Assembly: GCA_003017855.1 (NCBI GenBank)
Contig: PYER01000014.1
Coordinates: 1-50,586 of the forward strand
Source: a filamentous cyanobacterium CCT1
Lineage (GTDB): Bacteria; Cyanobacteriota; Cyanobacteriia; Phormidesmidales; Phormidesmidaceae
Reading direction: 5' to 3'
Length of the DNA: 50,586 nucleotides
This document shows, one piece after another, positions 1 through 50,586 of the stretch; the stretch's first letter is position 1, and each line of letters starts with the position of its first letter. The position numbers and the translations under genes were made by a program. Under the pieces are notes generated by a model. That model ran no database searches. It worked only from the letters and a program-made list of their open reading frames with translations, and was not told where the DNA came from.

Positions 1-73
1 CTCCTGGGAGGGGCAGGGGTGAGCCATTCAAACCCCGCAACCCACCCCGACCTCCGTCACCCCTCCCAGGAGG
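1..73. repeat. Inverted repeat beyond the ABC permease gene
   Basis: Positions 1-13 (CTCCTGGGAGGGG) are the exact reverse complement of 60-72, with a C-rich spacer between them. The transcript of the minus-strand permease gene ends at 94, so this stem could end its message. It also resembles the dispersed G/C-rich cyanobacterial palindromes. No T-tract follows, so the terminator role is uncertain. Confidence 0.5.
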
Positions 74-93
74 GGAAAGGCCGCGAAATTAGC

Positions 94-930
94 TTAGTTC
101 TCATGTTTCATGGCGCTAGAGTGCCAATTTTTGAGTAAAACGTTTGATAGAGCCGAGAGAGCGGCAAAAATGGCGATCCCCGACACCGTAATCAGCAGCA
201 GGGCGGCAAACATGCGGGGAATTTGCAGGTTATAGCCCGCGATCAAAATTTGGTAGGCCAGTCCCGACTGGGCACCGCCCGTCCCAGCTACGAATTCAGC
301 AACGACGGCCCCAATTAGCGCCAGACCACCGCTAATGCGTAGCCCTGCCAAAAAGTAGGGCAGGCTGGTGGGCAGCCGCAGGTACCACAGTGTTTGCCAG
401 CGACTGGCTTTGTTGAGCTTAAACAGGTTCACCAGCGACGGGTCGGTGCTGTTTAGCCCCAGCACCGTGTTCGACACGATGGGGAAGAAGGCAACAATCC
501 AGGCGCAGACCACCAGGGCGGCGAAGGTGTTGTTCTTCAGCCAGATGATGATCAGGGGCGCAACGGCGACGATGGGCGTGGTTTGCAGCAGTACGGCGTA
601 GGGAAAGAAGCTGCGCTCGATCCATTTGCTCTGGGCAAAGAGAATGGCAACGAATAGCCCCGACAGGGTGGCGGCAACCAGGGCAGTGAAGGCGATCTTC
701 ATCGTCACAAACCAGGAGGGAAATAGCGTGGGCCAATCCTTGGCCAGAGTTTGCAGAATCAGAATCGGGCCGGGCAGCAGGTAGGGGGGTGTGTTGGTGA
801 GGCGGACAGCCAGTTCCCAGGTAGTGAGAAGAACCAGGCCGACGAGAACGGGGGCCAGCACATCGGGCGAAAGCAGCGACTTCACCCACCGAGGCTGTGG
901 TTGGGGCTGTTCTAGGGCGGGAGAGAGCAT
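94..930 (-). CDS. ABC transporter permease (SsuC/ThiX/TauC-like)
   Basis: This is the inner-membrane channel subunit of an ABC importer, 278 aa, the usual length for the BPD_transp_1 family. Several hydrophobic helices follow a short cytoplasmic N-terminus. The ATPase-coupling loop is visible around residues 185-225, with RLPTSLPYFLAGLRISGG and then AEFVAGTGG, as in nitrate/sulfonate/pyrimidine-type permeases. It is the last gene of a three-gene minus-strand operon with the ATPase (1176-1976) and the lipoprotein receptor (2048-3130). The 245-bp gap to the ATPase gene holds a dispersed inverted repeat. The substrate cannot be read from the sequence. Taurine or other sulfonates, and thiamine or pyrimidine precursors, are all possible for this family. 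Confidence 0.9.
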   Translation of the reverse strand: MLSPALEQPQPQPRWVKSLLSPDVLAPVLVGLVLLTTWELAVRLTNTPPYLLPGPILILQTLAKDWPTLFPSWFVTMKIAFTALVAATLSGLFVAILFAQSKWIERSFFPYAVLLQTTPIVAVAPLIIIWLKNNTFAALVVCAWIVAFFPIVSNTVLGLNSTDPSLVNLFKLNKASRWQTLWYLRLPTSLPYFLAGLRISGGLALIGAVVAEFVAGTGGAQSGLAYQILIAGYNLQIPRMFAALLLITVSGIAIFAALSALSNVLLKNWHSSAMKHEN

Positions 931-1086
931 GGCAGTACCGATTTTGGATTTTGGACTTGTGGTGAGCTTGTCGAACTATTGGGGATTTTGGATTGGGGCG
1001 ACTAGAAACCCGGTTTCTGGTTCAGCAGGCCAGTCCTGCCTTTGAAAAGCGAAAAAGAAACTGGGGTTCTCTGCCAGGTCAACGGG

Positions 1087-1163
1087 GTAGGTTGGTTGAA
1101 GCGCGAGCGGAACCCAACAAAGAGTCGATTGCGTTGGGTTACACTCCGTTCCACCCAACTTAC
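1087..1163. repeat. Dispersed inverted-repeat element (GTAGGTTGG family), copy 1
   Basis: A 77-bp element starts GTAGGTTGG and ends CCACCCAACTTAC. Inside are GGAACCCAAC and GTTGGGTTACACTCCGTTCC. A second copy with perfect 13-bp ends lies at 11775-11859. It looks like a non-autonomous miniature element (MITE-like) sitting between two genes of the ABC operon. No coding capacity is seen. Confidence 0.6.
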
Positions 1164-1175
1164 AAATGAGATCTG

Positions 1176-1976
1176 CTACAGCGCTAGCGCCAGCGATTCG
1201 CCCATGGCGTTGGACAGGCTGTGGGAGACATCGCGGCAGTAGCGGTTGAACTGGGCCGAGGTGCGGTAGTCGGGTACGCGGGGGTGAGGGCTGTCGATCG
1301 CAATATCCGCCACCACGCGCCCTGGCTTTGAGGCCATCACCACCACCCGGTGGGCCAGGTATACGGCCTCATAAATGCTGTGGGTGACAAACAGAATAGT
1401 CAGGTTGCGCTGGTACTGAAGGGTGAGCAAATCCTGGTTGAGCTTGCCGCGAGTCATTTCATCCAGGGCACCGAAGGGTTCGTCCATCAGCAGTACGTTG
1501 GGCTGGGTGACTAGGGCGCGGGCGATTGACACCCGCATTTTCATGCCGCCGGAGAGTTCGCGGGGGTAGACCCGCTCAAATCCCTGCAGGCCGACTTGGG
1601 CGATCGCCTCCGATACCAGCTCCAGCGCCTGCCGTTTCGGCACTTTCGCCAGCTTTAGCGGCAGCCGAATGTTGTCCATCACCGTGGCCCAGGGCATCAG
1701 CGCTGCTTCCTGAAAGACGTAGGCCAGCTTGTGGTCGCCGCTTTGCCAGGCCATGCGCCCGGTGGTCAGGTCGCCCAGTTCTGAGATAATTCGCAGCACC
1801 GTGCTCTTACCGCAGCCCGACGGCCCCACCAGGCTGGTGATGGTACCCGGCTCTACGGCGAGGTTAAAGTCTTGTAGGGCCACGGTGCCGTTGGCGTAGG
1901 TTTTGCCCACCTGCTCCAGGGTGAGAATGGGTTGGGTCTGCATGGCGATCGCGCTCGTTGACGTTGAAACAATCAT
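1176..1976 (-). CDS. ABC transporter ATP-binding protein (SsuB/TauB-like)
   Basis: This is the cytoplasmic ATPase that powers the importer, 266 aa. The Walker A motif GPSGCGKST lies near residue 52, the ABC signature LSGGM near 141, and Walker B VLLMDEPFGALDE near 160, followed by the switch histidine in FVTHS. The order and spacing are standard for nitrate/sulfonate/taurine-class ATPases. A second in-frame ATG at 1943 (MQTQPILTLEQ) is an equally good start, because the domain begins right after it. It lies between the binding-protein and permease genes on the same strand. Confidence 0.93.
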   Translation of the reverse strand: MIVSTSTSAIAMQTQPILTLEQVGKTYANGTVALQDFNLAVEPGTITSLVGPSGCGKSTVLRIISELGDLTTGRMAWQSGDHKLAYVFQEAALMPWATVMDNIRLPLKLAKVPKRQALELVSEAIAQVGLQGFERVYPRELSGGMKMRVSIARALVTQPNVLLMDEPFGALDEMTRGKLNQDLLTLQYQRNLTILFVTHSIYEAVYLAHRVVVMASKPGRVVADIAIDSPHPRVPDYRTSAQFNRYCRDVSHSLSNAMGESLALAL

Positions 1977-2047
1977 CGGCCAAGCCTCCGGCCTAGAGGG
2001 TCATTGGTGAACAATTCGATGCGTAACGGTGCTGTGTAGGCAATCGC

Positions 2048-3130
2048 CTAGCCTTGGTAGGCCTCTGGCCCCTTGTTCACAAACTCCAGTGAATAGGCCT
2101 GCTTGTAGTCCACTGAGTCTTCAAACGCGCCCAGCTCAGCCATGGTGGTAAAAATTTCCTGCCAGCGCTCGTCGGTCATCGCCCCAATGCCCTGGGTCTC
2201 GGCCTCGCCGCTGTTAATAATGCCGTACTCGTTAAGCTTGGCGAGGCCAAAGGCCAGCTGCTCATCGCTCATTTCGGGGTTGTCTTGCTTGATCAGCTCG
2301 TTGCCGGGGGCGGGGTCGTCTAAATAGCTGTACCAACCCTTAATCGAGGCATCCACAAACCGCTGCACCAGGTCAGGGTTGCCCTCCAAAATTTCGCGGC
2401 GGGTTTCAATAGTGGTGGTGTAGTTGGGGTAGCCATGGTCGGCCATCAGCAGCACCACCGGCTCAAAGCCGCCCTCTTTCTCAATGGCAAAGGGTTCGGA
2501 GGTAATATAGCCCTGCTGCACCACGTTTTTATCGGCCACAAACGGCCCCACATTAAAGGTATAAACCCCCATCTGGTCGTCGCTGAGGCCGTATTTCGCC
2601 TTGATGAAGGGCCAGAAGGTGGTGTGGGCGCTGGTCGACATCAAAATGGTTTTGCCCTTCAGGTCTTCAAACGACTCAATCCCCGCATTGGGGTGGGCCA
2701 TTAGCGCCTGGGGGTCTTTTTGAAAGATGGCCGCCACCGTCACCTTGGGCACTCCTTCCTGAATGGAGTTGATGGCATCGATCGCGTAGCCCATCTTAAA
2801 GTCGTGCGCCCCGGCCATCAGCAGCTGGTTGCCGTTCACCTGCGGGCCGCCCATGCTGATGGTGACATCTAGCCCATGGTCGGCATAAATGCCGGTGGCT
2901 ACCGCCTGGTAAAAGCCGCCGTGCTCGGCCTGGGCAAACCAGCTAGTGCCAAACGTCACCTTATCCAGCTCACTATCGCCAGAGGTCGAGTCAGCGGGGG
3001 CCGTCGCGTTTGGAGAACCGCCCGCGCATGCGGCTAGCACCCCAGCTCCTAGAGTTAGAGAGCTATAGCGGAGAAATCGACGTCGGTTAAGCGCTACGGC
3101 AAACGCATTTGCACTGCGAGAAAATGTCAT
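2048..3130 (-). CDS. ABC transporter substrate-binding lipoprotein (NMT1/THI5-like)
   Basis: This is the receptor of the ABC importer. From the ATG at 3130 the N-terminus reads MTFSRSANAF, then NRRRFLRYSS, a hydrophobic stretch and the lipobox LAAC. That is a twin-arginine signal with a lipid-attachment cysteine, so the protein should be exported folded and anchored on the periplasmic side. An upstream in-frame start at 3202 would bury the signal and is rejected. The mature part has the NMT1/THI5 pattern (TFGTSWFAQAEHGGFYQAVA, then GANDF-like GAHDFKMGY and LKGKTILMS). It is the first gene of the operon and reads away from the FCD regulator, which probably controls it. The substrate is unknown. 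Confidence 0.9.
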   Translation of the reverse strand: MTFSRSANAFAVALNRRRFLRYSSLTLGAGVLAACAGGSPNATAPADSTSGDSELDKVTFGTSWFAQAEHGGFYQAVATGIYADHGLDVTISMGGPQVNGNQLLMAGAHDFKMGYAIDAINSIQEGVPKVTVAAIFQKDPQALMAHPNAGIESFEDLKGKTILMSTSAHTTFWPFIKAKYGLSDDQMGVYTFNVGPFVADKNVVQQGYITSEPFAIEKEGGFEPVVLLMADHGYPNYTTTIETRREILEGNPDLVQRFVDASIKGWYSYLDDPAPGNELIKQDNPEMSDEQLAFGLAKLNEYGIINSGEAETQGIGAMTDERWQEIFTTMAELGAFEDSVDYKQAYSLEFVNKGPEAYQG

Positions 3131-3284
3131 GGCAAAACGCTCAGATAGAGAAGAATTACAGCGAAATTTTACGGAATAGGAGCCGCCACCACGACTCTTC
3201 AAGAAATTCTTAAACCCAGTATTCAGAACTTAGGAGGTTGCGTATACTAGACATACAACATTGAATGCTTTTGTGAATTCAGCG

Positions 3285-3294
3285 TTGTATACAA
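3285..3294. promoter_or_regulatory. Candidate GntR/FCD operator (TTGTATACAA)
   Basis: A perfect 10-bp palindrome, TTGTATACAA, lies in the divergent region between the binding-protein gene and the regulator gene. A second GTATAC core sits at 3242-3247. Palindromes of this kind are known operators for FCD-type GntR regulators. The position suits control of both divergent genes. Confidence 0.5.
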
Positions 3295-3374
3295 GAGACG
3301 TTAAGGGCTTTGATCTGTCGCTTCTGTAGCCTTCGACACTATTTTTTGTTTGTTTTGACATTTGGAGTGCGATC

Positions 3375-4094
3375 GTGGCCAAAGCAGGTTCTCAGGCTCC
3401 TAGTGCCCAGACTGCCAAAGTAAACCATAAAAAATCTGGCAGCAGTGTCGATCGCATCTATCAGCAGCTCAAGCAGATGGCGAAGACCTATAAGTTTCGC
3501 CCCGGCGAGCCCCTCAACGAGGTCGAGCTGGCGGCCTCTTTTGGGGTTAGCCGCACGCCCCTGCGCGAAGTTCTCAATCGTCTGGTGGCCGAGGGACTGC
3601 TCGACTTTGTGCCTCGCAAGGGCTTCTCCTGCAAGCCGCTCGATACCAAGCGCGTATTTGATCTCTACGAAGTGCGCTGCGGCCTGGAGATGATGAGCGC
3701 CAAACTCGCCACCGAACGCGCCAGCGACGGCGAGATCGAGGCTTTGACTCAGTTCTGGAAGGCCGCCACCGAAAAATTCTGCACGCTTACCCCGGTAGAC
3801 TGCGCCCGCTGCGACGAAACTTTCCACGAGCGCCTGGCGGAGCTATCGCAAAATAGCGAGCTGCTGCACATGCTGCAAAACGTGAACGCCCGCGCCCACT
3901 ACCTGCGGCTGATCTCGATGGAGCAAGAGCCCTACCGCCGCAATACCTGCGCCGAACACCAGCTAATCTTGCAGGCCATTCAAGACCGCAATGTAGATGC
4001 GGCGGTAAACTGTATGGCGGCCCATGTCAGCCTGCGTCAGGAGCAGCTGGTAGAGGTGATTAAAGAAGGCGTGGCGCGGATATATATGAGTTAA
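3375..4094 (+). CDS. GntR-family regulator, FCD subfamily (FadR/VanR type)
   Basis: A DNA-binding transcription factor of 239 aa starting at GTG. Residues ~25-90 form the winged helix, with LNEVELAASFGVSRTPLREV as recognition region and a wing ending RKGF. Residues ~100-225 form the all-helical FCD sensor domain. Its metal/ligand positions are visible as the histidines in CDETFHERL, AEHQLIL and AAHVSLRQ. It is divergent from the ABC importer operon, so it most likely senses the imported compound or a product of it. The ligand cannot be deduced. Confidence 0.92.
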   Translation: MAKAGSQAPSAQTAKVNHKKSGSSVDRIYQQLKQMAKTYKFRPGEPLNEVELAASFGVSRTPLREVLNRLVAEGLLDFVPRKGFSCKPLDTKRVFDLYEVRCGLEMMSAKLATERASDGEIEALTQFWKAATEKFCTLTPVDCARCDETFHERLAELSQNSELLHMLQNVNARAHYLRLISMEQEPYRRNTCAEHQLILQAIQDRNVDAAVNCMAAHVSLRQEQLVEVIKEGVARIYMS

Positions 4095-4123
4095 GCGAGA
4101 AACATTAATAGGCGTCAAAAAAT

Positions 4124-5170
4124 ATGGAAAATCAAGATCTACCCGAAGATGTTCAGGAGTTGATAAAGCAACTGCCTAAAGAACGCCAAGAAACTATTGA
4201 AGAAATAACTCAATCCGCAGTCAGGTATATGGAATCTGTTATTTTGCCTAGACAAGAGTTTGTCTATCCTAAAACGCAAGAATTATCTCAGACGCCTTTA
4301 AGAAAAGATATTCAACATCAAACTTTAGAATTTGATACTGTTTTCCTAGAGGGTGACGAAATCAAAACCGTACGCAAGACAGCCCAGTATTTTACTGAAG
4401 AACTAGGAAGCGATACTAAGTTGGACATGATTCTGATTCCTAACGGAGAATTCACTATGGGTTCGCCTGAAGACGATATTTATGTCTGTTCGCCTCCGCT
4501 GCATAAAGTAACAGTTTCTGAGTTCTATATAGGCAAGTTTCAGGTTACGCAAAAGCAATGGAAAGCCATTATGCAGCACAACCTCTCTGCCCATGAGGGT
4601 GATAACCTTCCTGTGGAGAATGTTTCATGGTGCGATGCTGTCGAGTTTTGCGCAAGAATTTCTGCACTTACAGGAAGAAATTACAGGTTGCCAAGCGAAG
4701 CTGAGTGGGAATATGCCTGTCGTGCTGGCACTACTACCTACTACAGTTTCGGTTCAAAAATTAGCACTCGACTCGCGAATTATTGGGATATGGATGCTTC
4801 TGAAAGCTCGCCCATAGAAGCTCCTATCCCATCAGAGGGGTGTGTCGCAGCTTATAATCCAGATGGAGTGCAGTATTTGCAAACAGTGCCGGTTGGCAGT
4901 TATTTCCCAAACGCATTTGGGCTTTACGACATGCACGGTAATGTTTATGAGCTTTGCCAAGATGCCTGGCACTATGATTATACTGGCGCACCCAACGATG
5001 GCAGTGCATGGGGAACAGGCTATGATGATGGTTTAGTTGTGATTAGAGGAGGTTCCTTCGATTACTATGATTTCAACTGCTGCTCAGCATTTCGCTCAGA
5101 TACTGGGATAAGTTATAGATATCACGGCACTGGTTTTCGAATCGCCTGCTCAGTGAGTAATGTGGAGTAG
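4124..5170 (+). CDS. Formylglycine-generating-enzyme-like (SUMF1/FGE) domain protein
   Basis: 348 aa. Residues ~1-95 are a charged, mostly helical N-terminus. Residues ~96-345 are an FGE-sulfatase/SUMF1 fold: MILIPNGEFTMGSPEDD, VTQKQWKAIM, LPVENVSWCDAVEFC, RLPSEAEWEYACRAGT, FGLYDMHGNVYELC, VIRGGSFD and GFRIAC. In cyanobacteria such proteins are often of unknown role or attached to signalling and conflict domains, and few are proven sulfatase activators. The short pre-domain segment (KTARQYF-like, then LGSD) resembles that of the TIR-FGE protein at 13105-14382. It is AT-rich compared with its GntR neighbour, which ends 29 bp upstream, and so is probably acquired. The target is unknown. Confidence 0.85.
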   Translation: MENQDLPEDVQELIKQLPKERQETIEEITQSAVRYMESVILPRQEFVYPKTQELSQTPLRKDIQHQTLEFDTVFLEGDEIKTVRKTAQYFTEELGSDTKLDMILIPNGEFTMGSPEDDIYVCSPPLHKVTVSEFYIGKFQVTQKQWKAIMQHNLSAHEGDNLPVENVSWCDAVEFCARISALTGRNYRLPSEAEWEYACRAGTTTYYSFGSKISTRLANYWDMDASESSPIEAPIPSEGCVAAYNPDGVQYLQTVPVGSYFPNAFGLYDMHGNVYELCQDAWHYDYTGAPNDGSAWGTGYDDGLVVIRGGSFDYYDFNCCSAFRSDTGISYRYHGTGFRIACSVSNVE

Positions 5171-5316
5171 CTTAAAATAATATTTTTTGCTTTTAAATAA
5201 TTTTGATTGTGATGAAATAAGGTATTTGCATAGTTGACTAAAAAATTTTTTTTTAATGTCCAAAACTATTCGGATTATCTCGGCCCGTAAGGCAACTCGA
5301 AAGGAACGTGAATACT

Positions 5317-5601
5317 ATGAAGATTGATGCTTTAAAGCAGCGATTAAACAAAGATCGCCCTATGACAACAATTACTATTCGGATGCCTGAAGATGTGATT
5401 GAGGATCTGAAACGGGTTGCCCCGCTGCTGGGTTTTTCTGGATGTCAACCCCTAGCTCGTGCCTACATTGGTCAAGGGCTACGTGCTGACCTAGAACGAC
5501 TAGAAGGCGATACTATTTCTGCCTTGATTGCCAGCTTGAAGCGACATGGTGTAAGCGACGATGTGCTGCAAGAAGCTATCAGTGAGGTGACTCAGCGCTA
5601 G
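5317..5601 (+). CDS. Ribbon-helix-helix-like small DNA-binding protein
   Basis: About 94 aa. The segment MTTITIRMPEDVIEDLKRVAPLLGFSGCQPLARAYIG splits naturally into a beta strand and two helices, as in CopG/Arc-type antitoxins and repressors. An AAGGAA ribosome site at 5301-5306 lies 10 nt before the ATG at 5317 and only 1 nt before a GTG at 5308, so the ATG is preferred. No toxin gene follows, so it may be an orphan antitoxin or an autoregulator. The family is inferred from pattern only. Confidence 0.65.
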   Translation: MKIDALKQRLNKDRPMTTITIRMPEDVIEDLKRVAPLLGFSGCQPLARAYIGQGLRADLERLEGDTISALIASLKRHGVSDDVLQEAISEVTQR

Positions 5602-6152
5602 TATCGGTTGGCAGGAATATGGTAAGCCTTGCGAGGGTAGCGAGTATCAGGTGTCAGGTGTCAGGAACGGTTGACCAAATTCCGCTGCAGAATATTACTT
5701 AAAGACTTTGTTTTGAGTCAGCTCTTTAATTTCGAAGCCAGTTCGCTGTTTTACAACAGCAAGTCTCTTTTCAAGCGTTAAGTGGGAATTGAAGGGACGC
5801 GATCGCATCCCTACCACCCCTTAAATTCCAAAGACCAATACAGTTCTAAGCGATATTCACCGAACAGTTGCACAAAACCAAACTGTTACGGTAGCAGTTC
5901 ACTGTGACTGCCTCTGTTCCGATCGCCCTACGTGAACGAGAATTGAGCTATCGAATACAGGCGATCGCGGTTTTTACCCAAGCGATCGGCGTTCCTCCCT
6001 AGAGCGTTCTGACTAGTCGGAGGACGACGATCGCCATCATAAACTTGTCGCCCCTGTTGCCCACTTGAGAGGCATTGGGGGTAGCTGGATGGCGCGGTCG
6101 CTTGGCAAAACATGGTCACACCACAATTCACATCACAATGAGAGGAGCCGTC
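5602..6152. other. Gene-free stretch, 551 bp
   Basis: No convincing coding region on either strand. It contains several CGATCG/GCGATCGC sites and a short direct repeat, (TCAGGTG)n-like, at about 5646-5666. A minus-strand frame at 5928-6269 has no recognisable protein character. Confidence 0.6.
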
Positions 6153-6326
6153 ATGCTTAGAGCCGATCGCATTTCTCAAAGGGTTCACAACCCTCGGGGC
6201 TGGACCCAGCGCCTGCAAAACGCAATGAATCAGTTTTGGCGCTTTAGTAGTTTCTATGGCGACTATCAATCTCTACCTCCGGCGGAACGGCGGCGGTTTA
6301 TGATCGAGCGACAAAAGCGAGGCTAA
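6153..6326 (+). CDS. Small basic protein, 57 aa, unknown
   Basis: The product starts MLRADRISQRVHNPRGW, is aromatic- and arginine-rich, and ends ERRRFMIERQKRG. AGGAG at 6143-6147 lies 5 nt before the ATG, an ideal ribosome site, which favours this start over ATG 6138. I do not recognise a family. The GC content fits the host. It converges with the gluconokinase gene, from which it is separated by a palindromic repeat. Confidence 0.5.
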   Translation: MLRADRISQRVHNPRGWTQRLQNAMNQFWRFSSFYGDYQSLPPAERRRFMIERQKRG

Positions 6327-6379
6327 TAACCCGGCCCCCGTTTGGCGAAACAGAGTTTTGCTGGCTGCATTTGGGGGAT

Positions 6380-6396
6380 GGTGGGCAGTGCCCACC
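6380..6396. repeat. Palindrome GGTGGGCA-G-TGCCCACC at the gluconokinase stop
   Basis: A perfect 8+1+8 palindrome ends one base before the gluconokinase stop codon (6397-6399). It belongs to the GTAGGGTGGGCA/TGCCCACC type widely dispersed in cyanobacterial intergenic DNA. It may act as a stop signal between the convergent genes. Confidence 0.5.
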
Positions 6397-7959
6397 CTAC
6401 ATCTGGGGTAAGTCGATGTTGCCTAACTCGGTTTGCAGGGCGGCGATCGCGTCGTATTCCTGCGCAAATACCTCGGTCAGGCGCTCGAATACGGGCAACA
6501 CCTTCTTGTAGATGGTCACATTTTCGGGGATGGGCTGGTGACGATAGGTTGCGCCAATCATGGTGCTGACCATTTCGAGCGATGGCACCCGACCCAGGCC
6601 GTGCAGCCCCAGTACGGCGGCCCCCAGGCAGGAGCTTTCGTAGTGCTCAGGAATGGTCACCTCGCGGTTAAAAATATCGGCCATCATCTGTCGCCACAGG
6701 GGCGATTCGGCAAACCCACCCGTGGCCTGAATGAGCGTCGCTGGGCCAGCAAAATCTTCCAGCGCTTTTAGCACCAGGTAGAGGTTGTAGACAATGCCCT
6801 CCAGCACCGATCGCACCATGTGCGACTTGGTGTGCTTGACGCTGAGGCCAAAGAACGAGGCCCGCGCGTTGGCGTTCCACAGGGGCGATCGCTCGCCCAT
6901 CAGGTAGGGGTGAAACAGCAGCCCTTCTGAGCCGGGGGACACCGCCGCCGCCATCTTGGTCAGCAGGCTGTAGACATCCTGGCCCAGGCGCTTGGCCGTA
7001 GCCACCTCGGCGTCGGCCAGTTGGTCGCGCACCCAGCGCAGGGCAATACCGCCGTTGTTGACCGCACCACCAATCACCCACTGGTGCTCGGTGAGGGGGT
7101 AGCAAAACAGCCGCTCCTGGGGGTCAGTGACGGGGCGATCGACCACCGCCCGCACCGCACCGCTGGTGCCCACCGTGACCGCCACCAGACCGGGAGCGAT
7201 CGCCCCCACCCCCAGGTTCGACAGCACGCCATCGCTGGCCCCAGCAATGATCGGCGTCTCGGTCCGCAGGCCCATCGCCTCGGCCATGGCGGGCTTTAGC
7301 CCCGGCAGCACGGCGGTGGTGGGCACCAGTTCAGAGAGCTGGCTGGGGTCAACTCCGGCGATCGCCAGCGCGCTCTGATCCCAGTTCAGCGTTTCCAGGT
7401 TGAGCAACCCCATCGCTGTGGCAATGGAGTGGTCAACCACATAGCGCCCCAACAGCCGGTAAAACACGTACTCTTTGATCGAAATAAACCGCGCCGCCCG
7501 CTGGAACAGGTCGGGCTGCTCGTGGCGCAGCCAGGCCAGCTTGACCAGGGGCGACATCGGGTGAATGGGGGTGCCCGTGCGCCGATAAACCGCGTGGCCA
7601 TCCATGTCGGCTTTGATGCGCTTGTCCCAGCCGGTGCTGCGGTTGTCGGCCCAGGTGATGCTGCGGCTGATCGGTTCGTCGTCCTTATCCACCAAAATGA
7701 GGCTGTGCATGGCCGCGCTAAAGCTCAGCCCCAGCACCTGCGACGGGTTGAGCACGTAGGCATCCATCACCCCCCGCACGGTGTTGACTACGGCCGTAAA
7801 AATCTCCTCCGGGTCTTGCTCGGCGGTGGCGACATCGGGGGTGTAAAGGGGGTAGGTGACCAGGGCTTTGCCCACGACCTTGCCCGTCTCGGTAAACAGC
7901 ACCGACTTGGTGCTGGTGGTGCCAATATCCACCCCGATGATGTAGTTCTGCTCAGCCAT
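6397..7959 (-). CDS. gntK: Gluconokinase, FGGY carbohydrate kinase family
   Basis: Predicted to phosphorylate gluconate to 6-phosphogluconate, feeding the oxidative pentose-phosphate or Entner-Doudoroff route. The ATP-binding phosphate loop VDIGTTSTKSVLFTETG is right at the N-terminus. The C-terminal FGGY half carries VTVGTSGAVR, GGAVNNGGIALRW and IQATGGFAESPLWRQMMADIF. The start at 7959 (MAEQNYIIGVDIGTT) puts the fold at the usual distance. A start at 7974 overlapping the permease stop as TAATG is also possible and implies translational coupling. Length (520 aa) is typical. Gluconate rather than xylulose or glycerol is inferred from the GntP neighbour. Confidence 0.85.
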   Translation of the reverse strand: MAEQNYIIGVDIGTTSTKSVLFTETGKVVGKALVTYPLYTPDVATAEQDPEEIFTAVVNTVRGVMDAYVLNPSQVLGLSFSAAMHSLILVDKDDEPISRSITWADNRSTGWDKRIKADMDGHAVYRRTGTPIHPMSPLVKLAWLRHEQPDLFQRAARFISIKEYVFYRLLGRYVVDHSIATAMGLLNLETLNWDQSALAIAGVDPSQLSELVPTTAVLPGLKPAMAEAMGLRTETPIIAGASDGVLSNLGVGAIAPGLVAVTVGTSGAVRAVVDRPVTDPQERLFCYPLTEHQWVIGGAVNNGGIALRWVRDQLADAEVATAKRLGQDVYSLLTKMAAAVSPGSEGLLFHPYLMGERSPLWNANARASFFGLSVKHTKSHMVRSVLEGIVYNLYLVLKALEDFAGPATLIQATGGFAESPLWRQMMADIFNREVTIPEHYESSCLGAAVLGLHGLGRVPSLEMVSTMIGATYRHQPIPENVTIYKKVLPVFERLTEVFAQEYDAIAALQTELGNIDLPQM

Positions 7960-7973
7960 TGCAGTGCCTGTCA

Positions 7974-9326
7974 TTACAAGAAGAGTCCCACAATCAGCAT
8001 AATGATCAGGCCCACAACGCCAATAATGGTCTCCATCACCGTCCACGATTGCAGGGTTTGTTTCTCAGTCATGCCCAGGAACTTGCCCACTAGCCAGAAG
8101 CCCGAGTCGTTGACGTGGGAGAGCACCGTGGCACCGGATGCGATCGCAATGGTAATCGCCCCCACCAGAGGCGCCGAATAGTTAGCCGCCGTCACCGCTG
8201 GGGCCACCAGGCCCGCCGCCGTCACCATCGACACCGTAGCGGAACCCTGGCTCACCCGCACCACCATCGCAATCAAAAAGGCCAGCAGAATAATTGGCAG
8301 GTTAGAAGCAGCCATCGCTCCTGCCAGCGCTTCGCCAACGCCCGTGGCAATCAGGGTGCGGCCAAACACGCCACCAGCCCCGGTAACCAGAATGATCAGC
8401 CCAATCGGCTCAAAGGATTTGGTGGCAATGCGCTGAATGTCGTTACGGGTGTAGCCGCGCAGCGTGCCCAAGAAATAGAACGACAGCAGCGTCACAATCG
8501 TCAGCGCCGTAAACGGGTGGCCGATGAAGGCGGCCCAGTTGCGCACGGGGTTGCCCTCGGGCAGCGTTACCCCCAGCACGGTGTTGAGCAAAATCAGCAC
8601 CAGAGGAATGGCCACCAGCGTCATCACCATACCAAAGCTGGGTAGCTCTTTCAGCGGGGTGCCCTGGGGCGGCGGCGCGGCCTCTTCCATTTCGGCAGGT
8701 ACGTCGAGGTGAATTTTGCTGGCAATCTTTTTGCCGAAAAACACGCCGCCGATCGCCATCGCCGGAATGCCTGCGATCAGGCCCATGAGAATGACCCAGC
8801 CCAGGTCGGCCCCCAGCAGCGAGGCCACCGCCACCGGCCCCGGCGTCGGCGGAATGAACGAGTGCCCCACCGCAATACCCGCCACCAGCGGAATGGCATA
8901 GTACAGCAGCGATCGCCCCGTTCGCCGCCCCAGGCTGTACACCAGCGGAATCGACAGAATCAGCGCTACATCAAAGAAGACCGGAATGGCGATTACCAGC
9001 CCGGCCAGACCCAGCGCCCACTGGGCATTGTCTTGGCCAAACTTTTTCACCAGGGAGTTGGCAATCTGCTCTGCCCCGCCCGAGACCTGCAGTATCTCGC
9101 CAAACATCGCCCCCAGGGCAATCACAATGGCAATGTAGCCCAGGGTGTTGCCCATCCCCTCCTGAATGACGCTAGCAATCTCAGCCGGGGGAATGCCGCC
9201 GATAATGGCGACAAAAAAGCTCACCAGCAGCAGCGCTAAAAACGCCTGCAGCCGCAGCACAATAACTAAAAAAAGCAGCAGGGCAATACCCAATACCGCA
9301 ATAAACAACAATGAAAAGATAGACAT
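7974..9326 (-). CDS. gntP: GntP-family gluconate:H+ symporter
   Basis: A 450-aa inner-membrane permease with about a dozen hydrophobic helices. GntP-family landmarks include EIASVIQEGMGNTLGYIAIV, GGAEQIANSLVKKFG, HSFIPPTPGPVAVA and SHVNDSGFWLVGKFLGMTEKQTL. It should import gluconate or a related sugar acid using the proton gradient. It is the first gene of a two-gene minus-strand operon with the kinase, and its stop codon touches the kinase reading frame. No dedicated regulator gene is adjacent. Confidence 0.93.
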   Translation of the reverse strand: MSIFSLLFIAVLGIALLLFLVIVLRLQAFLALLLVSFFVAIIGGIPPAEIASVIQEGMGNTLGYIAIVIALGAMFGEILQVSGGAEQIANSLVKKFGQDNAQWALGLAGLVIAIPVFFDVALILSIPLVYSLGRRTGRSLLYYAIPLVAGIAVGHSFIPPTPGPVAVASLLGADLGWVILMGLIAGIPAMAIGGVFFGKKIASKIHLDVPAEMEEAAPPPQGTPLKELPSFGMVMTLVAIPLVLILLNTVLGVTLPEGNPVRNWAAFIGHPFTALTIVTLLSFYFLGTLRGYTRNDIQRIATKSFEPIGLIILVTGAGGVFGRTLIATGVGEALAGAMAASNLPIILLAFLIAMVVRVSQGSATVSMVTAAGLVAPAVTAANYSAPLVGAITIAIASGATVLSHVNDSGFWLVGKFLGMTEKQTLQSWTVMETIIGVVGLIIMLIVGLFL

Positions 9327-9799
9327 TTTTGAGAGTCCTGTATGGTGATACCCAAGCGTTATGGCTGCCTAAAATGCCACAAATAACTAAATTTCAGTAG
9401 CCGCTACAAGCTGCGCGAAAATATCAAAACTCAATCCAAGTCAATCAGCCGAAGGATAGATATGCTGGCCGCTGACCCTGACTGACAAGGACTACAGACG
9501 TCGCTTCAGCAAAAAGCGAATATTGAGACGACACAGGCATCACCTCGACTTTGGAGGCAATGCGACTGGATAATTAAGAGTGAATTAACCAAAGCTAAAC
9601 TCCGGAAATCCAATCAAGATCAGATTTCTCTTAGGAGGTAATGCCCATTTTTGCCGACAACTCTCATCTTAAAAAGAAAGAGCCAGGGCGTAGGAATTTG
9701 ATTCACAAAAATAAACTGTGATGCAGTTTTTTGGTGCAGTAATTGGCAAATTGCAACTGCTGCACCAAAAAATCTCTCTCAGGTAGGGTGACTTTTTCG
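9327..9799. other. Gene-free stretch between gntP and rsgA, 473 bp
   Basis: No supported gene. It holds the gntP promoter region, and at 9641-9721 a 26-codon frame with AGGAGG only 2 nt from its ATG. That spacing is too short for efficient initiation. The A/T-clamped hairpin at 9727-9772 is listed separately. Confidence 0.5.
9727..9772. repeat. Inverted repeat with T6 and A6 ends, downstream of rsgA
   Basis: TTTTTTGGTGCAG (9727-9739) is the exact reverse complement of CTGCACCAAAAAA (9760-9772), with a 20-nt loop. The T-run is on the 5' side and the A-run on the 3' side on both strands. This is the reverse of an intrinsic terminator. An alternative pairing GCAGTT/AACTGC (9723-9728 with 9755-9760) overlaps it. 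Role unknown. Confidence 0.6.
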
Positions 9800-10855
9800 C
9801 TATCGATTGGGGCGATCGCGCATTGCTTTGTGAATGGTCTTCCACCTGCGCTTGCTGTTGAGGCTGGATCGAACGTCCTGGCGCTGGTCGAGCCACTGCT
9901 GCTCGCGCTGGAGCTTGTGGTAGCTGTGCAGGCGATCGCGCTCTAGATCGCCTAATGCGATCGCCTCTTCCACCGCGCAGCCTGGCTCGCCCTGGTGCCG
10001 ACAATCGCGAAACCGGCAGTCTGCCGCCAGTTCCTCAATGTCGGCAAAGGTGGCCTCCAGCCCCTCGCTGGTCGTCCACAGCTGCAATTCCCGCATTCCC
10101 GGCGTGTCGATCAGCAGCGCCCCCGAGGGTAGGGGCAGCAAGTGCCGCCCGGTGGTGGTGTGCCGTCCCCGACTGTCGTCGTCGCGCACCGCCTGGGTGG
10201 CCTGCTGCTGAATACCGAGAAAGTAGTTGGTCAGCGTCGACTTACCCACCCCTGACGAGCCAATCAGCGCCACGGTCTGTCCCAGCCCCAGGTAGGGGGT
10301 GAGCTGCTCTAGCCCGGCCCCCGTGGCGGCGCTGACGGCGTGGATGGGAACGCCGATGGCAACAGATTCGACCTCAGCGAGGCGATCACCCAAATTTGCA
10401 CAGGCATCGGCCTTATTCAGCACGATGACCGGCATGGCCCGGCTCTCCCAGGCCGCTACCAGGTAGCGCTCAATGCGGCGCAGGTTAAAGTCGCCGTCGA
10501 GCCCCGTCACCAAAAACACCGTATCGACATTGGCCGCCACCACCTGGCCCTCGGTTTTGCCGCCCGCCGCCTTGCGCACAAACGCGCTGTGCCGGGGCAG
10601 CACCGCGTGAATGGTGGCCGGGTCGCCGCGATGAAACGCCACCCAGTCGCCCACCGCCGGAAACGCTTGCTCGCTCTCGGCCTGGTGGCAAAATTGCCCG
10701 GTCACCTCTGCCGAAAGTTCGCCCGTTGGGGTCAAGAGTTGGTAAGCGCCCCGGTGCTCTAGCGCCACTCGACCCGCCTCAAAACCGGCCTCTGCCCAGG
10801 GGGCAAACGCCTGTTCGCAGGTGGCATTCCACCCGCCTAAGTTGTGTAAATTCAA
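9800..10855 (-). CDS. rsgA: Ribosome small-subunit-dependent GTPase A
   Basis: A late 30S ribosome-maturation GTPase with circular permutation, 351 aa. An N-terminal OB-fold (to ~residue 95) is followed by the permuted G-domain: G4 VLNKAD, then G1 GSSGVGKSTL and G3 DTPGMREL. The C-terminal zinc knuckle is CRFRDCRHQGEPGC (Cys, Cys, His, Cys ligands). The motif order G4-G1-G3 is diagnostic. The region upstream of the start can form a hairpin (10870-10897). Confidence 0.95.
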   Translation of the reverse strand: MNLHNLGGWNATCEQAFAPWAEAGFEAGRVALEHRGAYQLLTPTGELSAEVTGQFCHQAESEQAFPAVGDWVAFHRGDPATIHAVLPRHSAFVRKAAGGKTEGQVVAANVDTVFLVTGLDGDFNLRRIERYLVAAWESRAMPVIVLNKADACANLGDRLAEVESVAIGVPIHAVSAATGAGLEQLTPYLGLGQTVALIGSSGVGKSTLTNYFLGIQQQATQAVRDDDSRGRHTTTGRHLLPLPSGALLIDTPGMRELQLWTTSEGLEATFADIEELAADCRFRDCRHQGEPGCAVEEAIALGDLERDRLHSYHKLQREQQWLDQRQDVRSSLNSKRRWKTIHKAMRDRPNR

Positions 10856-11196
10856 GGGTTTTTCCTCAAATGAAGCCTACGTAGGGCAAGGCTTCATGCG
10901 GTCAACCCACCAGAGGTGCCGCCTAGCCTTGCCGGAAAAGAGTTACGTTGCCTGCTAATACCGACTCAGCCATAGGTCACCTCCCTGGTGCTCATGCTTG
11001 GCGCTGACTGGGTGGGGCAGCTCTCGGCATACCCACTTTCAAGACTACAGCCGCGATCGCGGCGATTCCGGCCGTTGACTCAACTTTGCAGCAAATCTAC
11101 AAACTTTTCTGGGTTGACTAAACTATTTCTCGGTTGGGGAACTCTAGCCCCTAGAACACTTTCTGACATAAACCAGTGATTGTTTAAGGGATAGCG
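10856..11196. other. Divergent intergenic region, rsgA / membrane protein, 341 bp
   Basis: It should contain the promoters of rsgA (leftward) and of the 11197 gene (rightward). The only clear structure is an inverted repeat ATGAAGCC/GGCTTCAT (10870-10877 with 10890-10897), 15 bp before the rsgA start. It would lie in the rsgA leader RNA. No supported gene. Confidence 0.45.
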
Positions 11197-11637
11197 ATGA
11201 TCAACGTTACTGCGGCCATGCTGTTGGCTCTTGGCATCACCCTCGACTCGTTAGGGGAAAACTACGCGCTTTTGGCGGCGATCGGCATAGTCTTCGCCAT
11301 GGCGTTCTTTTTGCTGATGTATCTGCAATATCCGGTCTTGTTCATCGGTTCTGCTCGCTATCCCCTGGCTAGAAAGTGTTTTCCGTTTATTCGCTGGGCC
11401 ATCTTTGGCATTTACCTGGTCGATTTGTCGACTACGCTCATGCGCCACTACAACGGCCCCGAGCTGAGCGTTTCTATCCACGCCTACAGCATTTGGGCCG
11501 GCGTTTACCTGGTGGTCTACAGCCTGGCCATTCTCACCGGGCCGCCCAGACCGCGACGCCGCAAACCGCTGCTCAACCGCTACGGCCGCTATCGCTGGGC
11601 TGGTAAATTGGTTCCCGTTCCAGTCTCCATAATCTAA
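11197..11637 (+). CDS. Conserved-looking membrane protein, unknown
   Basis: 146 aa with hydrophobic segments at about residues 5-20, 28-52, 66-85 and 95-115, and a basic tail PRPRRRKPLLNRYGRYRW. This is a small multi-pass inner- or thylakoid-membrane protein, positive-inside at the C-terminus. I recognise no family. Base composition matches the host genes. Confidence 0.6.
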   Translation: MINVTAAMLLALGITLDSLGENYALLAAIGIVFAMAFFLLMYLQYPVLFIGSARYPLARKCFPFIRWAIFGIYLVDLSTTLMRHYNGPELSVSIHAYSIWAGVYLVVYSLAILTGPPRPRRRKPLLNRYGRYRWAGKLVPVPVSII

Positions 11638-11774
11638 AAACCCCAGCATCCGTCGGGTGCATTCCTGGCCTTAACGTCCTCGCGCTACTCCCCATCTCGC
11701 GTTCTGGGCCACAGTGCACCACGGCGTCGAGCTTCTTGCTTAAACCTAGCTAGTGGTCTGTCAAGCCTTCAATT

Positions 11775-11859
11775 GTAGGTTGGGTGGCGCGACAGCAGAA
11801 CCCAACAAGCCCCAGATTATTGGCTAATGTTGGGTTTCACTGCGTTCCACCCAACCTAC
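11775..11859. repeat. Dispersed inverted-repeat element (GTAGGTTGGGTGG family), copy 2
   Basis: An 85-bp element with perfect 13-bp terminal inverted repeats: GTAGGTTGGGTGG (11775-11787) and CCACCCAACCTAC (11847-11859). It is related to the element at 1087-1163 and shares the inner GAACCCAAC and GTTGGGTT...CGTTCCACC parts. It ends 10 bp before the 21-bp tandem array. Likely a MITE-like element. Confidence 0.7.
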
Positions 11860-11869
11860 AGCAACTACG

Positions 11870-12184
11870 CAACTCTTCGACCAATCCCAAAGACTCTCTG
11901 ACCACTCTCAAAGACTTTCCGATCAATCCCAGAGACTCTCTGACTACTCTCAAAGACTGCTTGACTAAGCTCAGAGACTACTCGACTAGGCTCAGAGACT
12001 CTCGGACTAGGTTCAGAGACTACTCGCCTAGGCTCAGAGACTCTCGGACTAGGTTCAGAGACTACTCGCCTAAGCTCAGAGACTCTCGGACTAGGTTCAG
12101 AGACTAGTCGACTAGGCTCAAAGACTACTCGACTAGGTTCAGAGACTACTGGACTAAGCTCAAAGACTACTCGGCCTAGGATAC
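11870..12184. repeat. 21-bp tandem repeat array, 15 units
   Basis: Fifteen head-to-tail 21-bp units with consensus close to AGACTACTCGACTAGGCTCAG and no length variation: unit starts are at 11870, 11891, 11912 and so on to 12164. Outer units are degenerate, and inner ones alternate between two subtypes (TACTCGCCTAGGCTC and TCTCGGACTAGGTTC). One plus frame reads through as heptads such as DYSTRLR and DSRTRFR. A reading frame begins inside the flanking inverted repeat (11784) and stops at 12105-12107, where a TAC of the unit is TAG. After that stop the frame is open again to about 12176. It could be a decayed coding heptad repeat or a non-coding minisatellite. With no spacers between units, it is not a CRISPR array. 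Confidence 0.85.
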
Positions 12185-12465
12185 GACGACCCGAAGCTGA
12201 GAGTGTAACAATTCTTACTTGCGCTGGGTGGCGCGATCGCTTACATTACTCGGCTATAGCTGTGTGCGTGCAGCTTGTCTTCCCAAAAATTTGGTCAAGC
12301 GCCACTGGAAGGTGTGGGGACACCAACCAGCGGCTAACCCCGTTGACTGACCTACCAGTCTTGGAGGCTAAGGTTGATCATACCTGGCCGCCCTTAACTG
12401 CACATGTCTGGGGCGGCCAAGTTTTTGGGCTTACCTACCCATCCGTATCTATTGGAGGAAGCCCA

Positions 12466-12753
12466 ATGTTGTGTCTAACTCGTCAAGATCCCCGAGTTCT
12501 TCAAGAACTCGGGGATCTAAATCCCTTGCGCCTGACTACTCCCAACTCCCAACCGGGGCGCGAGCGATTGCATCACCTGATCATCGGCTCACCAGAGGGG
12601 GTGCAGGGTGCGATCAACCACCTGCATCTGCTTCAGTACGCCGAGCGCCTGGAGTGGAGCCGCCTGTTCACCATCCCAGAATCAGGAATTTTGATCACCC
12701 CAGAGCAGGGCGAGGTGTTTAGCTACCTTCTGAGGTCCCGACAGGTGAGCTGA
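12466..12753 (+). CDS. Small conserved-looking protein, unknown
   Basis: 95 aa from the ATG at 12466, which has a strong GGAGGA site 7 nt upstream. The upstream extension to 12262 has no protein character. The C-terminal two thirds (RERLHHLIIGSPEGVQ, NHLHLLQYAERLEWSRL, then GEVFSYLLRSRQV) look like a real folded helical domain. Residues ~8-18 are encoded by a 33-bp genomic palindrome (12486-12518), so a repeat has been absorbed in frame. A stem-loop follows the stop codon. I do not recognise the family. Confidence 0.6.
   Translation: MLCLTRQDPRVLQELGDLNPLRLTTPNSQPGRERLHHLIIGSPEGVQGAINHLHLLQYAERLEWSRLFTIPESGILITPEQGEVFSYLLRSRQVS
12486..12518. repeat. 33-bp palindromic repeat inside a coding region
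   Basis: AGATCCCCGAGTTCTT - C - AAGAACTCGGGGATCT is a perfect 16+1+16 palindrome. It matches the CCCCGA(G/T)TTCTT palindrome type that is very common between genes in cyanobacteria. Here it sits inside the reading frame of the 12466 gene and keeps it open. Confidence 0.8.
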
Positions 12754-12758
12754 TTTAG

Positions 12759-12819
12759 AGGTACCGGGTGTCTACTTGGGTATTTTCAAACCTGAACTTG
12801 CGCCAAGCACCCGGTACCT
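12759..12819 (+). terminator. Long stem-loop after the 12466 gene
   Basis: AGGTACCGGGTG (12759-12770) pairs perfectly with CACCCGGTACCT (12808-12819), 37-nt loop, followed by TT. It lies 6 bp after the stop codon and could end the transcript, although the loop is long and the T-run weak. Confidence 0.45.
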
Positions 12820-12859
12820 TTATGAGAGCTTTGATGAATTTTAGGGGGAGTCCTGGATG

Positions 12860-13069
12860 CTATCTCTTTTTCTTTCCTTTCCTTCTGTTCCTATAGTGCC
12901 CTGGCACTGTAACAGTCTTTTTATAAGTTGAGACATAGGTTTTTCTTCCACCACCAATACCTTTAAAGAATTTCCTTATTTTGTTTCTTAGCCTTTTAGT
13001 CTCGTTGCGAACTGCAATGAAAACAAAGAGTCCTGCCAAAATAATCAGAATTAAAGTAAAGAAATTCAT
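12860..13069 (-). CDS. Small single-pass membrane protein with basic tail
   Basis: 69 aa. A hydrophobic helix at residues ~3-20 (FFTLILIILAGLFVFIAV) is followed by a strongly basic segment ending RNRRKGKKKR. Predicted to be membrane-anchored with a cytoplasmic cationic tail. It lies 35 bp downstream of the TIR-FGE gene on the same strand and has the same AT-rich composition, so the two may be co-transcribed. No family recognised. It could be a partner of the TIR protein, but this is only context. Confidence 0.5.
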   Translation of the reverse strand: MNFFTLILIILAGLFVFIAVRNETKRLRNKIRKFFKGIGGGRKTYVSTYKKTVTVPGHYRNRRKGKKKR

Positions 13070-13104
13070 GCTTTCAAAGCCCAGTAATTAGATCAAAAAA
13101 TCAC

Positions 13105-14382
13105 TCAACCAAAACAGACTATTCTAAACCCAATAAAATCTGACTTTTCCCTTCCGTCCCTTTGACTCCTATGGGATGAAGTGCATCCGTCCTCTAAATC
13201 TCTCCATGACCCACCTCGAATTACACTTGAAGGTTTTTTGCCTTGATTGAGGCACCATTCATAGACGTTGCCGTGCATATCATACAAACCAAAGGGATTT
13301 GGATATGCGAAGTGCCCTACTGGTGTTGTTGATTTTGTCCGAGCATCCGATCTTTTGTCAAGAAAATTTGCACATCTATTATCTATAGAATCACCAAAAT
13401 TGAATTTAGTTTTAGTGCCACCTCGACAAGCGTACTCCCATTCGGCTTCAGTAGGTAACCGATAATTCCCGTGAGATTTTCTCGACAACCTTTTGCAAAA
13501 TTCAATAGCATCAAATAATGAGACATTCTCTACGGGTAAATCTTTTCCAATAAATTTGGATGGTGCTTCTAGTAATGGTTGATCGATTTCTGGTAGGCGA
13601 GAAACAGCTTTCCATTGACTCTGAGTAATTAGATATTTGCTCATAAAGATTGCGGTGTCGTTCGGTGAGCTTAGTGCGGTGAAGATCAGCTGGGATTTGG
13701 CTTCTGAAGTAGTCTTTTCTAGATTAGGCAGTAAAACCATCTCCAGATCGATCCCACCTCCGAGATCTTCTAGAAAATATTTTGCTTGTCTTTGAATCTT
13801 ATAGAACTCTAGCTTCTTTCCAAAAGGAATAATTTTTCCCTTGGTTGATTTGACTTCTGTATATTGAAATTTGAATGTTTTTAATTGTGGTTTAAGGGAA
13901 AGTGGACTGGGATTCTTTTTGGTTTCTTCGCCGCCGCTCCGTTTCGTTGGAATCTGAGATTGAGTTAATCTGTTTTCTCCGGTTATTCCCCATACAAGTT
14001 GAGACAAAGGATCAGGATCTGACTGGCGAAAGTCAACCCACATCATCGCATCTAAGAAAACGGGCAAGGTAGGCTTAACAGGAGCATTTGGGAGCATAAT
14101 TGGAATAACAGGGCATTCTCTCTTTATAAATTCTCTTAAAAAAGCATCAATCTCTTGATTTTGCCAAGGGCCAATACCATTTGGGCCTATAAAAATCGCT
14201 GCTGATTTAATTTGAGTGATTTGCTCTTCCAAAGCCCTTTGCCAAGGAAGCCCAGGTCTTAGTTCCCATCTGTCTAGCCAAGGCTTAATATTATTTTCTT
14301 GAAGTTGCCGAGCAATTTTGATGACGTCAGGTTTGTCTTCGTTGTTATGACACAAGAACACATCAAACTGCTGCTTCGACAT
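13105..14382 (-). CDS. TIR domain fused to FGE/SUMF1 domain
   Basis: 425 aa. Residues 1-~135 are a TIR domain: FDVFLCHNNEDK, a helix, then WLDRWELRPGLPW, with Glu40 in the place of the NADase glutamate, AAIFIGPNGIGPW, and CPVIPIMLP. Residues ~140-195 are a linker. Residues ~205-424 are an FGE-type fold (DLEMVLLPN, ITQSQWKAV, LPVENVSLFDAIEFC, RLPTEAEWEYACRGGT, FGLYDMHGNVYEWC, SVIRGGSW, GFRIVCFG). TIR domains of bacterial defence proteins cleave or rearrange NAD+. The FGE part may be a ligand- or peptide-binding sensor, since FGE domains belong to the same fold as C-type-lectin-like variable proteins. AT-rich, probably acquired. No sulfatase gene nearby. Confidence 0.9.
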   Translation of the reverse strand: MSKQQFDVFLCHNNEDKPDVIKIARQLQENNIKPWLDRWELRPGLPWQRALEEQITQIKSAAIFIGPNGIGPWQNQEIDAFLREFIKRECPVIPIMLPNAPVKPTLPVFLDAMMWVDFRQSDPDPLSQLVWGITGENRLTQSQIPTKRSGGEETKKNPSPLSLKPQLKTFKFQYTEVKSTKGKIIPFGKKLEFYKIQRQAKYFLEDLGGGIDLEMVLLPNLEKTTSEAKSQLIFTALSSPNDTAIFMSKYLITQSQWKAVSRLPEIDQPLLEAPSKFIGKDLPVENVSLFDAIEFCKRLSRKSHGNYRLPTEAEWEYACRGGTKTKFNFGDSIDNRCANFLDKRSDARTKSTTPVGHFAYPNPFGLYDMHGNVYEWCLNQGKKPSSVIRGGSWRDLEDGCTSSHRSQRDGREKSDFIGFRIVCFG

Positions 14383-14450
14383 TTATGCAATTCCTCCTGC
14401 GCCAGTTCAGTCCGTTGAATTACATGCAAGAAAGATTTAGTTATCTGTAT

Positions 14451-14666
14451 CTATTTTGAAAGCAGCTCTGGAATTAAAAGCCCTTTCAAGTCCAAACTCT
14501 TTAAATCGACCTTCAACGAAGCCAGGTCAATCTCCAACCCTACAACACCGCCATTCTCATCAAAATCAACCACCACATCCGGCGCAATTTCTTCTGACTC
14601 AGTGCTAGGAGCATCATTCAGCCTAATTGATAGCGTGTCCGTATCTGGGAAGTATTGAATTTTCAT
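14451..14666 (-). CDS. DUF2283 family protein
   Basis: 71 aa. The MKIQYFPDTDTLSIRL start, then SEEIAPDVVVDFDENGGVVGLEI, is the DUF2283 signature. Such genes usually form pairs with a small protein encoded just upstream, as here: the start overlaps the preceding stop by 4 nt (ATGA). Function unknown. A toxin-antitoxin-like role, with this as the putative antitoxin partner, is inferred from gene pairing only. Confidence 0.85.
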   Translation of the reverse strand: MKIQYFPDTDTLSIRLNDAPSTESEEIAPDVVVDFDENGGVVGLEIDLASLKVDLKSLDLKGLLIPELLSK

Positions 14667-14917
14667 GGTTCCAGGCCTCTTTGTAGACGAGAACGGAAGT
14701 TGCGATCGAAGTAGGCGTTGTGCAGCGTTTCTCCGTCTTCTAGCGTAATCACTCTAAGGACGCGATCGCCATGTTCAGGGATAATTGCCCAACGACTGAT
14801 ACGTCCGTTTGGCTGAATTACCATCTTAAGTGGATCAACGATAACCCGTTCGCACCACTCCCTGCTAATCTCAGGCCGATCTAGCAACTTTTGCTCAAAG
14901 TAAGGGGTGGTTTTCAT
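14663..14917 (-). CDS. Small DUF4258-like protein, partner of DUF2283
   Basis: 84 aa, basic, compact: PYFEQKLLDRPEISREWCERVI, then MVIQPNGRISRWAIIPE, VLRVITLEDGETLHNAYFD. The pattern resembles the small basic partners of DUF2283 proteins (DUF4258-like), some of which have a RelE-like beta-sheet. It is the first gene of a translationally coupled pair with DUF2283. Toxin activity is plausible but unproven. Confidence 0.6.
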   Translation of the reverse strand: MKTTPYFEQKLLDRPEISREWCERVIVDPLKMVIQPNGRISRWAIIPEHGDRVLRVITLEDGETLHNAYFDRNFRSRLQRGLEP

Positions 14918-15262
14918 CCTCTATTCCAATACTGCTAGGAAGTTAGCGCAGTTTTCTATAGAGGGGGGTGAGCATTGCCCAAATCGGATGTGGTGCGTCA
15001 GGCTGCGCCATGACGGCACCCTACAAGCAGCGTCCCGTGTTGAAATGTAAAGCTTTTGCTTATGGTCAGAGCTGCTCGTCGGAAAAGGCATTAGGAGAAC
15101 AAAAGGGCAGGATAGTTGGGTTGTGCTAGCCTCAACCCCTTCTGTGGAAGTAGTCGAAGGCGATAACAAAACTTATACCCTTTGAGAGAATCGTAACTAC
15201 CCCTATAGAGTCTGCAGAATGAAGACTGTTTAAGTCAACAATTGAATGAACAAGTTGATGTA
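14918..15262. other. Gene-free stretch, 345 bp
   Basis: Contains a dispersed-repeat-like segment at about 14968-15025 (GGTGAGCATTGCCC, then GGTGCGTCAGGCTGCGCC, ending GCACCCTAC). It also holds the promoter region of the DUF4258/DUF2283 pair. A minus-strand frame at 14921-15169 has no protein character. Confidence 0.45.
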
Positions 15263-15481
15263 ATGCCAAGGACGAAGAATATGGCCAGGTCAGTACATTC
15301 TCGCTGCAAACGCTGCCAGACTACTACGGTTCAAAACAACTTTTGCAAGGAGTGCTGGAGTTTGCTGTGGTGGCAAGCGATCGACCTTTCTATGAAAGGC
15401 GAGCTTCAGACCCCCGTTGCTTTAGGAATCGATGGCGTAAACCATTACAGCCAACACAGGGTCAAAGGTCTGCCTGCGTAG
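15263..15481 (+). CDS. Cysteine-rich small protein, possibly the 5' part of a broken gene
   Basis: 73 aa from the ATG at 15263. A CxxC...CxxC zinc-ribbon-like knuckle is visible (RCKRCQTTTVQNNFCKECW). Its TAG stop (15479-15481) is in the same frame as the next reading frame, which begins with a weak TTG 6 bp later. The two may therefore be one gene split by a nonsense mutation. No family recognised. Confidence 0.4.
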   Translation: MPRTKNMARSVHSRCKRCQTTTVQNNFCKECWSLLWWQAIDLSMKGELQTPVALGIDGVNHYSQHRVKGLPA

Positions 15482-15487
15482 CCCTAT

Positions 15488-15938
15488 TTGAAAAGATCTG
15501 CCGCCGTGCGCGAAATAGTTGACGTAAACAAGAGCCTTTCGCGTTTTCGATACGGCCTAGACGTGCCAACTCAAGTCGGTCCTGCATTCCCAGACCCCGA
15601 TCTACCCAACGCTATGGACCCCATGGGCGCGATCGCAGCCAGAGGCGAAATCTACCGCAACCTAAAAACGTCCCATGCTCCTTGGTGGACTGTAATGACC
15701 AGCTGGCTGGTCCTGGGGCTACCCGCCCTCTTCACGTTTGGTTTTGCCCTGGCTGGGTCTGCGAACCCTCCAAGAATTACTGGCAGTCTTTGCTGAGTCT
15801 CAAGGTTGGTCAAACCTTTGGCAGACGAGCTTGATGCTGCTGTTGTCCTTATCCATGTTCAGCTCGGCCCTCTTGATGGTGCTGATTCCCATTCGCAGCA
15901 CCCGAGCCAAACTCAGACGTCGACAATCCAGACGATGA
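15488..15938 (+). pseudogene. Membrane protein gene with a +1 frameshift
   Basis: The first frame (15488-15796) runs SRFRYGLDVPTQVG, then MGAIAARGEIYRN and the hydrophobic MTSWLVLGLPALFTFGFALAG, before becoming non-protein-like. The +1 frame continues directly as LRTLQELLAVFAESQG, NLWQTSLMLLLSLSMFSSALLMVLIPI and a basic tail. Removing one G from the GGG run at 15755-15757 joins them into one protein with two membrane helices. This could be a true frameshift, an assembly or sequencing error, or slippage. With the in-frame TAG at 15479 it suggests a decaying gene. Confidence 0.6.
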
Positions 15939-15969
15939 ACAACCTGGGCATCAGACAGACCGTACTGGG

Positions 15970-16302
15970 TTACAGAACCCGAGTTAAAGCCGTAATTTTA
16001 GAGATCTTGGCCGGTTCTAAACCAGTCAAATCCTCAGGTACCACCCAGCCGTCTTTTCTTAGCTGGGCGAGCACAAACAAAATCTCGCCATCCCGGTCAT
16101 CGTATTTGCCGTCGATATCAAAGCGGCGAGCGCTCAAAAAATCATGCAGGTGCCAAACCTCGTCAATAGAGTTGACCTGGCTTGCGGTTTCGCGCACAAG
16201 CTTGATTAGCGATTCTAACTCTCGCTGCTGGGCCGTGCTCAACGCCGCTTTAGCAACGGCTTTCTCCTGAGCTGACCACTGAGTTTCAGTCACCTGTTCC
16301 AT
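15970..16302 (-). CDS. frp: Fluorescence recovery protein
   Basis: FRP binds photoactivated OCP, speeds its return from the red to the orange form and detaches it from phycobilisomes, restoring light harvesting. 110 aa, all helical. The known active patch is fully present and in register: Trp50, His53, Asp54 and Arg60 in EVWHLHDFLSARRFDIDGKYD. The C-terminus (LFVLAQLRKDGWVVPEDLTGL) is also typical. It lies downstream of ocp on the same strand, 163 bp away, with a terminator-like hairpin between, so it may have its own promoter. Confidence 0.93.
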   Translation of the reverse strand: MEQVTETQWSAQEKAVAKAALSTAQQRELESLIKLVRETASQVNSIDEVWHLHDFLSARRFDIDGKYDDRDGEILFVLAQLRKDGWVVPEDLTGLEPAKISKITALTRVL

Positions 16303-16408
16303 GAATTATTGAAAAAAACTAATCAACTGCTCTGACGTTTCTCAATCTTAGAATAGTTTACAGAACTTTGCATTGCCCTCAGGCTTCAGTTTGACCTCAC
16401 AGAGCAAA

Positions 16409-16434
16409 CCGCCCCTTGGGTTGGCAAGGGGCGG
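16409..16434 (-). terminator. Hairpin terminator after ocp
   Basis: CCGCCCCTTG (16409-16418) and CAAGGGGCGG (16425-16434) form a perfect 10-bp G/C-rich stem with a 6-nt loop. On the minus strand it is followed by TTTGCTCT. It starts 31 bp after the ocp stop and could reduce read-through into frp. Confidence 0.7.
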
Positions 16435-16465
16435 CTAATCGATAGACTCTAATCTCAGGCCAGGG

Positions 16466-17425
16466 TTAACGGGCTAGGTTTAGCAATTCCTTTGGAGAGG
16501 CCAGCAGGTCGATGGCGACAAAGAAGATTTTGCCCTCTGGGTTGAGCAAAAACCGCCAGGCAATATTCATGCCTACCCCGGCCCCAAACCAGGGCGTTTG
16601 GCACTTGCCGGTCACCTTGACCTGGGTAAAGCCATCCTCTGCCGGTTCAGACACCCCCCGCTCAGGGATTAGCTTCAGATTTTGGCACTCTTCCCTGAAG
16701 AACCGCAGAATGCTCTCTTTGCCTACGACAGGCTTGCGGAAGGGGGGCTGTAGTGCGCCATCGGCCACAAATAGCTCAATCAGGGCGTCAAAGTCGTTGG
16801 CGTTGAGTTCATTCATGTAGGCCAAAATCGTGGGGTTATCAATCCCCTCGATGGTGACCTTCGTGCGCTGATCCATATCCTTAGGGGGGGCCACGGGTTC
16901 AGCTACGCGCTGGTACGAGCCCAGATTGCTCGTATCAAAGCCCATATCGACAACCGCATTGCGCAGTACCGTAATTTGCTGACCCGAGTCTAGGTTCCGA
17001 ATTGCCTGCAGCACCGCGCTGGCATTGGCAGATTGCTTGTAGCCTTCTGGGATAGGGGCAACTTTTCCTTCTTCCATCCACTGGCCCAGGCGGTACCAAA
17101 ACCCGAGTTTGATGTTGGGAGACCAGGCCGCATAGGTACGGCAGATGGGGGTATCGGCCCGGTTAGCCAAATCGCACATGACCTGCGACTGCTGCTGAAA
17201 TGGCATTTGCCGAATTTCTTCTAGGGTCGGCTCTGCAAACTGCATGCTGGCTGCACCGGGGGCCGCGATCGTAATCGCCTGACCCATTTCTAAATAGGCA
17301 AACCAAATTAGGGCCAGCTGATCTTCAGCATTGAGCTGACCAAATCGGGCGATCGTTGCAGGTACAGCGTCGGCACTCAGAGTGCTGGGAAAAATAGAGC
17401 GGGCTGAATCAATTGTAAAGGGCAT
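16466..17425 (-). CDS. ocp: Orange carotenoid protein (OCP1-type)
   Basis: A blue-light-activated carotenoprotein that quenches excess energy in phycobilisomes. 319 aa, full length. The N-terminal helical domain (~15-165) carries carotenoid contacts Tyr44 and Trp110. The C-terminal NTF2-like domain (~195-315) has Tyr203 and Trp290, equivalent to the ketolamp hydrogen-bond pair Y201/W288 of Synechocystis. Arg155 and Glu246 match the interdomain salt bridge R155-E244. The presence of frp next door supports the OCP1 group. A crtW-type ketolase gene upstream supplies the 4-keto group OCP needs. The ~700-bp upstream region likely holds its promoter. Confidence 0.97.
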   Translation of the reverse strand: MPFTIDSARSIFPSTLSADAVPATIARFGQLNAEDQLALIWFAYLEMGQAITIAAPGAASMQFAEPTLEEIRQMPFQQQSQVMCDLANRADTPICRTYAAWSPNIKLGFWYRLGQWMEEGKVAPIPEGYKQSANASAVLQAIRNLDSGQQITVLRNAVVDMGFDTSNLGSYQRVAEPVAPPKDMDQRTKVTIEGIDNPTILAYMNELNANDFDALIELFVADGALQPPFRKPVVGKESILRFFREECQNLKLIPERGVSEPAEDGFTQVKVTGKCQTPWFGAGVGMNIAWRFLLNPEGKIFFVAIDLLASPKELLNLAR

Positions 17426-18120
17426 AGTGCGCCTCCTTAATTAAGGGCTATAACCGAAACTTAAGCCAAATAAGGCTAAAGAAATCTACTGAGGCTAAAC
17501 CATGCAAAATGGAATTTCTTATCCAAAAAACCTAGCAAAGTAGAATGTTAAGATTATACACTGCCATGTGCTTTACTTTTCGCAAAGATTCAAAACTTCC
17601 CTGGTTCAAGTAGAAAAAATTTCTTGAGAAGATCGAAAATCTATGGTCAGAATTGACTCAGCCTGAAGTTTTGATCCCAACCTTTTGGAAAAACATGGGT
17701 GAGCTACCTTTTCGCAAGTAGGTGCTCCTAAATAGATGATGGTATGGGTTTGTTGTAGCAAAAGCCCAATGCATCCCGAGGCATGCTCTAATGCCTTATG
17801 CTGGCGCAATAACACATCCTATGGGTGCATCCCAGCTTTGCAAATCTATGAATTTATGAGCAGTTGGTCCGTCATGCCCGTGCAAACGGGCATCCAATCG
17901 AGAGCAGTTGCTGCTACGTAGATTCTCGCCCTCGCGAGAATGACAGGCGCAATTCCTTTTCTAAATCAATAACGCAGCACATTTATAAAACCGAGATGTA
18001 TTCACATTCCACGCATAATTACAGTGATCTGCTTAACAGCGAAAAGAAGGCTGTAATCCTTGCTACGAGGGATTTTAGGGTTTCAATCTCAGTTATTTTG
18101 ACCAGCCTGTGGGAGAATCG
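17426..18120. other. Gene-free stretch upstream of ocp, 695 bp
   Basis: AT-rich near ocp, with TAAGGGCTATAACC and TTAAGCCAAATAAGGCT close to the start, so promoter or regulatory content is likely. It contains a two-hairpin dispersed repeat (17871-17944). No supported gene. Confidence 0.5.
17871..17944. repeat. Two-hairpin dispersed repeat (REPIN-like), copy 1
   Basis: It begins GTCATGCCCG and ends GAATGAC in mirror orientation. Two small palindromes form the ends: ATGCCCG/CGGGCAT (17874-17880, 17887-17893) and ATTCTCGC/GCGAGAAT (17922-17929, 17934-17941). A related copy lies at 19342-19415, so the pair brackets crtW and the nblA-like gene. Confidence 0.75.
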
Positions 18121-18873
18121 CTACACCTTATTAGCCCTATAAGCCTGAGGTAATTGGTACCAGGGCAAATGAGGGTATAAGTGGTGCTCTAGATGATATC
18201 CAAAGTGGTAGCACGTTATAAAAGACCAGAAAACTGGCAAATTAATGCTTCTGGCGCGGTGACGACATTTAAATTCGCTGTCGTTTTGTCGATGGGGAAG
18301 GAAAATGCCAAAGGTAAACAGCTGCAAAGAACTGATCACTATGGGAATGATCCAAAAAAGCATCATGTTGGCGATCGAAACCTGGCACGCCATGAGAGCG
18401 AAAAAAATTATGGTGATGCCAATTAGCGATACCCAAACCTGCCCACCTGACTGATAGGTCGTCATGAACTTGACATACCAAGTCAAAAAGTTTGTGCTAT
18501 CACCGGCCTGGTAATCAGGATCGCGATCGGTCGCTGGAAAGCGATGGTGGAGGCGATGATTTTGAGCTAATCGCTGATAGGGTAACAGGGCGTATAGCCC
18601 TGCGGCTACAGACCCAAACGCATCGTCAAGCCTGCGAGAATTAGAAATATTGTTGTGAATGGCCTCATGGGCAACAATAAACAAACCTGTGTGCAAAAAA
18701 GCCCTGATCAAAACTCCGCAGAGTAAGTAGGCAACAGGAGTTTGGGCATTGGGAAGCGTGAATGCGCCTGCTAAGCTGACAAACCACATTAGGACAATGA
18801 AGCTAGCCCAACAGAGGCTCAGTTGAGGACGAGCAAGGCTCATCCAGTGGCGAGGTTGCGATTGACTGATCAT
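18121..18873 (-). CDS. crtW: Beta-carotene ketolase, CrtW type
   Basis: A membrane di-iron oxygenase that adds 4-keto groups to beta-ionone rings, giving echinenone or canthaxanthin. 250 aa. All histidine boxes are visible: AHEAIHNN, NHRLHHRFPATDRDPDY and FGYHLEHHLYPHLPWYQLP, the last following the CrtW-type SFITCYHFGYH. The DPDY/F segment and the C-terminus distinguish it from acyl-lipid desaturases. The first box has Glu where most CrtW proteins have Asp (HDAMH). It is encoded next to ocp, whose pigment is a ketocarotenoid. Confidence 0.9.
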   Translation of the reverse strand: MISQSQPRHWMSLARPQLSLCWASFIVLMWFVSLAGAFTLPNAQTPVAYLLCGVLIRAFLHTGLFIVAHEAIHNNISNSRRLDDAFGSVAAGLYALLPYQRLAQNHRLHHRFPATDRDPDYQAGDSTNFLTWYVKFMTTYQSGGQVWVSLIGITIIFFALMACQVSIANMMLFWIIPIVISSLQLFTFGIFLPHRQNDSEFKCRHRARSINLPVFWSFITCYHFGYHLEHHLYPHLPWYQLPQAYRANKV

Positions 18874-18901
18874 AGGTATTCAAGGCTTTAGCCAGCTCGG
18901 G

Positions 18902-19135
18902 CTACTCCTCCGCGATCGCCTCAAACACAACGTCGACATCTTGATCAAGCCCCCAGGTCTCTTTCAGAATTTCTCGAAAAGTAGTGGTCTGATAGAGCAT
19001 GGCCTCTCGAAGCTCAACGAGAAGCGTCCTGGCATCAGTCGGGGAGAGTTGTTGGACCTGATTTTCAAAGACCTGAAGCTCAAACTGCTGCTCTAGAGGC
19101 AGTTGTTCACGAATGCTCACAGCGGCTTTCTCCAA
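18902..19135 (-). CDS. NblA-like phycobilisome degradation protein
   Basis: NblA proteins are small helical adaptors that bind phycobiliproteins and recruit Clp protease, so that phycobilisomes are dismantled under stress. 77 aa. The core LPLEQQFELQVFENQVQQL, then LLVELREAMLYQTTTFREILK, follows the NblA (PF04485) pattern LEQQF.L.V....V..........L........R...... in order and length. The C-terminal 18 residues (GLDQDVDVVFEAIAEE) are acidic and extend past the usual end. It lies 28 bp upstream of crtW on the same strand, so probably in one transcript. Confidence 0.75.
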   Translation of the reverse strand: MEKAAVSIREQLPLEQQFELQVFENQVQQLSPTDARTLLVELREAMLYQTTTFREILKETWGLDQDVDVVFEAIAEE

Positions 19136-19544
19136 AATGCGTTGTCTTGTGATTATCGTAACGCAATGTAACGTTTGTTAAAGGTGCTGATATTAATCTC
19201 TGTCTGCCGTGGTATGCAAGTGGGTCCGCTTGAGCCAAGAACGCTATGGGGTGTACTGCGGCGATCGCCCAACACACCGCGTATGCTGGGCTGAAGCGTT
19301 GCGCTAGTCCGGATTATTCACGAAACTGGCCATCAGCGACTGTCATTCCCGTAGCTACGGGAATCCATCAGAGACAGCGTACTCTCGGGTGGATTCCCGC
19401 TTCTGCGGGAATGACGGGCCTTTCAGTCGGCTCATGAATACTGTAAGCTAGCCCACGATATTCCTAGGGGATTGAGGACGTCCGTTTAATGGTGGATGGC
19501 TGCCCTCTAGAACTTGAGTTCCCAGGCAAGCTTTTGAAGCTGCT
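19136..19544. other. Gene-free stretch, 409 bp
   Basis: It carries the promoter region of the nblA-like/crtW pair at its left end and the two-hairpin repeat at 19342-19415. No supported gene. Confidence 0.5.
19342..19415. repeat. Two-hairpin dispersed repeat (REPIN-like), copy 2
   Basis: GTCATTCCCG...GGGAATGAC ends in mirror orientation. The left palindrome ATTCCCGTAGCTACGGGAAT (19345-19364) is a perfect 20 bp. The right one is ATTCCCGC-TTCT-GCGGGAAT (19393-19412). Same architecture and length (74 bp) as copy 1 at 17871-17944. Confidence 0.8.
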
Positions 19545-21047
19545 CTAAGGAAGCCAGAAGTCAGGCAACCCCTTTAACCCCTGCCGCACCCAACGGTTGG
19601 CGGCCCGCAGCGCCTGAATGTGCGGCTCATCCGGAATCACCGGCAAGATCTCCGCAGGCTGCCCCTGGCCCAGCGCTGCAATCACCTGGTTCGCCGCCTC
19701 TAGTCCAGTCACGTAGGCCTTCTCCTGCGACCACGAGCCGTGGCGCGTCACAATCCAATCGCCCGCCATAAATAGGTTGTCGAAGCTAGTGGTAACGGGC
19801 AGTAGGTAGCGGTAGCTGCCGGGGGCAAAGTGGGTCACGCCCTGGGCAATCCGCACCACGCTGTGGTCCACGATCTTGGCATCGCCAAAGGCGGGGATGC
19901 ACCCGGCCAGATCCTGCTGGACTTGCGCTAGAACCTGGTCGTCATCCAGCGCCAGCAGCTGGTTGGCGTGGTAGTAGTCGGCCTCGACCACGGTGCCCGG
20001 TTCGTCGCGGTACTCGTTGTGGAGGGCATTGAGGTCAAAGAACGTCCAGCCTGTGGTGGGGTGAAAGCCAAAGCAGGCGTTGGAGGGCAGGGGAATGTTG
20101 ACTTTGCGATCGAGCCACAGCCGCGCCGCCAGCACGTCGATCGTCCCCAGGTTGCGAAGATCGCGAAATTCTTGGCGGCCCTTCAGCGATCGCGACTGCT
20201 CCACAATCTTCTTCAGCCCGCTGATGCCTACGGCAAACACCACGGCGTCGGCCTCGAAAACCTCATCGCCGCAGACCACCGCCGTTACCCGGTTATTCTC
20301 CACCGTTACATCCGATACCCGGTGGTTGGCGAGAATTTTGCCCCCAGCCCGCTCGATTGCCTCTGTCCAGGGCCGAAAGATCTGCGCCCCTACCGTGCCC
20401 CGGCACCAGCGCACGTCAAAGTCGGGCTGGTGAGCGAGGATGAAGTAGTAGAGCATACCCAGCGCCGCCGCTGCCGAGCACTGTTCGCCTGGCGCAAACA
20501 GCCCCACCAGCAGCATCGGCTCAAACGACTCGTGGTAGAGCCGCGAAGAGACGCCGTACTGGCGAAACAGCTCGCGGGCGGTGATGCGATCGTACTTTTG
20601 CCAGGCTTCGTCAGAGTTGTCGAAGTCGATTAGCGCCTGCAACAGCGGCAGGGCCGAGAGGCGATCGATCAGCGGCAGGCGCTTGAAGTCGGTGTAGAGA
20701 AACGTGCCCAGCGGCGTTGGCAGGTAAGGCTGGGCCTGAAACAGCGGCGACTCGACCTCCAGCCCGTGGGGCGAATACTGGGCCGATCGCGTCCACTCGG
20801 TAAAGGGCTGAATGCCCAGATGGTCGGTAAGGGCAAAAATGTTGCGGTAGGGGTACCAAAACCCATGAATGCCTGCCTCGACGGCGCGACCCTGGGGCGT
20901 TTGCCAGCCTGCGACTAGCCCACCGGGGTAGGCACCAGCCTCCAGCAGCGTGACGGCGTAGCCCTGGCGGGCCAGGTGATAGGCCGAACCCAACCCCGCC
21001 CAACCTGCGCCAACCACCACGACGCGCTTTTGTGCTGTGTTTTCCAT
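19545..21047 (-). CDS. FAD-dependent amine-oxidase/carotenoid-desaturase-like oxidoreductase
   Basis: 500 aa. The N-terminal Rossmann dinucleotide motif VVVVGAGWAGLGSAYHLARQG is followed by the flavoprotein segment PGGLVAGW. Close to the C-terminus FMAGDWIVTRHGSWSQEKAYVTG is the second FAD-contact motif of the CrtI/PDS/amine-oxidase superfamily. A conserved tail (RQGLKGLPDFW) follows. The overall plan matches phytoene- or zeta-carotene-desaturase-like proteins, but I cannot assign a substrate. Its position beside crtW/ocp and divergent from tspO makes a carotenoid or other isoprenoid substrate likely. Confidence 0.8.
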   Translation of the reverse strand: MENTAQKRVVVVGAGWAGLGSAYHLARQGYAVTLLEAGAYPGGLVAGWQTPQGRAVEAGIHGFWYPYRNIFALTDHLGIQPFTEWTRSAQYSPHGLEVESPLFQAQPYLPTPLGTFLYTDFKRLPLIDRLSALPLLQALIDFDNSDEAWQKYDRITARELFRQYGVSSRLYHESFEPMLLVGLFAPGEQCSAAAALGMLYYFILAHQPDFDVRWCRGTVGAQIFRPWTEAIERAGGKILANHRVSDVTVENNRVTAVVCGDEVFEADAVVFAVGISGLKKIVEQSRSLKGRQEFRDLRNLGTIDVLAARLWLDRKVNIPLPSNACFGFHPTTGWTFFDLNALHNEYRDEPGTVVEADYYHANQLLALDDDQVLAQVQQDLAGCIPAFGDAKIVDHSVVRIAQGVTHFAPGSYRYLLPVTTSFDNLFMAGDWIVTRHGSWSQEKAYVTGLEAANQVIAALGQGQPAEILPVIPDEPHIQALRAANRWVRQGLKGLPDFWLP

Positions 21048-21162
21048 TGTTGTTGTCCCCGTTGCCCATAGACCTTCTTTACTCTATCGGTACAGCGCCC
21101 GGTAGGGCTTAGGATCAGGGGTAGGCGGGGAGCTGGCTGGTATTCCAACTTCTCGAATCCCC

Positions 21163-21195
21163 TCACCCCCAACCCCTCTCCCAGGGGGAGAAGGG
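21163..21195. repeat. CCCCTCACCCCCAACCCCTCTCCC-type repeat
   Basis: A short C-rich dispersed repeat with a small inverted part (CTCCCAGGGGGAG, about 21178-21190) in the divergent region between the FAD oxidoreductase and tspO. Widely scattered in bacterial genomes. Confidence 0.5.
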
Positions 21196-21229
21196 AGCCA
21201 AGCTATTTCTACACACCACTTTTAGCCCA

Positions 21230-21976
21230 ATGAGCAGTAACAAACTTGTGAAAAACGGCGTCAACAGGGTGATGGGGGTCAACGAAGCCACCCGCGACAC
21301 CACCATCCAGACCGATTTAGTCAATCCCCGCTGGGACAAGAAAGCCACACTGCTCTATCTCGGCGCAACGATCGCTCAGGTAGCCGCGATGACCGCCCTG
21401 CTGTGGGCCATGGATGTGGCCTTTGGGTACTTCGACCTGGGTGCTTTGGCTCCCTGGGCAACAACTGCTATTGCCTGCGCGTTTTTTGCCTTTGTGACCC
21501 TGCGATCGCGCCTCTTCTCTCTGCTCGACAACACCCGCAACAGCGGTCGCTACAAGTCGCTTCAGCGTCCGGGTTGGGCACCGCCGCCGCTGGCCTTCCC
21601 TATCGTATGGATGAGTATTGCCGTGCTGCGAGTGGTGTCGGCCTACCTGGTGTGGTCGGCGATGGGGCAAACGTTTCTGAGCTGGCCGCTAATTCTCTAC
21701 GTGGTGCACCTCAGCCTGGGCGACACCTGGAATACGATTTTTACCGTGGAAGGCCGCCTGGGGGCCGCTGTGCCGATGGTGATTGTGGGGCCGTTGCTCT
21801 CGGTGATGGTGGTAACAGTCGGCTATTTTCAGGTGGTGCCGCTGGCGGGGTGGATTATTTTGCCGTCGCTGGTGTGGCTTGCGATCGCCACTGCTCTCTG
21901 CATCAGCCTCTGGCGCTTGAACGGCCAAGAACCGTTGTATCCAGTCGTATCTAAAGTCACCGCTGACATGGGTTAG
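21230..21976 (+). CDS. tspO: TspO/MBR family membrane protein
   Basis: TspO proteins are five-helix membrane proteins that bind tetrapyrroles and affect stress responses. 248 aa. The signature RPGWAPPPLAFPIVWMSIAVLRVVSAYLVW appears at about residues 122-151. Then come LYVVHLSLGDTWNTIF and further helices. The first ~45 residues are polar, and an extra hydrophobic pair precedes the family core, so it is longer than the usual ~160 aa. Divergent from the FAD oxidoreductase gene, 182 bp between starts. A link to tetrapyrrole or carotenoid control is inferred from family and context. Confidence 0.82.
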   Translation: MSSNKLVKNGVNRVMGVNEATRDTTIQTDLVNPRWDKKATLLYLGATIAQVAAMTALLWAMDVAFGYFDLGALAPWATTAIACAFFAFVTLRSRLFSLLDNTRNSGRYKSLQRPGWAPPPLAFPIVWMSIAVLRVVSAYLVWSAMGQTFLSWPLILYVVHLSLGDTWNTIFTVEGRLGAAVPMVIVGPLLSVMVVTVGYFQVVPLAGWIILPSLVWLAIATALCISLWRLNGQEPLYPVVSKVTADMG

Positions 21977-22060
21977 GCTAGCCGTATTTAGACGTTACCG
22001 AGTAGACGTTACCGAGTCTCAGCATCCCGTTCTTTCCTTTCCCGCTTGGTGAAAGCACCT

Positions 22061-22705
22061 ATGGTCACCCTTCAGCTACGCCAAATTGAGGTACCCCTGG
22101 GCAAGAGCCTAGTACTGCGCGACGTGAGCTGGGCCGAGTTCGAAGCCATTTTGGCGGAGTTAGGTAACCACCGCAGCACCCGCATCGCCTACGACAACGG
22201 TTTTTTAGAAATTATGGCCCCCCTGCCAGAGCACGAGTATTTCAAAGAGACTATTGGCGATGCGGTCAAAGACATGGCTGAAGAACTTACTGTGGAGTAT
22301 GCCAGTTATGGCTCAGCAACCTGGCGGCGTAAGGCTCAGCAGGCGGGCATAGAACCTGACAATTGCTTTTACTTCCAAAATGAGGCGCTGGTGCGTGGCA
22401 AGCTGGAGCTTGATCTAGACTGCGACCCGCCCCCCGATCTCGCCCTCGAAATCGATCTCACCAGCAAATCCCTCGATCGCTTCCCAATCTACGCCCGCCT
22501 GGGCGTACCCGAAATCTGGTGCTACGACAGTAGTGTGCTGACAATTTATCTGCTGAAGGGCGATCGCTACGAGGCATCAGAGCAAAGCCAAGTATTTCCC
22601 ACGCTGAATATTCGCGCCCTGCCTCAGCTGATTGAATCGCAGCGATCGGCGGGTCGGCTAGCTCTGCGGCGATCGGTGAGAGAGTGGGTGAAAGGCCAAG
22701 TTTAG
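22061..22705 (+). CDS. Uma2 family protein (DUF820, PD-(D/E)XK fold)
   Basis: About 214 aa from the ATG at 22061 (TTG 22046 also possible). Uma2 landmarks: WAEFEAILAELG, RIAYDNGFLEIMAPLPEHE, then PPDLALEIDLTSKS, RLGVPEIWCYDSSVL. The D...E-I-D core is the nuclease-like active centre. Uma2 genes are extremely numerous in cyanobacteria and their role is unknown. A second member lies at 25690-26274. Confidence 0.85.
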   Translation: MVTLQLRQIEVPLGKSLVLRDVSWAEFEAILAELGNHRSTRIAYDNGFLEIMAPLPEHEYFKETIGDAVKDMAEELTVEYASYGSATWRRKAQQAGIEPDNCFYFQNEALVRGKLELDLDCDPPPDLALEIDLTSKSLDRFPIYARLGVPEIWCYDSSVLTIYLLKGDRYEASEQSQVFPTLNIRALPQLIESQRSAGRLALRRSVREWVKGQV

Positions 22706-22795
22706 GGTGCAGTGGCAGCGGTTGGCGGGGGGCTGATGAGCAAACCTATAATTTGTTCAATAGCAATGCTTACTTTACCCGTTGGTAGAAGCGTT

Positions 22796-22993
22796 ATGGA
22801 TACTATCGTTGAACAGCTCGACACCAAGCTAGGTCAGTGGGAACCTGAGATTGCCGATCAGGTGCGCCGATTTATCTGGGAGATTATTCAAGTGGCGGAT
22901 CAAGGTATTCCGGTAGAGTTGATGCGATCGCGGGCCGTAGAGCAAGAGGTGCTGAATTTGCTCGATGAGTCTGATGAACCTGAAGCCTGGTGA
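22796..22993 (+). CDS. Putative antitoxin of the MazF module
   Basis: 65 aa from the ATG at 22796 (MDTIVEQLDTKLGQWEPE). The upstream in-frame extension to 22712 is not protein-like. Acidic and helical, with a tail LLDESDEPEAW typical of unfolded antitoxin ends. It overlaps the MazF gene by about 20 nt, the normal arrangement. Family not recognised by sequence. Confidence 0.65.
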   Translation: MDTIVEQLDTKLGQWEPEIADQVRRFIWEIIQVADQGIPVELMRSRAVEQEVLNLLDESDEPEAW

Positions 22994-23300
22994 AGTGTGG
23001 TTGGCCGATCTGGGTCTTGCGGCTAAAACCCGGCCTGTAGTGATTGTTTCTCGTTCGGATCCTGATCCGCCGAGAGTTTTGGCTATTTATGTGCCGCTGA
23101 CGACTCAGTATAGGGGTAGTGCCTATGAAGTTGCTTTGCCCAAGCTGTCTTTTCTAAATCGCAACTCTTTCGCCAATGTTCAGGGTATTGGCTCTGTGCC
23201 AACGGCAAGACTTGAACGCAAGTTAGGCGATTTACCTTCATCTGCGCTAGAGGAAATTCGGGCTGCTATTCGTTTTGCTTTGGATATTGAGGTTGAGTAA
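22974..23300 (+). CDS. PemK/MazF-family toxin
   Basis: An endoribonuclease that cuts RNA at short motifs, kept inactive by its antitoxin. 108 aa. MazF landmarks: LKPGEVWLADLG at the N-terminus, KTRPVVIVSRSD, PLTTQYRGSAYEV, and FANVQGIGSV with the late-strand position. The start at 22974 (MNLKPGEVW) gives the usual N-terminus. Another ATG at 22965 is in frame. Confidence 0.9.
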   Translation: MNLKPGEVWLADLGLAAKTRPVVIVSRSDPDPPRVLAIYVPLTTQYRGSAYEVALPKLSFLNRNSFANVQGIGSVPTARLERKLGDLPSSALEEIRAAIRFALDIEVE

Positions 23301-23342
23301 TGGTGCTTGGTGCCGCGATCGGTACCTCTTTACAACGCCAGA

Positions 23343-24923
23343 TTAAGGCTGGATCGCGTCTCTAGACAAACCTATCTTCTCCCCCAAATCCAGCACGTTT
23401 GCAGTGAAGTCGTTAACGTCGCCTGCGAAGGTAGCGGCTCCCCCTGCCAAGGTAGCGGCGGCTGTCCCTGCTGCGAGCAGCCGTTGGAGGCGTTTGCCAA
23501 TGCGCTTTGGCTCTTGCTTTTCGGGCTTGCTGAGATCGCCTTCCAGGTCGTCTAGCTCCATCAGCACGTCGTCTTTTTGCGCTGTAGGAAAGGTATGGGC
23601 CGATGCCCGCAGCGCGGCGATGAGCTGACTGATGGCCTCGTTGTTTTGGTTGATGTAGGCCGTCATTTGCCCCTGGTTAGTGCCTGCTACATTGCCCACT
23701 GGGCCGTGGAAGGTTTGAGAAATAGAGTCTTTTTCGGCCATAGTTTGCACAATGTGAAGGAGCGAGGATTGCGTTTGCCGATAGTAGGCAATTTCATCTG
23801 ATTGTAGACGCAGCCGCTCTTGATACTGCGCTTCGAGGGCGGCGAGTTGGTGGGTGTAGCGCTGCTTTAACTCTGTCTCAATGGCGGCTTTATCGGCCTC
23901 AGCCTCAACCTCTAATCGCATGATAAAGGCATCGCCCTTGCGCTCCATACCTTGAATCGAGATGGCTTCGTCAGGGCGGCTGTTTCGTAGGTCTTGGAAC
24001 GATTGGAAAAAGGCTTGCCAATCTATACCTTTGGTGAAGGTAATGTCGATAGTTTCTAGAGCACTAGCGATAATCCGAAATCGCTTGGTAAATTCATCTA
24101 GAGCAAATGCACTCTCAGAATCGGCGGGGAGACGGCCTGAGAACCGTTTTTTATCATAATCATAGGTGCGAAAAATATAATCGCACTTCACACCTTTAAG
24201 GATAGTTGAGCTGCCAATTTGCCAGTCAGCAATGCAGGCTCCTGTGAATGTTGCTTGGGTGAAATCTGCGTCAAGTACTCGGGCACTACAGAGAGCAACT
24301 TCACTAAGATTGGCTTTTCTAAAATCGGCTTCTCGTAAATTGGCATCGGAAAGGTTGGCTCCCTCTAGTTCCGCCTGAAAAAAGTGTGCATTACTTAAGT
24401 CAGCGTTAGACATGTCGGCTTGACTGAGATTAGCCCTATAAAAGTTGGCAAAGCGTAAAGTGGCGAAGCTTAAATCAGCATTATGGAAACAGGCATAGAG
24501 CAAATTGGCGCATGCAAGGTTGGCTTGACAAAGGGATGCATTGGAGAAGTCAGCATTCCTAAGCTCAGCACCTCGAAGGTTAACCTTGAAAAGGCTAGAA
24601 TTATTGAGTCTGGAATTACTAAGCTTGGCGTGGTCTAGATTAGCATCTAGAAGTCTGGCACTCTCTAAGTTTGCACCGCTAAGATCCGCATTGCTGAGGT
24701 CTGCATGGTGGAGCATAGCGATAGTAAGGTCTGTGTTAGAGAGGTTGGCTTTCCTCAGGCATGTCTTGCTGAAGTCAACATCTTCTAGATCAAATTCACT
24801 TAGATTGACCCCAGCAAGATTAGTATCACTTAGGTCAGGAATTATTCTGGAATGTTCGATTCTCCATTCATTCCAGACCTCCAATCCCTGCCGCAATATA
24901 GCTAGGTGCTCTTTGTTTGCCAT
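23343..24923 (-). CDS. Pentapeptide-repeat protein with coiled-coil and glycine-rich C-terminus
   Basis: 526 aa. Residues ~30-230 are pentapeptide repeats A(D/N)LXX (for example LSNADLSGANLESARL), forming a right-handed quadrilateral beta-helix. Residues ~255-340 are a mixed alpha/beta region (FRIIASALETIDITF). Residues ~340-395 are a coiled coil (ETELKQRYTHQLAALEAQYQ). Then comes a short motif SQTFHGPVGNVAGTNQGQM, a helix and, at ~485-505, a Gly/Ala-rich hydrophobic segment (LLAAGTAAATLAGGAATFAG). This multi-part plan is not that of a simple fluoroquinolone-type pentapeptide protein. Function unknown; it may be a sensor or effector. Confidence 0.85.
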   Translation of the reverse strand: MANKEHLAILRQGLEVWNEWRIEHSRIIPDLSDTNLAGVNLSEFDLEDVDFSKTCLRKANLSNTDLTIAMLHHADLSNADLSGANLESARLLDANLDHAKLSNSRLNNSSLFKVNLRGAELRNADFSNASLCQANLACANLLYACFHNADLSFATLRFANFYRANLSQADMSNADLSNAHFFQAELEGANLSDANLREADFRKANLSEVALCSARVLDADFTQATFTGACIADWQIGSSTILKGVKCDYIFRTYDYDKKRFSGRLPADSESAFALDEFTKRFRIIASALETIDITFTKGIDWQAFFQSFQDLRNSRPDEAISIQGMERKGDAFIMRLEVEAEADKAAIETELKQRYTHQLAALEAQYQERLRLQSDEIAYYRQTQSSLLHIVQTMAEKDSISQTFHGPVGNVAGTNQGQMTAYINQNNEAISQLIAALRASAHTFPTAQKDDVLMELDDLEGDLSKPEKQEPKRIGKRLQRLLAAGTAAATLAGGAATFAGDVNDFTANVLDLGEKIGLSRDAIQP

Positions 24924-25039
24924 TGCCGTTGAGCCTGCGTCGTTACCTCACCCTAGACTACGTGCGATCGCTCACCCGTTCCGTAACTTTTCTGTAGTCG
25001 AGAGCTAAATCCTTTGACTTGAAGTTGTCTTGGGCACCG

Positions 25040-25318
25040 TCAAGAAGCTGAATGTAGAGTGGCCGCCTGTTTTTGAGCTTCGGCATAGATTTTGAGGGCC
25101 GCCGCCATATGCCGTTCTGCGCCTTCACCCTGAGCTTGAAACCAGCCTAAGGTTTCGGCATCCACGGGCACAGCCACCACAGAAACCGTAGATTGAGGCA
25201 TTCGCAGCGTCGCTTTGGCAAAAAACTCCTCACTCAGGGGTGGAATGTCTGAGGTATCAATGTCGTCATCGGTCATCGCGTCAATTCTGGCCCAGTCGGT
25301 TTTGGAGGTATTGTTCAT
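25040..25318 (-). CDS. brnA: BrnA-family antitoxin
   Basis: 92 aa from the ATG at 25318 (MNNTSKTDWARIDAMTDDDIDTS). The W.....M.DDDID..D.P.L...F motif and the later basic strand/helix part (MPQSTVSVVAVPVDAETLGWFQAQG) are the BrnA/CopG-like pattern. The helical region would be the DNA-binding ribbon-helix-helix fold. It overlaps the toxin gene by 38 nt on the same strand, downstream, as in known brnTA operons. It should neutralise BrnT and repress the operon. Confidence 0.9.
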   Translation of the reverse strand: MNNTSKTDWARIDAMTDDDIDTSDIPPLSEEFFAKATLRMPQSTVSVVAVPVDAETLGWFQAQGEGAERHMAAALKIYAEAQKQAATLHSAS

Positions 25319-25574
25319 AGCGCCTTCGTTCATGGGAGAGTGCCTTTCTCAGAGAAATGATGCGAATGGTATTGTCGGCTGGCTCTGTGAATACAACAAC
25401 GATAACGCGACCATCTAGCAGCCCAATGCCAATCCACCGATCTTCACCGTAGTCATCCCGTTCGTCTGGGTCAACCAACAGTGGCAAGTCGAAGATGCGA
25501 TCGGCATCGGCAAAGTCGAAACCATGCTTGTCAACGTTAGCTTCATTTTTCCGCTCATCCCACTCAAATTCCAT
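25281..25574 (-). CDS. brnT: BrnT-family toxin
   Basis: An RNase toxin with a RelE-like fold. 97 aa from the ATG at 25574 (MEFEWDERKNEANVDKHGFDF). A TTG two codons upstream is less likely. The family pattern F.WD..K...N..KHG..F, then DRIFDLPLL, GEDRWIGIGLLDGRVIVVVFTE, and IRIISLRKALSHERRRYEQ, is complete. The catalytic arginines and C-terminal basic helix are present. Confidence 0.93.
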   Translation of the reverse strand: MEFEWDERKNEANVDKHGFDFADADRIFDLPLLVDPDERDDYGEDRWIGIGLLDGRVIVVVFTEPADNTIRIISLRKALSHERRRYEQYLQNRLGQN

Positions 25575-25689
25575 TGGCAAAAACGACCCTATGCCCAGAG
25601 AATCTTGGCATACATGGCATCATCAACGTTGTCCCTCAATTCTATGCTGCGATAATGGAATTGCTCGTTCTGTTGGAGGCCAAAACACC

Positions 25690-26274
25690 GTGACCGTTGC
25701 CGCCACCCCCATGAGTCTCGACGACTTCTTTGCCTACGACGATGGCACCGATACCCGCTACGAGCTAGAAAATGGGGAACTGATCGTCATGCCTGCCGAG
25801 AGCGAGCTAAACCGCCGTATTGCTACTTTGTTGTTTGCTTATTTGTTACAGGCGGGTTTGCTACCTCAGTATTTGACGATGAAAACTGAGGTTACGGTAC
25901 TGGGTTCACGGGCTACGGTGCGGCTGCCCGACTTAATGGTGCTGTCAGAGGAACTGGCGATCGCCCTAGAAAACGCCCCTCGCTCCACCGTCACCATTGA
26001 TATGCCTCCACCCCGTCTGGTGGTGGAGGTCGTATCACCCGGCAAGAAAAATAGTGATCGCGACTACCGCTACAAGCGATCGCAGTACGAAGCCCGTGGC
26101 ATTGCCGAATACTGGATCGTAGACCCCATTCTGCAAAAGGTGACAGTGCTGACGCTGGTAGAAGGACTCTATGAGGCCGTTGTTTTTGAAGGAGAGACAG
26201 ACATCACCTCTACTCTCCTGACCGAGTTGGCCCCCGCCAAAAGGCTGACCGCAGCTCAACTGTTGAATCCTTAA
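25690..26274 (+). CDS. Uma2 family protein (DUF820), second copy
   Basis: 194 aa from the GTG at 25690, 10 nt after GGAGG. An in-frame ATG lies at 25711. Landmarks: MSLDDFFAYDDGTDTRYELENGELIVMP, then RLPDLMVLSEE, PPRLVVEVVSPG, RDYRYKRSQYEARGIAEYWIVD. The D..V....E.VSP..K..D...K core fits the PD-(D/E)XK-like Uma2 fold. The frame upstream of 25690 crosses the brnT promoter and is not coding. Function unknown. Confidence 0.85.
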   Translation: MTVAATPMSLDDFFAYDDGTDTRYELENGELIVMPAESELNRRIATLLFAYLLQAGLLPQYLTMKTEVTVLGSRATVRLPDLMVLSEELAIALENAPRSTVTIDMPPPRLVVEVVSPGKKNSDRDYRYKRSQYEARGIAEYWIVDPILQKVTVLTLVEGLYEAVVFEGETDITSTLLTELAPAKRLTAAQLLNP

Positions 26275-26308
26275 TTGAATCAGACAAATTTCTTTCGGAG
26301 AGAGCTGG

Positions 26309-27715
26309 TCAATGCTCTGGCTGATCTCCCCCCTCAGTAACGATCGCGCTGATGGTATCGATCGCCCCCTGGCGAAAGCTCAACGTGTAGATCTCGGTAG
26401 GCATTTCGATACCCGCCGCTTGCAGTCCTTCTTTAATTGCTTGAGACGCTTCTGAGGTCACCTGCAAAAACGACTGACGGCGAGAATTGACCCAAAACCG
26501 CACCTCCAGCTGGACGGTGCTGGGGGCCAGCTCTTTTACCAAAATCAGCGGCGGTGGCTCGGGTTCGACGCCCTTGACCTGCGTGAGTGCCTCAACAATC
26601 ACCTGACGAGCGGCGTTGATATCGGCATCGTAGTCGATACCGACCACAACATCGCTGCGGCGCACAGGCGAGTCGGTGTTGTTGACCACGCTCTTTTGAA
26701 ACACCTGCTGATTGGGGATGTAGACCAGCCGCCCGTCGTAGGTGCGCATGGTGGTCGCCCGCAGCTGAATTTGCACCACGGTGCCCTCGTAGTTGCCGAT
26801 CACCACCTGGTCGCTAATGCGAAACGGGCGAGCCGCCAGCAAAATGACCCCAGAAATATAGTTGCTGAGCACGTCGCGCAGGCTAAAGCCGATTGCCACA
26901 CTGGTCAGCCCCAGGGTGCCGAGCAGGGTGGCAAAGTTGAGGCCCAGCACGCCTAGGGCCACCACGCTGCCCAGCACCCAAACACCGCCGTAGCAGAGGC
27001 GGCCAATCAAAATTTCGGTGCTGCGATCGCCCTCGGTTTGCTCGGCCCACAGCAGCCCCACCCGCCGCACACCCTTGGCGACAATCCAGGTCAGGCCGAC
27101 CAGCAAGATCGCCCCCACCAGCGACGGCAGCAGCACAATTGTGTCATCCACGAGCTGCCGCGCCGTACCCTCCAGCCGCTGCAAAACATCAATTGCCAGG
27201 TTGGGCTGGGCCAGCACTTCGTTAAGGCGATCGGCCCACTGCTGCGCCAGTTCCTCTACGGTGAGGCCAAAGTCGGCGGCATCCTGCTGGGTCACCGTCA
27301 TCAGCACCCGGTTGTTCACCGTTAGCAGCGCAATCTGGCGATTTTCATCCACCTGGACGGTGACCGGCTCAAGCTCCTGAGTTTGACTGAGCAGCCCCGC
27401 AATGCGGCGGTTGATAATTTGGGCGCGATCGCTGGCGCTTAGCCCCGTCAAACTCCCCACCTGAAACACCGGCTGGCCCCGCACCAGCACATCGGCAAAA
27501 AACACCTCATCGTCGCTCGATTCAGGCGGGGCTTCTGTCGGCGCAGGTAGGGTTGGTACTGGTGACGTTTCCTCAGAGCTGGCTTCATCTTGAGCCTGCA
27601 GCCCGGCACCGGAAGCGATCAGCATGAGTACCAGCACTACCCCTCCAGCCCAGGGTCGCCAGGGGCGCTGAAACCCCCTCACCCTGTTCTGGTTAAACCT
27701 ACCTCTCCGTGACAT
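26309..27715 (-). CDS. MscS-family mechanosensitive ion channel
   Basis: 468 aa from the ATG at 27715, giving a basic start and a signal-like helix GGVVLVLMLIASGAGLQAQ. A periplasmic region (~40-205) is followed by three or four helices and the MscS pore and beta domain: LGLTSVAIGFSLRDVLSNYISGVILLAARPFRISDQVVI, EGTVVQIQLRATTMRTYDGRLVYIPNQ, then the alpha/beta vestibule. It should release osmolytes on hypo-osmotic shock. The large periplasmic part sets it in the extended MscS group. Confidence 0.9.
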   Translation of the reverse strand: MSRRGRFNQNRVRGFQRPWRPWAGGVVLVLMLIASGAGLQAQDEASSEETSPVPTLPAPTEAPPESSDDEVFFADVLVRGQPVFQVGSLTGLSASDRAQIINRRIAGLLSQTQELEPVTVQVDENRQIALLTVNNRVLMTVTQQDAADFGLTVEELAQQWADRLNEVLAQPNLAIDVLQRLEGTARQLVDDTIVLLPSLVGAILLVGLTWIVAKGVRRVGLLWAEQTEGDRSTEILIGRLCYGGVWVLGSVVALGVLGLNFATLLGTLGLTSVAIGFSLRDVLSNYISGVILLAARPFRISDQVVIGNYEGTVVQIQLRATTMRTYDGRLVYIPNQQVFQKSVVNNTDSPVRRSDVVVGIDYDADINAARQVIVEALTQVKGVEPEPPPLILVKELAPSTVQLEVRFWVNSRRQSFLQVTSEASQAIKEGLQAAGIEMPTEIYTLSFRQGAIDTISAIVTEGGDQPEH

Positions 27716-27960
27716 TTCAATAACCTTTGCCCGATACCCCTTGAGCGATCGCAGCCTCCAGGGCAGCCCCATTCACTCTCAATTGCTTCCCCATCACTGC
27801 ACAGGCCCTGGCTCCACTGGAACCCCCATAGGCTGAGAATGAGGAAACGCCTCGACGACATGCATGGCAGCCGGGCTGCTTTGGCCGACCTTCGTACCAT
27901 GCCTTGATTTTGAGTTTTAGGTCTATACCCAACGATAGACAAATTTCATTTTGTAGAGAT

Positions 27961-28053
27961 ATTACAGGTTGCAAAACACTTTTATTGTTTACACCCAAGC
28001 ACGGTTTGATTGATTTAAGCTGACAGCATACAAACTCGTAGTAAGTATGACTT
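27961..28053 (+). promoter_or_regulatory. Upstream motif block of the peroxiredoxin-like gene, matching that of katG
   Basis: Three elements occur in order: ATTACAGGTTGCAAA (27961-27975), TGATTGAT (28007-28014), and an imperfect dyad AACTCGTA-GTAAG-TATGACTT (28033-28053). The same three occur with nearly the same spacing before katG (28940-29031). The block ends 270 bp before the peroxiredoxin-like start, implying a long leader or a further promoter. Confidence 0.55.
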
Positions 28054-28246
28054 AATGCAGACTTGAGTTCCTAATGTATAGGTAAACTCCTCAAATTTGC
28101 GCAGGAAACTCAAACAGGTTTGGCCGTAGACGCAAGCCTACGATCAAGCTGATGGCTACGAGTCATCGTTCTAAGGTGACAGTTTTTCCGACCGTGGTGG
28201 CCTGCAACCATTCCTCTAGCAGGTGTGAGGGCGGGTCACTGTTTTT

Positions 28247-28291
28247 GAGTAGTATTTCTACTCATTTATCTCGCGGTTAAGCAGGCTTAAC
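28247..28291 (+). promoter_or_regulatory. Two perfect dyads in the leader of the peroxiredoxin-like gene
   Basis: GAGTAG-TATTT-CTACTC (28247-28263) and GTTAAGC-AG-GCTTAAC (28276-28291) are both perfect. The second ends 31 bp before the ATG at 28323. They are operator or RNA-hairpin candidates. A 276-bp region between the motif block and these dyads holds no gene. Confidence 0.5.
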
Positions 28292-28322
28292 TGACAGTAA
28301 ATGCGAGTAAGGAGATGGGCCA

Positions 28323-28883
28323 ATGTTGTTCGACCGTGAAGGCCACAATGTCCCTCAAGTAGCGTTTCGCATGTTTACAGATGGAGGTGAATACGACCTC
28401 ACAACGGCGGATCTGTTTGATCACAAAACCGTAGTGGCGTTTTCGGTGCTGGGCGCTTTTGCCTGTCCGTATTCTCCGATTCAGTTGTTAGGCTATAACG
28501 AATATGCCCAGGCATTTCGAGACAATGGCGTTGATGACATTCTTTGCGTTGCGGTGAATGATCCATTTTCTTTGGCGGCCTGGGCCCAAGAAGAAGGCGC
28601 CGACCAGGTGCGCTTTATTCCCGATGTGAATGGTGAGTTTACCCGTGCCATGGGGATGATGGTAGACCTTTCTGAATTAGGCATGGGGCACCGCTCCTGG
28701 CACTATTCTATGCTGGTGAAAGACGGGGTAATTGAAAAAATGTTTGTAGAGCGGGATGGCTGTGAGGCCATCCCGGTAGTCTCTAATGCCGAAACCATGC
28801 TGAACTACATCAATCCGAAGGCCGAGCGGCCAGAGCAAACAGCTGTGCTGATGCAGATGTGGAGAACGATGCTTTCTGCTTAA
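28323..28883 (+). CDS. Peroxiredoxin-like (Prx5 type) protein with displaced cysteine
   Basis: 186 aa. The thioredoxin fold of the AhpC-TSA/redoxin group is clear: TVVAFSVLGAFACPYSPIQLLGYNEYA, ILCVAVNDPFSLAAWAQ, VRFIPDVNGEFTRAMGM, then MLVKDGVIEKMFVE. In canonical Prx5 the second segment reads PGAFTPTCS. Here it is LGAFACPYS, so Tyr50 is where the peroxidatic Cys should be, and Cys48 lies two residues before. Cys152 may be a partner. AAGGAGA precedes the ATG. It lies 181 bp before katG on the same strand, which suggests peroxide response. Confidence 0.85.
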   Translation: MLFDREGHNVPQVAFRMFTDGGEYDLTTADLFDHKTVVAFSVLGAFACPYSPIQLLGYNEYAQAFRDNGVDDILCVAVNDPFSLAAWAQEEGADQVRFIPDVNGEFTRAMGMMVDLSELGMGHRSWHYSMLVKDGVIEKMFVERDGCEAIPVVSNAETMLNYINPKAERPEQTAVLMQMWRTMLSA

Positions 28884-28939
28884 GTAAATTTGCTCAAGTA
28901 AAGCACTATGGCGATATTACAAGTATGCCTCACCAGGAC

Positions 28940-29031
28940 ATTACAAGTTGTAAATGCTAATCATTTTGACTGCTGCAAAGCCCGGGTGATTGATGTAGGC
29001 TTGCCTTATGAAGTCGTAACGAGTACGACTT
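28940..29031 (+). promoter_or_regulatory. Upstream motif block of katG with perfect dyad
   Basis: ATTACAAGTTGTAAA (28940-28954, preceded by a second ATTACAAGT at 28916), TGATTGAT (28987-28994) and the perfect dyad AAGTCGTA-ACGAG-TACGACTT (29011-29031). The dyad ends 33 bp before the katG ATG. The block is a close parallel of 27961-28053. It is a good operator candidate for a peroxide-responsive regulator, which is not encoded in the window. Confidence 0.6.
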
Positions 29032-29043
29032 GAGTGCTCGTGA

Positions 29044-31428
<2,385 letters not shown>

Positions 31429-31444
31429 GTGTAGCGTCAGCTCG

Positions 31445-31527
31445 CTACCTGCGGCGAGCGCGAGCGCAGGTAGAAGGCAAAGATAAAACCAAGAGCGGCG
31501 TTTCAACCTGTCTTGGCACGCCGCTCT
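31445..31527 (+). terminator. Two hairpins after katG
   Basis: CTACCTGCG/CGCAGGTAG (31445-31453, 31465-31473) and AGAGCGGCG/CGCCGCTCT (31492-31500, 31519-31527). The second is followed by CGGGTTTCG. Together they begin 17 bp after the katG stop and probably end its transcript. Confidence 0.55.
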
Positions 31528-31566
31528 CGGGTTTCGATCTAATACCAAAGCGGTTTGCAGCCAATC

Positions 31567-31711
31567 GTAGGGTGCATTCGCGAAGCAATGCACCGCTCTA
31601 TACACGGTGCATTGCGGCCACAAAGCGAATTTCCCTCGTTCCAAAGCTCTGCGTTGGAATGCTCATCGGGGGCTCTGCCCCCAGAATGAGCGGCAGAGCC
31701 GCAAGGCTAGG
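31567..31711. repeat. Cluster of dispersed palindromic repeats
   Basis: GTAGGGTGCATTCGCGAAGCAATGCACC at the left is followed by GGTGCATTGCGGCC, then a CGTTCCAAAGCTCTGCGTTGGAATG hairpin and a perfect GGGGGC-TCT-GCCCCC palindrome. All are types scattered through cyanobacterial intergenic DNA. GGTGCATTGCGGCC also occurs near 43427. No gene lies in the katG-sodC gap. Confidence 0.6.
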
Positions 31712-31751
31712 GCGCCCAGGCGGAGCTAGGGCACCAGGGCGAGGGCTTTCA

Positions 31752-32291
31752 TTACTGGATCACCGCACAGGCGATGCGCCCGCCGGAGCCGCCGATGGGC
31801 TGTGAGTAGTGGTCATCTTTGTCGGTGTGGATGATGAGTGCCGTACCGTCATCGTCGAGCAGCTTGGCTGGCCCAAAATCTAGCTCCACCAGATCGCTGT
31901 ACAGCTCAACTTCCACGGTGCCATCGGCGGCGACCACCAGGTTGGGCAAATTACCCTCATGGGGACCATCGGGGTTGCGAAACCCGTGAGGCGTATCGAA
32001 AGGGTTGACATGCCCGCCCGCCGATTTAAAGGCCGCCAGGTCTGAACAGTCGCCCACAGCGTGGAAGTGCATGCCGTGGTAGCCAGGGGGTAAGTCTTTG
32101 GCCTGAATATTCACCAACACTCCTTTGTGCCCCTGCTCCACCTGCACGGTACCGATCGCGCTGCCGCTGTTGTCGATTAGCTCAGCCTGGGTGCTGAGGG
32201 CAAAGGCCGAGCCGGGGCAGGCCAGTAGAGCCAGGCAGCCCAGGGTCAGGGCCAGACAGAGAAACTTGTATCGATTGAGGAGGGCCAGCAT
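31752..32291 (-). CDS. sodC: Copper/zinc superoxide dismutase, exported
   Basis: Converts superoxide to H2O2 and oxygen in the periplasm or lumen. 179 aa from the ATG at 32291, with signal peptide MLALLNRYKFLCLALTLGCL, then LLAC (possible lipobox) and GSAFA. Metal ligands lie in HFHAVGDC, GGHVNP, the GPHEGNLPNL region and IIHTDKDDH. The disulfide pair is the Cys of GDC with IACAVI. The start at 32330 would put 13 polar residues before the signal and is rejected. Converges with katG. Confidence 0.93.
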   Translation of the reverse strand: MLALLNRYKFLCLALTLGCLALLACPGSAFALSTQAELIDNSGSAIGTVQVEQGHKGVLVNIQAKDLPPGYHGMHFHAVGDCSDLAAFKSAGGHVNPFDTPHGFRNPDGPHEGNLPNLVVAADGTVEVELYSDLVELDFGPAKLLDDDGTALIIHTDKDDHYSQPIGGSGGRIACAVIQ

Positions 32292-32384
32292 AGAACTATC
32301 CGTAGCATCTGCGCTTAGATCATAAAGCAAGCGTCGGCGCGATCGGGCCGCTGGCGTGTCTGATAGCCTACAGGCGTGAGCGTT

Positions 32385-33599
32385 TCACACCTTCGCGATG
32401 CCGCGCCCCGAGAGCGACATCGCGAACCAGGCGGTCAGCAGGGTGAGTGCCCCAGCAATCCAAAACGGGAAGCTGTAGCTGACGCTGACCAGCAGCCCCG
32501 CTGTCGCCGGGCCGATCGCATTGGAAATGCTCAGGTACGAGGCATTCAGCCCCAGCACCTCGCCCTGCTCGTGGGGGCCGCTGGTCAGCGAGAGCAGCGC
32601 ATCGATCAGCGGCATGGGGAATGAGTTGACGGCGCTGAAGACCACCGCGATCGCCACAAAGGCCACAATATTGGGGAACGCAGGCATCAGCAAAAACAAA
32701 ACTCCCCGCGCTGCCAGCGCCCCCGCCAAAATCTGCACCAGCTGAAACCGCCGCCGCAGGGGTTCCAGGGCAAACACCTGGGTGACAAAGCCGATGATCC
32801 CCACCGCCGCGAACATGATCGCCAGGTTGCGGGCATCCTGCCCCAGCACTTTGAGAAAAAACGGCTGAAACGCGAAGGTGAAGATCGTAAAGGTAAAGCC
32901 GCTAAAGAAAGTGAGCCAGAAAATGCGGCCGAAGCGGCGATCGGTAGCCGATCGCGCCAGCCGCCCAAAACCAAAATCGCGCCAGGAAATGCGAAAGGTA
33001 TCGCAGCAGTTCTCCAGCGTTTCGGGCAGCAGCACCAGGCAGAGCAGGACGGCAAACAGGGCGATCGCCGCCGAAAACAAGAACCCCATGCCCAAGCTGG
33101 TAAACCTCGGCAGCGGTGGCACAAGCTGCGCCACATAGCTCAGCGGTGGCCCCACCACAAACCCCAGCCGAAACACCGCCCCAAAAATGCCGTAGGCCCG
33201 CGCCCGCTGCTCTGGCGTAGTGATATCGCCCACGATCGCCTGGGCGATCGACGTATTGCCGCCCGTGATCCCGTCGAGAATACGGGCCACAAACAGCATC
33301 CAGGCGGCTGGGGCCAGCCCCGCCATCAAATTCGCCGCCACGGTGCCCAGCAGGCTGACAATCAGCAGGGGCTTGCGGCCTATGCGATCGGAGAGTCGGC
33401 CCAGAATGGGGGTGGCGATAAACTGCGCCGCCGCGTAGGCCGTAGTCAGCAGGCTGGCCTGAAAGTCGCTGAGTCCAAACTCCACCGCGTAGGGGTAAAT
33501 CAGCGGAATAATCAGCGTAAACCCCACCGCATTGATAAACGCCACCAGGGCGGCAATCCAAAACCGCAGGGGCAGGCGCGAGGGGCTAGCTGAGGCCAT
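32385..33599 (-). CDS. MFS transporter (drug-efflux type, TetA-like)
   Basis: 404 aa, 12 predicted helices. The motif-A loop between helices 2 and 3 is LGRLSDRIGRKPLL, and motif-C-like GFVVGPPLSYV appears in helix 5. This belongs to the 12-helix proton-antiport group (DHA1, TetA/Bcr-like). Substrate unknown. The gene is divergent from the 33611 hydrolase gene with only 11 bp between the starts, so the promoters overlap the coding regions or the starts are further in. Confidence 0.88.
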   Translation of the reverse strand: MASASPSRLPLRFWIAALVAFINAVGFTLIIPLIYPYAVEFGLSDFQASLLTTAYAAAQFIATPILGRLSDRIGRKPLLIVSLLGTVAANLMAGLAPAAWMLFVARILDGITGGNTSIAQAIVGDITTPEQRARAYGIFGAVFRLGFVVGPPLSYVAQLVPPLPRFTSLGMGFLFSAAIALFAVLLCLVLLPETLENCCDTFRISWRDFGFGRLARSATDRRFGRIFWLTFFSGFTFTIFTFAFQPFFLKVLGQDARNLAIMFAAVGIIGFVTQVFALEPLRRRFQLVQILAGALAARGVLFLLMPAFPNIVAFVAIAVVFSAVNSFPMPLIDALLSLTSGPHEQGEVLGLNASYLSISNAIGPATAGLLVSVSYSFPFWIAGALTLLTAWFAMSLSGRGIAKV

Positions 33600-33610
33600 A
33601 AAATTAGTCC

Positions 33611-34603
33611 ATGAAAAACACTCTTGTGGCAGGGGCCATTGCCCTGGGGATACCGGCAGCAGCGCTGGTAGGAACCTTCATCTACATCAGCTCGCCTAAC
33701 GGTCAATCCGCCGACTACGATAACCTGGTCACCTACGAGGAATATCCGCCTGGAACGACCAACCCTGAGCAGCTTAACGTAGTTAGCTACAACATTGGCT
33801 ACCTGTCGGGGTTGACCAACCAGCAGGCGGTGAAGCGCGATCAGGCGCTGTTTGACTCGAATCAGGCAACTGCAATTGCCGCCCTGGAAGCCCTCGAGCC
33901 CGACATTCTGGCCCTGCAGGAAATCGACTTTGACGCCTACCGATCGTTTAACCGCAACCAGCAGTACGCAGTGGCGGCAGCGCTGGAGATGGCTTTTGGG
34001 GCGATCGCCGTCAATTGGGACAAGCGCTACGTACCCTTCCCCTACTGGCCGCCCCAGGCTCACTATCGGCAGGTGATTTCGGGTCAGGCGGTGCTCAGCC
34101 GCTACCCCATTCGCCGCAACGAACGGCTGGTGCTGGAGAAGGTGCCCACCAACCCGTTCTACTACAACGCCCTCTACCTCGATCGCATTGCCCAGGTTAC
34201 CGAAATCGACGTCTCTGGCCAAACCCTGATCGTCATCAACGTGCACCTCGAAGCGTTTGATGCCCTCACTCGCAGCCGCCAGACCCAAGTGGTGCGCGAC
34301 CTAGCCGAAGGCTACGCCGAGGACTACCCGGTGCTGCTGCTGGGCGACTTCAACAGCAGCCTCAACCGCGACGAGGGCGATGATCCGCGATCGATCGGCA
34401 TTTTGCTCGACTCCCCGGTGCTGGCCTCGGCGCTGCCTACGGCCCCGTCGTCGTTTACGTTTCCCTCCGACCAACCCCAGTACGTGCTCGACTACATCTT
34501 CTACACCCCTTCTACTCTGGAGGTGGTGGCTGCCGAAGTCGTCGCCGAAGCGGCCCAGGCTTCGGATCACTTGCCTATTCAAGCCCGAGTAAACCTCCGT
34601 TAA
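33611..34603 (+). CDS. Endonuclease/exonuclease/phosphatase-family hydrolase, membrane-anchored
   Basis: 330 aa. An N-terminal hydrophobic helix (LVAGAIALGIPAAALVGTFIYI) anchors or exports it. The DNase I-like fold follows: LNVVSYNIGY, ILALQEIDFDAY, VINVHLEAF, LLLGDFNSS, and the catalytic ending ASDHLPIQARV. These contain the metal-binding Glu and the catalytic Asp-Asn and Asp-His pairs. Extracytoplasmic members are phosphodiesterases acting on DNA, phospholipids or inositol phosphates; which applies here is unknown. Confidence 0.88.
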   Translation: MKNTLVAGAIALGIPAAALVGTFIYISSPNGQSADYDNLVTYEEYPPGTTNPEQLNVVSYNIGYLSGLTNQQAVKRDQALFDSNQATAIAALEALEPDILALQEIDFDAYRSFNRNQQYAVAAALEMAFGAIAVNWDKRYVPFPYWPPQAHYRQVISGQAVLSRYPIRRNERLVLEKVPTNPFYYNALYLDRIAQVTEIDVSGQTLIVINVHLEAFDALTRSRQTQVVRDLAEGYAEDYPVLLLGDFNSSLNRDEGDDPRSIGILLDSPVLASALPTAPSSFTFPSDQPQYVLDYIFYTPSTLEVVAAEVVAEAAQASDHLPIQARVNLR

Positions 34604-34732
34604 GGCTTGCCCTGACGTTATCTCCAAGATCCACCTAATATGATGATCAGAATATGGCGACTCCAATGAGAGCAAAGATGCCTGCAGGAGCAATTTAGTC
34701 AAATCGATTGGCACTTGGAGAGAGACGTTTTA

Positions 34733-35182
34733 ATGACCCATGCCAACCTCTATGAAACTGATTTCTATGCCTGGACCTTAGAGCAGACTAAGCTCTTAAA
34801 AGAAGGTGACTTTAAGCATTTAGATCTGGTGAACCTGGTAGAGGAAGTTGCGTCTTTGGGTAAACAGCAGCGACAGGAGTTAGAGAATCGCTTAGCTGTT
34901 CTACTGGGCCATCTACTTAAATGGGACTTGCAACCCAGTCACCGCAGCAAAAGCTGGAGAGCCACCATTCGTGAACAGCGGCGCACCGCTCAAAGGCTGC
35001 TTCAGCAAAACCCCAGTCTTAAGCCCTATTTAGCTGAGGCGATCGCCGTTGCCTACGAGTCAGGGCTGGATCTGGTAGTCCGCGAAACGCCCCTGGACTA
35101 TCCCGATTTACCAACGGATTGTCCTTTCACTGCCCAGCAAATTTTCGATCCTGACTTTCCTGCTGGCATCAGCAAGGCCTGA
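34733..35182 (+). CDS. DUF29 family protein
   Basis: 149 aa from the ATG at 34733. The DUF29 pattern is intact: YETDFYAWTLEQTKLLKEGDF, LDLVNLVEEVASLGKQQRQELENRL, LLKWDLQPSHRSKSWRATI, and the LDYPDLPTDCPFTAQQIFDPDFPA ending. The family is abundant in cyanobacteria and its function is unknown. An upstream TTG (34715) is less likely. Confidence 0.93.
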   Translation: MTHANLYETDFYAWTLEQTKLLKEGDFKHLDLVNLVEEVASLGKQQRQELENRLAVLLGHLLKWDLQPSHRSKSWRATIREQRRTAQRLLQQNPSLKPYLAEAIAVAYESGLDLVVRETPLDYPDLPTDCPFTAQQIFDPDFPAGISKA

Positions 35183-35283
35183 TGGCTTTATCCCACTCGC
35201 TTTTAAGGGCCACTCCGACGGCACCGACAGAATCGTCTACGGGCTTGATGCCAGGGTGCTAATCATCGTTAGGCGTGGAAGAA

Positions 35284-35682
35284 ATGAGAGACGACATCGC
35301 GATCTGGAACATCCTCCACGACGGAAGTTTAGCTGAAGCTAAAGGCTGCGTACCGGGCGATGTCCATGTGAGAGTTGAAATCCCATATCTGCGCCAGCTG
35401 CTCTTTCAGGATGGAGATAGTATCTGGGTTTTCCTGCACAGTTGCAGCCTCTTCCAATTTCAACAGTGGAGTGTGGACACCCCGCTCACAGCTCTGCAAG
35501 AGATTGAGGCCGTCTCACCTGAAATTCTCTCAGCGAACGAAGAGGATGGACGTGTGCGCGTCACATGCGTGGAAGGTGTCCTTGAAGTGCGGTACGAGAG
35601 GGTCAGCCTCAAACTCGACAACGGTCGCACGTTGTCCTTGCAGGCTCTCAAAGAAGCTGCACAGCTATACTGGCAGCGGTAA
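35284..35682 (+). CDS. Hypothetical protein, unknown
   Basis: About 132 aa (a GTG start at 35275 is possible). It alternates short strands and acidic turns, with no membrane segment: DVHVRVEIPYLRQLLFQDGDSIWVFLH, VRVTCVEGVLEVRYERVSL. This looks like a small folded beta-rich cytosolic protein. I do not recognise a family. Confidence 0.6.
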   Translation: MRDDIAIWNILHDGSLAEAKGCVPGDVHVRVEIPYLRQLLFQDGDSIWVFLHSCSLFQFQQWSVDTPLTALQEIEAVSPEILSANEEDGRVRVTCVEGVLEVRYERVSLKLDNGRTLSLQALKEAAQLYWQR

Positions 35683-35775
35683 GAAAAACGCAGAAACAAC
35701 GGATAACAAGCGTGGTGCAGCGAATTTTAGAGCTGTTGCACTGTAAAAGTTGATGGCAACCACTGACCACGATCG

Positions 35776-36441
35776 TTAGACAGCCGCAGTGACGCCAACC
35801 TGGGCACACATATCGGCCAGAGGGCAGCGCCCGCACTTGGGCCGATTGCCCGTGCAGATGTGCTTGCCAAAAGGCACCAGCAGCCGGTTGATCTCGACCC
35901 AGTAGGGTTGCGGCAGTTTAGCTTCCAAGGCAGCCATCGTCTTTTCGGGCGACTTGGTTTGCACGTAGCCCCAACGGTTCGTGACCCGGTGCACATGCAC
36001 ATCGACGCTGATGCAGGGGTAGCCCAGCGCCACCCCCAGCGCCAGATGGGCGCACTTTGGCCCCACCCCTTTGAACTGCATCAGCACCTCTGGGTCAGCT
36101 GGGAGGTCGCCGCCAAACTCATCTAGAATTTGCTGAGAAATTTGGCGGATCTGGGGTGCCTTGTTTTCGGCAAAGGTAGTCCCCTGAATCAGGGACAGAA
36201 TCTCCTCGATCTCTAGCCCTACCATTTGCTCAGGTGTACGCGCCCGAGCAAACAGCCGCTGCGACACCGGCACGCTCACCTCGTCGTAGGTGCGAATTGA
36301 GATAATGCAGGAAATCAGCTGCTCGTAGAGCGTGTCGAATCCCTCGTCCGCCAGCTGAAACATGGCGGCTTTGGGGAATGGAGCCACCGCCTCACGCAGC
36401 AGCGCGATCGCCCGATCGATATCAAATTTCTGGGTAGCCAC
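35776..36441 (-). CDS. Endonuclease III-like DNA glycosylase
   Basis: Base-excision repair of oxidised pyrimidines, with AP-lyase activity. 221 aa. The helix-hairpin-helix is MQFKGVGPKCAHLALGVA, with Lys in the place of the catalytic lysine, followed by ISVDVHVHRVTNRWG with the catalytic Asp. The C-terminal iron-sulfur loop is CTGNRPKCGRCPLADMC, spacing C-x6-C-x2-C-x5-C. HhH has KGVGPKCA instead of the usual PGVGRKTA, so it belongs to a side branch. It ends 4 bp before cysK begins its 3' end on the same strand, suggesting one transcript. Confidence 0.88.
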   Translation of the reverse strand: MATQKFDIDRAIALLREAVAPFPKAAMFQLADEGFDTLYEQLISCIISIRTYDEVSVPVSQRLFARARTPEQMVGLEIEEILSLIQGTTFAENKAPQIRQISQQILDEFGGDLPADPEVLMQFKGVGPKCAHLALGVALGYPCISVDVHVHRVTNRWGYVQTKSPEKTMAALEAKLPQPYWVEINRLLVPFGKHICTGNRPKCGRCPLADMCAQVGVTAAV

Positions 36442-36445
36442 AGTG

Positions 36446-37408
36446 CTAGTTCATCACCAGCGGGGCCATCAGCTCAGGGTCTTGAAACAGCGGCGTGCTC
36501 AGGTAGCGCTCCCCAAAGCTGGGCTGGATGATCACAATCAGCTTGCCCTCGTTTTCGGGGCGACAGCCCACCTCGATCGCAGCCTTGACGGCAGCCCCGG
36601 TGGAAATACCCGAGAGCAATCCCTCCTCGCGGGCCAGGCGGCGACCGTAGGCGATCGCATCTTCATCGGCCACCTGTACCACCTCGTCGATCAGCGCTGT
36701 GTTCAGCACCTCAGGGATAAATCCCGCCCCAATGCCCTGAATTTTGTGGGAGCCGGGGCGGCCGCCCGAGAGCACTGGGCTGTTGACGGGTTCGACCGCG
36801 ATCGCCTTAAACTCTGGCTTGCGCTGCTTCAGCACATCGGCCACGCCGGTAATGGTGCCGCCCGTGCCCACGCCCGCCACCAGCATGTCGACCTGGCCAT
36901 CGGTGTCGGCCCAGATTTCTTCGGCGGTGGTGCGGCGGTGAATGTCGGGGTTGGCCGGGTTGCGAAACTGTTGCAGCATGTAGGCGTCGGGCAGAGTGTC
37001 GAGAATATCCTGCGCCCGCTGAATGCAGCCCGACATGCCCGCCACGCCGGGGGTCAGCTCTAGCTCGGCTCCGTAGGCCCGCAGCATGGCCCGCCGCTCG
37101 GAGCTCATGGTTTCGGGCATGGTCAGAATCAGGCGGTAGCCCTTGGCCGCCGCCGCCATCGCCAGCGCGATGCCGGTGTTGCCCGAGGTGGGCTCGACCA
37201 GGGTAGTCTTGCCGGGGGTGATCAGCCCCTCGGCCTCGGCGGCCTCAATCATGTTGATGCCGATGCGGTCTTTGACGGAGGCGGAGGGGTTCATGCCCTC
37301 TAGCTTGATCACCAGCCGGGCCAGGCAGCCCGCCTCTTGGGGAATGCGGTTGAGCTGCACCAGGGGGGTGCGGCCAATCAGTTGGGTAACGTTTTCGGCA
37401 ATTCGCAT
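36446..37408 (-). CDS. cysK: Cysteine synthase (O-acetylserine sulfhydrylase)
   Basis: PLP enzyme joining O-acetylserine and sulfide to cysteine. 320 aa. The PLP lysine lies in [13 protein letters not shown], the substrate loop is [11 protein letters not shown], the phosphate-binding loop [10 protein letters not shown], and the C-terminal SGISTGAAV. It is preceded by an Rrf2 regulator gene on the same strand (24 bp) and followed by an endonuclease III-like gene. Confidence 0.95.
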
Positions 37409-37431
37409 GGGGCCTGACTGTAGTAATGGGC

Positions 37432-37866
37432 CTAGATGTAATACATAATGTCAACTTGCTGCTGGGCGTTGCGCTTTTCGACCAGGTCTTGCAGGGTGTA
37501 CTTTTGCAGCACCCCTTCGGCGGCCTGGCGCACCTCGGTCCACATGCCCTGTATCACCCGCGCCTCTGGGGTATCCGACACCTGGGCCGGGTCGGCCTGA
37601 GGCTCAAACCCCTCAATGCAGCTCACCACATCATAGAGGGTAATCTTCCACGGATCACGGGCCAGCAGGTAGCCGCCCCGCGCCCCCCGCTGACTTTTCA
37701 CCAGCCCGCCCCGGCGTAGGGTAGCCAGCAGCTGCTCCAGGTAGCGATCGGGAATGTTTTGCTGGCTGGCAATCTGGCGAATTTGCAGCGGTTCGCCGCT
37801 GGGGTAGTGGGGGCTGAGTTCGAGCAGAGCCAGCAGGGCGTATTCACTTTTAGACGACAAATCCAC
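37432..37866 (-). CDS. Rrf2-family transcriptional regulator (CymR-like)
   Basis: 144 aa. The winged helix covers the first ~80 residues: [53 protein letters not shown]. There is a single Cys in VVSCIEGF and none of the three clustered cysteines that hold an iron-sulfur centre in IscR/NsrR, which fits the CymR branch. CymR works with CysK as cysteine sensor, and here the two genes are adjacent with cysK directly downstream. This role is inferred. Confidence 0.92.
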
Positions 37867-38159
37867 AGGGCAGGCGAGGTAAAGAGCGATACCTTTAGTA
37901 TACTCCGGTTCTCCACTGGGGTTTGCAGGATTGCGCGATCGCAGAAAATTTACCTATTTGCAGGGGGCGATTTGTATTGGGCTTCACCAACCGTAGCGGC
38001 GGTTCGGGGTAGTGTTCTGGGATACATATAGGGTAAGACTACTCCCTGCTGTGAGGGGCGATCGCCCTTGCTCAGCGGCAGGGTTCTGCCCAGCGTTGCT
38101 CAGCTTTAGCCCAGGGTTTGCTCAACGTTAGCGAATGTTCTAGCAGGCACAGTCTTCCT

Positions 38160-39281
38160 ATGAGCCCACTCAACCTGGTTGTCGATCAGCTTATTGACCC
38201 CAGCGCGGCACCTCGCTCCGCCTTGGCGACCGCTCCGATCGCCCTGGAAGATCTGGCCGACTTTCTCGAAATTCTGCAATTTCTGATTCGTGAACCCTCG
38301 GTGGTGGGCAGCGAAGATTCGTTCTTTCGGGTGCTGCGCCGCGAGCTGGAGGAAGTGGGCGCTGAGGTAACCCACTACCATGGCGTGCTGGTCGCCCAGG
38401 GCAGCCGCCCCCACGAGCTGATGCTCTCGGCCCACATCGATCGCCACGGGCTGCTATGCACTGGCCCCAACGAGTTTCAGTACGCGGCCTTTATCGCCGG
38501 CAACCAGAGCGAGCTGACCGGCGACTCAGTGTCTGAGCAAATGCTGCACACCATCGAGAACCGCTTTCAGGGCCAGCGGGTGCAGGCTCACCTGCCCTAC
38601 ACCGGCACATACATCGGGCAGGGCGTGATCACCCACTCCTACATCTGCCCCGAGCGCAAGAACCTGATCTTCGAGGTGGAGGGGCTAGAGTACCTGCAGC
38701 CGGGTACGCCGGTTTCGTTCCTCGATCGCCTCCAGTTCAACGACGGCTATATCTCGGCCCAGCTCGACAACGTGATCAGCGCCGCCATCATCATCTTTTT
38801 GTTTCGCTGCGGGTTTGAGGGCACGGCGCTGTTCACCGCCCAGGAAGAGTCGGGCCGCAGCTGGCGCTACGCCCTGTCGTGGTTTCAGCGCCAGCGCCTG
38901 GGCACCGATCGCCTGATCGCCCTCGACACCAGCCCCTACCACAGCCGCGAAGCCGCCGACGAGCAGCTCGTCACCCTGCGCCGCAAAGACGCTAGCGCGG
39001 ATTTTGCCCCCGGTATCACCCAGGAGCTGGGCGATCGCTGCACCCAGCTCGGCATTCCCTACAGCTACAAAGACGACTATATCGCCGCCCAAAACCTCAC
39101 CCGGCCCAAGCCCTACTCCCTGGGCCGCACCGAAATGGGTCGCCTGACGGCGGCAACTGACGGGGCGGTGACGGGCACCACGCTGCAAATTCCCACCACC
39201 GAGTACCACACCGCGACAGAAACCGCCTCGCTGGCCTCGGTCGCCGCCATAATTCGCCTGTTGCAAACCTTCATTGACTGA
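38160..39281 (+). CDS. M42-family-like metallopeptidase (aminopeptidase)
   Basis: 373 aa from the ATG at 38160 (MSPLNLVVDQL). Co-catalytic zinc ligands are visible in order: SAHIDRHG, AQLDNVISAA, the catalytic pair AQEESGRS, ALDTSPY and TTEYHTATET. An inserted domain lies between the first two motifs, as in M42 glutamyl aminopeptidases. The substrate is presumably peptides in the cytosol. Confidence 0.85.
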   Translation: MSPLNLVVDQLIDPSAAPRSALATAPIALEDLADFLEILQFLIREPSVVGSEDSFFRVLRRELEEVGAEVTHYHGVLVAQGSRPHELMLSAHIDRHGLLCTGPNEFQYAAFIAGNQSELTGDSVSEQMLHTIENRFQGQRVQAHLPYTGTYIGQGVITHSYICPERKNLIFEVEGLEYLQPGTPVSFLDRLQFNDGYISAQLDNVISAAIIIFLFRCGFEGTALFTAQEESGRSWRYALSWFQRQRLGTDRLIALDTSPYHSREAADEQLVTLRRKDASADFAPGITQELGDRCTQLGIPYSYKDDYIAAQNLTRPKPYSLGRTEMGRLTAATDGAVTGTTLQIPTTEYHTATETASLASVAAIIRLLQTFID

Positions 39282-39396
39282 GCGCAATAGGGATGTGATA
39301 TTTTCCTAAATATTTCCATCGCCAATGCTGAGGCGGTGTCTTGTTTGGAATCAGAGCAATGGGTACAAAATTTTTGCTAAGCGCAAAGGCGGTCTG

Positions 39397-40050
39397 ATGC
39401 AAATACCCTTCGTTCATCGGCTGGCGCTATGTCGCCTGTCCTGCGGCCTGGCGGCGATGACTTCATGCAGTCTGATTTTGGGCGGCGCGATCGCCGCTGA
39501 GGAAGAACAAGTCGTCGTCTTTGCCGTTGAAAACAACACCGGCACCCCGCTGCTGGAGTTCTACGCCACTCCGGTTGATACCGAGGACTGGGGCGACGAC
39601 CTGCTGGGCGACGATACGCTGCCCCCGACCAGCGCTCTGGAAATTACCCTCGACAGCCCGCCCGCTGACTGCCTCTACGACGTCCTGGGCATCTTTGGCG
39701 ACGGCGACGACGACTACGTAGAAGAGTATGGGGTCAATCTATGTGCCCTACACGGAGGCACCTACGCCTTTTTTGACGAAAATGACCATGTCTTTAGGGT
39801 CAACAACCAGACCGAAATCGCCATGATTGGCTTCTACTTTACGCCTGCCTCCAGTGAGGACTGGGGCCTCAACCTGTTCAAACAGAGTGGCTACGTGTTG
39901 CAGCCGGGAGAATTCGCAGACCTGCCGGTGAACTCCAGCGAGTGCGCCTACGATTTTCGGGCCGTTTTTGCCGACGGCGACATTGATGAGGAGAGCGTCA
40001 ACGTCTGCGATGAGGCTCCCGAGATCACCTTTGTGGATGTGGAGGAGTAG
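39397..40050 (+). CDS. Exported protein with two tandem copies of an FY.TP...DWG domain
   Basis: 217 aa from the ATG at 39397. The signal peptide is LALCRLSCGLAAMTSCSLIL, then GGAIAAEE. The mature part has two homologous copies of about 80 residues: VENNTGTPLLEFYATPVDTEDWGDDLL and VNNQTEIAMIGFYFTPASSEDWGLNLF, each ending in a Cys-Y-D-hydrophobic strand with FGDGDDD or FADGDID. The acidic DGD repeats could bind calcium. Family name not recalled with certainty. Confidence 0.75.
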   Translation: MQIPFVHRLALCRLSCGLAAMTSCSLILGGAIAAEEEQVVVFAVENNTGTPLLEFYATPVDTEDWGDDLLGDDTLPPTSALEITLDSPPADCLYDVLGIFGDGDDDYVEEYGVNLCALHGGTYAFFDENDHVFRVNNQTEIAMIGFYFTPASSEDWGLNLFKQSGYVLQPGEFADLPVNSSECAYDFRAVFADGDIDEESVNVCDEAPEITFVDVEE

Positions 40051-40052
40051 GC

Positions 40053-40259
40053 ATGGGTGATAAAAGTTTGGCTAAAGTCATTAACCTTGCAGCGGCGATC
40101 GCGCTGATCGCCATTGCCAGCGGTCTTGTTGCCATACCGCAGGCCGCAGAGGCCAAGCCCAGAGCCTGTCGCCAACCCCCGGGTTCCGTTAGCTGTAGCC
40201 CCCCCGCTCCCATTTCCGCCTCGCGTCGGCCGCTGCCCGCCTCGCGATCGGGTCAATAG
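40053..40259 (+). CDS. Small exported proline-rich peptide
   Basis: 68 aa. Signal peptide AKVINLAAAIALIAIASGLVA, cleavage near EAKP, then a Cys-, Pro- and Ser-rich tail. Starts 3 bp after the preceding stop codon with GGAG upstream, so it is probably co-transcribed. The low-complexity tail makes it uncertain. Confidence 0.45.
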   Translation: MGDKSLAKVINLAAAIALIAIASGLVAIPQAAEAKPRACRQPPGSVSCSPPAPISASRRPLPASRSGQ

Positions 40260-40271
40260 TCTGGCTGTCGC

Positions 40272-41786
40272 CTACTCGGCAGGGGCTTCGTAGGCTTCAG
40301 TCGGAATGCGATCGCCCCAGTCGTAGGCCAGGCGGTAGTACATAATGGCGTCGTCGTAGCGGTTTAGCCCCGCCCGGCGCAGGGCGTTGTAGCAGTCCTG
40401 GGAGCCCTGGTAAAGCTCGTGGAGCTGGTCTCCGGGCTGGTAGAAAATTTCGGCCTGCACCTGGCTGACAATCTGGTGATAGCAGGCCGCTTTGCCCAGC
40501 TCAGGCCAATCGGCGGCCTCGACCAGCTCCTGGTCGAGCATCTCGGCGAAGGCGTCTTCGTAGATAGTGGCTTCGGAAAAGGCGCTCAGCGCATCGCCTA
40601 AAAACCGATCGGCGGTGGTGCGATCGAGGTTGGCAAAGTCAATCTGGGCTAGGTTAAGCAACCCCTTGTTGAGATTGAGGCTGGCGCGCAGCTTGAGGTC
40701 GTTCAGGGTTTGCGACAGCTCCGCTGGGGGGTGGGGGCGAGGGGCATCGGCATCGAGCAGCTTCAGAGCGCGATCGCGCACGGCATAGTGGTCCGGCACC
40801 TTGATCAACGCCGCCTCAAGATAAAACTCGGCCCGCCGCGCCGTCAGCTCGTCGATACTGGCATTCCAGCCTTTTGCCTCGATTTCTTTCAGCACCAGGT
40901 TGCGCGCCAGCCCATTCATGCCGGTGGTTTCGTCTAGGGCCATCCCCTGCCGGTAGTAGGTTTCAGCCTCATCGAGGTCGCCCAGCTGCTGTGACACATC
41001 TCCCAGCGCTAGCAGGAGGGTTTCATCGTTGGTGTCAAAGTCCATGGCGCGCAGGTACTTTTTGCGCGCGATCAGCAGGTTGCCCTGGTTCAGCAGGCGA
41101 TCGCCCTGGCGCTGGTAGGTATCGCCCACCTTGGCCAGGTTGCTGTTGAGCAAAAAGGTGGTGCCCAGCAGCAGCGCCGAAAACCCAAACGTGGCCTCAG
41201 CATAGAACACATGTGGAATGTTGAGGCTGCGCAGAACATTCTCAGTGACTTTGCGGCCCTTGTCGGTGAGGGCACCGCCGGCTACCAGGGCCACCCCCGC
41301 CCCCTGGGTAATCGTGCTAATGGTACCCATTAGGTCAAAGCCCTGGGTTGAAAAGGCGCGGGCGGTATGGGTGGCAAAGCTGGCCGAAAATACCAGGCAG
41401 GTCACCGTCAGCAGGTTCCACACCCAGTCAAACTGATCTTGCTTGTAAACTTTGGTGGGCGGGGCGGGCGGCTCTAGAGACCACCACCAGGCTGCGCCTG
41501 AGGGCGTTAGGGTAGCACGGCAGTCGTTTAGCGAGACGGCATTGTTGATGGCTTGAGCCTGCTGCTTGAGCCGCCGATCTAAGCTCAGCAGCCGCAGAGA
41601 GTCGGCTTCGCCCAGCTCGGTCTCAGTCTGCTTTTGGCGCTCCAGAGCATCGCGGGCCAGCAGCAGGGCAATCACATCTGGTTCAGAGGCGCTGCCGTCG
41701 CCTGCCTCAACCTTGACCAGTGCGGCTTCGTAGCGATCAATCGTTTGCTGTAACGGCGATACCGTAGCCAGTTCAGGCGTGTCCAT
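40272..41786 (-). CDS. Membrane protein with TPR repeats
   Basis: 504 aa. Residues ~1-80 are a helical cytoplasmic region. Hydrophobic helices lie around 120-140 (WNLLTVTCLVFSASFA), 155-175 and 198-215 (GFSALLLGTTFLL). From ~222 on come tetratricopeptide-like repeats, e.g. GDRLLNQGNLLIARKKYLRAMDFDTND and LGDLDEAETYYRQGMALDE. The TPR part would serve as a protein-interaction platform. No enzyme domain seen. Confidence 0.7.
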   Translation of the reverse strand: MDTPELATVSPLQQTIDRYEAALVKVEAGDGSASEPDVIALLLARDALERQKQTETELGEADSLRLLSLDRRLKQQAQAINNAVSLNDCRATLTPSGAAWWWSLEPPAPPTKVYKQDQFDWVWNLLTVTCLVFSASFATHTARAFSTQGFDLMGTISTITQGAGVALVAGGALTDKGRKVTENVLRSLNIPHVFYAEATFGFSALLLGTTFLLNSNLAKVGDTYQRQGDRLLNQGNLLIARKKYLRAMDFDTNDETLLLALGDVSQQLGDLDEAETYYRQGMALDETTGMNGLARNLVLKEIEAKGWNASIDELTARRAEFYLEAALIKVPDHYAVRDRALKLLDADAPRPHPPAELSQTLNDLKLRASLNLNKGLLNLAQIDFANLDRTTADRFLGDALSAFSEATIYEDAFAEMLDQELVEAADWPELGKAACYHQIVSQVQAEIFYQPGDQLHELYQGSQDCYNALRRAGLNRYDDAIMYYRLAYDWGDRIPTEAYEAPAE

Positions 41787-42021
41787 AGGTAGCTGCTCAA
41801 CCCTAGGGTGTATTATTGCACCACCTTGCCTCGGTGGCGGCGGTGATATGCCTGTTGCAGACTTGTGTTGAGTTCCGCTGCGTACAATGGGGTTAATCCC
41901 TATCGACGGCGGCTATGCTGGCTCTGATTTCTCCCGACAACGTTCAGCTACCGGCGAGAGCTGTGGTGCGGCTGCCTGCCACAAGTAAGATAAGCGCCAT
42001 TCCTGACTGGAGAATTGTTTG

Positions 42022-42231
42022 ATGTCAGAGCTAAGCCTGAGCGAAACCCAGCTAAAAAATCTGATGAAAACAGCAATATTAGAAATTTTTCAAGAGCGCC
42101 GTGACATCTTTCAGGATCTGATTGTCGAAGCTTTAGAAGACATTGCTTTAATCAAAGCCATTGATGAAGGCAAGGACTCGGAATCTGTCAGTCGAGACAC
42201 CATCTTTAGCCTTCTGGAGCAGTCAGAGTGA
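42022..42231 (+). CDS. Putative antitoxin of the RelE/ParE module
   Basis: 69 aa from the ATG at 42022; GGAG lies 9 nt upstream. The frame also opens with a TTG just before. Acidic helical protein (LSETQLKNLMKTAILEIFQERRDIFQDLI, then ALEDIALIKAIDEGKDSESVS). Its stop overlaps the toxin's GTG start as GTGA. Pattern matches cyanobacterial RelE-associated antitoxins. Confidence 0.75.
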   Translation: MSELSLSETQLKNLMKTAILEIFQERRDIFQDLIVEALEDIALIKAIDEGKDSESVSRDTIFSLLEQSE

Positions 42232-42494
42232 GGGTTGAGTTTAGGAAAACGTTTGAGAAAGACCTGAGAAAAATACGGGAGCAGGCGCTGCTGGGCAAAA
42301 TCAAATCAATTATTGAAGCGACAGAAGCTGCTGAGACCCTTGATGAGGTCGCGAATATCAAGAAACTTAAGGGAGAAGACGGCTACTTTCGCATCAGGCT
42401 AGGGGACTACCGCATCGGTTTGTTCCTTCAGGATGAAGTCCTACTCTTTGTGCGAATTCTGCATCGCAAAGAGTTTTACCGCTACTTCCCTTAA
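42228..42494 (+). CDS. RelE/ParE-family toxin
   Basis: 88 aa starting at GTG. RelE/StbE pattern: VEFRKTFEKDLRKI, LKGEDGYFRIRLGDYRIGLFLQ, VRILHRKEFYRYFP. The central YR.R.GDYRI and terminal basic-aromatic residues (H-R-K-E-FY) are the RNase and ribosome-contact region. RelE enzymes cut mRNA in the ribosome. Translationally coupled to the antitoxin. Confidence 0.93.
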   Translation: MRVEFRKTFEKDLRKIREQALLGKIKSIIEATEAAETLDEVANIKKLKGEDGYFRIRLGDYRIGLFLQDEVLLFVRILHRKEFYRYFP

Positions 42495-42523
42495 CGTCAA
42501 AGAGGCCATTCGCGGAGTCAGCC

Positions 42524-43363
42524 ATGATCTTTGTCACTGGGGCTGGGGGGAATGTGGGGCGATCGCTGGTGGAGCAGCTACAGCAGCGAGGCGTGGCCCA
42601 TCGCATCGGCGTTCGCACTGTTAGAGGGCAGGCTAATGCGGTGCCGTTTGATTTTCTCAAAGCTGAGACCTACGGGCCTGCGATCGCAGACTGCACAGCC
42701 CTATTTTTGCTGCGTCCGCCTGCGATCGCTAACACTAAACAAACCCTCAATATATTCATTGATGCCGCCAGGGGTGCCGGAGTAAAACAGATCGTTTTTG
42801 TCTCGGTGGCTGGGGCCGAGAACAAACCCTGGGTGCCGCACCACGCCGTTGAGCAGCACCTCATGCAAGGCTCCGTCGGGTGGACGATTCTGCGGCCCGG
42901 CTTTTTTGCCCAAAACCTGGGCGATGCCTACCGCGATGATATTTTGCAGAGCGATCGCATTTATGTACCTGCTGGGGCTGGGCGAGTAGCTTTCATCGGC
43001 GCTCGTGACATTGCAGCGGTGGCGATCGAAGCGCTGCTGCACCCAGCCGACCACAGCGGGCAGTGCTACACCCTCACCGGGCTAGAGGCGATTACCTTTG
43101 AGCAGGTGGCCAATATTCTCACTGCTGAGCTGGGCCGCCCCATTCGCTACGAAGCCGCTAGCCTGCTGGGCTACGCTCGTCACCTGCGCCGTCAGGAGTT
43201 GCCCTGGATGCAGATTTTAGTGCAGACCGTTCTGCACCGAGGCTTGCGGGTGGGCGAGGCCGAAGCCGTGACCGATGCGGTACCCATGCTGCTGGGACGG
43301 CCTGCTCTGTCGATGGCGCAGTATGTGCACGACCACCGCGAGCTGTGGCTACCGCTTGCATAA
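42524..43363 (+). CDS. NmrA-like NAD(P)-binding protein
   Basis: 279 aa. The Rossmann motif MIFVTGAGGNVGRSLVEQL is followed by LFLLRPPAI, VFVSVAGAENK, a long insert, and VAFIGARDIAAVAIEAL, then YTLTGLEAITFEQVA, as in NmrA/atypical SDR proteins. These act as redox sensors or as quinone, flavonoid or other reductases. Which one is not shown by the sequence. The catalytic Tyr-x3-Lys of classical SDRs is not evident. Confidence 0.85.
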   Translation: MIFVTGAGGNVGRSLVEQLQQRGVAHRIGVRTVRGQANAVPFDFLKAETYGPAIADCTALFLLRPPAIANTKQTLNIFIDAARGAGVKQIVFVSVAGAENKPWVPHHAVEQHLMQGSVGWTILRPGFFAQNLGDAYRDDILQSDRIYVPAGAGRVAFIGARDIAAVAIEALLHPADHSGQCYTLTGLEAITFEQVANILTAELGRPIRYEAASLLGYARHLRRQELPWMQILVQTVLHRGLRVGEAEAVTDAVPMLLGRPALSMAQYVHDHRELWLPLA

Positions 43364-43710
43364 GCGAAGCATTGCGGGCTAAGGACGCACCACCAAACTG
43401 AAGTTGAATGCCCGGTATCGTGAGCGGTGCATTGCGGCCTAAAGGCGCAGTTTGAGGCGGGCGGCCAAAGTTAGGGCCGCGAATGCACTTTACAGATGGA
43501 CTGCAATGCTAATGCAGGAGGTGGAGATCGAAGATCATCGCCGTGAAGTGCCAATGCAGCGGGTGGATATAAGGGAGCAGGGTTATGCAACGCTATATCA
43601 CAAGCCCGCCTTAGGATATCACCGACCTGCATTGCTATGTCACTGGCCTGCATTGCTATGTCACTGGCCTGCAACAGGATATTACCCACTTGCAATGCGA
43701 TGTCGGGGGA
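43364..43710. other. Repeat-rich intergenic stretch, 347 bp
   Basis: GCGGTGCATTGCGGCC-type repeats lie at about 43367-43450. From 43503 on the region is a degenerate 21-bp array, listed separately. Frames at 43452-43901 (+) and 43471-43695 (-) are repeat-derived. Confidence 0.55.
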
Positions 43711-43712
43711 CT
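43503..43712. repeat. 21-bp tandem repeat array, ten degenerate units
   Basis: Ten units of exactly 21 bp, phase-locked from 43503 to 43712. Two adjacent units are identical (GCATTGCTATGTCACTGGCCT, 43629-43649 and 43650-43670). Others diverge, e.g. GCAACGCTATATCACAAGCCC and GCCTTAGGATATCACCGACCT. On the minus strand they read as heptads (ASDIAMQ, ASDIAMQ, VGDILRR, ACDIALH). The array runs 2 bp into the rsmI stop region. It has the same period as the array at 11870-12184 but a different unit. Confidence 0.75.
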
Positions 43713-44589
43713 AATCGGGGAATCCGTTGGTATCAATACTTAGAGAAAGTTGATAGATTGTCTTTTTGGGTTGGCCGGTTGCTTTGGCGAGCTGGCGGCT
43801 GGCATCGGCGCGAGACACACCCTGGCGCAGTAGCTGTTCTAGCTCTGCCCGAAGGGCTTCGGGTGAAAGCACGGGCGCTTCGCGGGTCGCGCCCTGAATG
43901 ACGACGGTAAACTCGCCCTTGGGGGCTTCACTCTGGTAGTGCGCCAGCGCATCGCCCAGGGTGCCGCGCCAAAATTCTTCGAAGCGTTTGGTCAGCTCGC
44001 GGCCCAGGGTAACGGGGCGATCGCCTCCCAAAGCCGCCACCAAATCCTCCAGGGTTTTGATCAGCTTGTGGGGCGCTTCGTAGAGCACGATGGTGCGCTC
44101 TTCGCGGGCGATCGCCTCTAGCCGCGCGGTGCGCTCTTTGCCCTTGAGCGGTAGAAATCCCTCAAAGACAAAGCGATCGCTGGGCAACCCAGACACGCAC
44201 AGCGCCGTAATCGCCGCCGTTGGCCCTGGAATGGGGATCACCGGAATCTCTGCCTCAATGCAGGCGGCAATCAGCTCGTACCCTGGGTCAGAAATGCCCG
44301 GCATACCCGCATCGCTGACCAGCGCCACGGCGTGCTGGCGGGTTTGCAGGTGGTGCAGCACCTCGCTGATGCGGCTGTGGCGGTTGTGCTCGTGGTAGCT
44401 AATCTGCGGCGTGGCAATTTGAAAATGGGCCAGCAGCTTGCCTGTGTGGCGAGTGTCTTCGGCGGCGATCAGATCGACCGACTGCAACAGTCGCACCGCT
44501 CGAAACGTCATGTCTTCGAGGTTGCCCAGCGGGGTACCCACCACGTAGAGATGGCCGGGTTTGGGATCAGCATCGGGGGCATGGGGCAT
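43711..44589 (-). CDS. rsmI: 16S rRNA (cytidine1402-2'-O)-methyltransferase
   Basis: Methylates the 2'-O of C1402 in the ribosomal P site. 292 aa. SAM-binding tetrapyrrole-methylase-type fold: GHLYVVGTPLGNLEDMTFRAVRLL, AAEDTRHTGKLL, LVSDAGMPGISDPG, PIPGPTAAITAL, FEGFLP. The C-terminal helical domain RGTLGDAL and the tail are complete. Its last codons lie at the end of the 21-bp repeat array. Confidence 0.97.
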   Translation of the reverse strand: MPHAPDADPKPGHLYVVGTPLGNLEDMTFRAVRLLQSVDLIAAEDTRHTGKLLAHFQIATPQISYHEHNRHSRISEVLHHLQTRQHAVALVSDAGMPGISDPGYELIAACIEAEIPVIPIPGPTAAITALCVSGLPSDRFVFEGFLPLKGKERTARLEAIAREERTIVLYEAPHKLIKTLEDLVAALGGDRPVTLGRELTKRFEEFWRGTLGDALAHYQSEAPKGEFTVVIQGATREAPVLSPEALRAELEQLLRQGVSRADASRQLAKATGQPKKTIYQLSLSIDTNGFPD

Positions 44590-44761
44590 GGGCGAGCGAT
44601 CGCAAGATAAACTTTCTCACAGGCTAGCGTACCGTCTGTCTACTCCAGCGGTTTATCCGCAGCGGCGACAGCTTCAGAAAGTGGCCCTACAAGTGATGGT
44701 CAACGCCCCACCCTGGGTGATACTAAACAGCAGTGGTTGAGTAGCGCCAAGGAGAATTGTG

Positions 44762-45355
44762 ATGCAACAGTCTGCAATTTGGGGATTAGTCCTAGGGACA
44801 GCGGCGCTTACCGCTGGTGTGCCCGTCGCCTTGGCCCAGGCTCCCGATACCCTGGTTGCCGCTGAGGCTGCACCAGTTGAGGCTGCCCTTCCAGAGCTAG
44901 AAACCACCCGCTACGAAGATTTATTCTCCATTGCGTTTCCGGTGGGGTGGCAGGTGAGTGCCCAGCCCGACGCGCCCCAGGTAGTCGCCGATAGCGCCGG
45001 ACCAACCGACAGCCTGCCCGCCATTCGCACCGAGATCACCTGGCAAGACGCTGCGCCCCAGGTCGTGGTCGGCGAGTCGCTCGAAGCCATTCGGGCTAAG
45101 GGTTACACCGTTGGCCGCTACGATGCCGTCACCATTGATGGCGTGACTGCCGTGCGCCTGTGGCTGAGCGAAATCCCGGACGGGTTGCCCAATGCCTTTG
45201 TCACCTACGTGGGCTACCCTACCGCCACCGCCACCATTACCAGCTACTACGGCGACACCACCGCCGCTATTGACCCGGTACTGATGGCGATTCACCAATC
45301 CTTTGCACGAACCAGTACAGCCTCTACAGAAAACGCACCCCCTGCAGAAAATTGA
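44762..45355 (+). CDS. Exported protein, PsbP/DcrB-like
   Basis: 197 aa from the ATG at 44762, with AGGAG 7 nt upstream. Signal peptide LVLGTAALTAGVPVALAQA. The mature part has a PsbP/Mog1-like pattern: YEDLFSIAFPVGWQVS, then VGESLEAIRAKGYTVGRYDAVTIDGVTAVRLWL. The fold is inferred from short motifs; the function is unknown. It may be periplasmic or luminal. Confidence 0.65.
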   Translation: MQQSAIWGLVLGTAALTAGVPVALAQAPDTLVAAEAAPVEAALPELETTRYEDLFSIAFPVGWQVSAQPDAPQVVADSAGPTDSLPAIRTEITWQDAAPQVVVGESLEAIRAKGYTVGRYDAVTIDGVTAVRLWLSEIPDGLPNAFVTYVGYPTATATITSYYGDTTAAIDPVLMAIHQSFARTSTASTENAPPAEN

Positions 45356-45505
45356 TCGGCACGTCGTGTCTCACGACTGCAATCGGTACTAGATTCTGAG
45401 GGCTCGATCACAATGCTTAACGCCGCAGGGGGTACGCTAGCCCTTACCCTAATTTAGGGTCGCGACCTGTAGCGAGGTAGCCCCTGCGGCTAGTCAAACT
45501 GTGCC

Positions 45506-46567
45506 ATGCAAATTGATTTTCACCACGGGGTCACCTACGTGTGTGCTCGCCTGGCCGGGTTTGAGCATCGAGAGGCCAGCACTGTGGCCCACAGCGCCCA
45601 GTATGTTGACGACTCAACCCAGGCGGGGCTGATTCGCTTTGACAATGGCGCGATGTTCGATCGCATCAGCTCGGCCCACAAAATGCTCGACTACCGCAAC
45701 TTCAAGGAGTTGGCCAACTGCAAAGTGTGGATTCCGTTTCACTTTTTGCCGGGCAACGGTGGTTTACCGGCGGGCCAGGATCCACCCGGTACATTCATTG
45801 AAAAACTGATCTGTAGGCCCAATAGCCCTGTCGCCCAGGCGATGGTGCGCGAATGCATTGAGCAGCGCTACCGCAGCTACGGGTTGTACCGCCTGGGCAT
45901 TACCCTGCACGTGTTTGCCGATACCTGGGCGCATCAGGGCTTTGCGGGGGTCAGCCACGAAATTAACAGCGCCCGCGACCTGGTGGACGGCAACAACAAG
46001 CCCGACCAGAGTTTGATGAACCGGCTGAAGGGCTTTTTTATCGGCGGGGCGCTGCCCCTGGGCCACGGCACGGTGCTGAGCAACCCCGACAAGCCCTACC
46101 TGCGCTGGGGCTACACCAATGGACGGGGCGAAAAAATTAGCCGCGACAACCCCAGAGACTATTTAGAAGCTGCTGATGAAATGTGCAAAGCCATGCAGCG
46201 GTATCGGTTGGGCGACGCCGACGCCTGCGTGCCCGGTTTGCCTGAGGCCGATCGAGCCAGAGTTGCGGCGCTGTTTGAAACCACCTATGGTGAGGGCGAT
46301 CGCCGCCATCAGCAGTGGCTCGCCCACATTGCCCAGGGCAGCTTTAGCTTTGGCCCTGCCGAGGTTAGCTACATTGCCCACGGCTACGGGTCTTGGAAGC
46401 ATCGAGCGCTAGGGGTAGCGGGGGAAGGCGATCGCAAGGAGACGCGCATTGCCTACTCACCCCAGTTTTTAACCAGCCACTGGAAGCTCTTCCACGACGC
46501 ACTACAGGCCCATCACTTTTATATCATTCACGACTTGTTGCCGCAGTATGGGATCTGTGTCGCTTAG
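45506..46567 (+). CDS. DUF6765 family protein
   Basis: 353 aa. The start MQIDFHHGVTYVCARLAGF, then ASTVAHSAQYVDDST, LGITLHVFADTWAHQGFAGV and the HHFYIIHDLL end are the DUF6765 pattern. Many conserved His and Asp residues (HH..., HVFADTWAHQ) suggest a metal-dependent phospholipase-C-like or HD-like helical hydrolase, but no activity is known. It stands alone. Confidence 0.85.
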   Translation: MQIDFHHGVTYVCARLAGFEHREASTVAHSAQYVDDSTQAGLIRFDNGAMFDRISSAHKMLDYRNFKELANCKVWIPFHFLPGNGGLPAGQDPPGTFIEKLICRPNSPVAQAMVRECIEQRYRSYGLYRLGITLHVFADTWAHQGFAGVSHEINSARDLVDGNNKPDQSLMNRLKGFFIGGALPLGHGTVLSNPDKPYLRWGYTNGRGEKISRDNPRDYLEAADEMCKAMQRYRLGDADACVPGLPEADRARVAALFETTYGEGDRRHQQWLAHIAQGSFSFGPAEVSYIAHGYGSWKHRALGVAGEGDRKETRIAYSPQFLTSHWKLFHDALQAHHFYIIHDLLPQYGICVA

Positions 46568-46614
46568 AGGGTGGATGGGTAGGTGAGTGGGTGAGTGGAT
46601 GGGTGGATGGGGAG
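46566..46614. repeat. Low-complexity GGTGGATGGGTAGGTGAGTG array
   Basis: Degenerate 4-bp periodic repeat of GGTG/GGAT/AGTG words directly after the DUF6765 stop. A near-identical array lies at 50436-50480. No gene is seen in the rest of the gap to 46950. The sequence there includes a GGGGGACGGGC run and AT-rich bits. Confidence 0.65.
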
Positions 46615-46950
46615 GTGTTGCTGACAGCGTTAGCAGTGGGTAATACCAGATCCGAAGCACGTCACTCGAATTCTTAACAGGTGGCTTGCGTAGGGGCAAA
46701 CGGTGTTTGCCCAGCTCAACAGGGGGTAGCCAAGGCAGATTCGGTATTACAGCTGGTAGAGGGTTTAGCACAGTGTCAATCCAGCTGATATAGGATTTTG
46801 ATGCATTACGGCTATGCCGCAAAATCATTAGATGCTCTCCGCTACATGCCAAAGTTTTCCTGCAAAAAGGAACCTAAGATAGGGGGACGGGCTATGCTAA
46901 GCCTTGGTTCGCCCCCCCCATTTGTAACGGCCCATCTGTAACGAGTTCCC

Positions 46951-47952
46951 GTGGTTTCCCCTGTCATTCCCCGTCCCGCTCTAGATGTTTCGCCACCGCC
47001 ACCGTCGCGCGCTAAAGCGGCCCGCCTGCGGCCAAAATGGCGGCGATCGCTGCCGCGTGTCAAGCATCCGCAGGTGTGGGGCCTGGGGCTGGGTAGCTTG
47101 ACTCTGGGCCTGGTCAACGGTGCCCTGGTGATTTCGGCTGGTATTGCCCTGGTGGCGTACCAGCAGATATTGCAGCTCTCGCCGCGCCAGCGTAAGGGGC
47201 TAATGCAGCGTCTTCAGCAGGGGTTGCCGCTGCCGACGTCGCTCCAGCAGCAGGCGTTTATGTTGGCCGGGGTAGCGGGGGTGAGCACCTACACATTTAC
47301 CGCCCTGTGGCACAGCACTCACTCGTTGCTGATGGCGCTGCTGCTGACTGGGCAGGGGGCATTGGCGCTGTTTGCGGTGGGGGCGCTGCTGCGATCGCCC
47401 CGTTCGGCAGAGCGCAGCGACGATCTGTGGGATGCCGCCCCCGTCGCTCAGGTGGAGCACAATCTGAGCCTGCTCAGCCATCCCGACCCGCTAAAACGGC
47501 TGGTGGCCGTGCGGCGGCTGGTACGGCTAGCCCACACTGACGAAGAGTATCTGGCGGGGATGTCTGTGCGATCGCACCTGATCGACTGCTTCGAGCTGCG
47601 GCTCAGCCAGGAAAGCGATGCGATCGTGCGATCGGCAATCGAAGAGGGGCTAATGCTGCTCCGCCAGGCCAAACCGCTATCGCCCAGCTTGGACACACCA
47701 TTTTCAGCAACATTCACCGCAGACACAGCTCTCGCCGTCGCCGAGTCAAGTCGTCCAAACTTAGAGACTCAGGAAGCGTCCACAGTCGACCTTTCATCTC
47801 CCTTGAATGCCTCAATACTGGAGGAGATTGAAACGACGGCAGCGGATCAAGTCTCTTTGCACGCAGATCCAGTGACATCGCCCCCTTCCCCACTCCCCAC
47901 TGCCAAAAGGCGACGAGGCGCTGTCGAATACGTCGAATATTTGGATATTTGA
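46951..47952 (+). CDS. Two-helix membrane protein with long cytoplasmic tail, unknown
   Basis: 333 aa starting at GTG. A basic, proline-rich N-terminus is followed by hydrophobic helices at ~48-70 (GSLTLGLVNGALVISAGIAL), ~102-118 and ~125-150. A helical region follows (NLSLLSHPDPLKRLVAVRRLVRL), HEAT-like, then a low-complexity tail ending YVEYLDI. Family not recognised. GC content normal; it ends just where the AT-rich thyX cassette begins. Confidence 0.6.
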   Translation: MVSPVIPRPALDVSPPPPSRAKAARLRPKWRRSLPRVKHPQVWGLGLGSLTLGLVNGALVISAGIALVAYQQILQLSPRQRKGLMQRLQQGLPLPTSLQQQAFMLAGVAGVSTYTFTALWHSTHSLLMALLLTGQGALALFAVGALLRSPRSAERSDDLWDAAPVAQVEHNLSLLSHPDPLKRLVAVRRLVRLAHTDEEYLAGMSVRSHLIDCFELRLSQESDAIVRSAIEEGLMLLRQAKPLSPSLDTPFSATFTADTALAVAESSRPNLETQEASTVDLSSPLNASILEEIETTAADQVSLHADPVTSPPSPLPTAKRRRGAVEYVEYLDI

Positions 47953-48037
47953 CTCATGTACGCTTTACTATAGAGTTTCGGATTCAAGTTTTCTTACCTT
48001 GAGCAATTGCTCTGTCAATCGATAAATCAATCCAAGT

Positions 48038-48772
48038 ATGACTACAAGCACTGCCAAAACAACTCATTCTATTGATCCCTTAGGAGATCGAAAAAGTCGT
48101 GTAGAGTTGGTTTCTCACATGGGAAGTGATTTAGATGTAGTAAATGACGCAAGAGCCAGCTTCGATAAAATTTCCGAAGAACTTGATGAGCAAGACATCA
48201 AATTAATAAAATATTTAATTGAACATCAACACACTAGTCCTTTTCGTGGTGTTGTATTCAAATTCAAAGTTAGAGCACCTCTATTTATATGTAGGCAGTG
48301 GTGGAAGCATGTCGTCGCTAGCAATCATAACGACGAGCAACTAGGATGGAATGAAAAGAGCTTTAGATATGTATCTGTAGATGATTCTGGAGATTTTTAT
48401 ATTCCAAATACATTTCGACAGCAAGCCAAGAATAACAAGCAGGCAACGATAGGTTCTTTAGATAGCGACAGAGCCATGGAAGCCGAGAAAATTTATGCAG
48501 AACAGTGCCGTTCAAGCTATGAATCATACTGCGCTCTGATTGAGCTTGGAGTAGGTAGAGAACAGGCCAGAGGAGTTTTAGTTCCTAGCGTTTACACGTC
48601 CTGGGTTTGGACAGTTTCTCTGCAATCCACATTGCATTTTATTGGCTTACGTAAAGGGAAAGGTGCCCAACAAGAAATTGGTTCGTATGCTGATGCAGTC
48701 TTAGAACTTATTAAAGACATTGTTCCTGAAACTATTCGTGCATGGGAAACTTGTGGCAGTTCCGATTTTTAG
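48038..48772 (+). CDS. thyX: FAD-dependent thymidylate synthase, divergent (phage-like) type
   Basis: Makes dTMP from dUMP with FAD and methylene-tetrahydrofolate. 244 aa. ThyX landmarks: HQHTSPFRGVVFKFKVRAPLFICRQWWKH, WNEKSFRYV, then REQARGVLVPSVYTSWVWTVSLQSTLHFIGLR and GAQQEIGSYA. The RHRx7S motif is altered: RQWWKHVVASNHNDEQLGWNEKS has Lys-His in place of Arg-His-Arg and a short insertion, a variant seen in phage and some bacterial ThyX proteins. Strongly AT-rich compared with flanking genes. The orphan 3' end of a canonical thyX lies at 50160-50401. Confidence 0.9.
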   Translation: MTTSTAKTTHSIDPLGDRKSRVELVSHMGSDLDVVNDARASFDKISEELDEQDIKLIKYLIEHQHTSPFRGVVFKFKVRAPLFICRQWWKHVVASNHNDEQLGWNEKSFRYVSVDDSGDFYIPNTFRQQAKNNKQATIGSLDSDRAMEAEKIYAEQCRSSYESYCALIELGVGREQARGVLVPSVYTSWVWTVSLQSTLHFIGLRKGKGAQQEIGSYADAVLELIKDIVPETIRAWETCGSSDF

Positions 48773-48998
48773 AAAACATGAACGACTGCATACTTTTGAA
48801 CTCTTTCTGTTTCGATTTGACGACTTAGCATTACGGTCTTTTTTGGCAATGCTAATAAGTCATGAAAGTCGCACAGCTTAGAAGAAGGCTTTTAATCCAA
48901 AGGTTTTAGATGTTCAACTTCATGCTGACTTTGTATATAGCCTTTCTTGTTCGTGTGAGGTACAGTAGAAAGCCTGAAACTATCGCTGTAAGATAATT

Positions 48999-50024
48999 TC
49001 AGATCTCGATTTGTACCTCATCCGCCATGAAAACGCTGTAACTTGTTGAAAAGCCGAGCGGAGTAGGAAGTAACCATTCGCGACAGATTTCTTCATAGCA
49101 TCGCGGCAAACTAGATAAGCCTTCCCAGATCTGTGTAATTGAGTTTCTTTGTCTTATTTCCTTTAACCATTCCTGGCTTTCCTCAGCGCTTAAATAAGAA
49201 ATGTCTGTTGAATCTGGCCAGGAAGAGGTTATATCTCCTGTTTCAACCTCAAGACATCCTCGAATAGAATGCAAATAATATTCAAGAATTTTCCAGTTTG
49301 TATCTTCCCAAAAATCGTATCTTAATAAGATTTTTGCAAAGTGTTGAGAAAGGCTAGTCAGCTCAAGTAGATCACTTACATAACTTAACTCTGCATTTTG
49401 ATATACAAATTTTTGGAACGCCGCAAATAACTTTGCTCTTTTTGCATACCAACCAAGTATTCGTTTTGTGGAATCCTGATCTCTTAAAAGGTTTTGAGTC
49501 GGGATATAAATTGTTCTAGTCCTAGATGAAGCATAATCTCTATCTCTGAATTTCGGAATAAGAATCTTATCAATGTAATCATTCAAACAAATGAAATAAC
49601 ATTTTTGAGTAGACAATTCGGCAACTACTAGGATTACAGGCAATGCAGCACCCATGCGCTGTATCGTGACTAGTTCAGACACCTCCAGAGGGAAAGCGAT
49701 AACCTCTAACTCACCCACTAAGTTTGATTTATCTTCAACAAAAACGGCTTTTTCAATATTGTATCTGTTGTAGATTTTTTGAGTTCTCCGTTGCGCCTTT
49801 TTCTTTCCTTTTAGCTGAATAAATAAATGCTCACCGAGAGTTTCAAATGAGCCTTCCTCTAAGCCCTCATGAATTGTCTGAAATACTTCTAGCGCATAGT
49901 CGATTCCATAATCTGGCCTGTAGTTTCGCAATACCCACCCTTCTGGAACTAGAGAGCGAAGGAGCTTCTGAGCATTTTCATCAATAATATGTTGTTCAGA
50001 CCTCTGTTTGCTACGTCTAGCCAT
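48999..50024 (-). CDS. DUF4365 domain protein, PD-(D/E)XK nuclease-like
   Basis: 341 aa. Residues ~10-170 are the DUF4365 domain. Asp38, Asp42 and Glu46 in RPDYGIDYALEVF, and the Gln70-x-Lys72 in LFIQLKGKKK, match the catalytic pattern of restriction-like nucleases. The rest (~180-341) is helical and unrecognised. The gene is AT-rich like the thyX next to it and converges with it. It lies between the replacement thyX and the old thyX fragment. A DNA-cutting role is inferred from the motif only. Confidence 0.8.
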   Translation of the reverse strand: MARRSKQRSEQHIIDENAQKLLRSLVPEGWVLRNYRPDYGIDYALEVFQTIHEGLEEGSFETLGEHLFIQLKGKKKAQRRTQKIYNRYNIEKAVFVEDKSNLVGELEVIAFPLEVSELVTIQRMGAALPVILVVAELSTQKCYFICLNDYIDKILIPKFRDRDYASSRTRTIYIPTQNLLRDQDSTKRILGWYAKRAKLFAAFQKFVYQNAELSYVSDLLELTSLSQHFAKILLRYDFWEDTNWKILEYYLHSIRGCLEVETGDITSSWPDSTDISYLSAEESQEWLKEIRQRNSITQIWEGLSSLPRCYEEICREWLLPTPLGFSTSYSVFMADEVQIEI

Positions 50025-50159
50025 GTTGAATAAATTGCCTTATTTTGGAGTGTCTTTTCACATGTTAATTAAAGCGGTTCTTATCCAGGAACAACACATT
50101 AGTCAAGCTCGTATAAATTTATATTAAATGCGTTAATCAATTCAGCTAATTCAAGCTTA

Positions 50160-50401
50160 ACCCAGGGCTTTGCTGAAGAGCACGCGCGGGGGCTAATTCC
50201 CTTTGATATTCGTCAGCACTGGGTGATGTCGGCCAACGTGCGATCGGTCATGCACCTGCTTGACCTGCGCTGGAAGGCCGATGCCCAGCTCGAAGCCCAA
50301 AAGATGTGCGAGGAAATTTGGCCCCACTTTGCCGCTTGGGTCCCGGCGATCGCCGCCTGGTATGAAGAGAATCGGCTGAAGAAGGCTCGGTTGGCACCGT
50401 G
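50160..50401 (+). pseudogene. 3' fragment of a canonical cyanobacterial thyX
   Basis: The frame reads GFAEEHARGLIPFDIRQHW, then VMSANVRSVMHLLDLRWK, ADAQLEAQ and EIWPHFAAWVPAIAAWYEENR, ending KKARLAP. It aligns in order with the last third of ThyX: EHARGLIP matches EQARGVLVP in the 48038 gene, and RSVMHLLDLRWKADAQLEAQ matches STLHFIGLRKGKGAQQEI. No start codon is available, and the frame runs only ~80 codons before meeting AT-rich DNA at about 50160. The sequence is GC-rich with a GCGATCGC site, so it is the original host gene. Confidence 0.85.
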
Positions 50402-50435
50402 AGTGGGTAACGGTCCCTGAGCAGAGTCGAAGGGG

Positions 50436-50480
50436 GTGGATGGGTGGATGAGTAGGTGAGTAGGTGGGTAAATGGGTGAG
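50436..50480. repeat. Low-complexity GGTGGATGGGTGGATGAGTAGG array, second copy
   Basis: A 4-bp periodic array nearly the same as at 46566-46614. It lies 35 bp after the thyX fragment. The short frame beyond it on the minus strand (about 27 codons, ending near 50488) is not convincing. Confidence 0.6.
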
Positions 50481-50586
50481 GGCTAGGTCCAGAGGGCGTC
50501 GGATGCTGTGGGTGCGATGGCGCTGAGTTGGTCAGCGGCGGTGGGGGTGAGGGGGTCGGTGGTCATCGTTAGTGAATCCGCAAGGG

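What the first reader, a model, noticed from the sequence alone, without database searches (positions are those of the whole stretch)
47953..50401. Resident thyX replaced by an AT-rich cassette: divergent thyX plus a DUF4365 nuclease
A canonical ThyX tail (about 80 residues, GC-rich, HIP1 site) lies at 50160-50401 with no start codon. Just upstream is a sharply AT-rich block carrying a complete but different ThyX (48038-48772) and a convergent DUF4365 gene with PD-(D/E)XK-like residues (D38, D42, E46, Q70-x-K72). The simplest reading is that incoming DNA replaced the 5' part of the essential host gene and brought its own functional copy. A nuclease beside a gene that duplicates its own insertion target recalls free-standing homing endonucleases, which are known to favour thymidylate synthase genes. 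This could be an undescribed nuclease-thyX selfish or defence cassette. ThyX/DUF4365 pairing as a system is my inference.
Basis: partly seen in the sequence, partly recalled or inferred. Interest (0 to 1): 0.85.

Follow-up and report, generated by a model that had tools for sequence, protein, structure and literature searches.

The report
Essential thyX gene swapped in place
In this cyanobacterium the only gene found for making the DNA letter T has recently been replaced, at the same spot on the chromosome, by a very different foreign version that sits with a gene for a DNA-cutting enzyme, and relatives show what look like earlier and later stages of the same kind of swap.

Summary
A 2.2 kb, 38% GC block (47953-50162) replaces the first ~160 codons of the resident thyX (thyX-A). 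It carries a complete, very different thyX (thyX-B) and a convergent DUF4365 gene; the last 79 thyX-A codons remain. thyX-B is the only complete thymidylate synthase found in the assembly. Relatives show the same slot with complete thyX-A (18 loci, 7 with an insert), with both genes and DUF4365 (Co-bin13; the join of its two contigs is inferred), and with thyX-B alone (DLM2.Bin27). The three thyX-B carriers sit in separate host lineages. Swaps at the thyX slot also appear in two other cyanobacterial families, with no DUF4365 found. So the main event is recurrent in-situ xenologous displacement of an essential gene, caught in stages. DUF4365 is a PD-(D/E)XK nuclease domain known from SPARDA defence, with matching catalytic residues. 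It recurs beside thyX-B in one other genus, so the pair is a real cassette. But it was not found in G003 or in 33 other thyX-B loci, and elsewhere it sits on plasmids and in a phage cargo site. I read it as a passenger defence nuclease. A homing or cleave-and-rescue role is not excluded, but nothing here shows it.

The parts
46951..47952 (+). p46951: conserved upstream neighbour of thyX in this genus, native left flank; no confident family
   Evidence: homologue upstream of thyX-A in all 18 same-genus loci compared, 42-75% aa identity, best G016 (74.6%); Pfam below cut-off
47953..48037 (.). AT-rich leader of the incoming DNA (36.5% GC); a similar leader lies upstream of thyX-B in G003; the thyX-A loci have other spacers of 9-83 nt
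   Evidence: aligned with G003; thyX-A spacers; GC
48038..48772 (+). thyX-B: complete FAD-dependent thymidylate synthase of a second cyanobacterial lineage, the only complete thymidylate synthase found in the assembly
   Evidence: 90% aa to G003, 78% to Co-bin13, about 66-74% to other cyanobacterial copies
48773..48998 (.). spacer between the convergent 3' ends of thyX-B and DUF4365 (68 bp in Co-bin13)
48999..50024 (-). DUF4365 protein, 341 aa, PD-(D/E)XK nuclease domain with D42, Q70, K72 and a conserved C-terminal half; no Argonaute partner found
   Evidence: catalytic pattern compared with SPARDA papers
50025..50162 (.). AT-rich 138 bp (31% GC) upstream of DUF4365, up to the junction with thyX-A
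50163..50402 (+). remnant of the resident thyX-A: last 79 codons and stop; the 5' part is gone
   Evidence: almost no amino-acid change yet (pN 0.005, pS 0.40 against G016)

Best explanation
A recent in-situ xenologous displacement of the essential thyX gene. Foreign AT-rich DNA carrying thyX-B and a linked DUF4365 nuclease gene entered at the short gap between p46951 and the resident thyX-A. For a time the cell would have had two thymidylate synthases (as Co-bin13 appears to have now). thyX-A then lost its first ~160 codons, so that thyX-B became the only source of dTMP. In the related case G003 the process has run to the end: neither thyX-A nor DUF4365 is found there. Shown by sequence: the slot, the truncation, the sole complete copy in the assembly, the separate host lineages, the recurrence elsewhere. 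Inferred: the order of steps, the two-copy stage, and the role of DUF4365 as a passenger defence nuclease (nucleic-acid degradation on an unknown trigger) rather than the driver of the swap.
For: Only complete ThyX in the assembly, no ThyA. p46951 then thyX-A in 18 of 18 same-genus loci fetched with the thyX-A start. thyX-B in 3 of 63 family genomes, all three in that slot. On the rpoB tree of 26 genomes G000, G003 and G388 lie in three separate lineages and starred branches force 3 changes, while their ThyX-B proteins form one clade (99/92). In G388 the two contigs are colinear with its congener G143 on either side of the insert (86.3% up to the p46951 stop; 88.3% from 5 bases further on). 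In family f15, three genomes with thyX-B share genes on both sides of thyX with three of five thyX-A genomes compared; in f26, G155 (B) and G207 (A) share the two genes just upstream. Xenococcus MO_188.B8 has a thyX-A with internal deletion and stops directly upstream of an open thyX-B frame. The G000 tail still has pN 0.005 against pS 0.40 to G016, so the truncation is recent. Foreign composition: GC3 0.30 against about 0.7 in neighbours. DUF4365 has the SPARDA-type catalytic pattern and in two related phage contigs lies in a site that holds other cargo in relatives.
Against: thyX-B of G000 and G003 differ at least as much as host genes do (dS 1.11 against 0.82 for rpoB and 0.88-0.92 for two flank genes), and the order ((G000,G003),G388) is the same in both trees, so one ancient arrival with many losses is not strictly excluded. 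The Co-bin13 two-copy state joins two contigs of a MAG listed as 78% complete and 5% contaminated; a mixed population would look similar. The right junction in G000 is seen in one assembly only. In f15, G095 shows no shared flank with the thyX-A genomes and two thyX-A genomes (G314, G169) share only two upstream genes; in f26 the two shared genes lie about 2 kb further off in G239. The defence role of DUF4365 rests on family resemblance and genomic place, not on an assay.
Confidence: 0.68

Rival explanations
1. Nuclease-driven cassette (homing or natural cleave-and-rescue): DUF4365 cuts the p46951/thyX-A locus of cassette-free cells, repair copies in the cassette, and the divergent thyX-B, which lacks the target, rescues the essential function.
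For: The thyX-B/DUF4365 pair recurs in another genus at the same slot in the same convergent order; both family genomes in which this DUF4365 was found are among the 3 of 63 that carry thyX-B. Occupied and empty alleles alternate between close relatives. Native flanks meet the insert at the gene edge. DUF4365 is a nuclease domain with matching catalytic residues. thyX is repeatedly invaded here by an intein and by introns.
Against: G003 made the swap without (or has lost) DUF4365; among 35 thyX-B loci searched the only hit is Co-bin13; f15 and f26 swaps show no DUF4365; relatives of the nuclease elsewhere lie on plasmids or in a phage cargo site with no thyX nearby; a characterised DUF4365 nuclease degrades DNA without sequence specificity after activation (PMC10810196, passages); Co-bin13 appears to keep an intact thyX-A next to it.
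Confidence: 0.1
2. One ancient tandem (p46951, thyX-B, DUF4365, thyX-A) in the ancestor of the family, with one or the other thyX lost later in each lineage.
For: ThyX-B order matches the rpoB order for the three carriers; thyX-B divergence is not lower than host divergence; Co-bin13 looks like the tandem.
Against: Needs many clean losses of two genes: the 18 same-genus thyX-A loci have spacers of only 9-83 nt and no other thyX-B match; thyX-B in G000 is 40% GC beside genes of about 60%, which long residence should have erased; the thyX-A tail of G000 is hardly changed, so loss was recent.
Confidence: 0.15
3. Pressure from the thyX-A intein drives the swap: the intein endonuclease cuts intein-free thyX-A, and cells that fill the slot with a version lacking that target escape.
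For: An insert sits at SFDVQ|SFRY in 7 of 18 same-genus thyX-A genes; the one tested (G007) matches Intein_splicing and HNH above Pfam's cut-offs. G143, the congener of Co-bin13, has a like interruption. thyX-B differs strongly around that place.
Against: The sister genome G016 has an intein-free thyX-A; the 79-codon remnant lies downstream of the site and cannot tell; thyX-B in other cyanobacteria is itself interrupted by introns near the same motif.
Confidence: 0.07

Closest known systems
Xenologous gene displacement in situ (concept recalled; one search listed 10 of 41 papers holding 'gene displacement in situ' and 'horizontal gene transfer', seen as search listing only)
   Same: A foreign homologue takes the chromosomal place of the resident gene and the resident is lost
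   Different: Here stages of the process are visible in relatives, the same slot is hit in several lineages, and a nuclease gene is linked in two genera
DUF4365 / DREN nuclease of SPARDA (short Argonaute) defence systems (PMC10810196, PMC12205087, PMC6299218; passages read)
   Same: PD-(D/E)XK domain with D...QxK catalytic pattern
   Different: Stand-alone gene with another C-terminal half; no Piwi protein found in the assembly
Free-standing homing endonucleases beside essential phage genes (PMC10448857, passages read)
   Same: Nuclease gene beside an essential nucleotide-metabolism gene, empty and occupied alleles in relatives
   Different: Not a homing nuclease family known to me; no recognition site, no activity shown; the neighbour gene is a very divergent replacement, not an exchanged allele
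Synthetic cleave-and-rescue gene drives (recalled, no call)
   Same: Nuclease plus a resistant rescue copy of the essential target
   Different: Man-made; no evidence here that the nuclease targets thyX-A

Membership tests
In-situ xenologous gene displacement | incoming gene occupies the slot that the resident has in relatives | tested here: met
In-situ xenologous gene displacement | distribution of the incoming gene does not follow the host tree | tested here: met
   3 changes forced on the rpoB tree of 26 genomes; caveat: the order of the three carriers agrees in both trees
In-situ xenologous gene displacement | resident gene lost or broken | tested here: met
   79-codon tail only, no other ThyX or ThyA found in the assembly
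FAD-dependent thymidylate synthase ThyX | full-length match to the curated family models | tested here: met
   TIGR02170 137.8 bits against cut-off 87.9; PF02511 over positions 1-191
FAD-dependent thymidylate synthase ThyX | RHR-type motif (motif recalled) | tested here: inconclusive
   reads K90-H91-V92 where a solved ThyX has RHR (alignment, positions); the Co-bin13 copy has KHV too, and 17 genomes have a thyX-B protein as their only ThyX match (ThyA not tested in those)
DUF4365 PD-(D/E)XK nuclease | family match and catalytic D, Q-x-K | tested here: met
   PF14280 48.6 bits against 24.3; D42, Q70, K72
SPARDA defence system | short Argonaute partner in the operon | tested here: not met
   no Piwi match in the whole assembly; neighbours are thyX-B and the thyX-A tail
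Free-standing homing endonuclease cassette | cassette-free allele in close relatives | tested here: met
   G016, sister on rpoB (100/98), has complete thyX-A in the slot
Free-standing homing endonuclease cassette | nuclease constantly linked to the locus that it invades | tested here: not met
   not found in G003 or in 33 other thyX-B loci; DUF4365 is in 72 of 388 class genomes, and where both genes are placed in my lists (the thyX list is cut) they are adjacent only in the window
Free-standing homing endonuclease cassette | sequence-specific cleavage of the empty allele | not testable with these tools
   needs a cleavage assay

The most novel reading that the evidence does not exclude
A natural cleave-and-rescue element: the DUF4365 nuclease destroys the resident thyX-A allele (or the p46951/thyX-A junction) of recipient cells, and the linked, highly divergent thyX-B restores the essential function, so the pair spreads through a family of cyanobacteria at one chromosomal slot.
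Probability: 0.07. Interest if true: 0.92.

Novelty: new variant of a known kind. Interest (0 to 1): 0.55.

Why it matters
How an essential gene can be exchanged for a distant homologue at exactly the same chromosomal place is an old puzzle, because the intermediate stages are rarely seen. Here complete resident, both copies (inferred), truncated resident and clean replacement occur in related genomes, and the same gene is exchanged in several cyanobacterial families. That makes the order of steps, the role of selection and the role of linked nucleases or inteins directly testable. The DUF4365 link gives a concrete protein to test as helper or passenger.

Tried and rejected
Structure prediction of DUF4365 with four sequences gave mean pLDDT 36 and was not used. 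Searches of solved structures with the protein and with a 6-row profile gave no relevant match. No Rfam family was found at 46500-50586 and no convincing terminal repeats around the cassette; promoter-like sites were no more than in shuffles. A phage origin of thyX-B was considered: 16 viral copies (48-56% identity) form a sister group of the cyanobacterial one, and one viral contig (70%) lies inside it, so descent from a known phage is not shown. Chance pairing of thyX-B and DUF4365 was rejected: both genomes with this DUF4365 among 63 of the family are among the 3 with thyX-B (probability 3/1953 by my arithmetic) and in both they are adjacent and convergent. A SPARDA system was rejected. Recent exchange between G000 and G003 is argued against by dS. 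PADLOC gave one weak match for DUF4365 (PDC-M02A, E 0.00029), not used. In my notes I first called family f15 Nostocaceae; contig lengths show that G095 is Pantanalinema sp. GBBB05, so the name was dropped (note).

Rows dropped: G018 (thyX over two contigs) was left out of the 18-locus counts; G272 and G339 have a canonical thyX but their loci were not fetched; G005, G022 and G390 gave no thyX match; L048 is a different ThyX of G017. In the ThyX-B tree only hits of at least 190 aligned columns were kept and identical sequences collapsed (87 to 66 rows), which left out L107-L111. G005 was not given to the rpoB search, and G021 (fragmented gene) was not in the tree. Some of the 35 thyX-B loci are the same genome fetched twice, their flanks vary, and a DUF4365 far from this subfamily could be missed. 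In one search, 66 of 78 phage loci gave a position for the next tail gene, two of them misplaced, and the printed cargo list was cut. A third viral contig has only a 31-residue match to DUF4365.
Full report
What is there. The window is the whole contig C105 of a 6.85 Mb, 546-contig assembly of a cyanobacterium in the same genus as G003, whose contig is that of Leptolyngbya sp. DLM2.Bin27. At its right end lie p46951 (46951-47952 +), an 85 bp AT-rich leader, a complete thyX (48038-48772 +, here thyX-B), a convergent DUF4365 gene (48999-50024 -), 138 bp of very AT-rich DNA and the last 79 codons of another thyX (50163-50402 +, thyX-A). The block 47953-50162 is 38.2% GC in a 54.9% GC window, and none of 484 windows of that size is as low.

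The native state. In all 18 same-genus loci fetched in which the start of thyX-A is on the contig, a p46951 homologue is followed by a complete thyX-A after a spacer of 9-83 nt. The tail in the window is identical over 79 aa to five thyX-A proteins and 91-99% to 14 others. Homology to thyX-A starts at about 50163. The upstream flank is native: p46951 and the DNA before it are closest to G016, the sister on the rpoB tree; the tail is about equally close (89-91% in DNA) to several relatives, G016 among them. ThyX-A and thyX-B proteins are very different (local matches of 22-29% identity). In 7 of the 18 loci thyX-A has an insert at SFDVQ|SFRY; the one tested matches Intein_splicing and HNH above Pfam's cut-offs.

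Stages in relatives. thyX-B occurs in 3 of 63 genomes of the family, each time in the p46951 slot. G003 (9425-base contig) has p46951, a similar leader, thyX-B (90% aa) and then the downstream genes of thyX-A relatives, with no thyX-A and no DUF4365 found. G388 (Cyanobacteria bacterium Co-bin13) has p46951, thyX-B (78%) and the C-terminal part of a convergent DUF4365 (58%) on one contig that ends inside DUF4365. Another contig of G388 starts 13 bases before the ATG of an intact thyX-A. Both contigs are colinear with the congener G143, 86.3% up to the p46951 stop and 88.3% from five bases further on. The simplest reading is insertion between p46951 and thyX-A with both genes kept; a mixed population is the alternative. 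The series is thus both copies (G388, inferred), truncated resident (G000), clean replacement (G003).

How often and how recently. On an rpoB tree of 26 genomes the three carriers sit in separate lineages (G000 with G016 100/98; G003 near G011 and G272; G388 with G143 100/100) and the label needs 3 changes, forced by well supported branches. Their ThyX-B proteins form one clade (99/92) within a cyanobacterial group. The thyX-A remnant of G000 has pN 0.005 against pS 0.40 to G016, so it was a working gene until recently. Against a recent exchange between the carriers, thyX-B of G000 and G003 have dS 1.11, more than rpoB (0.82) or two flank genes (0.88, 0.92); different GC (40% and 46%) also points to separate arrivals from related donors. 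One ancient arrival followed by many losses is less likely but not excluded, since the order of the three carriers is the same in both trees.

Not only here. 17 other genomes of the class each have a thyX-B protein as their only ThyX match (ThyA was not sought there). In family f15, G137, G215 and G228 (thyX-B) share genes on both sides of thyX with G056, G117 and G305 (thyX-A); two more thyX-A genomes, G314 and G169, share only two upstream genes, and G095 (thyX-B, same family) showed no such sharing. In f26, G155 (contig length equal to Petrachloros mirabilis ULC683) has thyX-B after a p46951 homologue and one more gene that also directly precede thyX-A in G207; in G239 they lie about 2 kb further off. 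In Xenococcus sp. MO_188.B8 a thyX-A with an internal deletion and several stops lies directly upstream of an open thyX-B frame of 244 codons. In-place exchange of thyX-A by thyX-B is therefore recurrent and happens in different neighbourhoods, so one shared flank cannot explain it.

The nuclease. DUF4365 is the nuclease domain of SPARDA systems: PMC12205087 names D41, Q60 and K62 as catalytic residues, PMC10810196 uses Q62 and K64 and reports unspecific DNA degradation on activation, and PMC6299218 assigns the domain to the PD-(D/E)XK nucleases (passages read). The window protein has the matching D42, Q70 and K72, but no Piwi protein was found in the assembly. A relative of this protein is found in 2 of 63 family genomes and in 2 of 388 class genomes, the window's own and one copy with a stop. 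It is on two plasmids, has no match in the phage records, and occurs in two related viral contigs, where it occupies a gap between tail genes that in related contigs is empty (between -3 and 3 bases in 7 of 66 loci) or holds other genes. No thyX lies in the stretches held around these copies. DUF4365 domains in general occur in 72 of 388 class genomes; where both genes are placed in my lists, of which the thyX list is cut, only the window has them side by side. Of 35 thyX-B loci searched, only Co-bin13 has the protein. Between G000 and Co-bin13 its C-terminal part is constrained (pN 0.28, pS saturated). So the pair is a real cassette in this family, but the nuclease is not constant in the swap.

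Judgement. I hold in-situ displacement to be well supported, and the passenger defence nuclease to be the likeliest role of DUF4365. The homing or cleave-and-rescue reading is open because occupied and empty alleles alternate, the insert meets a native flank at a gene edge, and the pair recurs; it is weakened by G003, by the other families, by the unspecific activity of a known relative and by the apparent survival of thyX-A in Co-bin13. No paper in the open-licence library holds both 'DUF4365' and 'thyX', or 'DUF4365' and 'thymidylate synthase', and none holds 'thyX', 'gene replacement', 'horizontal gene transfer' and 'cyanobacteria' together. Subscription papers were not searchable.

Noticed in passing
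L032, L033, L037, L039, L043, L051, L053 (same-genus thyX-A loci): thyX-A is interrupted at SFDVQ|SFRY in 7 of 18 loci; the insert of G007 (L037) is an intein with an HNH domain by Pfam; in G013 (L043) it is shortened.
   Followed up: partly
L107 5650-5962; L110 between about 3560 and 6003: thyX-B of a Xenococcaceae MAG and of Waterburya is interrupted by introns: a group I intron in L107 and a group II intron in L110, with what I read as a reverse-transcriptase frame. L108 and L109 have inserts at the same place as L107 without an Rfam match.
   Followed up: partly
L246-L323, after the match end at about 6414: A site between two tail genes in a group of IMG/VR phages is empty in some and holds very different cargo genes in others (DUF4365 and many more), which looks like a hotspot for defence genes; that reading was not tested.
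   Followed up: partly
L048 (G017:C23): G017 has, besides thyX-A in the usual slot, a second quite different ThyX (42% over the tail).
   Followed up: no
G022 and G005: Neither ThyX nor ThyA was found in G022 (listed as 100% complete) or in G005.
   Followed up: no
window 46565-46615 and 50430-50480: Similar G-rich short repeats (gtgagtg/gatgggt type) lie on both sides of the p46951-thyX locus (seen by eye).
   Followed up: no
G002:C146:27619-28083: A partial ThyA-like match in a 527-codon frame in a genome that also has thyX-A with an insert.
   Followed up: no
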